Virus record (IMG/VR): IMGVR_UViG_3300021964_000257
Location: 1 to 34,016 of that record
From: a virus
Length of the DNA stretch: 34,016 bases
Reading direction: 5' to 3' (one strand)
How positions within the stretch are numbered: the first letter of the stretch is position 1; each line of letters begins with the position of its first letter. The notes beneath the pieces were generated by a model. That model saw nothing but the letters and a program-made list of their open reading frames with translations, was not told the DNA's origin and made no database searches. Made by a program: the position numbers and the translations under genes. Shown here one piece after another: positions 1-34,016 of the stretch.

Positions 1-2181
1 AAACTCAAAGAACGTCTTTTGTTTTGGCTTAGGGTCAATAACCGTCCAATCAATCCCACCAGGTGTTGGGTATGGAGAAGTTAATCCCGTAGATGGAATT
101 GGGTAATTGTATTTCCTACTCATGTCCCAAATATCATATTCAAGACCCTGGCCCATATTAAGGTATAACTCAATATTTTTTCTATTCAGTACTAATCTCT
201 CATCTGAAACGTTATAATAAGAATTAAACGCACCACTACTCTTTCTCGTACCCGTAGTATCTTGAGCCCACGACTTAAGGTTATCTTTGATTGAAGTCAA
301 ATTATAACCCAATGTCATATCAGGAAAATTCCTGTATCTATCAAAGTATTTTTCACCATACGTGTACGGTTCCAATTCTGTTTGAATATTTGGATTCTGA
401 CCTGTAAATACAGAATTCACTAAATCTAATTTCTGAGGTGCCCTATGTTTTGGTGTTTGTTCATACCAACCTGAACCCATCTCAAAGAAGTAATCAGAAG
501 TAAACGTTGGGTTTTGTGGGTAACCTTCATTATCCACAGGGTAATCAGCCCTTTGTGAAGTAACAAAACTAACTTGAGATGAAGGCGTAAACGCAGTATA
601 AGTAACACCTTTAATTTTGTAGGTGTCGTTTTGTTGTAATACAGGTAAAATATCTAATTTTGTACCACTTGATAACGAGTTAAGTTCAGAATCAAATTGT
701 TGAATGTTAATTGGACCATCCGCCATGTATATAGTCTCATTGAATTCAATAAGGGCTTTAGGTGCACCCACCATTCTCATCAAAAACTCAACTGATTGTC
801 TCGTACCTTTTGTTCGGTATAGGTATCCTGAGTTTATAATAACTTTTCTGTAGTATTCGTAGTTTAACTCACGTGGTGTTTTATTTCTATCTTGCCCCTC
901 ATAAACAGGTGCTTGGAAATTACCGAAAACTGAACCTAAAAAGTTCTCATTTGTTATAGGTGAGTTATTAGTATCAAAACCAAGAGTCTGTGATAAGTTT
1001 TTAAGTAACTCAGAAGGAATATCATTTTTAGGAATATAGTTTACCGAGTTGATATAAGCTAAACCATCAATAAATTTCTTAGTTTCATCAAAACTTCTAC
1101 CATATATTTGTAAAACCTTCTCTAATTTTTGGTCTGAAGTATCAAAATCTTTGAGTGAACCTGAAATCAAGAACCTACTAATAAGATTGGTCTTGAAATT
1201 ATCCATAACCAAGGCAATATCATTAAGTTTTTCAAGGTATCTATCGTATTTGATAGAAATAATATCCAAGTTCCATATACCATCCAATGGCCATGTCACT
1301 TTTTCACTTGAATTGAAGAAATTACCATTATTATCTTCTCTCGGCAATGTAAATGACGCAGTATATCTTGGGGTAACCAATCTATTTAACAAAAACTGTT
1401 CAACCTCATCAAAATCTTGAGTGAAAACAACCTCAGTTTCGTAATCATTAGGTTTTAACAACAAAGTTTCTGTCGTTGTCGTAGAATTGAACGGTTTACC
1501 CGCCACTGTTACTGTAATTGTACCCGCAGATAATGAAGATGATGAGACAAAATCACTTAATTTGTATTCTGTAGTACCAGTTCCAAGGTATAAGGAGTAT
1601 TTTAAGAAATATCTTGTCATATTCCTCAACGGATGGACCTCCATAGGTCTTAATGACACATTTCTATCAGCATTAGTACTGTAATCAATATCTAATGGGT
1701 TTAGAATACGAGTAACGTCAATATCAAAAGTAGTTTCATCGTCAACCGCATCATATGATATATTACTTGCAGTGTTTGCAGTACTATAATCAGTAAATGT
1801 TTGATTTACTTGTAAAGCCGCGGGGAAATGGTTAATAATCTTTAAAACAGAAGCCGAAAATCTCTTTTGTAGTGAACCATACAAAGAGAAGTTAGTAACA
1901 TTAGAAATATCGTAATTTGGATATACACCGTACTCCTCGGCCTGAAGTTTTCTTGATTCCTCAAGAGACTCAACATCCATATTCTCTAACGTGTAAGGTG
2001 TTGAGAATACACCAGTATTGAAGGTCCTATTAACCTTTTCAACAACTGCAGTTGTAAACTCAAAATTACCTTGCGTTAGACCACCACCATCTACTATCTG
2101 AAACCCGACCAAGTCGGGTGAGAAGGTATCACTACCAGCAGGAGGTGCTGGTGGGTAACGATATTTCTTATTACTTGCCAT
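1..2181 (-). CDS. Large baseplate/tail protein with tail-protein-I-like region (3' truncated)
   Basis: This frame is open for 727 codons from an ATG at 2181 to base 1 with no stop, so the C-terminus lies outside the window. The start shares its first base with the TAA of the 301-aa gene upstream (TAATG), which suggests coupled translation. The N-terminus is Pro-rich (MASNKKYRYPPAPPAG). Around residues 438-480 there is a stretch with YLYRTKGTRQSVEFLMRMVG, which resembles the helical K-G-T...L...G core of P2 tail protein I-type baseplate proteins. The rest is beta-rich with many Asn, Thr and Tyr, as is common in tail proteins. It is the last of a run of structural genes behind gp25- and gp6-like wedge genes, so a role in the baseplate or in tail-fibre attachment is likely. 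The protein-I resemblance is by eye and the exact role is unknown. Confidence 0.75.
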   Translation of the reverse strand, partial: MASNKKYRYPPAPPAGSDTFSPDLVGFQIVDGGGLTQGNFEFTTAVVEKVNRTFNTGVFSTPYTLENMDVESLEESRKLQAEEYGVYPNYDISNVTNFSLYGSLQKRFSASVLKIINHFPAALQVNQTFTDYSTANTASNISYDAVDDETTFDIDVTRILNPLDIDYSTNADRNVSLRPMEVHPLRNMTRYFLKYSLYLGTGTTEYKLSDFVSSSSLSAGTITVTVAGKPFNSTTTTETLLLKPNDYETEVVFTQDFDEVEQFLLNRLVTPRYTASFTLPREDNNGNFFNSSEKVTWPLDGIWNLDIISIKYDRYLEKLNDIALVMDNFKTNLISRFLISGSLKDFDTSDQKLEKVLQIYGRSFDETKKFIDGLAYINSVNYIPKNDIPSELLKNLSQTLGFDTNNSPITNENFLGSVFGNFQAPVYEGQDRNKTPRELNYEYYRKVIINSGYLYRTKGTRQSVEFLMRMVGAPKALIEFNETIYMADGPINIQQFDSELNSLSSGTKLDILPVLQQNDTYKIKGVTYTAFTPSSQVSFVTSQRADYPVDNEGYPQNPTFTSDYFFEMGSGWYEQTPKHRAPQKLDLVNSVFTGQNPNIQTELEPYTYGEKYFDRYRNFPDMTLGYNLTSIKDNLKSWAQDTTGTRKSSGAFNSYYNVSDERLVLNRKNIELYLNMGQGLEYDIWDMSRKYNYPIPSTGLTSPYPTPGGIDWTVIDPKPKQKTFFEF
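2103..2119 (-). other. GC-rich hairpin inside the start of the truncated tail gene
   Basis: The minus strand reads ACCCGAC, a TTG loop, then GTCGGGT followed by TT. This is a perfect 7-bp stem lying 60-80 bases into the coding region in otherwise AT-rich DNA. It encodes part of SPDLVGF, so it may be a chance result of the codons. It could act as a weak attenuator or an mRNA structure affecting early elongation, but no U-tract of useful length follows. Confidence 0.3.
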
Positions 2182-3086
2182 TAATCAATCACACTATTGA
2201 AATTTTTACTGAAGTCAATATTATCACCTCTATCTTGACGTACCTCAAACAATAGGTTGTTAAACTCATCTCTGATTTCAAATAAGTTATACTGTTTGTA
2301 GATATTGTTAGATGGGTCATAAAGCGTGTAAATACCATCTTCAATACTCTTAGTTTGATTACCGTAAAGTGCAATAGCGAGAGTGTCAATATCGTGTTCA
2401 GCCATTTCAATATCTAATGTGACTGGATTGAAATACGTGTTTGTGATAATAATATCTTGGTCAGGCTGTCCAATATATGGAGTCGCATTTGGTTTGTTAG
2501 AAGGTGCACTTGATGGTGACAAAGTACAGAACATTAAATCACTACCATTTTCAACATAACGGTATCTAATAGATTTTTGTGAACTATTAGTCAAGTTAGT
2601 TGTGACTGGTTCACAGTAAAATGATGAAGTAATGATTCTGTAGAAATTAGGAACCTTTGTACCATCGTCATTTAAGTATTCCACTCTAAAACCTACCAAA
2701 CCTTGAGCAACAAATTTATTTCTATACTGAGCTTCAACATTATTAAGGTCTATAATAATACCTTTTACATTAGGTAATGCAGATAAAACACCACAATCTG
2801 TAATTGTTGCCCTTATCTCTGCAGGTCTAATGTAAAGGGTGTATATCCCAATTTGATTAAACTCAGTTGATGGTAATGTTAAATTGTACATACCACCTAA
2901 AATTTCATTTGTATTTCCACCTGTATCGTTGTTGTGGAAATAAGGCGTTAATATAGACGCCGCATCTAATTTTTTAAGAACAAAATCTTGAGTTACGTCT
3001 CTACTCGGCGTGTAATGCATGATGATTTCCACATCTTCAGGAGACATATCTGCTGGTCTTGTAATACCGTAACTTCCTAAAGCCAT
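2181..3086 (-). CDS. Tail/baseplate structural protein, unknown fold (301 aa)
   Basis: The product is not recognised. It is a soluble 301-aa protein without signal peptide or membrane segment, rich in beta-favouring residues with short Asn/Asp/Thr loops. The start is an ATG three bases after the stop of the 360-aa gene. The stop overlaps the next start as TAATG. The position in the middle of an unbroken run of tail genes is the only functional clue. Two segments contain the word IYTLY (YTLYIRP near residue 83 and GIYTLYDP near residue 255), which may mark two related beta-domains. A baseplate wedge, neck or fibre-adaptor role is possible, but nothing in the sequence separates these options. 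Confidence 0.7.
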   Translation of the reverse strand: MALGSYGITRPADMSPEDVEIIMHYTPSRDVTQDFVLKKLDAASILTPYFHNNDTGGNTNEILGGMYNLTLPSTEFNQIGIYTLYIRPAEIRATITDCGVLSALPNVKGIIIDLNNVEAQYRNKFVAQGLVGFRVEYLNDDGTKVPNFYRIITSSFYCEPVTTNLTNSSQKSIRYRYVENGSDLMFCTLSPSSAPSNKPNATPYIGQPDQDIIITNTYFNPVTLDIEMAEHDIDTLAIALYGNQTKSIEDGIYTLYDPSNNIYKQYNLFEIRDEFNNLLFEVRQDRGDNIDFSKNFNSVID

Positions 3087-3089
3087 TTT

Positions 3090-4172
3090 TTATTCGTTAT
3101 TAATTTTGTAGAAACCATAACCATATCTCGTTAAGTCTCCTAAGTTATCAACCTCACCCAACCTTTCTAATCCTTCAAATGCTGAGTTCTTGCCTCTTTC
3201 AATAAATACCTCACTCTGAATTTCTGGTGAGGAAACCATGTCTAATAATACTTCTTGTTTTGTGATTGCACTAACTGTTATGTTATTGGATGTAAAACCT
3301 GAAGATTTTTGTATGTATAATGTAGTCCCGTCAGGGTAGTCATAGTAACTAATATTATTAATTGTATATGCAGTGTAATCACTTGATATCGTATCAATAA
3401 CACCATAAACCTGACCATCTTTGAAAATAGGAACATTTGTTGCATATTTTACTTTACCGTAACTCGCAAGACTCGTCAACAAACTATTAGTAAAACCTGT
3501 AACTAAAAATGGTACAGAAACATAATTTGATGATACCTGAGAAGAAATGTTGTTTTCTGAATCACCAGTAAAAATAAAATCATAACTCAACGGAGTCCCC
3601 GCCCAACTACCACCTTGGGGTGTGAAAGTTATATTACCCTCAGGATTTGTAATAGTAACACCCGTCATAGGAACACTAATGGTCTTTTTGACCTCAGTGA
3701 CCCCCCATGGGTTTGTTTGTGTAATGGTGATAGTAAAGTCAGAGGCAAATGGATAAATGTGTGACAGGTAATTTGGAGAAACACTATTAATTTTTTGTGT
3801 TGAACTACCGTCACCCCAATCAATCACATAATCAGCTAACTGTAAAAACTTCTTGAATTCTTTATCAGAAGTATTATAAACAAACACCTCAAAAGGAGAA
3901 TTTGGATTACCCGAATAAATAAAATTGTTTACCACGTCTTTTTGTAAGATGTACCCATCAAAAGGTGTATAGTATCCCAAATCATTGAAGCTATCAGTGA
4001 ATACAATAGGTATGGTTAATCCCGTAAGTAGTGAACTCCCGTTAGTACCACCACTCAATATCTCACTCATCCCTGAATACACACCAAAGGTATTTCCACT
4101 AAATGTTTCTTGGACGATGTCATCTTTTAATACCTCAGGAGATATTAAATAATATGTTCTATCAGCTTTCAT
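3090..4172 (-). CDS. PKD-domain tail protein (360 aa)
   Basis: Residues about 113-170 look like a PKD (Ig-like beta-sandwich) domain. They contain VIDWGDGSSTQ (WGDGS at 119-123), then SHIYPFASDFTITITQT, matching the W-G-D-G-S...H-x-Y...T-I pattern of that family. PKD domains in phage and bacterial surface proteins usually serve as spacers or adhesion modules that can contact polysaccharide. No signal peptide or membrane segment is visible. The ATG shares its A with the TAA of the upstream 263-aa gene (TAATG at 4172), so translation is probably coupled. Given its place among distal baseplate genes, a host-contacting tail accessory is a reasonable inference. The remainder of the protein is not recognised. 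Confidence 0.75.
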   Translation of the reverse strand: MKADRTYYLISPEVLKDDIVQETFSGNTFGVYSGMSEILSGGTNGSSLLTGLTIPIVFTDSFNDLGYYTPFDGYILQKDVVNNFIYSGNPNSPFEVFVYNTSDKEFKKFLQLADYVIDWGDGSSTQKINSVSPNYLSHIYPFASDFTITITQTNPWGVTEVKKTISVPMTGVTITNPEGNITFTPQGGSWAGTPLSYDFIFTGDSENNISSQVSSNYVSVPFLVTGFTNSLLTSLASYGKVKYATNVPIFKDGQVYGVIDTISSDYTAYTINNISYYDYPDGTTLYIQKSSGFTSNNITVSAITKQEVLLDMVSSPEIQSEVFIERGKNSAFEGLERLGEVDNLGDLTRYGYGFYKINNE

Positions 4173-4963
4173 TATGGATTTACATATTCATAAAATTTTA
4201 TTGGGGTATCCGTACCTATTCTATTACCACCTAAGGTTTCAATTCTATAATCATAATTATCGTAGTCCACTTTAACTTTGTAGTAGAACTTATCTGTTTT
4301 ATTAAAATTAAACTTATCTGAAAACCCCCCTTGTGGTGTATTCGTCATTCTCACGAACTGACCTGTTTTTGCGTTAAAGAACTTACATGACATATAGAAC
4401 TCATCAATATTGATGTATTCTCTACTCTTTAACCAATACAAAAAGAACCCTTCCTTATCTCCCACATAATCTAATTTGTAAGTTGGTATTCTCACATCAA
4501 CTGTTGAACTATATAATGTTTTGGATGTACTCTCTCCTTGTTGTGTTGGTAAGATGATTGTTACATAATTTTTTTGACTTTCAATGTTTGGTGTATCATA
4601 TAAATCCAACTTAAAGAAACTATTTTTGAAAGAGTTTGCGTAGTAATACATTTCATTAACTGTAAAACCCTCATCTTCATAATCACTCACATAGTCATTA
4701 GCTGTTGCGTTTGCAATATCAACAAAAGCACCTAAGAAATTAAATTCGTAATTGATGTCATATCGTTTTGTAGTCCCACTCAACCATAACTGATGGTCAA
4801 ATCGTGTTACCTCAAAATCTTGTGGAGGATTAACCACACGATTAACAACTTCGTCTTCGTACACATCAATTGCATCATCTCTGCCCGCCATATCCCAAGT
4901 TAATTCAATTGGAATTTGAACTTTTCTCTCTGTACCGTTATCTGAAAATCTATATCTATTCAC
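4172..4963 (-). CDS. Tail structural protein, unknown (263 aa), GTG start
   Basis: The function is not recognised. The frame begins MNRYRFSDNGTERK from a GTG codon that overlaps the end of the upstream 566-aa gene by 8 bases. A TAA lies four codons further upstream in this frame, and the first in-frame ATG is about 24 codons downstream, so GTG is the best start. The protein is rich in Tyr, Phe, Asn and Asp and has no membrane segment. Its pattern suggests an all-beta structural protein (for example YKVKVDYDNYDYRIETLGG near the C-terminus). It sits in an overlapping gene string with other baseplate or tail genes, which is the basis for the structural call. Confidence 0.7.
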   Translation of the reverse strand: MNRYRFSDNGTERKVQIPIELTWDMAGRDDAIDVYEDEVVNRVVNPPQDFEVTRFDHQLWLSGTTKRYDINYEFNFLGAFVDIANATANDYVSDYEDEGFTVNEMYYYANSFKNSFFKLDLYDTPNIESQKNYVTIILPTQQGESTSKTLYSSTVDVRIPTYKLDYVGDKEGFFLYWLKSREYINIDEFYMSCKFFNAKTGQFVRMTNTPQGGFSDKFNFNKTDKFYYKVKVDYDNYDYRIETLGGNRIGTDTPIKFYEYVNP

Positions 4964-6656
4964 AATCGTCGTTTAATGGTTGGATTATACCTGTAACTTT
5001 TTGGTTCAAGTTACGTCTCGGTGGCGTTTGTAAGAACATTATATTGGTGAACGGGTAGTGGGCATTATTCAAAAATGGATGGTCCACTCCAACACCTTCC
5101 TCATCTATATATCCATAACTATAAAGGTCTCTCCATCTCCATTTACCATCAAAGTCTGAGTAAAAAGAGTAGTTAGGTATATTATCAACCTCACCTTCAA
5201 CCGCCGTCTCAACATAGTTAGAGAAAGTTCTAACCTGAATCTTATGGTGTGGATAGTACATATAACCTAACGGTAATTGTGGATTGACACCTGTTTGAAA
5301 ATGTACAGAATTATAATTGTATTTGTGTACCATAGGTGAAATAACTTCCTCTTTCATTTCATAGTCGTTCCACTCACAAAAATCACCCATCATTTCATCT
5401 CCAACATTCAAGTCTTTATTGTAATAAAATGTCTGACCATTAACTTGGTAAGAAGACACACTCAAATTATCCTTATTATTTGAATTTGTCTGTGACCACC
5501 ATGGGTCTATCAAATTAGATAAAAAGTTAAAATCCCAACCAATATTTAATGCAGTTGTATTGTTTTGGTATGGTTTATTAAACCAACCCATATAACCCTT
5601 ATTGATAATGGTAACAAATAACTCAGTTAGAGGCCTATCTTGATTGTCTTTATATTGTGAAATATCAATATCTTTTTCAAATGTAAAACCAAATGATTGA
5701 CTACCATTTCTTACAGAAACTCTTTGTACATTATTTGGTGTTAGTGCAGAATATTCTAATTTTTTATTATTGTTGAATGCATTATTTTCAAAACCCATCC
5801 TAGTCAGATTGTAGTCTTTAACACTAGTCAAAATCTTATGCCTTCTCACATAGTATTCTGAGGTAGTTTCACCTGTATTTGACCTATTAATAACTCTCTT
5901 GAGAGTACCCACAACACCATCACCAAAAGTGGTACCCGTGTATCCTAAATCTATTATAGAAAATATCTTTTCTTCTGAACCGTAATTCTCATCACCTAAT
6001 TGATAAACTTGGAAGAATCTTTCTCCATTGTAATCAAAGGATAATTTTACATATTCTCCCTCACTTAAATTATGTTTTGTACCACAATAAAAAGTAATTA
6101 AAGGTTTACCATTATATTTTGTTTTATTCATAACAAATGGTACCCCATCACTAGCTTGAAATATTGTTGACGCACTAAATTCTTCATTATAATAAGTCAT
6201 CGTTTGTCCTGTGACATTCTCAAACGCATAACTTAAGTATGTTGTCCAATTGTAGGTAAATGCACTTTTTGAGACAAATGCTTGGTGTCCATCAATACCT
6301 GAAGTTCTAAAAAAGGTAAACTCACTAAATTGAGGATAACCCCTCCATACATTTGTACTTACCGAGTTAACCTCATTGACATAATACAAATCATTCTTGA
6401 ATGGTGTGTAATTAGTACTACCAGTGATTGTATTATTGAAGATATTATTTATTTTTCCCGTAACCCTAAACGTTGAGCTTTTCTGTCTTTCTTCATTAAA
6501 TCTCTCGGCAAGGTTAATCAATACAGTCCTATCACCATCAACTAATGTTCTTCTATCACCGTTGAGACTAACCTGAAGACCCACATCCTCTGTTGGTGCA
6601 CCTTTATACCTTAAATCACTCGGTACTATTCTTATATTGTTCGGTTCCTTACTCAT
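4956..6656 (-). CDS. Tail/baseplate structural protein, unknown (566 aa)
   Basis: The product is a 566-aa soluble protein of unrecognised family, rich in Asn, Tyr, Phe and Thr. The ATG overlaps the TGA of the 1,753-aa gene (ATGA), and the last 8 bases overlap the next gene, so it is fixed inside an overlapping structural operon. In T4 the order after gene 6 is 7 then 8. By order alone this could be the gp8-position wedge protein, but I see no sequence signature to confirm that. The residues around 380-430 contain several aromatic motifs (GYMGWFNKPY, DPWWSQ) of the kind found in carbohydrate- or protein-contacting surface loops. Confidence 0.72.
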   Translation of the reverse strand: MSKEPNNIRIVPSDLRYKGAPTEDVGLQVSLNGDRRTLVDGDRTVLINLAERFNEERQKSSTFRVTGKINNIFNNTITGSTNYTPFKNDLYYVNEVNSVSTNVWRGYPQFSEFTFFRTSGIDGHQAFVSKSAFTYNWTTYLSYAFENVTGQTMTYYNEEFSASTIFQASDGVPFVMNKTKYNGKPLITFYCGTKHNLSEGEYVKLSFDYNGERFFQVYQLGDENYGSEEKIFSIIDLGYTGTTFGDGVVGTLKRVINRSNTGETTSEYYVRRHKILTSVKDYNLTRMGFENNAFNNNKKLEYSALTPNNVQRVSVRNGSQSFGFTFEKDIDISQYKDNQDRPLTELFVTIINKGYMGWFNKPYQNNTTALNIGWDFNFLSNLIDPWWSQTNSNNKDNLSVSSYQVNGQTFYYNKDLNVGDEMMGDFCEWNDYEMKEEVISPMVHKYNYNSVHFQTGVNPQLPLGYMYYPHHKIQVRTFSNYVETAVEGEVDNIPNYSFYSDFDGKWRWRDLYSYGYIDEEGVGVDHPFLNNAHYPFTNIMFLQTPPRRNLNQKVTGIIQPLNDDCE

Positions 6657-9600
6657 AGAGTTTCTTGATTAAAAATGAACTTATCAATATATCTGTTCAT
6701 TGAAGATGCACCTTTCTTCAATCCAAAGTAGAAGAAATATGGTGAACCTGCGTTGAACCTATTTTTCATCGGATTTGGTTTGTTTGGTGTGACCTCAATT
6801 TGATTACCAACAATGTTAGAATTGTAAATGTAACCTGGTCTTTCTGATGATGGCATTGACACATTAGTATTAAAAGTGTCAGTTGCATTCATTCTGTCTA
6901 CCGATTGGTAATTGAATGAACCAATACCGTCCTGAGACTTTTTACTGTACCAATCATTAACCTGTAAACCAAATATCGTACTACCACTACTAATAATCTC
7001 CCATTTGTGGTACGGGACCTCTTGGTCTGTGTGTCCATAGTTGTCCGACAAATACTGAGTAACGGTATCTTGGAAGGTAAATCTGCCAGGACTAATCATA
7101 TCTCTACTAACAGTGTCAGCACTGAAGAACACACCTAAAACAGGGTCATAGACAGTCCTACCATTTGGTAAAACTCGTTGTTCTCCAATATATCTAATTT
7201 GAGAATCGGAGTAATTTGTGCCCAAATACGGAACAACCCCAAACTCAGAATTAATACTTATAAGTTGACTAATATCAGCATCTAATCTTTGATTATCCCT
7301 TGAAAATAATTTTTGTATTGAACCGTCACCAAAACCTATGATTTGTTCCCAAAATCCTGATGCGGTCAATCTACTAATCGCAAATAATTGTATTAAGTCT
7401 GAAGTATCTTTATATGACGTACTTGAAACCTTATCAATAATGTAACCTTGGAAATCAGGGTTATAACAAATTTCTTTTGTAAATAAGTCTCTTGGACCCA
7501 TATCCATAATCGTTGTAGGGTTACCTAAGAACTTCTTATTCGCACCGTTAGGTCTTCCAATAATATTCACCAACGGTGTATTGTCTCTACCAATAAACCT
7601 AAAACCTACAGGGTTACTAGAGTTATACGGTGATGCTCTATAGAAGAAAGAGTTTGTCTGTGTTTGGTATACTATAGTATCTTCACAATACACATAATCA
7701 GGATTAGTAAGGAACTTAGTGTCATTTATGTTGTTTGAGTATATATTATTTTTTTGGAACGCAAACATATATAATGAGCCGTTTATCCAGTTATTGACAA
7801 AAGTTAAACTGAGTACATTATTACAAAGACCAAACATCATTCTAAATCTTGACCTCCATTCAGCAATAGATTGGAAATCTTCTCTGATAGCAAAGTTTTT
7901 AAGAAGAAGGTAGTAACAACCACCTTGTAATTTTTCTATCTCTTTTTTATCACTTAAGTAATAACATCTATCGTCTTTTGGTAACACACCAATGGTTTCA
8001 CCGTTACCTGAGTAACATTCCAATGGAACCATACCTTCACAAGAGAAAGTTTGATTAATTTGTGTTGCGATTGCACCTGCATCTTCATTAAAGTCATCAG
8101 CACCATCACCTATCACATCCAATCCTACGTTGAATGATTCAGACGTTGTTCCGTCATCGTTTAATGTGTATATTGCAAATGCCTTATTTTGGTGGAGAAC
8201 CATCCTGTTCTGTGTGATATCAGACGTAGGTAATCTATCAGTCCTCATGACAATCTTCTGATTGTTAATCATATTAATTTCATGCGAAGAATTCGCCATT
8301 TGATATGTTTTTGAATAATAATAATAGTTTTCCTTATTCTTAGATATCATAACACCAACACCTTCCAATACTTGCCCTTTATCATAATTGTATAGTGATT
8401 CTAATTCACCTACACCTTGATTGTCTTCTACCATCTCTCTCCAAGTACCTAAACCACCTGTGGTAATTGCCGCAGCTTGGTTGACTACATCAATAACGTT
8501 TGGACTATTAAGTGGTACGTTTGACCCACCAACAACATTACCAATATCATATCTATTATTTGCACCGTAAGCGGAATAATACTGATGATTCTTAGTTTTA
8601 TATGACTGATAGTCAGCATTACTTGGTGTGAAAGAATAAGAATTATAAAAAATTCTTTGGTTCAGAGATGTATTATTATTATTACCATAATTCAGGTGTA
8701 TTGGTAATCTCCAATCACTGGCAGCCCCATATGGTTGAATAGGAATATTAAGTAAGTAATTACCTGTTACTTTTACTGAGCCATTAAACGCACCATAACC
8801 ATATAGATATGATAAGTCATACTCAATAACCTGACGAGGTGTATGTACATCAACACCTCTTACCAAGAAAATAACACCTAAATTTTCCCAATCACCATTA
8901 AGTTTAATATTTGGAACATTCTTTTCAAACCAATCATTACCCCCTGTATCAGGTTTACGGTACGGTGTATTATTGAATCTCCATGGATATTCTTCAGGAT
9001 TTGGATTAGTCAAATATGCGGTTTTTTTAACGTGTTGCCACCCAAATATATGGAACCTTCCCAATGTTTTATTGACTGAGTCACCATACTTATCAGTACC
9101 CCTACCATTTATAGAACATAAGTTTTCAAACTCCGATAGAGTATTACCTGTAATAACTTGGTAATATTCAACGTCAGAAGGAAAATCATATGTAGTAAAA
9201 GAAGTATCACCTGTGATAATATAACTTGTCGTTTGTGTATTGGTATTAGTATCCATGTAAGTGACCGTAATATTTTTCTGTCCACCACCTTGACCTGTAG
9301 TAAAAATTGTTGAACCCGTAGTACTATTAACATTAGGGTCCAATGACTTATTAATATCTTGGAATGTTACAATTTCACCCGCTTGGAAAGAACTCGCAAC
9401 ACCACTATCCACCACTAACATCATAACATTATCAGTATGGAAAGTATTATTGATACTAGGATTAACCTTAACTTTAATTCTGTTTGTTGCACCGTTTGGT
9501 AAGTGGTGGTAATTAGCCTTAGCGTTGAATAAGTTAAACCTTTCAGATAATGGTAAATCATACGACCATGTCTCCCTATTTGTCATTGGATTATCCTTAC

Positions 9601-11914
9601 CTTTTAAGAATGGTGTTCTCGCAAAATCAGAACCACTACCATATACATCGTTTCCTGACATTGTCATTTGGAAACCATATTGGAATTTTTGCCATTGTTC
9701 AATCTCTTCATTTCTAACCCCTACTAACTCATTGAAGAATGTATAGTCAGTGGTATCGACCAAGATGCTCGTGTTTTCTACAATTTCTGGTAAGTCGTCA
9801 CCTTCGGGCTCACCCGCTTGTTTGCTCTCACAAGAACATGCCTGACATTCAGGATAGGAAATATTAGGTAACGGTATTGCCGGTATCGGACAATTTTTTG
9901 GTAGTTTGACCGATTGATAATCCGGACACGGTCTTCTAAATAAACCGAAAGTCAACGCCTTTACAACATAACACAAGACAATAATGACTGTAAGGATTAC
10001 CTTCAATATCAAATCCAATAACCACCTTAAATATTTGTATAAAGTACAGACAACATGACCAACAACTGTAATCACAAATAATATCGGCATGAACAATGTC
10101 ATTACGATGTTAACAATGAAGAATAATAAATCAAAGTTTCTAACACCATCATTTGCCGGAAACTTATTTGTGTCATTCTCACATCCCCTGTCTAAGATTT
10201 CTTTAATACCTAAGAACCTTGCGCGACCGTAACCATTTCTATATTCATCAACCATCTGAGATGGTGTGTAGACTTTGTTGTAATTCATCTCATAGAAAGA
10301 ATCGTCACAACTTATAGCGGCACCCTTATCAGCATAATCACCCCAATCTAAAGAAAAGGCATAAGACTTTTGGAATTGAACGAAGTCATAATCAAAGGTC
10401 TCAACCTCAATGGTAACATTGTTACCCAAATTCACATTGTTAACCTGAACACTTTTTTTAGAAACTCTAATAGTTAATGTACCACCATTTGGGAAATCTA
10501 TCCAATGTTGTGTTTGTACAACATTATTAACCAACGCTTCAACAAGTTCTGCATCTGAATTTGGTTTCACATAAACAGATTTACCAGCAGCAACAGTAAT
10601 TGTCTGTGTTTCAATTATCTGAGTTTGGTTAAAGAAATTAACATTAGTAATCGTGGTCGCACCTTTTGTAGATGGGTCAACACCTGAATTTTGTATAACA
10701 CCATCCCAACCGTATTCACGAATCTGTGGTACAACAAAGTTGGCCCTTTGAATTTCACCTCTAATCGGGAAGAACTGAACACCATCATATGGAGGTCCAT
10801 TTTCTTCTGATTGGTACTTAATCTTAAATCTATATTTACCTTTTGTTGGCACTCCAATAGTTGGGTCGTTGGAAATTACAACCTCACCAAACTCATTGGT
10901 AACTACATAATCTAAGTTCATCGGAACATCGGTTACGAACGTACCATTCTCATCAATGACCTTACCCGCATTCTCTAAATTAAATTGTTCTAATATCGGG
11001 TCACCATTATCATCAATATCTATAGTCTGTCTGACAGCTAAAATTTCACCAGGTCCTGTGGCTAAACCACACATATCACCCTGTTCTGTTCTTGGCTTAC
11101 AATTCGTCTTAACAGGTTTTGTATCAGCATCAGTAAATACTGAACCCATGAATACTGCAGTTGGTTGGATTTCAATACCCAACTCTCTCAAATCAAAGTC
11201 TACTCTTGTGATTCCGATGTTACATAAATCTTCTTGACCCCAAAAAGAAGTAACATCAATATCTTTTACTTGGTTAATAATCTGAGGTAATTCATCTAAG
11301 TTTGACGACGCTTTAAAGTTCTGACCATCAAACTGAGACTGTACCCCCATATTCATTCTAATCAAATCCTGAGGTCTTAAAGAGAAACATCCCATATCTG
11401 ATAAATCCATATCCAACACCAACTTCTGATTACCTAATGGAACACCTGTAATCATAAAGTCACCAGAATCATTAGTCTTTACCGTAAACTTATAGTACTT
11501 CTCATATATTTCTAATACCTCATTACGAGTTAAAACATCCTCCCTTGAAGGAAACGTACCTGTTGGTGTATGACCACCATATTGTTTTTCATATGGAAGT
11601 AGATTGTATCTATAACCATCTTCATTTTTTTCAGAAGGACCTTTGTAGGGATATAATGCAGAGATTACAGGATTTTCTAAGTCCATATCCTCCACAGGAA
11701 CAAATACAGAAACACGAGCGTTAGGAATACCAAAACCACTATTAGCCACTACTCTACCAACAACAACACCATAGTCAGCACAGAATTGTGCGTAGACATC
11801 TTCCTGTCTTAATTTCAAAGATAAGATTTCAAGAAAATCAAAATCTTGTTCAATATTGACTCTGATGTTTTGGTCGGTCCCTAATTTGGTTCTAATTCTA
11901 TAAGATTTGGACAT
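6653..11914 (-). CDS. Giant tail/baseplate protein with Ig-like N-domain and internal membrane-spanning segment (1,753 aa)
   Basis: Residues about 48-185 look like a carboxypeptidase-regulatory/CNA-B-type beta-sandwich. GRVVANSGFGIPNARVSVFV is followed, after a long insertion, by TNDSGDFMITGVPLGNQKL. Residues 595-659 are strongly hydrophobic and could span a membrane two or three times. They are followed by a Pro/Cys-rich stretch with Cys 663, 675, 690, 693 and 695 (CQACSC). The other roughly 1,050 residues are Asn/Tyr/Gly-rich and look beta-structured. It follows gp6 directly, which is the gp7 position in T4 (gp7 is about 1,030 aa), so a baseplate wedge or host-contact role is inferred from order alone. 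A candidate promoter lies in the 75-base gap upstream. A membrane segment inside such a protein is unusual, and the function is unknown. Confidence 0.78.
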   Translation of the reverse strand: MSKSYRIRTKLGTDQNIRVNIEQDFDFLEILSLKLRQEDVYAQFCADYGVVVGRVVANSGFGIPNARVSVFVPVEDMDLENPVISALYPYKGPSEKNEDGYRYNLLPYEKQYGGHTPTGTFPSREDVLTRNEVLEIYEKYYKFTVKTNDSGDFMITGVPLGNQKLVLDMDLSDMGCFSLRPQDLIRMNMGVQSQFDGQNFKASSNLDELPQIINQVKDIDVTSFWGQEDLCNIGITRVDFDLRELGIEIQPTAVFMGSVFTDADTKPVKTNCKPRTEQGDMCGLATGPGEILAVRQTIDIDDNGDPILEQFNLENAGKVIDENGTFVTDVPMNLDYVVTNEFGEVVISNDPTIGVPTKGKYRFKIKYQSEENGPPYDGVQFFPIRGEIQRANFVVPQIREYGWDGVIQNSGVDPSTKGATTITNVNFFNQTQIIETQTITVAAGKSVYVKPNSDAELVEALVNNVVQTQHWIDFPNGGTLTIRVSKKSVQVNNVNLGNNVTIEVETFDYDFVQFQKSYAFSLDWGDYADKGAAISCDDSFYEMNYNKVYTPSQMVDEYRNGYGRARFLGIKEILDRGCENDTNKFPANDGVRNFDLLFFIVNIVMTLFMPILFVITVVGHVVCTLYKYLRWLLDLILKVILTVIIVLCYVVKALTFGLFRRPCPDYQSVKLPKNCPIPAIPLPNISYPECQACSCESKQAGEPEGDDLPEIVENTSILVDTTDYTFFNELVGVRNEEIEQWQKFQYGFQMTMSGNDVYGSGSDFARTPFLKGKDNPMTNRETWSYDLPLSERFNLFNAKANYHHLPNGATNRIKVKVNPSINNTFHTDNVMMLVVDSGVASSFQAGEIVTFQDINKSLDPNVNSTTGSTIFTTGQGGGQKNITVTYMDTNTNTQTTSYIITGDTSFTTYDFPSDVEYYQVITGNTLSEFENLCSINGRGTDKYGDSVNKTLGRFHIFGWQHVKKTAYLTNPNPEEYPWRFNNTPYRKPDTGGNDWFEKNVPNIKLNGDWENLGVIFLVRGVDVHTPRQVIEYDLSYLYGYGAFNGSVKVTGNYLLNIPIQPYGAASDWRLPIHLNYGNNNNTSLNQRIFYNSYSFTPSNADYQSYKTKNHQYYSAYGANNRYDIGNVVGGSNVPLNSPNVIDVVNQAAAITTGGLGTWREMVEDNQGVGELESLYNYDKGQVLEGVGVMISKNKENYYYYSKTYQMANSSHEINMINNQKIVMRTDRLPTSDITQNRMVLHQNKAFAIYTLNDDGTTSESFNVGLDVIGDGADDFNEDAGAIATQINQTFSCEGMVPLECYSGNGETIGVLPKDDRCYYLSDKKEIEKLQGGCYYLLLKNFAIREDFQSIAEWRSRFRMMFGLCNNVLSLTFVNNWINGSLYMFAFQKNNIYSNNINDTKFLTNPDYVYCEDTIVYQTQTNSFFYRASPYNSSNPVGFRFIGRDNTPLVNIIGRPNGANKKFLGNPTTIMDMGPRDLFTKEICYNPDFQGYIIDKVSSTSYKDTSDLIQLFAISRLTASGFWEQIIGFGDGSIQKLFSRDNQRLDADISQLISINSEFGVVPYLGTNYSDSQIRYIGEQRVLPNGRTVYDPVLGVFFSADTVSRDMISPGRFTFQDTVTQYLSDNYGHTDQEVPYHKWEIISSGSTIFGLQVNDWYSKKSQDGIGSFNYQSVDRMNATDTFNTNVSMPSSERPGYIYNSNIVGNQIEVTPNKPNPMKNRFNAGSPYFFYFGLKKGASSMNRYIDKFIFNQETL
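9827..10132 (-). other. Hydrophobic hairpin plus Cys-rich linker within the 1,753-aa tail protein
   Basis: Residues 595-626 (from DLLFFIVNIVMTLFMPILF to HVVCTLY) and 629-659 (LRWLLDLILKVILTVIIVLC onward) are two long hydrophobic blocks separated by a short Lys/Arg-containing turn. They end in a basic RR-P-C sequence. Residues 663-695 then hold five cysteines in a Pro-rich segment, ending CxxCxC. The flanking 590 residues before and 1,050 after are soluble in character. This fits an internal membrane-inserting hairpin with a metal- or disulfide-stabilised cap. Burial in a coiled or trimeric core is an alternative. Confidence 0.6.
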
Positions 11915-11954
11915 ACTGTAGTTTTAAGATAAATACTTATTTATCCATTTTACA

Positions 11955-11983
11955 ATAATAAACCTATAAGTCTTCCTTGTAAA
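11955..11983 (-). promoter_or_regulatory. Candidate promoter for the distal baseplate operon
   Basis: In the 75-base gap between gp6 and the 1,753-aa gene the minus strand has TTTACA (11983-11978), a 17-base spacer, then TATTAT (11960-11955). Each hexamer is one mismatch from the sigma70 consensus. The same bases can also be read as TTTA, 19 bases, TATTATTG, close to the Bacteroidota TTTG-N19-TAnnTTTG pattern. The predicted start would leave a leader of about 35 bases. AT-rich DNA makes chance matches common. Confidence 0.4.
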
Positions 11984-11989
11984 TTATTA

Positions 11990-13828
11990 TTACTTAAAGT
12001 CTACAGTCTTCAAGTCTTTGACTCTTACTTTGATATCTCTACTGTCGTACCTGATTTGGTATATCTGATTTGGTTCTGCAAAGATAGTATCATCAATTAA
12101 TTCAATTCTTTTGGTTGACGAATCAGAATATCTTTGAGATGTTTCTGAAGAAGAATACTGACCACCTACCTTATTAAAGATTGAAACATCAGAGATTGAA
12201 ATTACTCCAGCAACATCTTGTATTTTTTTTCTAATGTCAGATACGTTTACATTTTCACCCAAATCTCTTGATAATGGAGACATTGATTGACTAACTACAT
12301 CAATAATTTGTGTGATTACTTGACCTTGGTTCTGACCTGAATCTAAAACAACTGATATGTCGTACTCCAAATCAATAACCTGAGCTACATTTACTGAGAT
12401 ATAGTCATTAATCATTCTGTATTTTGAAAGATAGTTAGCAATATTTTGTTTTAACGTATTAGAAACTGTTTGTGTCAAATTACCACTACTGTCGTATGAT
12501 AAAATTTCAATATTAATCTTATTATCTTTTTCGGTGATTGACGTTTTAGCAGGTGCACCGTATTTTCCTGGCATTTTTTTAATCAATGAGTTATAGTCAT
12601 TGACTGTTACCGCTCTGTTTTGTGATGCGTAGTTGAAAGTAACCATATTTCTCACCTCTTCAATTGAAGGTTGGTTAGCACCACCAATAGCCGCAGTTAC
12701 ATTATTGACAAATAAAGAACCCACAACCTGTTGATTAATAGTACTACTCGGACCATTTACCGCGAAATTAATTGTACCCAATTGATTGATAACGTTAACA
12801 CCAATATTACTACCTTCACCACCACCAATTCTATATTTAACAAATAAAGTGGTATTTGCCTCAACTGTTTTACCTAAACCGATATTGTTTTGATAGTCCT
12901 CAATTCTTAATGAAACACCGTTTCTTGCAAATTCTGCAAGTTGGTCATCAGGTGTTGTAGTACCCCCACCAAATTGAACTCTCAAGAACCCATTTGGTGT
13001 GTATTCTGTGATAAATCTATTATCCGTCTCAATATACTTACCTACTTTAATACCTGGCTTATCTGTCGGCTTTGTGGTGTCTTCAACAAATACTGTAGAC
13101 TCAGCCAACGCATCCATTTCATACCATCTTACCTGAGCATTTACAAACTCAGAATACGTTGGTGTTGACTGGTAGGATGTACCATCTTTTTGAATGATGT
13201 CAACAACTTCTAACACGTTCTTTTCAGGTAAAAAGAATTCAAAGAATGGTTTTACATCATTACTATTGATTGTTTTCTTATAAATTTTTGTTACACCATT
13301 AACAACAACCTCTCTTTTAGTGATTGTATAGTTAATAAGAGTGTTATTAGAGTCAAAATTAGGAATTTTTGTACGGTTAGGATACCCTTCATTGTTATAC
13401 TGTGAAGAGAAGTCAATATCATAAACATTCTCAAAGACTTGTCCCGCACCTAAAACTTGTGAACCCGCTCTTAAAATACCCAAATACCTTGTATCCTCTT
13501 GGTCACCGTTTGCAGGTACCGTAATTGAAAAATCAACCAAAGCGACGGAAGGTCTGTTACCAGGAATTTTAAGACCATAAGTTCTGGCAATATTAAATAT
13601 TGATGAACGTTGTTGGGCGTATTGTAAAACAGTTTCTTGAACACTTCTATCAATATGGTACTTTAAGTTATCACCAATAGCTGCGTTTAGGTCCATCAAT
13701 ACTGAATAAACCGCAGCATCATTGAAGTTGTCTATAAGTTCAGGATAATATTGTTTTGTATAATTTACAAGGTCCTGTCTTAAACCTTCAAAGTCTCTTT
13801 CCGTATATGAAATTTTTCTACCCGCCAT
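11990..13828 (-). CDS. gp6: Baseplate wedge protein, gp6 / baseplate J-like
   Basis: The 612-aa product is similar in length to T4 gp6 (660 aa), the wedge protein that closes the inner ring of the baseplate. The N-terminus MAGRKISYTERDFEGLRQDL, followed by a helical segment with NAAIGDNLKYHIDRS, is typical of phage gp6/J-type proteins (a D-F...L...L element, then a 'lots of neighbours' helix around residues 45-85). The central part (residues 290-420) has the Gly-rich beta segment VQFGGGTT...YRIGGGEGSNIG. Then comes VRNMVTFNYASQNRAVTVNDY (residues about 395-420), the conserved baseplate-J motif region. It starts 6 bases after the gp25 stop, and the gp25-gp6 pair supports the assignment. The start ATG is the first in frame. 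Confidence 0.88.
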   Translation of the reverse strand: MAGRKISYTERDFEGLRQDLVNYTKQYYPELIDNFNDAAVYSVLMDLNAAIGDNLKYHIDRSVQETVLQYAQQRSSIFNIARTYGLKIPGNRPSVALVDFSITVPANGDQEDTRYLGILRAGSQVLGAGQVFENVYDIDFSSQYNNEGYPNRTKIPNFDSNNTLINYTITKREVVVNGVTKIYKKTINSNDVKPFFEFFLPEKNVLEVVDIIQKDGTSYQSTPTYSEFVNAQVRWYEMDALAESTVFVEDTTKPTDKPGIKVGKYIETDNRFITEYTPNGFLRVQFGGGTTTPDDQLAEFARNGVSLRIEDYQNNIGLGKTVEANTTLFVKYRIGGGEGSNIGVNVINQLGTINFAVNGPSSTINQQVVGSLFVNNVTAAIGGANQPSIEEVRNMVTFNYASQNRAVTVNDYNSLIKKMPGKYGAPAKTSITEKDNKINIEILSYDSSGNLTQTVSNTLKQNIANYLSKYRMINDYISVNVAQVIDLEYDISVVLDSGQNQGQVITQIIDVVSQSMSPLSRDLGENVNVSDIRKKIQDVAGVISISDVSIFNKVGGQYSSSETSQRYSDSSTKRIELIDDTIFAEPNQIYQIRYDSRDIKVRVKDLKTVDFK

Positions 13829-13834
13829 CTACTA

Positions 13835-14299
13835 TTAAATATTTATAATTATGAAATCTTTGGAATCAAATGTTCCATCAGTTATAGTGTAATCAATTCT
13901 TAATTTTGCGGTATATTCTTCAACCCCTCTACCAGGAATACGATAAATTCCACCAACACCCAATTTTTCTTCATTCAACATTCCTTCAGCCTCCAAATCA
14001 TCTAAGTATGGTGTCAATGTTATTTCATTAATGGTTAAGTTTGGAATATACTTCTCAACAGATAACTTAATATCATCTTTGATTCCCTGAAAGGTTGTAC
14101 CGTCCATAGGTTCAAAAATAAATTCATAAATTCTCGTTCCAAAATCAGGAAGATAGTACCTACTACCCTTTCTTGTAAGTATCAAATGAAGTAAGTCAGT
14201 CCTAACCTCCTCATCAGCCGTCTGTGAAAGAGAAAGATACTTACCTACCCTACTATCCTGAAAGGGGAAATTTATTCCGTATGTTTTACCATTAGCCAT
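13835..14299 (-). CDS. gp25: Baseplate wedge protein gp25 (GPW/gp25 family)
   Basis: The 154-aa protein matches the GPW/gp25 family (T4 gp25 is 132 aa), which sits in the inner baseplate and starts sheath assembly. Signature elements are GINFPFQDS at the N-terminus, then EEVRTDLLHLILTRKGSRYY, and the motif PDFGTRIYEFIFEPMD (about residues 50-66), whose P-x-F-G...FEP pattern is the family hallmark. The C-terminal half has the expected beta-alpha-beta layout and ends in the basic strand AKLRIDYTI. The gene is the first after the nrdA terminator and is followed 6 bases later by gp6, as in many contractile phages. The start is an ATG with leader AGGTA just upstream, not a clear ribosome binding site. 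Confidence 0.92.
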   Translation of the reverse strand: MANGKTYGINFPFQDSRVGKYLSLSQTADEEVRTDLLHLILTRKGSRYYLPDFGTRIYEFIFEPMDGTTFQGIKDDIKLSVEKYIPNLTINEITLTPYLDDLEAEGMLNEEKLGVGGIYRIPGRGVEEYTAKLRIDYTITDGTFDSKDFIIINI

Positions 14300-14306
14300 T
14301 ACCTAT

Positions 14307-14314
14307 AAATACTT
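14307..14314 (-). promoter_or_regulatory. Recurrent AAGTATTT intergenic motif (copy upstream of gp25)
   Basis: AAGTATTTATA lies between the nrdA terminator and the gp25 ATG, 7 bases from the start codon. The same octamer occurs in two other intergenic gaps (11931-11938 and 23263-23270). It could be part of a phage-specific promoter or a leader element. In such AT-rich DNA this is only suggestive. Confidence 0.25.
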
Positions 14315-14328
14315 TAACAATATAAATT

Positions 14329-14358
14329 ATAAAAAAAAGAGGACCGAAGTCCTCTTTT
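14329..14358 (-). terminator. Rho-independent terminator after nrdA
   Basis: The minus strand reads AAAGAGGAC, loop TTCG, GTCCTCTTT and then a run of T reaching 8 bases. This is a perfect 9-bp stem closed by a very stable UUCG tetraloop. The A-rich 5' side gives a partial T-run on the plus strand too, so it may work in both directions. It separates the replication/nucleotide operon from the gp25-led baseplate operon. Confidence 0.93.
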
Positions 14359-14385
14359 ATATTTGTTGTTTGTTAAAAATAACTA

Positions 14386-16092
14386 TTAACCTTCACAAGC
14401 AACACACTGTAAGTCATTCAAATTCAATTTCTTTCTTGCAAAAGCCTGAGCTGAATTCATTGAGTGTTGGTAGTATAATGTCTTCACACCCAACTGCCAA
14501 GCTTCAATAAGAAGTTTGTTAACATCCCTTGTCGGCATGTCAGGTGAAATCATTAAGTTTAGTGATTGTGATTGGTCAATATAATCTTGACGAACCGCAG
14601 CTTGGTTGATAATTGATGATTGGTTAATCTCAGCAAATGTTCTGAAGATATCCTTTTGTTCATCACTTAAGAAATCCAAGTGTTGTACAGAACCGTCGTT
14701 TTGTTTGATACTGTTCCATACGTCTTTGGTGTCCTTACCCAACTCAGCCAATACTTTCTTCAAAACAGGGTTTTTGATGGTTACCTTCATCTTAGCAACA
14801 TCCTTCACATAACAGTTAGACCAAATTGGTTCAATTGATTGTGATACCTGACCTAAGATAAACGCTGAAGATGTTGTTGGTGCAATAGCATTCAACGTAA
14901 CATTTCTTCTACCATAACCTTTTAGGTATTCTGGTTCACCGAACATCTCAGCCAACTTCTCTGAAGCCGCGTATGATTTATCTTTGATAAGTTTGAATAC
15001 CTCAACGTTCAATCTTGCGGTGTCTCTTGTATCAAAAGCTAATCCACGTGACTGAAGTAGTGAGTGCCATCCCAATACACCTAAACCTAACGCTCTTTGT
15101 CTCTTAGCGAAGTTGTAAGCTTTCTCCAAATAGAAGAACCCTCTCTTACCTTCAATAGTTCCGTTGTCTCTAATGTCCTCAATCTTAGTTAAGAACTCTG
15201 TAACAACAGCATCTAAGAACATAGTCATAGTTTCAACTGCGTCGGTATTTTTCCACTCGTCGTAGTGTAGAACATTCATTGATGACAATACACAAACAAA
15301 TGACTCTTCTTCAGAGTTGTGAAGTGCAATCTCTGAACATAAGTTAGAGTTGTAAATCTTTGCACCTTTGTCTTTGTATACATCAACTGTTTTGTTATTC
15401 ATCGTATCGTGGAACATGATGTATGGATAACCAATCTCACCTCTTCTTTGGATTACCTTTGCCCAAATCGCTCTCTTTGCCTCATCACCAGCAATCATCT
15501 CATTCATAAACTCATCAGTCACTGTAACCGCGTGAGTTAAGTCTTGAATTGGGAAACCTTCCGTACCAATCTCCAAGAACTCCATGATATCAGGGTGTTC
15601 AACTGGTAGATATGGTGAGAAACGACCACGACGTGTTGAACCCTGAGAAATGTTATCTACAACACTCTCAAACAAGTTCATGAAGTGTACCGAACCTGGT
15701 GCAAGACCGTTGTCAGTAATTTCAGCACCTCTTTCTCTGATGTTACCAAAGTAACCTGAGGTACCTCCACCCATCTTACTCATCTCTCCAACCTCTGCTT
15801 GTGTATAAAGAATTGACTCAATGTTGTCACCGATGTTAGAACCGAAACAACTTACTGGTAGACCTCTCTTCTTACCGAAGTTTGCCCATACAGGTGATGA
15901 TAGTGAGTACCATCCTTTACCCATATAGTCATAAAATTTATCTGCAAAACCTTCAATACCTAAAAGGTTCTCAGCGTGGTCTGCGATTGTTCTAATTCTC
16001 TCAAGCGGTTCCTCTCCCTCACTAAGATATCCTCTTTGTAGGAAGGTAATTGATTCTTCGTTAATCCATTCAAATGGTTTTCTATCGTTCAT
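14386..16092 (-). CDS. nrdA: Class I ribonucleotide reductase large (catalytic) subunit, no ATP-cone
   Basis: The enzyme reduces ribonucleoside diphosphates to deoxy forms, feeding phage DNA synthesis. Expected residues are visible: Cys82 (SCFGSNIGDN), the Gly-rich GEMSKMGGGTSG loop at 102-113, Asn250-Leu-Cys252-Ser-Glu254 (thiyl radical Cys and its partners), Cys267 (VCVLSSMN), the PTTSSAFILGQ...IEP phosphate-binding region near 405-422, the radical-transfer pair Tyr540-Tyr541 (KTLYYQ), and the C-terminal redox pair Cys563/Cys566 (CVACEG). At 568 aa it is much shorter than E. coli NrdA (761 aa). It begins directly in the catalytic domain and lacks the N-terminal ATP-cone. The nrdB partner lies 19 bases upstream and carries the ATP-cone instead. 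It is the last gene before a strong terminator. Confidence 0.96.
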   Translation of the reverse strand: MNDRKPFEWINEESITFLQRGYLSEGEEPLERIRTIADHAENLLGIEGFADKFYDYMGKGWYSLSSPVWANFGKKRGLPVSCFGSNIGDNIESILYTQAEVGEMSKMGGGTSGYFGNIRERGAEITDNGLAPGSVHFMNLFESVVDNISQGSTRRGRFSPYLPVEHPDIMEFLEIGTEGFPIQDLTHAVTVTDEFMNEMIAGDEAKRAIWAKVIQRRGEIGYPYIMFHDTMNNKTVDVYKDKGAKIYNSNLCSEIALHNSEEESFVCVLSSMNVLHYDEWKNTDAVETMTMFLDAVVTEFLTKIEDIRDNGTIEGKRGFFYLEKAYNFAKRQRALGLGVLGWHSLLQSRGLAFDTRDTARLNVEVFKLIKDKSYAASEKLAEMFGEPEYLKGYGRRNVTLNAIAPTTSSAFILGQVSQSIEPIWSNCYVKDVAKMKVTIKNPVLKKVLAELGKDTKDVWNSIKQNDGSVQHLDFLSDEQKDIFRTFAEINQSSIINQAAVRQDYIDQSQSLNLMISPDMPTRDVNKLLIEAWQLGVKTLYYQHSMNSAQAFARKKLNLNDLQCVACEG

Positions 16093-16111
16093 TTTTTGTT
16101 AATGTTTTTTG

Positions 16112-17392
16112 TTAAAATAAATCGTTTGATGTAATTGATTTAGATTTCTTACTGTAGTTAATACTTCTTTTGTTGAAGAAATCTGTGTGTTTTGTAGTCA
16201 GAATTTCATCATCAAACCACTCAGTCGTTTCCAACAATGCTTCATTGATTTCAAAAATACTTTCAAGACCAATAGAGTTTAATGATAGATTAAATCTATG
16301 TTTAATAAATTCCATAGTCTGACTTTTCGTCAAGAAATCCAAATCACCTTCCTCAAAAATCCAATCTATAATTTCTGTTTCCGCCTCAAATGCTTCCATA
16401 GTCGCATTGATAAGGTCTTCCTGTAATCCTTCTGTCCACCATGATGGGTTCTCTTGTTTGATAAGGTTTACCAAATCAAACCCAAACTCTGCGTGGATAT
16501 TTTCTTCTTTTGATGTCGCCTCAACAGCGTTACTAATACCTTTCAACATGTTCTTATGTTTGTTGAATGATAACATAACCAAGAATTGTGAGAACAACGA
16601 TACGTTTTCTACGAACATAGAGAATAATACTACAGACTCAAAGTAGTCTTTGTTTTCTACTGACTTTGAGTTTGAAATAGACTTCTCTAAGTATTTGATT
16701 CTTCTACGAATTGCTGGTACTTCCATAAGAGTTTCAAACTCTGCGTTAAGACCCAACAACTGAATCAAATGAGAATACGCGTCAGCGTGTCTTACTTCTG
16801 ATTCTGCGAATGTCGCACCTACATTACCAATTTCAGGTTTCGGCATCCTTTTGTAGATGTCACCCCAAAATGATTTCACCGCAACTTCAATCTGTGAGAT
16901 TGCTAACATCGCTCTTTTTACCGCGGTTTTTTCTTTCTTATCCAAGTGAACTTTGAAGTCTTGGATGTCTGATGTAAAATTAAACTCAGTGTGTACCCAG
17001 TATGAGTGTCTGATAGCATCTACATACTCATTAAGATTTGGGTATTCATAAGGTTTAAGATTGGTTCTCTTTGAGAAAATATCAGGTCTGTGTTTTGCAC
17101 GGTACACGATATATTCTCTTGCCACGTCGTTAAGACCATTATCCATCAATTTGTTTTCAACCATTTCATGAATGTCATCAACATGTGGAGTTTTATCTTT
17201 ATCATCTCTGAAGATTCCCTTGCGAGTGAGTCTCGCAATCTTCTCAGCCATTTCATCATCAACCTCACCTACTGACTGCATCGCCTTCAGTACCGCGTAT
17301 TTGATTTTCTCCGCTTCAAAGATTACCTCTTCACCACTCCTCTTAATTACATAACGAGTTTCTTTACTGTTCATAGTATTAAAATTTACCAT
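16112..17392 (-). CDS. nrdB: Class I ribonucleotide reductase radical-generating subunit with N-terminal ATP-cone
   Basis: Residues about 12-103 form an ATP-cone: YVIKRSGEEVIFEAEKI at 14-30, a helical middle with HVDDIHEMVE, and REYIVYRAKHR at the end. ATP-cones normally sit on NrdA. The ferritin-like domain follows, with metal ligands Glu169, Glu199, His202, Glu262, Glu297 and His300 and the radical Tyr206 (ESEVRHADAY). The first ligand aligns with E. coli Asp84 but is Glu. The C-terminus SNDLF fits the tail that docks into NrdA. Length is 426 aa against about 375 for E. coli NrdB, the extra being the cone. The ATG at 17392 is preceded by an A/T-rich leader; a second ATG (Met7) is possible. 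The same layout is known in flavobacterial NrdB, where dATP binding to the cone turns the enzyme off. Confidence 0.95.
   Translation of the reverse strand: MVNFNTMNSKETRYVIKRSGEEVIFEAEKIKYAVLKAMQSVGEVDDEMAEKIARLTRKGIFRDDKDKTPHVDDIHEMVENKLMDNGLNDVAREYIVYRAKHRPDIFSKRTNLKPYEYPNLNEYVDAIRHSYWVHTEFNFTSDIQDFKVHLDKKEKTAVKRAMLAISQIEVAVKSFWGDIYKRMPKPEIGNVGATFAESEVRHADAYSHLIQLLGLNAEFETLMEVPAIRRRIKYLEKSISNSKSVENKDYFESVVLFSMFVENVSLFSQFLVMLSFNKHKNMLKGISNAVEATSKEENIHAEFGFDLVNLIKQENPSWWTEGLQEDLINATMEAFEAETEIIDWIFEEGDLDFLTKSQTMEFIKHRFNLSLNSIGLESIFEINEALLETTEWFDDEILTTKHTDFFNKRSINYSKKSKSITSNDLF
17093..17359 (-). other. ATP-cone allosteric domain on NrdB
   Basis: Residues 12-100 of NrdB match the ATP-cone pattern: V-I-K-R-x-G near the start, F-x-x-x-K-I, A-V-x-K-A, and a closing Y-I-V-Y-R. 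The neighbouring NrdA lacks this domain, so overall activity control by ATP/dATP should act through the radical subunit. Confidence 0.9.
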
Positions 17393-17405
17393 AATTTATT
17401 ATTGT

Positions 17406-18788
17406 TTAGTTTTGTTGTCCCTCACGTTGCTTACGCTTCTCCATGAGTTCCTTGATTCTATCCCTCTGTTTCTCTTCCCTTTGTTCTTCCAAACCTAAGA
17501 AAGTCATACTCTGTTCAGTATCTATAACCAACATCTCATTGTCATACTTACAATTCTCAAACACAATACCGTCTTTTCCGATACGAGACTTAGTAATTGC
17601 AATGGTTGCCAAGTTCATCTCCTTTTGTTGAAGAGACTTTGCAACCGAGATAATCACGTGACCAACCTGAGCCTTCTTAATAGAACCACCCATCTGGTCG
17701 GTTGTCACAACTTCTGATGATATTGAAGAACGGTTACCCTGTGTCGCGGTCCATCCAACGATGTCCAACTCGTGACACATCGCCTCAAAAGCCCTCATCA
17801 CAGAACCTTCACTCTTCCATTCATCACCCAAGTTTTTGTCAGGTGTGATACAATCAATGTAATCTACAACAATCATATCAATTTTGTTCCCTTCCGCTAT
17901 CATCTTTCTGACCTGATTCTTAATTTGATTCATAGTCATAGTATCTGACGGTAACTTCTTTAGAGTCAAAGAGTTTTTCGTGTTCTCTTTGATTTCTCTA
18001 ACCTTTGCCATCACATCATCTCTGTGATTAGACAAATTGTCGGGTGGAATACCTGTCCAAAGTGTGAAGTGTTTACGTTGAATAATCTTTGGGTTGTCCT
18101 CAAAGAAAATTTGTAAAACGTTGTAACCCAAGTTGAATGCGTGGTTTGAAATCTTTGTTAAGAATGTCGTCTTACCAACACCTGTCGGTGCCAAGATAAC
18201 TCCAATCTCACCTTTTGCCAATCCACCTTTCATAAGGTTATCAATACCTGGTACTCCCATCGGAATTGGGTGACGGTAGTCGTCATCCAACACTATATCC
18301 AAATTTGAGAATACATCAGAGGTACCTGTATCCACCTCACCAACTTGTAAAGCTTCTCTTACCATCTCCTCCAAGTGGTCGTAAGACTCAAAATCACCTT
18401 TATCAATGATTTTCTGAGCTTTACCCATCACCTTCTGTAATTCTTGTTGTTTACAGAACTTAAGTGACTTCTCTTGAACAAAGTCTGACCCTTCAATTGG
18501 CGCTTCTTTGACATCTTTTAACATGTCAAAAACCATTTTCTGAGCCATAGGAGAGGAAATTTCACTCTTCGTTAGTTGTTCCAATGTTGCAAATGTTGGA
18601 GTATGTTCGTATTTCACGTAGTACTCCTTAATCATCTGCATAATGATTTTGAAATATTGATTATCAAAATACTTCGGGTCCAACACATCAACAATTGAAT
18701 TGGCAAAGTCTTTGTCAATTACGATGTTGTTCAGAAGTTGTATTTGGAATGAGTTACCGAGGTAACCGAAGTTTTTATCTTTTGACAT
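17406..18788 (-). CDS. gp41: Replicative DNA helicase, DnaB/T4 gp41 type
   Basis: This is a ring helicase that unwinds duplex DNA ahead of the fork. The RecA-fold motor shows Walker A LAPTGVGKTT (residues 199-208), Walker B IDMIVVDYID (303-312), a DnaB-type FFEDNP segment (228-233), and the later GWTATQGNRSS and KSRIGKDG motifs (sensor/arginine region). Residues 1-150 form a helical N-terminal domain of the DnaB/gp41 kind that normally binds primase. Length 460 aa fits gp41 (475 aa). The C-terminus (residues 428-460) is a charged helix rich in Glu, Lys and Arg. No primase gene is in the window, so it must be elsewhere or host-supplied. It lies 12 bases upstream of nrdB, placing dNTP synthesis and unwinding in one operon. 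Confidence 0.94.
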   Translation of the reverse strand: MSKDKNFGYLGNSFQIQLLNNIVIDKDFANSIVDVLDPKYFDNQYFKIIMQMIKEYYVKYEHTPTFATLEQLTKSEISSPMAQKMVFDMLKDVKEAPIEGSDFVQEKSLKFCKQQELQKVMGKAQKIIDKGDFESYDHLEEMVREALQVGEVDTGTSDVFSNLDIVLDDDYRHPIPMGVPGIDNLMKGGLAKGEIGVILAPTGVGKTTFLTKISNHAFNLGYNVLQIFFEDNPKIIQRKHFTLWTGIPPDNLSNHRDDVMAKVREIKENTKNSLTLKKLPSDTMTMNQIKNQVRKMIAEGNKIDMIVVDYIDCITPDKNLGDEWKSEGSVMRAFEAMCHELDIVGWTATQGNRSSISSEVVTTDQMGGSIKKAQVGHVIISVAKSLQQKEMNLATIAITKSRIGKDGIVFENCKYDNEMLVIDTEQSMTFLGLEEQREEKQRDRIKELMEKRKQREGQQN

Positions 18789-18825
18789 ATCAATCTTTTT
18801 TCTTTCGGGTAAATAATAAATATGG

Positions 18826-19278
18826 TTAACCTAACTGATATTCCATGTAGTCATACGATAAATCTTCGCTTGAGAAAATCTCCGTCAAACCGCGAAGCAA
18901 ACTTTTTAGTTGCGGGCGTATATCTACGGTGTATCTTATTTTCGGCGGGTATAATTTCGCGTCAATAATTTTATGACAAATTGTCTCATCACCAAGTCTA
19001 ATTTTGATGTGGAAAGTCTCCGGACCATCAGTATTTGATGTGTCCAAAATCGCCGGGTCCAAAGCAATTTGATTGTAATGGTCCAACATATACATGTTGG
19101 TTCTTGCCTTCAAGTCTTTCATCAATTTGTTACCAAATTCATTAATGAATTCAACAACATCAATGCTCTTTCGTGCTTTCGGATTATACCCTTTAACGTT
19201 GAAGTAACGCTGTACTACGATGTTGTCGTTCAACATCAAAAGGAATTCCATTTTTGTTACGTCGTTTTTTTCTTTCAT
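18826..19278 (-). CDS. Conserved-looking protein of unknown function between exonuclease and helicase genes (150 aa)
   Basis: The function is not recognised. The 150-aa soluble protein starts MKEKNDVTKMEFLLMLND and has a helical N-terminal half (KSIDVVEFINEFGNKLMKDL) and a beta-strand C-terminal half (TFHIKIRLGDETICHKI, then KIRYTVDIRPQLKSLLRGL). There is no membrane segment, zinc motif or nucleotide-binding loop. It starts 3 bases after the stop of the exonuclease gene and ends 37 bases before the helicase start, so it is co-transcribed with core replication genes. A replisome accessory role such as helicase loading or primase support is a guess from neighbours only. Confidence 0.75.
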   Translation of the reverse strand: MKEKNDVTKMEFLLMLNDNIVVQRYFNVKGYNPKARKSIDVVEFINEFGNKLMKDLKARTNMYMLDHYNQIALDPAILDTSNTDGPETFHIKIRLGDETICHKIIDAKLYPPKIRYTVDIRPQLKSLLRGLTEIFSSEDLSYDYMEYQLG

Positions 19279-19281
19279 AAC

Positions 19282-20289
19282 TTAATTTTTGTTTTTGTAA
19301 CGTTTTTTTTCTTTACGTGTAAGTTTCATAAACGGTGTTAAAAAATCTACCCAACCATCATCTTGTTTGGGTAAGTATTTGAAGATTCCATCCTTCATCA
19401 TCATTCTCATGAGATTCTGATATCCTCTTCCTTCGGGGTCCAACTCTTCTGTATAGTAGAGTTCAACTTCCTCCTTACCTTCATCACTTATCATTGGGTC
19501 TGACAAATCTACCACTTTTTTGTTAATATCAAAGAACTCATCACCTAAAACCCCCCTTTTAGTATTCCCTTCAATGATACTTGTCAAAATCTTGCGTTTG
19601 TCCCCCTCAGATTGTAATTCTTCAGCACGTTGTATAATATCGTCAACAGAAACTGCTTTGTCCAATATCTCAGGAAATAACTTAGCAAAAGTTTTCTCAC
19701 CCAACAAATGAATACCATCAATGTTGTCAGATTTATCCCCCGATAGAATCTTAAATGTTGTTACATTGTAGTGTGGTATGGAAATGTCTTTCAGAGGGAT
19801 GATATCTCCGTTCTTATAGACTTTTCGGTGGTTAGGTGAGTAGACCTCTACTTTATCCGAGATAAGCTGTGTAAGGTCCTTATCTGATGAAAATATAGTT
19901 TTGTATTCATCCTCAGATATGTTACAATAGTGAGCAATCGCATCATCCGATTCACAACCATCAATACATACCTGACGGATAAACATTTCTTCAAGATATT
20001 TCTTAATTCGTGACAACTGCCATTCAAACGAAATCTGTTGTGCCTCGTTAAGAGTTCTCTTTCTATTTCTTTTGTATTGTACGAGCAAGTCTCTTCTCGT
20101 TTCAGTATTATCCTCAGCGTCCCAAAATACAATTACCTTATCGTAATTATGTTCCACCAAGAATTTTTTGAGGGTATTGACGAAATGGAAGATTGCACCA
20201 ATGTGGTTTCCCTCATGGTACAAATCTCTCACTCCGTGAAATCCTATTTTGAATAAGTTGTTTCCGTCAACTAATAGTGTCTTTGTCAA
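19282..20289 (-). CDS. rnh: 5'-3' exonuclease / RNase H (T4 Rnh, FEN family)
   Basis: This nuclease removes RNA primers and trims flaps on the lagging strand. FEN-family metal-binding motifs are all present: LLVDGNNLFKIGFHG with Asp8, FWDAEDNTETRRDLL with Asp57, YKRNRK (72-77), GCESDDAIAHYC with Glu113/Asp115/Asp116, SSDKDLTQL with Asp136/Asp138, and LSGDKSDNIDGIHLLGEKT with Asp185/Asp188 (helix-hairpin-helix start). The IDG replaces the usual IPG. Length 335 aa compares with 305 for T4 Rnh. The start is a TTG at 20289. The only upstream in-frame room runs back to the uvsX stop and holds no ATG/GTG, and the next Met is well past the Asp8 motif, so TTG (or an ATT four codons earlier) must be used. 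The C-terminus is very Lys-rich. Confidence 0.94.
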   Translation of the reverse strand: MTKTLLVDGNNLFKIGFHGVRDLYHEGNHIGAIFHFVNTLKKFLVEHNYDKVIVFWDAEDNTETRRDLLVQYKRNRKRTLNEAQQISFEWQLSRIKKYLEEMFIRQVCIDGCESDDAIAHYCNISEDEYKTIFSSDKDLTQLISDKVEVYSPNHRKVYKNGDIIPLKDISIPHYNVTTFKILSGDKSDNIDGIHLLGEKTFAKLFPEILDKAVSVDDIIQRAEELQSEGDKRKILTSIIEGNTKRGVLGDEFFDINKKVVDLSDPMISDEGKEEVELYYTEELDPEGRGYQNLMRMMMKDGIFKYLPKQDDGWVDFLTPFMKLTRKEKKRYKNKN

Positions 20290-20307
20290 AATACCCTCAA
20301 TTAAAGG

Positions 20308-21309
20308 TTAGACTTCTTTTACTTCTTCCAATTTGTAATCGCCATCTGTTCCGATTACTCTTTTCCAATATTCTGATTGCTCAGACTTATAAGCTTCAAT
20401 AGATTTCTTCTCTTCAGCAGATTCTTTACCTGCCAAGAAACCGTGAGGTGTTACGATAATCTTACCGTCCTCATATCCCAATCCATTGATGTGGTTTTTC
20501 ATAACCGATACTTTTGTTCTAACTGCAAACTTAACTTTTCTTTTGTCTTTAACCGCAGCAATCTTATTGGTACCAGCATTTTTCTGATTACCAAATAAGA
20601 ATACCAATGATGAGTTCAACCAAATTGCCTCACCACCTTTAGCTTTAATCTTAGGTTGACCAAAAGGATTGTCAGGTAATTCTACCCATGGTTGGTTAAC
20701 AATCACCAATGTATTTTCATAGTTTGATGTTGCCTTTCTTGAACCTGCAATTCTTTGGTTAATACCCATACCGATTTTGTCAGCTAACGTGGCAGCATTG
20801 TGTTGTTTACCACCCTTACCGTCAAAGGTCATTTTACAAGGAACAGAACCCACAGAATCCCACAAGAACAGTAAGTCGTATTCCAGCTCACCCTTCTCTT
20901 GAGCATCCAACAATTCGTTGATGTAGTCTGTGATTTGTTCAATGTAGTCAAAGTTGTTGTTAAATAAGAAGAATCCGTCCCAATCCAATTCACCTGTTTC
21001 CTCATCAACAACTTCTTCACATTCAAAACCCATTGTCAATGCGTGGTCAAAAGACCATTTCTGTTCAGTGATAATAAAGACAGGAAGGATACCCTTCTTT
21101 TGTGCGTCTACCGCAGCTTTAACTAACGCAGTTGTTTTACCAGTATCACTATGACCCAAGAACATATTCAGGTGACCAATAGCAGGACCAGGTAGACCTA
21201 CTGCATCCAAAAACGCCTCACCTAAATCTAAAAACCTTTGTGGTTTGTATTTTGCTGAAGTAGAGTATTTCTGCTTCAACGATTTGAAATCTTTTTTCTT
21301 AATTGCCAT
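20308..21309 (-). CDS. uvsX: RecA-family recombinase UvsX
   Basis: This is a strand-exchange protein for recombination-dependent replication and repair. Walker A is GHSDTGKTT (residues 52-60) and Walker B is YDLLFLWDSVGS (144-155). The segment after it, with NQRIAGSRKATSNYENTLVIVNQPW, matches the RecA/UvsX L1 and L2 neighbourhood, and KAKGGEAIW fits the later conserved Gly-Gly stretch. Length 333 aa is slightly shorter than T4 UvsX (391 aa) and close to RecA. The C-terminus is acidic (KLEEVKEV). The ATG lies only 8 bases after a hairpin that ends the gp32 unit, so its message probably comes from gp32 read-through or from a promoter inside gp32. The exonuclease gene follows 18 bases after the stop. 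Confidence 0.94.
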   Translation of the reverse strand: MAIKKKDFKSLKQKYSTSAKYKPQRFLDLGEAFLDAVGLPGPAIGHLNMFLGHSDTGKTTALVKAAVDAQKKGILPVFIITEQKWSFDHALTMGFECEEVVDEETGELDWDGFFLFNNNFDYIEQITDYINELLDAQEKGELEYDLLFLWDSVGSVPCKMTFDGKGGKQHNAATLADKIGMGINQRIAGSRKATSNYENTLVIVNQPWVELPDNPFGQPKIKAKGGEAIWLNSSLVFLFGNQKNAGTNKIAAVKDKRKVKFAVRTKVSVMKNHINGLGYEDGKIIVTPHGFLAGKESAEEKKSIEAYKSEQSEYWKRVIGTDGDYKLEEVKEV

Positions 21310-21316
21310 ATTACTT

Positions 21317-21354
21317 AGTAAATAAAGATGGTAAGGACAGAAGTCCCTACCATC
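21317..21354 (-). terminator. Hairpin terminator/attenuator between gp32 and uvsX
   Basis: The minus strand reads GATGGTAGGGAC, loop TTCT, GTCCTTACCATC, giving a 12-bp stem with one G-U pair, followed by TTTATTTACT. The stem is strong but the T-tract is interrupted, so termination may be partial. It falls 13 bases after the gp32 stop and 8 bases before the uvsX ATG. There is no room for a separate promoter, which fits an attenuator that lowers uvsX output relative to gp32. Confidence 0.8.
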
Positions 21355-21367
21355 GTATTAGTGATTC

Positions 21368-22228
21368 TTAGAACGGCAAGTCTGTGTCAACTTCCATTCC
21401 CGCTTGTGGGTCTTTCACTGTAGTGTTTGAGTCAGAGGCTACTGAACCTCCCAAAGTCACTTCTGTGTCGTCACCATAAACGTATTTTTTCAATTCTGTA
21501 TCCCAAACAGGTGTCTCACCTCTTGCGATAGCCTCCAAATACTCAACAGGTTTTTGTGAATAAACATCCTGCCAAGTCAACTCATCTTCAACCCATTCCT
21601 TCATCTGAGCTTTGTCAGTGTGAATCGGTGCTGGGTCGTCATACATAATAGTTTTCACTACCGTGTATTCAATACCTGAAGGAGTCTTAGATTTAGACAA
21701 ATCAACAATCAAGTCACGACCTTCGTTAGCGTCAGTCACGTCACCTTTTTGTTTCCAAATTGGAATGATTTTATCCAAGATACCTTCTTGTTTGTAGTTA
21801 TCCTTAAATCTCCAAAACTTAGGTCCGTGGTCTTCATTCTCACGGTCAATTACCTTAACGATGTAGAATTTACGTGGACGGTACTGACGAGCTAATTCTT
21901 TGTCAGAGTCTTTACCTGTTGACATCAACTCTTCGTAAACCTCAGTAAGTGGTGAACGCTCACCATCGTTCTTACCTGGGTCGTACAATTTAGTCCATTT
22001 ACCATCAATTTGTACTTCGTGGTACCATACCTCTTTGAATGGTGAAGAACCATCAGGTGTTGGAAGGATACGGATTACTTTTTGACCAGATTTGGTCCCT
22101 TTAGGAAGATACGTCGTGAAGTATCTTTTTAGTCTGTCTTCTTGAGACATTGAGTTACCCCCGCCGTTGTTTGAACGTTGGGTGTTTTTTTCATACTGTG
22201 CAAGCACAGCGTCGAGTGCATTTCCCAT
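21368..22228 (-). CDS. gp32: Single-stranded DNA-binding protein, gp32-like
   Basis: This protein coats single-stranded DNA during replication and recombination. The order of segments fits phage gp32: a short Gly/Asn/Ser-rich N-terminal arm, basic RLKRYFTTYLPKGT (residues 32-45), then the OB-fold part with QKVIRILPTPDGSSPFKEVWYHEV (49-72), RPRKFYIVKVIDREN, and DLIVDLSKSKTPSG. An acidic, low-complexity tail (about 255-286) ends DTDLPF. T4 gp32 has a zinc site, but this protein has no cysteine at all, so the zinc element is absent. The tail resembles the C-terminal tip of bacterial SSB. Length 286 aa (T4: 301). The leader is A-rich with no Shine-Dalgarno sequence. The gene has its own promoter and is bracketed by hairpins. 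Confidence 0.9.
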   Translation of the reverse strand: MGNALDAVLAQYEKNTQRSNNGGGNSMSQEDRLKRYFTTYLPKGTKSGQKVIRILPTPDGSSPFKEVWYHEVQIDGKWTKLYDPGKNDGERSPLTEVYEELMSTGKDSDKELARQYRPRKFYIVKVIDRENEDHGPKFWRFKDNYKQEGILDKIIPIWKQKGDVTDANEGRDLIVDLSKSKTPSGIEYTVVKTIMYDDPAPIHTDKAQMKEWVEDELTWQDVYSQKPVEYLEAIARGETPVWDTELKKYVYGDDTEVTLGGSVASDSNTTVKDPQAGMEVDTDLPF

Positions 22229-22276
22229 AATTTTTTCTTTTTACTCTGTTAATTGTTTCTCTTAAACTCATTAATA

Positions 22277-22304
22277 AGTATAGTCTTATTACCCCAAAAG
22301 TCAA
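22277..22304 (-). promoter_or_regulatory. Strong sigma70-like promoter for gp32
   Basis: The minus strand has TTGACT (22304-22299), a 16-base spacer, and TATACT (22282-22277). Transcription would start near 22270, giving a leader of about 40 bases before the gp32 ATG at 22228. It lies right after the terminator of the upstream gene, so gp32 is a separate transcription unit. This is the best promoter match in the window. Confidence 0.72.
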
Positions 22305-22308
22305 CTGA

Positions 22309-22343
22309 CTAAAAAGAAAAAGACCACTCATTTGAGTGGCCTT
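22309..22343 (-). terminator. Rho-independent terminator after the acidic 206-aa gene
   Basis: The minus strand reads AAGGCCACTC, loop AAAT, GAGTGGTCTT and then TTTCTTTTT. The stem is 10 bp with one G-U pair and is followed by a T-rich tract. It sits 33 bases after the stop of the 206-aa gene and immediately upstream of the gp32 promoter. Confidence 0.9.
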
Positions 22344-22375
22344 ATAATATATAAAATTATGTGTATTGTCAAGTG

Positions 22376-22996
22376 TTATTCTTCATCATTGATAGGTGTA
22401 TCAAATGATTTTTTGATATCTGCATCTGAATAATTTTCTACTTCGTCAGAGGTCAAAACGTATTCGTTCTTACCTGTTTGTTGCATCTCAACTTCTTTGT
22501 CAGCGAAGAAGTCAGTCAACTTCTGATTGTATGGATAACTATCCAAACTTCTCAATTGTAATTTCTCTTCAGGTGACTTCTCACGATATTTCTCAACCTT
22601 AGCTTCAATGTCATTAATCTTTGTTAGGATTTGGTCCATCTGTGACAACTTACTTTCTAAGTCGTTCAACTTATCAAACATTGAGTCCATATACTCGTCT
22701 TGTTTATCTGAGATTTCGTTTTGCTTGTTTACCAAATCTGTAATCTCTAACTCTTCAGTGTCACCACCCATATCTTCACCTTCAACATTACCCTCATCGT
22801 CAACTTTCTCAACATCAGGGTCAGTCTCAATATCAAGAGGTTCTGCAATTTCTTCAGCATCCGTATCAACATCCATGTCTAACTCTAAATCATCACCACC
22901 TTCGGGTGCATCAACAGGTGCTTCTTGCTCCGTCAAATAATTGTTGATTGAGTTATGTCTTTTTAATTCTTCTAAAATTTTATTATCTACTGACAT
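22376..22996 (-). CDS. Acidic coiled-coil protein, unknown (206 aa)
   Basis: The function is not recognised. Residues about 25-88 are extremely rich in Asp and Glu with almost no Lys or Arg. Residues about 88-140 form a likely coiled coil (NKQNEISDKQDEYMDSMFDK, then LNDLESKLSQMDQILTKIND), and the C-terminal third is mixed, ending in an acidic NDEE. The composition resembles phage scaffold-like or DNA-mimic proteins and acidic transcription co-activators. T4 has an acidic late-transcription factor (gp33) near gene 32, but there is no sequence link here. The start ATG follows a run of ten A. The 74-aa gene ends 13 bases upstream and a terminator follows, so these two genes end a transcript that may come from the tail block. 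Confidence 0.75.
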   Translation of the reverse strand: MSVDNKILEELKRHNSINNYLTEQEAPVDAPEGGDDLELDMDVDTDAEEIAEPLDIETDPDVEKVDDEGNVEGEDMGGDTEELEITDLVNKQNEISDKQDEYMDSMFDKLNDLESKLSQMDQILTKINDIEAKVEKYREKSPEEKLQLRSLDSYPYNQKLTDFFADKEVEMQQTGKNEYVLTSDEVENYSDADIKKSFDTPINDEE

Positions 22997-23009
22997 CTTA
23001 ATTTTTTTT

Positions 23010-23234
23010 TTACCCGTTTAATAATGTTTTCACACCGTGAGGTGTTTCAACTTTAAGGGTTCTGTTTACTTGTCTTGTATTATCAACTCTCTCAATAAGT
23101 CCGTCTCTCATACTAACGGTATAACAGTCTCCTGTGTCTAAGTCACAAACTTCTTTGTAACCATTTCCGGCATCTCTTTCAGTAATTCTCGTATCTTTTG
23201 ACAAATACTGGTCTAATAATGATTTTACATTCAT
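23010..23234 (-). CDS. Small unknown protein (74 aa)
   Basis: The product begins MNVKSLLDQYLSKDTRITER and has a central beta-like part (GYKEVCDLDTGDCYTVSMRDG) with two cysteines at 30 and 37, ending in a VKTLLNG strand. No family is recognised. Support for it being real is the clean start in a 46-base gap after the 2,144-aa gene, a stop 13 bases before the 206-aa gene, no competing long frame, and composition like its neighbours. Its location between tail genes and replication genes gives no firm clue to function. Confidence 0.65.
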   Translation of the reverse strand: MNVKSLLDQYLSKDTRITERDAGNGYKEVCDLDTGDCYTVSMRDGLIERVDNTRQVNRTLKVETPHGVKTLLNG

Positions 23235-23280
23235 AATATTACTTTTCTATATAAATATATCAAAATACTTAATTTTCTTA

Positions 23281-26200
23281 TTATGACCCTACATACCAAT
23301 TAATTCCGCTTTTAAATAAAGGAACTACGGTATTATATCTCTCCTTAATTCTTTGTTCCTCAGCGGTTGCCGGTGTATCAATAATTCTTTCAAACTCAGC
23401 ATCTGTTCCTATTTGTGAATAAAGATATTTAATGTAAATCTTGGCATATAACTCTTCTTTAGCGGTAGCGTATCTTACAGAACCAGCCTGTGTAATATCA
23501 TTACTTGGTCCAACACCCTGTAAAATGGTAGAAACAGCTTTCATACCTGTTTTCCAATCTATAAAGGACGCCAACGGTCTGTTCTGACCCCCAATACTTA
23601 TACAGACTTGACCTTCAATGTCACCAACAGTAATACCATTTAGGTTTTTATCCGTCATCAAATTGTTTATATTACCATTTCTGAAACTTGAAACACCACT
23701 ACTTGGTGGATTTTCAACCCAAGGAATTAACCCAATCAATTGTTCAAGGTTTCCATTTGACAGACTTAGGCTTTCAGAATATGTCTTAACTTCGGAATAT
23801 GATAGTGTTTCATCTCTAAGTGGTACATAAGGCAATGTCTCGTATAGAGATAAAGGAGTACATAATGTTTCTGAAACTTCATTAACTTCTGGTGAACCAG
23901 CATTTACACCTGTGTCTGCAGGTGTTGTATTTGTTTCTTCTTCACCATTACTCGCCGTAGTAGCCTGCTCCTGTTCATTGTATCCTTCATTAAGTTTTTT
24001 CAATATATCAAGATTTACACTCATCACTAAATCTTTCACATCAGGGAAAGAATATTTTGACATTCTAACACCACTAAAGGTTGTAACAAAATCACCAGGG
24101 GTAATAGTATGATTAACATCTAATATCCAATAAGCACCTGTAAACATCGGCACATATCTTAAGTTAAAGTACATAGTTGGTTGTATCATTACATTACCCA
24201 TAGATGTTACTTGACAGTTATAACTTCTATTTTTATAAATGTTATATAAAGAAGTTGACTGTTGGAATGTCTTGGACCCTTTGGCTTGGTTTGCCAACTC
24301 GGTATTAATGATGAACGATTCTGATGTGTCTCTAAATTGTGATTGGTCCAAACTAACCGCTTTAAAGATACCTTGATTACGAACACCAAAATCAACATTA
24401 AACGCAACTACTTTATTTGAGAAAGCATAGTCGTCTTTACCTGATTGTTCTTCTCTTAATGTTGGGTCTTTGATGATATCAATACCATCAGAACCGTACC
24501 CAACATTGATGTTGTTCTTCATCTCCAAGTGTTCAGAGACTTTATCGGTAAATAAACACAAGAACTTAGGTCTGTTGTCTAAATAATCAACCTCAGCAAA
24601 AGTACCAAATACACTGGATGCGGAATCTTCAATACCCTCTCTTGGTGTCGCACCAGGTGAAGGTTCACTTACCCCATAGAAATTAGTATAACTCGGTAAC
24701 GCCATGAACAACATATTGTTATCCTTGATAAGATGACCAATGAGTGTGTACACTGAATTTGCACTATTTCTAGCAGATAAGAAGTTTTTCAAACTTGATA
24801 CATTAACAATAAGTTTGTCACCAATGTTTCTATTTGCCCTATCTAAGAATAAGAAGTCTTCAAAAATAGTTCTTTCTTGGAAGTCACCACCCGCAATCCA
24901 TTTGTCATTTAGTGTTTTAAAGAATTCATATAATTCTAATTTAACTACATCACCTTTCATTGAAGACTCAATTTTGTCATCAGTTTCTCTAACGGTAGGA
25001 AGGTCTTGGTTAAGTTGTCTAAATAATATGTTCTGTATATTTTCTTGTGAAGTATTCAATAAATCTAAATACTCATTGAATTCTGACATAAACAAACCAC
25101 TATAATATAGGTGTGGGTTCTCCATTCTTCTTGTAGCATACATTTTAATAATATGACTCAACTGTCTTACGTTATTAGCTGTGAATTCAACATTCATTTC
25201 CACGAAGAAATCAGTAATCACACTACCACTAGCAGTATATCTTATTCCATCACCGAAATATCTCCCAACCGCAAGTTGTAGAGCCTCCCACGCCTCAGGA
25301 TTATTATGTTGACTAACCGCCAATGACATCGGAGATGAAGATGTTGGTAAGGTACCAGGTACATAAGTACCGAAATCTATTTTTTGATTTGGTTGTTTTG
25401 ATGAGTCATCACTAAAAGAGTTCCAAACTTTTCTGTCATAGTAGGTTGGGTTACCTTGTTTGAAAATTACTTTAGAGTCAAAGAGTTTTTGCATCGCTCT
25501 TTTAAACCCTTCTTTTTGTTTGTCGGCAATAAGTTTACCATCCTTAGTTATATCACCAGTCAAATTTGGTCTATCCACAAAGAAAATTGAACTAAGACTT
25601 TCTAATAATGTTGGGTATTCACCACTAACACTATCTCTGTTATAGTCTTTACAGAAATCTAAGAACACCTTTTCAAACATATCCATTGTGTCTTCATTGA
25701 ATACTGCAAATAACTCTTCTATTGTTGCATAATCATACTGACCCAATAAATTGAAACTCTCTTGTTTTTCTTTATTAGTATCAATAGTCTTTATGTATTC
25801 ATAGTAATCAGGTCTCTTAATTAGAGATGCATCAAAATACCCGTAATGAGAAACCCCCCATAAAGATTTAACCGAACCATCATAAAGTTGTTGTCTAAGT
25901 GGTTGTTTAACATATCCTGAAGAGTTTTCCACCTCAAATCTATATTGGTTGAAATCTCCACCACCGGCAGATGGGTAACAGATAACCTTTTTTGTTGAAG
26001 TACTTTCATTCAAAGTTGGGTCATCATAATAAACGTAATTGTTTAAGATAGTCAAAATCTTAGTCGGGTCTCCATTAATTTTACCAAACGGATAGATAAT
26101 ATTTGAATTCGTATTTGGTTGAATTTTAAGACCATTACCACCTAATGGGGTATTTCCATCATTGTAGTTTTCAAAATCAGTCTTAGTATACCCTGTAATA

Positions 26201-29200
26201 ATATTTGGATAGTTGTACAAATAGTTAATGTCATTTACAATCTGTGGGTAAAAACCAACATTCACTCTCTGTGTTATATTACCGTTACCAAGAAAATTTG
26301 TACTATCTAACGATATTTCTGTTGAACCAGTTCCTAATGGTACCTCATATGTGGTTGTTTTTAATGATGTTACAGGGTCAAATAAACTGTCCTCATCAAT
26401 AGATTCCCATATACCATCTAAGATGTCTGTTTCTGTCTTAACATAAGTTTTATATCTATGCCAAATTGAACCATACTTTACAATCCACGCATATGGCATT
26501 TTATGTAAAGCGGCGAACTTATTATAAATAGCGAAGTTATAATCGTTAAACGGTTCACCTATCTTACCACTATTCATCTTTTCTCTTAATGTTTGTAATG
26601 GTAATGAATTCACAAACAAGTACCCCAAACCAACATATGAATTTTGTGCTGCAACTTTTTTGTTTTGAACCGCCTTATTAATCGCGTTTATAAAATATGG
26701 TGTGTTCAGTAATGATGTTGTTTGAATATTACTTTCCACAAAACCACTGTAGTTATTTCCATATTCTATTTTACCCTCAGTAACAAAGTATTCATAGTTT
26801 GTTGTCTTTTCGGTATACCTTTGTTTGATAGAAGGTTTACTCGGTGTGATTACAGGTGGTGAATCATAATTATACCACGTAGTTAACATAGACGGCGTGT
26901 AAGAATAGTCTTCACCATCAACAGTACCCGAAGCAAACGAAGTGATTGTTTTTTTCTCATCAACAAAGAATAATGATTTTGTGGTTTGATTGGCTCTGTT
27001 AGCCGATTCAATTCCAGCACCATTTTGAATATTCTTTCTTAACCATCCCACATTGGTCAAAGGATAAACATCTGTAAATGTTAATTGGTTATTTTCAACA
27101 CTTTTAAGATAATCCCTCAAATTCTTTTGAATTTCAGCGGCCAATGTCGCCGTTGGAGAATCATTAGTATAAGAGGATAATGGATAGATTGCTTGGAAAT
27201 TTTCTGTATAATCCTGAATATATGGTGTCACAAAAATATCCGATACAAACTTACCCCAACTTGGTCCTTGTCCTAAGTTAGAAATAGCCCTTAATATTGA
27301 CTCAAAGTTAGAACTATTAATACCATAGTTTTTTAATTTTTTAGTTAAAAATGGGTCTTTTTTAATCGCTTCAATAATAGTTGTCGCCTCAAACTCACCA
27401 ACCACTTGAGCCATGTTTAGTTTTGTTGTTGGTAGTCTAAATAATTTTGTGTAGTTAGATGCTAAGAATGTCCTTTCCCAAAGTTCGTATAAGAAACTAA
27501 TCTCACTAAGATTTGTATAAGGTATAATATCGTTAGGATACTCCACAGCATTAACCGATATGGCCGGCAATACCTCACTTGGGTTTTGGTAATTTAACGC
27601 TCTTTGTTCTTCCCTTCTTTGGAGGTCCCCTCTGATGAATTCCTCAACAAACTCAACCTCAGGCCATTTATCATACATATAAGCTCTGGTCTTACCCTCA
27701 ACATCAGGGTCTCCAATATATTTTACAACATCCTTGATATTTTTACCATCATACTCTCTTTCAAAATACTGAGGCCAAGGATAGATAAAGTTTTGAGAAC
27801 CTGTTGACCCTAATATAGTGTCTTTACTATCAACACCATTTGCGGTTTCAGGTGATATGATGACACTTTTTCTGATAGGGTCATCCTTTAAATTCCACGC
27901 GTTGGTGTGTACATCATCTAATAGTCTATAGAAGGCGTCCACATTTGCAATCAACATAGCCATGACATTTCTAATCGTAGGTCTAAAACCTAACCCTCCG
28001 TCAGGACTTTCAATTTTTTGGGCTAAAGCTTCCGATAGTTCTTTTTGAATAATTTCAGCATTATCCTGAAATTTTTTATCAATCTTATTAATCTTATCTA
28101 AAAAACTACCATTTGTCACTTCCGTCTTTTTGGTCATTTCACCAAAGAAATAGAAATTCTTACTTAAATCCTCATCAGGAGTTAAATCTTTATTGTAATA
28201 TTTGGTAAATAATTCAAACTCAGTATAAGTAGTTGCTGAGAAGATAGCCAATTCAGATGGTGTTGGTGTTGCATTTTTTTGGACAGCATAAGTTTTTTCC
28301 AAGTCCAAATCTTCATATGTAATATTTGTAATAATATCACTGGTAGATATATCAACAGGAATCGCCGATGATTTTGTTTTACCTAATATAGTATACTCAC
28401 CACCATCACCAAAAGTAGCGTTACTAACTAATGACTGATTATACTCATTAATCTTTGCCTTTAGACTTTCTTGAACATCTTCTTGTTTTTGTAGATTACC
28501 TGACTTGGTTTTAAGTGTCACATAATAAACCTTACCATCTTTGTCTATATATCTCTTAGCAGGGTCCAAATTTAGACCCGCCCATCTAGCCGGACGTAAT
28601 AAAGTTAAATCTGACCTATAGAGTGAAACTGCCTCTTTATACTTTTCAATATCATTAAGAACACCCAAATCCTCTTTATTGAATTGCTGTTTTACAAATT
28701 CTTCAAGGTTATCCAATCTCAACTCCAACTGAGCTAAATTTAACCTTGGTAATCCTTTATCAATTAAACCCTTACCTTCATAGGTTTGGTAGATATTATT
28801 GAGAACCTCTTCACCTCTTGTTTTTACTTTTGGCACCACAGAAGTGGTTTGCAAACCATTCTCAATTCTCGTTGTAAGTTGTTGGTTGATTTGGTCTGCC
28901 TGTGATTGGTTTTCCGCATCACCGTTTGGATTTTCCTCAACCAAAACATTCTTTTCATACATGTGTGGTAACGCATACAATGCCCCCAATGATAAATCAG
29001 ATAATAAAGCTGCCGTTCTCCCAACGAACGAAATACTAATTTTATAGTTACCATCAGTCGGGTCAAACCTTGCGTTGAAACTCTTCATCATAAGTTCGTA
29101 CTTAACAGCCTTACCATAGTAACCTTTAACCGTCAAATAAAATAAAGGATATGGGAGTTGGAAGAATGCAGAATAAGGTGAGTTTTCACCCAACTCAAAT

Positions 29201-29715
29201 AGTGTTCTACCTTGAACGTCCACCATTTCAATATCCACCTGAGGTATGAAAGACGCATTGTTCTTAATACTAATATTTGTAATACCTAATAGTTGAGTAT
29301 CTTCAATACCCCTAACACTTCTGTTATTCTGAGCATCAGCAACTGTTTGATTGATTCCACCACCTTTTAAACTGTCGTTTCCTGTGAGTTGGTCGGTATA
29401 TGAAGTGTCAAAATACTTCTTACCTTGAGGTTTCAAGAAATTGATTTTACCATCCTGAGTTTGTCCAAAGTTGGCAATTGTCAGTCTTTCACTCATCTGT
29501 CCAGTATTTTCACCTAAAACAAGTTTTGACCTTGGAACAATATTAGCTTCAAGGTTGGCATACATAATAAGATTTTCGTGGTCAACAAGTCTTTCTTGTT
29601 CTTGACCGTCCGCATTGAAAACCTTGTTTGGGTCAACCACAACAATATTATCCTCCTGTCGGAAGGATATCTTTTGGTTTCCAAAATATTCTCTAAAATT
29701 CTGTTTAACGGCCAT
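23281..29715 (-). CDS. Giant baseplate hub candidate with possible C-terminal cell-wall-degrading domain (2,144 aa)
   Basis: The 2,144-aa protein has an N-terminal region (about residues 140-260) with IPQVDIEMVDVQGRTLFELG, QLPYPLFYLTVKGYYGKAV and YKISISFVGRTAALLSDL. This looks like a beta-barrel of the type found in baseplate hub or tube-initiator proteins. The middle 1,600 residues are long, mixed and Asn/Tyr-rich. Residues about 1915-1955 are a low-complexity Glu/Thr/Asn/Pro linker. After it, residues about 1985-2085 contain FRNGNINNLM and LASFIDWKTGMKAVSTIL, which resemble tail-associated peptidoglycan-degrading domains (RNNNPGNI...F...G..A...L). The start overlaps the 105-aa gene by 11 bases. 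A fused hub-plus-lysin, like T4 gp5 in concept, is an inference. No membrane segments were noted. Confidence 0.8.
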   Translation of the reverse strand: MAVKQNFREYFGNQKISFRQEDNIVVVDPNKVFNADGQEQERLVDHENLIMYANLEANIVPRSKLVLGENTGQMSERLTIANFGQTQDGKINFLKPQGKKYFDTSYTDQLTGNDSLKGGGINQTVADAQNNRSVRGIEDTQLLGITNISIKNNASFIPQVDIEMVDVQGRTLFELGENSPYSAFFQLPYPLFYLTVKGYYGKAVKYELMMKSFNARFDPTDGNYKISISFVGRTAALLSDLSLGALYALPHMYEKNVLVEENPNGDAENQSQADQINQQLTTRIENGLQTTSVVPKVKTRGEEVLNNIYQTYEGKGLIDKGLPRLNLAQLELRLDNLEEFVKQQFNKEDLGVLNDIEKYKEAVSLYRSDLTLLRPARWAGLNLDPAKRYIDKDGKVYYVTLKTKSGNLQKQEDVQESLKAKINEYNQSLVSNATFGDGGEYTILGKTKSSAIPVDISTSDIITNITYEDLDLEKTYAVQKNATPTPSELAIFSATTYTEFELFTKYYNKDLTPDEDLSKNFYFFGEMTKKTEVTNGSFLDKINKIDKKFQDNAEIIQKELSEALAQKIESPDGGLGFRPTIRNVMAMLIANVDAFYRLLDDVHTNAWNLKDDPIRKSVIISPETANGVDSKDTILGSTGSQNFIYPWPQYFEREYDGKNIKDVVKYIGDPDVEGKTRAYMYDKWPEVEFVEEFIRGDLQRREEQRALNYQNPSEVLPAISVNAVEYPNDIIPYTNLSEISFLYELWERTFLASNYTKLFRLPTTKLNMAQVVGEFEATTIIEAIKKDPFLTKKLKNYGINSSNFESILRAISNLGQGPSWGKFVSDIFVTPYIQDYTENFQAIYPLSSYTNDSPTATLAAEIQKNLRDYLKSVENNQLTFTDVYPLTNVGWLRKNIQNGAGIESANRANQTTKSLFFVDEKKTITSFASGTVDGEDYSYTPSMLTTWYNYDSPPVITPSKPSIKQRYTEKTTNYEYFVTEGKIEYGNNYSGFVESNIQTTSLLNTPYFINAINKAVQNKKVAAQNSYVGLGYLFVNSLPLQTLREKMNSGKIGEPFNDYNFAIYNKFAALHKMPYAWIVKYGSIWHRYKTYVKTETDILDGIWESIDEDSLFDPVTSLKTTTYEVPLGTGSTEISLDSTNFLGNGNITQRVNVGFYPQIVNDINYLYNYPNIITGYTKTDFENYNDGNTPLGGNGLKIQPNTNSNIIYPFGKINGDPTKILTILNNYVYYDDPTLNESTSTKKVICYPSAGGGDFNQYRFEVENSSGYVKQPLRQQLYDGSVKSLWGVSHYGYFDASLIKRPDYYEYIKTIDTNKEKQESFNLLGQYDYATIEELFAVFNEDTMDMFEKVFLDFCKDYNRDSVSGEYPTLLESLSSIFFVDRPNLTGDITKDGKLIADKQKEGFKRAMQKLFDSKVIFKQGNPTYYDRKVWNSFSDDSSKQPNQKIDFGTYVPGTLPTSSSPMSLAVSQHNNPEAWEALQLAVGRYFGDGIRYTASGSVITDFFVEMNVEFTANNVRQLSHIIKMYATRRMENPHLYYSGLFMSEFNEYLDLLNTSQENIQNILFRQLNQDLPTVRETDDKIESSMKGDVVKLELYEFFKTLNDKWIAGGDFQERTIFEDFLFLDRANRNIGDKLIVNVSSLKNFLSARNSANSVYTLIGHLIKDNNMLFMALPSYTNFYGVSEPSPGATPREGIEDSASSVFGTFAEVDYLDNRPKFLCLFTDKVSEHLEMKNNINVGYGSDGIDIIKDPTLREEQSGKDDYAFSNKVVAFNVDFGVRNQGIFKAVSLDQSQFRDTSESFIINTELANQAKGSKTFQQSTSLYNIYKNRSYNCQVTSMGNVMIQPTMYFNLRYVPMFTGAYWILDVNHTITPGDFVTTFSGVRMSKYSFPDVKDLVMSVNLDILKKLNEGYNEQEQATTASNGEEETNTTPADTGVNAGSPEVNEVSETLCTPLSLYETLPYVPLRDETLSYSEVKTYSESLSLSNGNLEQLIGLIPWVENPPSSGVSSFRNGNINNLMTDKNLNGITVGDIEGQVCISIGGQNRPLASFIDWKTGMKAVSTILQGVGPSNDITQAGSVRYATAKEELYAKIYIKYLYSQIGTDAEFERIIDTPATAEEQRIKERYNTVVPLFKSGINWYVGS
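23476..23763 (-). other. Possible tail-lysin-like domain at the C-terminus of the 2,144-aa protein
   Basis: Residues about 1985-2080 contain LIGLIPWVENPPSSG (Glu2001 is a candidate catalytic acid), then FRNGNINNLM at 2011-2020 and LASFIDWKTGMKAVSTIL at 2048-2065. The spacing fits lysozyme-like phage domains with R-N-x-N-x-x-N followed by an F...G-x-x-A-x...L helix. A linker rich in Glu, Thr and Asn separates it from the rest. The call rests on motif resemblance only. Confidence 0.4.
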
Positions 29716-30022
29716 AATAGTAGAAGTGTGTATCTAAAGCATTTTTATAATCTTGCAAGGATTGTGTTAGTGGGAAAGGAATAAATAAAACTGTCCCATC
29801 TGGAATATCCTTTTCAAGAGAACCATATTGTGGATTAGCCATTTGAATCAACCAACCAAAATAAGGTGTGTTGTAAAATTCAAAACTAATCTTATCCAAT
29901 CTACTTCTTCCTGCCCTATAAACATACCTCTTATCTGTCGTTTTTGAAGGCAATTTCACATTTGGAACAATAGTTTGTTGTCCATTCAATAAAAAATTCT
30001 GATATCTATCGTAATACTGCAT
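29705..30022 (-). CDS. LysM/gp53-like baseplate component (105 aa)
   Basis: The 105-aa protein has a LysM-like core in residues about 35-88. RAGRSRLDKISFEFYNTPYF is followed by GWLIQMANPQY, and then DIPDGTVLFIPFP, a layout of disk-like 'short helix, W, second helix, P-x-G-T-x-L-x-I-P' strands. The same pattern is found in small baseplate proteins that join hub and wedges, such as T4 gp53 and the LysM proteins of contractile injection systems. It lies between two giant baseplate genes: the start is TAATG-coupled to the upstream stop at 30022, and the stop overlaps the 2,144-aa start by 11 bases. It is shorter than T4 gp53 (196 aa), so the name is approximate. Confidence 0.75.
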   Translation of the reverse strand: MQYYDRYQNFLLNGQQTIVPNVKLPSKTTDKRYVYRAGRSRLDKISFEFYNTPYFGWLIQMANPQYGSLEKDIPDGTVLFIPFPLTQSLQDYKNALDTHFYYYGR

Positions 30023-33000
30023 TATTGTAATTTAACTTTACCGTTCCATTTATCTTTTGGACCTTCATTCACACCACTGTATAGTTGAGTGATTTTTGTC
30101 TTGTCTTGGCTACTAGCATTAGGGTTGTCAGTAAACTTAAAGTTTCTGATTTTACCTTTAGTGTACAACTCATCACCTTCTTGCATGTAAGATGTATTAT
30201 TAAAATCTACAAAGATTTTTGTGTACTGTTCTTTCTCTTTTTTCAATATAGTTTCCCATATTGAAAGAATTGCATTAATTGATGTTTTCCAACTATTAGG
30301 ATTTACAAAATTATTATCATCAACAAATTTTTCTAATTCTGTCTGTAACGTAGTTTTGTTTTCAAGAATCTGATTGTTAAATAATAAATAAAACCTTTTA
30401 TCGTATTCCGTTATAATATTACCTGTTGAGGTAAACAAAGACATACTTAAATTATCTTTATATTCGTGTGAACCCTTAGATGCCGGAATAATATTATTAC
30501 TTATAAGATTATCATTGAACTTATTTAAGTCTTCACCCACAGTATTATAGTCCGCTTTTAATTCTTCATACGTGTCAGCGTATGTTGGTGTCGGATATAC
30601 TTCAGTCGTTGCGGTAATCGGATATACCACAGGTTTCCCTTGGATATTTTTAATTCCGTCAACCTTAGTCATAACAACATTCATTTTGTTAAGGTTTCTG
30701 ATGTGTGATAACTCAGTTTTATAAATTTCCTCAGATAGATTCACCATCTCCGTTGAATATCCATTCTGTACTCTATCAATGATGTCTTTTATTTTATTTT
30801 TGTATTTTTTGAGGTCTTTATTTTTAAGTTCTGTTGGTCTATTTGGTATCAATGGGAAATTACCACTATCTACATCTTCTTTTGCTTTCTTGAATTGTGT
30901 TTCAAATTTCTTATCTATGTCCTCTGACTTACCAAATAATTTCACATCAAGTGTTGAACTAACATCCGAATTGATTTCACCATCAGAATATTTTCTATCT
31001 TTAGTAAACAACATCACACCAATCTGTCCATAGTAATTACCAATATTTTCAAGTTCACACGGTAAAGTATCTTTGTATGCTGCATTGGTATCTAATAGGT
31101 CATCCATAATTTGTTTGTATGACAGTGTACCAGAAATAGATGCCGTACCACCTGTTGTACCACCACTTGTTGATGTCATTGCGTCAAAGGCAACTTCACT
31201 CTGAGTAATCTCACCAATTGGTGTACCTCCGTCGTCTGAAGTTTCATCAATAACATTTTCAACACCAAACGGTGTATTCAAATCAAGACCAGCCACAAAA
31301 GACTCATCCAATTCACTTGTGTCTACAGTTGCAACCGCTCTTTCATCATACATCTCAGTATTGGCATAATAGTTAAATGATAGGGCGTTTTGTAATTGTT
31401 TTACAGGTTCCTTCAATCCATGTCCACCAATGAAGTTAAAAGATAAACTCACATCAGCATACATCGGTTGTACACCAATACCTTCAGGATTAATATCAAA
31501 CCCTAATGGTTCATATCTCACACTCATCTGAGTAATTGCAATTTTAGTGTGCCAAAAATCACCCACTCTCAAAATACAGATTGGTGGTGTACCAAAAGAA
31601 GTGTTTAAAGCATCATTTTGTAATGGATTACCGTCAGGACCTATCGTTGGGATAGTATCTCCTGGTCTAAGACATTGTTGTAAGAAGGTAAGTCTTGAAT
31701 TAAGACCTTCAGGTGTAATAGAGTGAAATGCAGGATTAAAGTACTTAATCTTCTCACTAATATTCTGATATAGGAACGAAGTATCTTCAGTCAAGGCTTC
31801 AAAGTAATCACACTCAGATAACATTCTTCTAAGAAGTTTTTTTGTAATATCTTTTTTCAACTCAACATTATCGGTATTGAGTGGGTCACCAGGTTTTCTT
31901 TTGATACCTGTAATGATTTCTGGGTCTTCAGGATAAACGTTATTATCTGTCTCACCCTCAGTTGCCGTTTCTTGTTGAGTCAACTCAGGACCAATAGGGT
32001 CCGCAATTGTAACCTTTGTAGTACGACACTTCATAGCTCTGATAGAGTAATCCTCCTGTTCCGCGGCGTTTGGTCCTGTAAAGTTTTGACTACACTCTGG
32101 AGTTGATTCACCTAAAGACTCCGAATTAACAATCGTAATTTTACCTTTACTACCGGCATTAACTTCTTTTACTTTTGGGTTATCCAATATTTGTTTACTA
32201 ACCGAGTCATTACGTCTTGAAGAAATTGCCTTATTATATTCTTCACTCGCCTTTGGTGATGCGGAGCTCGTTAATGTAATATTAATCGTATATCCATTAT
32301 TTGCAGCTTCAACTGCCTTTGTAATCAAATCGTTTAGTTTTGTTAATGAGTTGGTAATGTCAGTATCAAAAAACTGTCCAACCTGTTCACCTTCACCCCA
32401 AGCATCAGCAGTACTAACATACGTTGCACGTCTTGCCTTATAGTTATTTAAATACTTTTCGTAATTGTACTGTGATGTAGTCGCATTGGTTGCACTTCCC
32501 TCAGGTTCGTTGTTATCATAATATAACTCCATACCTTCAAACGACGTTAGGTCAGGTGGTGTTGAATCCGTTTCGGGTGGTGTACTCTCAGCTTCAGGTG
32601 CCTCTCTCGGAACCTCCTCATAATACTTCTCAAAAGTTTCTGAGTTGTTTGTTCTTGTAACAACTTCGTAAATGTCGTTATAACTGAACTGACCGTATTT
32701 ACGTAATAAATCATAGATATCTAAGTCTCTACATCCCGCAAAGAACGAATCAACAACTTTATTGATTTCAGTCATTTTATCTGTACCGTCCTCAAATGTT
32801 GCATTTTCCAACTCTTTCTTAACCAAGGTATTCAATACCGAAGGGTGGTCAACAATAATCTTAAATGATAAACTACCCAATCTCTGAGTGTTGGCATAAG
32901 TATAAATCGGTTCAGGTCTACCTAAGAAATCATTAGTATTCCATCTTGCAGTAACATTTTCATCCACTCTCAGGTCATAAGGTGGGAACCACATAATTCT

Positions 33001-34016
33001 ACCACCACCAGGTCCTTTCTCACACTCAGGTAAGTCTTGTTGCATTTTGGATGTTCTCCACGCCAAGTTTTCCAACGATAACATGTACTTAGTAATATTT
33101 GAACCTTGGTTCATTCCAAAGTTCGTTGGGACCCCACCAATTTGTTGAGGGGCAATGTTAAGGTTGTAGGTACTTGTCATTACGGAATCAGTGAAACCTC
33201 TAATATTTCCGTCTCTTTTTTGTAGGTTACTCATTTTATAGTAAGGACTATCTTTAGTGAATATTCTACAATATTCTTTACCTATTTCCTTACCACCTTC
33301 GTTAACATACGTTTTTACTCTTGAACCTTTAGTAATTTCTCTTGTACCGTCATTGAATATTCTTGAGGCTTGATTGATAGCATGTCCAACGTGTTGTTGT
33401 TGTTTGATACCTGATAGTCCATCTGCCGATTCTACTAACTTCTGAGTATCGTCCAAAATAGAACCAGGTTGGAACTCATAGTTTGTAGATAGTGTACCTG
33501 CCCAAGTAGAAAGGTCAGAGTTAACTCCTGACTGTGATTCCGATGAAATCCACGTAAACCCACCTTGGAGGTCTGGGTTACTACCAGGTTCAACAGTTCC
33601 TAAACCAAACTTATATAATTGTTGTAATTCGTATTCATCACCCAAAGATGAGTATCCATAAACCGCAGTTGGGACCTGTTGTCCGTCTTGGTCTACCGGT
33701 AAGTTACCAGGAGGACTATCCATCTGTGATGGGTCCTGTGTTCTACTACCAACATAATAGTTAGGACCAGGAGCGAAGAAATTAGGGTCTGATAAGAAAT
33801 TTGCCTTATAGTCAGGTCTAAATCTATTATACTCCAAAGACTTGAATAGGGTATTTGTTTGTCCTTTACCCGTATTGTTCAAGAAGATATCCGAACCTGA
33901 TTTTCTCGTAGGTAATAAATCTTTTTTTCTACCAAAAATTCCTGCAATTGCATTTATACCTTCATTTAAGAAACTTCTTTTACCTTCAAAGTAATCACCA
34001 GGTATCCAAGAGAACG
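30022..34016 (-). CDS. Giant tail tube-initiator/baseplate protein (5' truncated)
   Basis: The frame is open to the window edge. A TTG at 33882 could be read as a start, but 44 sense codons lie upstream without a stop (WIPGDYFEGKRSF and on), so the true start is outside. At least 1,330 codons are visible. Residues around 300-365 of the visible part (IMWFPPYDLRVDENVTARW, then LGRPEPIYTYANTQRLGSLS) and another block further on (CILRVGDFWHTKIAITQMSV followed by YADVSLSFNFIGG) resemble the beta-barrel domains of tail tube-initiator and hub-adaptor proteins in contractile phages and injection systems. The C-terminal 350 residues are charged and helical. The stop is TAATG-coupled to the LysM-like gene, supporting a baseplate role. 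Confidence 0.78.
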   Translation of the reverse strand, partial: FSWIPGDYFEGKRSFLNEGINAIAGIFGRKKDLLPTRKSGSDIFLNNTGKGQTNTLFKSLEYNRFRPDYKANFLSDPNFFAPGPNYYVGSRTQDPSQMDSPPGNLPVDQDGQQVPTAVYGYSSLGDEYELQQLYKFGLGTVEPGSNPDLQGGFTWISSESQSGVNSDLSTWAGTLSTNYEFQPGSILDDTQKLVESADGLSGIKQQQHVGHAINQASRIFNDGTREITKGSRVKTYVNEGGKEIGKEYCRIFTKDSPYYKMSNLQKRDGNIRGFTDSVMTSTYNLNIAPQQIGGVPTNFGMNQGSNITKYMLSLENLAWRTSKMQQDLPECEKGPGGGRIMWFPPYDLRVDENVTARWNTNDFLGRPEPIYTYANTQRLGSLSFKIIVDHPSVLNTLVKKELENATFEDGTDKMTEINKVVDSFFAGCRDLDIYDLLRKYGQFSYNDIYEVVTRTNNSETFEKYYEEVPREAPEAESTPPETDSTPPDLTSFEGMELYYDNNEPEGSATNATTSQYNYEKYLNNYKARRATYVSTADAWGEGEQVGQFFDTDITNSLTKLNDLITKAVEAANNGYTINITLTSSASPKASEEYNKAISSRRNDSVSKQILDNPKVKEVNAGSKGKITIVNSESLGESTPECSQNFTGPNAAEQEDYSIRAMKCRTTKVTIADPIGPELTQQETATEGETDNNVYPEDPEIITGIKRKPGDPLNTDNVELKKDITKKLLRRMLSECDYFEALTEDTSFLYQNISEKIKYFNPAFHSITPEGLNSRLTFLQQCLRPGDTIPTIGPDGNPLQNDALNTSFGTPPICILRVGDFWHTKIAITQMSVRYEPLGFDINPEGIGVQPMYADVSLSFNFIGGHGLKEPVKQLQNALSFNYYANTEMYDERAVATVDTSELDESFVAGLDLNTPFGVENVIDETSDDGGTPIGEITQSEVAFDAMTSTSGGTTGGTASISGTLSYKQIMDDLLDTNAAYKDTLPCELENIGNYYGQIGVMLFTKDRKYSDGEINSDVSSTLDVKLFGKSEDIDKKFETQFKKAKEDVDSGNFPLIPNRPTELKNKDLKKYKNKIKDIIDRVQNGYSTEMVNLSEEIYKTELSHIRNLNKMNVVMTKVDGIKNIQGKPVVYPITATTEVYPTPTYADTYEELKADYNTVGEDLNKFNDNLISNNIIPASKGSHEYKDNLSMSLFTSTGNIITEYDKRFYLLFNNQILENKTTLQTELEKFVDDNNFVNPNSWKTSINAILSIWETILKKEKEQYTKIFVDFNNTSYMQEGDELYTKGKIRNFKFTDNPNASSQDKTKITQLYSGVNEGPKDKWNGKVKLQ

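Follow-up and report, generated by a model that had tools for sequence, protein, structure and literature searches.

For contractile-tailed phages there is still no good account of how DNA crosses the inner membrane or of what keeps the baseplate in place during firing. Membrane-inserting helices in tail proteins are already known. In phage T5, a stretch of 46 hydrophobic residues in pb2*, compatible with two transmembrane helices, has been proposed to serve, with pb3, as outer-membrane anchor and channel (PMC10038345). In the thylakoid-anchored CIS of Anabaena, a transmembrane helix of Cis13 anchors the baseplate, and many of the machines come loose once the transmembrane domain is deleted (PMC8894136); the diffocin tape measure also has predicted transmembrane helices (PMC10996793). 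The main warning against a membrane reading everywhere comes from T4 gp7, which suggests that a stretch of this kind in a baseplate protein can be a buried helix: its RefSeq note reads 'C-terminus is predicted integral membrane domain' and its insertion energy is -0.2 kcal/mol at residues 879-900, yet solved T4 baseplates such as 5HX2 and 5IV5 include the full-length protein as a chain. Among the T4 baseplate proteins that we examined, gp7 was the exception with a hydropathy peak of 2.07, the others reaching at most 1.66. Here we describe a much longer hydrophobic element in a protein encoded next to gp6 in uncultured phages. Literature searches turned up no protein adjacent to gp6 in contractile phages that has a transmembrane-type element. 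We tentatively propose, with rather less than even confidence, that the element described here is a shielded membrane-insertion or anchoring element in a structural baseplate protein.

The window, that is, the whole stretch of DNA analysed, is a 34,016-base fragment of an uncultured T4-like virus. From its right end, the - strand encodes a partial product of 1,330 aa, a gp53-like protein, products of 2,144 and 206 aa, an ssDNA-binding protein and UvsX, then RNase H, a 150-aa protein, a DnaB-type helicase, NrdB, NrdA, gp25, gp6 and the 1,753-aa protein studied here, and finally products of 566, 263, 360, 301 and 727 aa (Table 1); RNase H, NrdA and NrdB are presumptive names that we assigned from sequence. 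Long loci of the aquatic clade defined below share the order gp25-gp6-protein-566-263-360-301-727, and in 181 of 184 loci gp6 is the immediate upstream neighbour of the family protein. A tail sheath is encoded as well in the 153-kb relative G001, which indicates that phages of this family are contractile-tailed. Distant relatives of the window gp6 (25-27% identity) were found in Flavobacterium phage immuto, Microcystis phage Mel-JY01 and a 484-kb uncultured phage. The 727-aa product (partial, positions 1-2181) matched a 1,265-aa protein that immuto encodes downstream of gp6 (hhalign probability 83.5%, residues 320-480); by eye it had passed for T4 gp7, an identification that hhalign did not support (0.3%). 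The gene at 16112-17392 encodes what we take to be an NrdB-like protein of 426 aa with an ATP-cone-like start (VIKRSGEEVIFEAEKIKYAVLKAM...), and NrdA (568 aa) apparently lacks one. ATP-cones borne by NrdB are known from Bacteroidota, and a Bacteroidota host would fit.

Table 1. Positions in the window of the 1,753-aa protein, its neighbours and its sequence features
Feature	Position	Strand	Basis or remark
1,753-aa protein, no named family	6653..11914	-	ORF; N-terminal part weakly CarboxypepD_reg-like, C-terminal part beta-rich
gp6-like baseplate wedge protein (Baseplate_J)	11990..13828	-	phrog_219, E 2e-19
gp25-like baseplate wedge protein	13835..14299	-	PF04965, E 8.5e-10; phrog_261
Conserved 566-aa product without a name, downstream of the 1,753-aa protein	4956..6656	-	next recognised neighbour, 79 loci
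Double hydrophobic element, residues 596-651	9962..10129	-	hydropathy, insertion energy, conservation
First predicted transmembrane segment, residues 596-618	10061..10129	-	dG -1.99 kcal/mol
Connecting residues 619-628	10031..10060	-	H620 conserved; most relatives have W-P
Second predicted transmembrane segment, residues 629-651	9962..10030	-	dG -2.37 kcal/mol
C578, 18 residues ahead of the hydrophobic block	10181..10183	-	84/84 and 92/93 aquatic
C690-x2-C693-x-C695 in the motif LPxxSYP(D/E)CxxCxC(E/D), after the block	9830..9847	-	84/84 each

At least 589 stretches in IMG/VR encode relatives of the 1,753-aa protein, and complete members span about 1,500-3,000 aa. An earlier note on this DNA knew of no named family with the layout of hydrophobic blocks and cysteines described below, and database searches bore this out: the protein had no PHROG match and no Pfam match above cut-off, a PDB sequence search with the family protein returned nothing, and tblastn of the window protein and two distant members against 50,697 phage records gave zero matches. 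The family is undescribed in the libraries searched. One deposited member was found, A0A8S5LA66, an uncharacterized protein from Myoviridae sp. ctPuP5 (UniProt/BFVD), with 43% identity across 376 columns. In immuto, Mel-JY01 and the 484-kb phage (LR756508), ORFs close to gp6 fell outside the family, with the exception of a marginal 217-aa ORF in Mel-JY01 (E 0.002), and a search of the long ORFs after gp6 in these three genomes for a hydrophobic segment found none. Two relatives lie on MAG contigs, one assigned to Paludibacteraceae (yak rumen) and one to Mycoplasmatota. We extracted 185 distinct homologues and divided them into 93 with a CxxCxC motif ('aquatic') and 92 without ('gut/rumen'), labels that rest on this motif and on the rumen MAG and not on the sample origins of single IMG/VR contigs. 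As a side observation, gut/rumen-clade contigs (L158-L299) reach 412 kb, yet the family has zero INPHARED matches; the phage record collection seems to lack a large lineage of huge phages of the gut.

The N-terminal region of the protein (window 10715-11914, residues 1-400) is highly conserved. CarboxypepD_reg (PF13620) matched residues ~48-170 below threshold in 24 of 36 members, with a best E of 0.0014; the window protein itself scored 19.4 bits against a cut-off of 32.3, and a sub-threshold carboxypeptidase-regulatory-like match was placed around 143-166. AlphaFold predicted the C-terminal part to be beta-rich. A fold search of viral and PDB libraries with the N-terminal model returned a single homologue, A0A8S5LA66, and one with the C-terminal model returned no match, these models being of low confidence. 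Comparison by hhalign with T4 gp5, gp6, gp8, gp9, gp10, gp11, gp12, gp53 and wac gave probabilities of at most 1.2%, and membership in the gp7 family was ruled out for both halves (0.2%). This lack of detectable relation to any T4 wedge protein would suit a membrane protein that is encoded among the baseplate genes but is no part of the virion, such as an assembly chaperone or a host-envelope factor. We regard that as very unlikely, given the strictly kept place of the gene between gp6 and further conserved tail genes, the large size of the protein and its beta-rich C-terminal part; the family protein would instead be a conserved structural component of the baseplate.

The hydrophobic stretch (LLFFIVNIVMTLFMPILFVITVVGHVVCTLYKYLRWLLDLILKVILTVIIVLCYVVKALTFGLF) lies within positions 9827-10132 of the - strand, the stretch singled out in the earlier note, which encodes residues 595-696 of the 1,753-aa ORF. 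Over 65 residues its mean Kyte-Doolittle hydropathy is 1.94, against a maximum of 1.32 in 300 shuffles of the window protein. The best 19-residue mean is 2.69, a value that the best of 300 same-composition shuffles also reached, so that it is the length of the stretch that is significant. The note had also proposed transmembrane prediction as a check. A Hessa-type insertion-energy scan, whose parameters were checked on a single segment known to span the membrane (glycophorin-type, -1.13) so that its rankings are safer than its absolute values, detected exactly two segments in the 1,753-aa protein, at residues 596-618 and 629-651. The same scan of the 18 other window proteins found no segment below +1.5 kcal/mol. 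Between the window protein and that of locus L007, which is 81% identical, dN/dS across residues 595-659 was 0.057. An artefact or a chance run of residues was ruled out by this low ratio, by the excess of the 65-residue mean over shuffles and by the ORF being open in 185 homologues. Both hydrophobic blocks, and a K/R in the turn between them, are present as claimed; the 'short basic turn', by contrast, proved to be lineage-specific, most relatives having W-P-x-L-K/R there.

We then compared the element across the homologue set. A hydrophobic 19-residue window (>1.6) occurs in the corresponding region of all 185 homologues, and in the aquatic alignment hydrophobicity is maintained though the sequence drifts. 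Insertion-energy scans of aquatic representatives predicted at least one transmembrane segment in 16 of 16 and two or three in 14 of 16. The second segment (629-651) is strongly hydrophobic in the aquatic clade only; a single weaker, more amphipathic segment is left in the gut/rumen clade, where 16 of 26 representatives have one segment below 0 kcal/mol and 6 have none below 0.5. The earlier note would have taken homologues without a hydrophobic region as evidence against a membrane element, and half of that was found: the region persists throughout, reduced in the gut/rumen clade to one segment and in those 6 representatives to less than a predicted one. The best window had a median Eisenberg hydrophobicity of 0.86 and a median moment of 0.22 in the aquatic clade, versus 0.74 and 0.29 in the gut clade; the aquatic medians are in the transmembrane range, whereas some gut members are clearly amphipathic. 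Since the segment count varies from one to three across the family, a fixed topology is not conserved, which argues for a general anchor over a channel of fixed geometry.

The first segment has a polar face. N602 is present in 61 of 84 aquatic sequences, positions 606 and 609 are mostly small or polar in relatives (T606 and M609 in the window), and H620, just past the segment, is present in 74 of 84; positions 602, 606, 609 and 620 fall within a 60-degree arc of the helix (p = 0.016). Aromatic residues flank the segment, at F/Y598 and at W626 (72/84), with P627 (63/84) and K/R630 (65/84) behind. If the element is inserted, this polar face would touch other helices or a lumen. In the gut clade, a polar stripe contains an invariant C and N 14 residues apart, often with a K between them.

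Net charge averages +1.68 after the block and -0.25 before it, and as a guide to positive-inside topology these predicted flanks are weakly informative. They would fit a cytoplasmic C-terminal side, as would be expected if the element tethered the protein, once made, to the inner membrane of the host for baseplate assembly and took no part in entry. We found no N-terminal signal-peptide-like hydrophobic stretch in the family protein, so that with two crossings both large domains would stay on the cytoplasmic side, which would suit such a tether. However, lysis would then have to pull the mature particle off the membrane with the element covered, single-segment gut members would have their two domains on opposite sides of the membrane, and the number of segments is inconstant. 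We therefore consider an assembly tether decidedly unlikely.

AlphaFold predicted the element to be helical and long. One model has helices at residues 589-624 and 626-654 with a one-residue break, and another has an unbroken 66-residue helix, 589-654; these are monomer models from shallow alignments, with a mean pLDDT of 53-55 overall and ~75 in the element. The packed hairpin that the earlier note had anticipated is thus absent from these low-confidence models. P627 at the turn supports two helices or a kink there, and a hairpin is the likely form of the element as we would model it. The long helix that AlphaFold gives would also suit helices that are permanently buried in the core of the assembled baseplate, for example in a helix bundle between copies, and never meet lipid. 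T4 gp7 is a precedent for such burial, and some features of the gut clade point the same way, namely the polar residues at every third or fourth position of its hydrophobic helix, as in one that is mostly buried, and the amphipathic members noted above. The aquatic element, however, is far longer and more hydrophobic than that of gp7, with two segments near -2 kcal/mol, and it has about 30 uncharged residues in a row with the lipid-preferring I, L, V and F on nearly every helix face. A buried core is the main rival and a real possibility, although on this evidence we doubt it.

In favour of membrane insertion we counted the presence of predicted segments in this protein alone among those of the window, conservation in 185 of 185 homologues, aquatic medians in the transmembrane range, the aromatic residues on either side of the first segment, the polar arc, and synteny in 181 of 184 loci next to gp25-gp6; against it we counted low-confidence AlphaFold models without a packed hairpin, the varying number of segments and the gp7 precedent. 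In the mechanism that we envisage, the insertion element would sit between the N- and C-terminal domains as two hydrophobic helices in aquatic members and one in gut members, and neighbouring subunits would shield it in the free particle. Rearrangement of the baseplate on the host would expose the element, which would then enter an envelope membrane, anchor the baseplate and perhaps form part of the lining of an opening for tube or DNA. If inserted, the element might give the phage a hold on the host membrane or a way through it.

Cysteines stand at both ends of the element. The earlier note had pointed to five cysteines in 33 residues ending in CxxCxC (C663, C675, C690, C693 and C695); all five are present in the window protein, but only C690, C693 and C695 are invariant. 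Each of C578, C690, C693 and C695 is found in 92 or 93 of the 93 aquatic members, as is each of C45, C231, C282 and C536. C272 is invariant in all 185 homologues, and C45, C231 and C282, which with it make up the four cysteines of the N-terminal region, are invariant in the aquatic clade only. The gut clade lacks C578, C690, C693 and C695 as a set; in some of its sequences a cysteine does align at 690 or 695, and in some one follows the GIK motif. Judged by their positions, C578 and C690/C693/C695, which bracket the hydrophobic element, could form a metal site or disulfides that hold its base together. We had considered covariation of these four cysteines as independent evidence and dropped it: their co-occurrence is weak in that respect because the two clades may differ by a single event on the tree.

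The closest described systems differ from this one in several ways. T5 pb2 is likewise a tail protein with two adjacent transmembrane-type segments, but the T5 tail is non-contractile and pb2 is the tape measure inside its tube, whereas the present gene lies in a contractile wedge cluster, between gp6 and other genes of that cluster. It lies outside the sheath region, and the family had no match to PHROG tape-measure proteins. Cis13 is likewise a baseplate-linked protein of a contractile machine and has a transmembrane helix, whereas the helices of the family protein are predicted from sequence; Cis13, however, belongs to a cell-borne system, in which it is trimeric and resembles a tail fibre, and the likeness drawn here is one of description. 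The gene for T4 gp7 also directly follows gp6 and its segment is annotated as predicted integral membrane, but that segment is single and weak and belongs to a protein of solved baseplates. Among the large genes in the first 60 kb of G001, from sheath to tail fibres, only the family protein has a hydropathy window above 1.6, except for NrdB (1.77), which we take to be a nucleotide-metabolism enzyme with a marginal score in this putative virion cluster. No tape-measure-type protein there therefore seems to supply such a segment. A bolder reading is that a contractile lineage, including megaphages (contigs >400 kb), places its membrane-penetrating or channel helices in a wedge-region protein and not in the tape measure, with several copies giving a ring of polar-faced helices round the tube. 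We think this unlikely; if true, the helix ring would give contractile phages a novel means of holding and opening the membrane of their host. What is observed is a conserved membrane-type element at a fixed place in a baseplate-cluster protein of hundreds of uncultured phages, apparently from water and rumen samples, a protein without a database name, and with it a specific protein and a 56-residue stretch become testable.

Two minor observations concern neighbouring genes in gut relatives. The Mycoplasmatota-binned contig encodes an 845-aa DnaB-type helicase (L081:1852-4389) with a seeming intein within Walker A (GVGK/...HNT). Gut relatives also carry apparent NrdD/NrdG, an anaerobic ribonucleotide reductase, in place of the aquatic NrdA/NrdB (L081:4482-6653 and L082:3020-5245).
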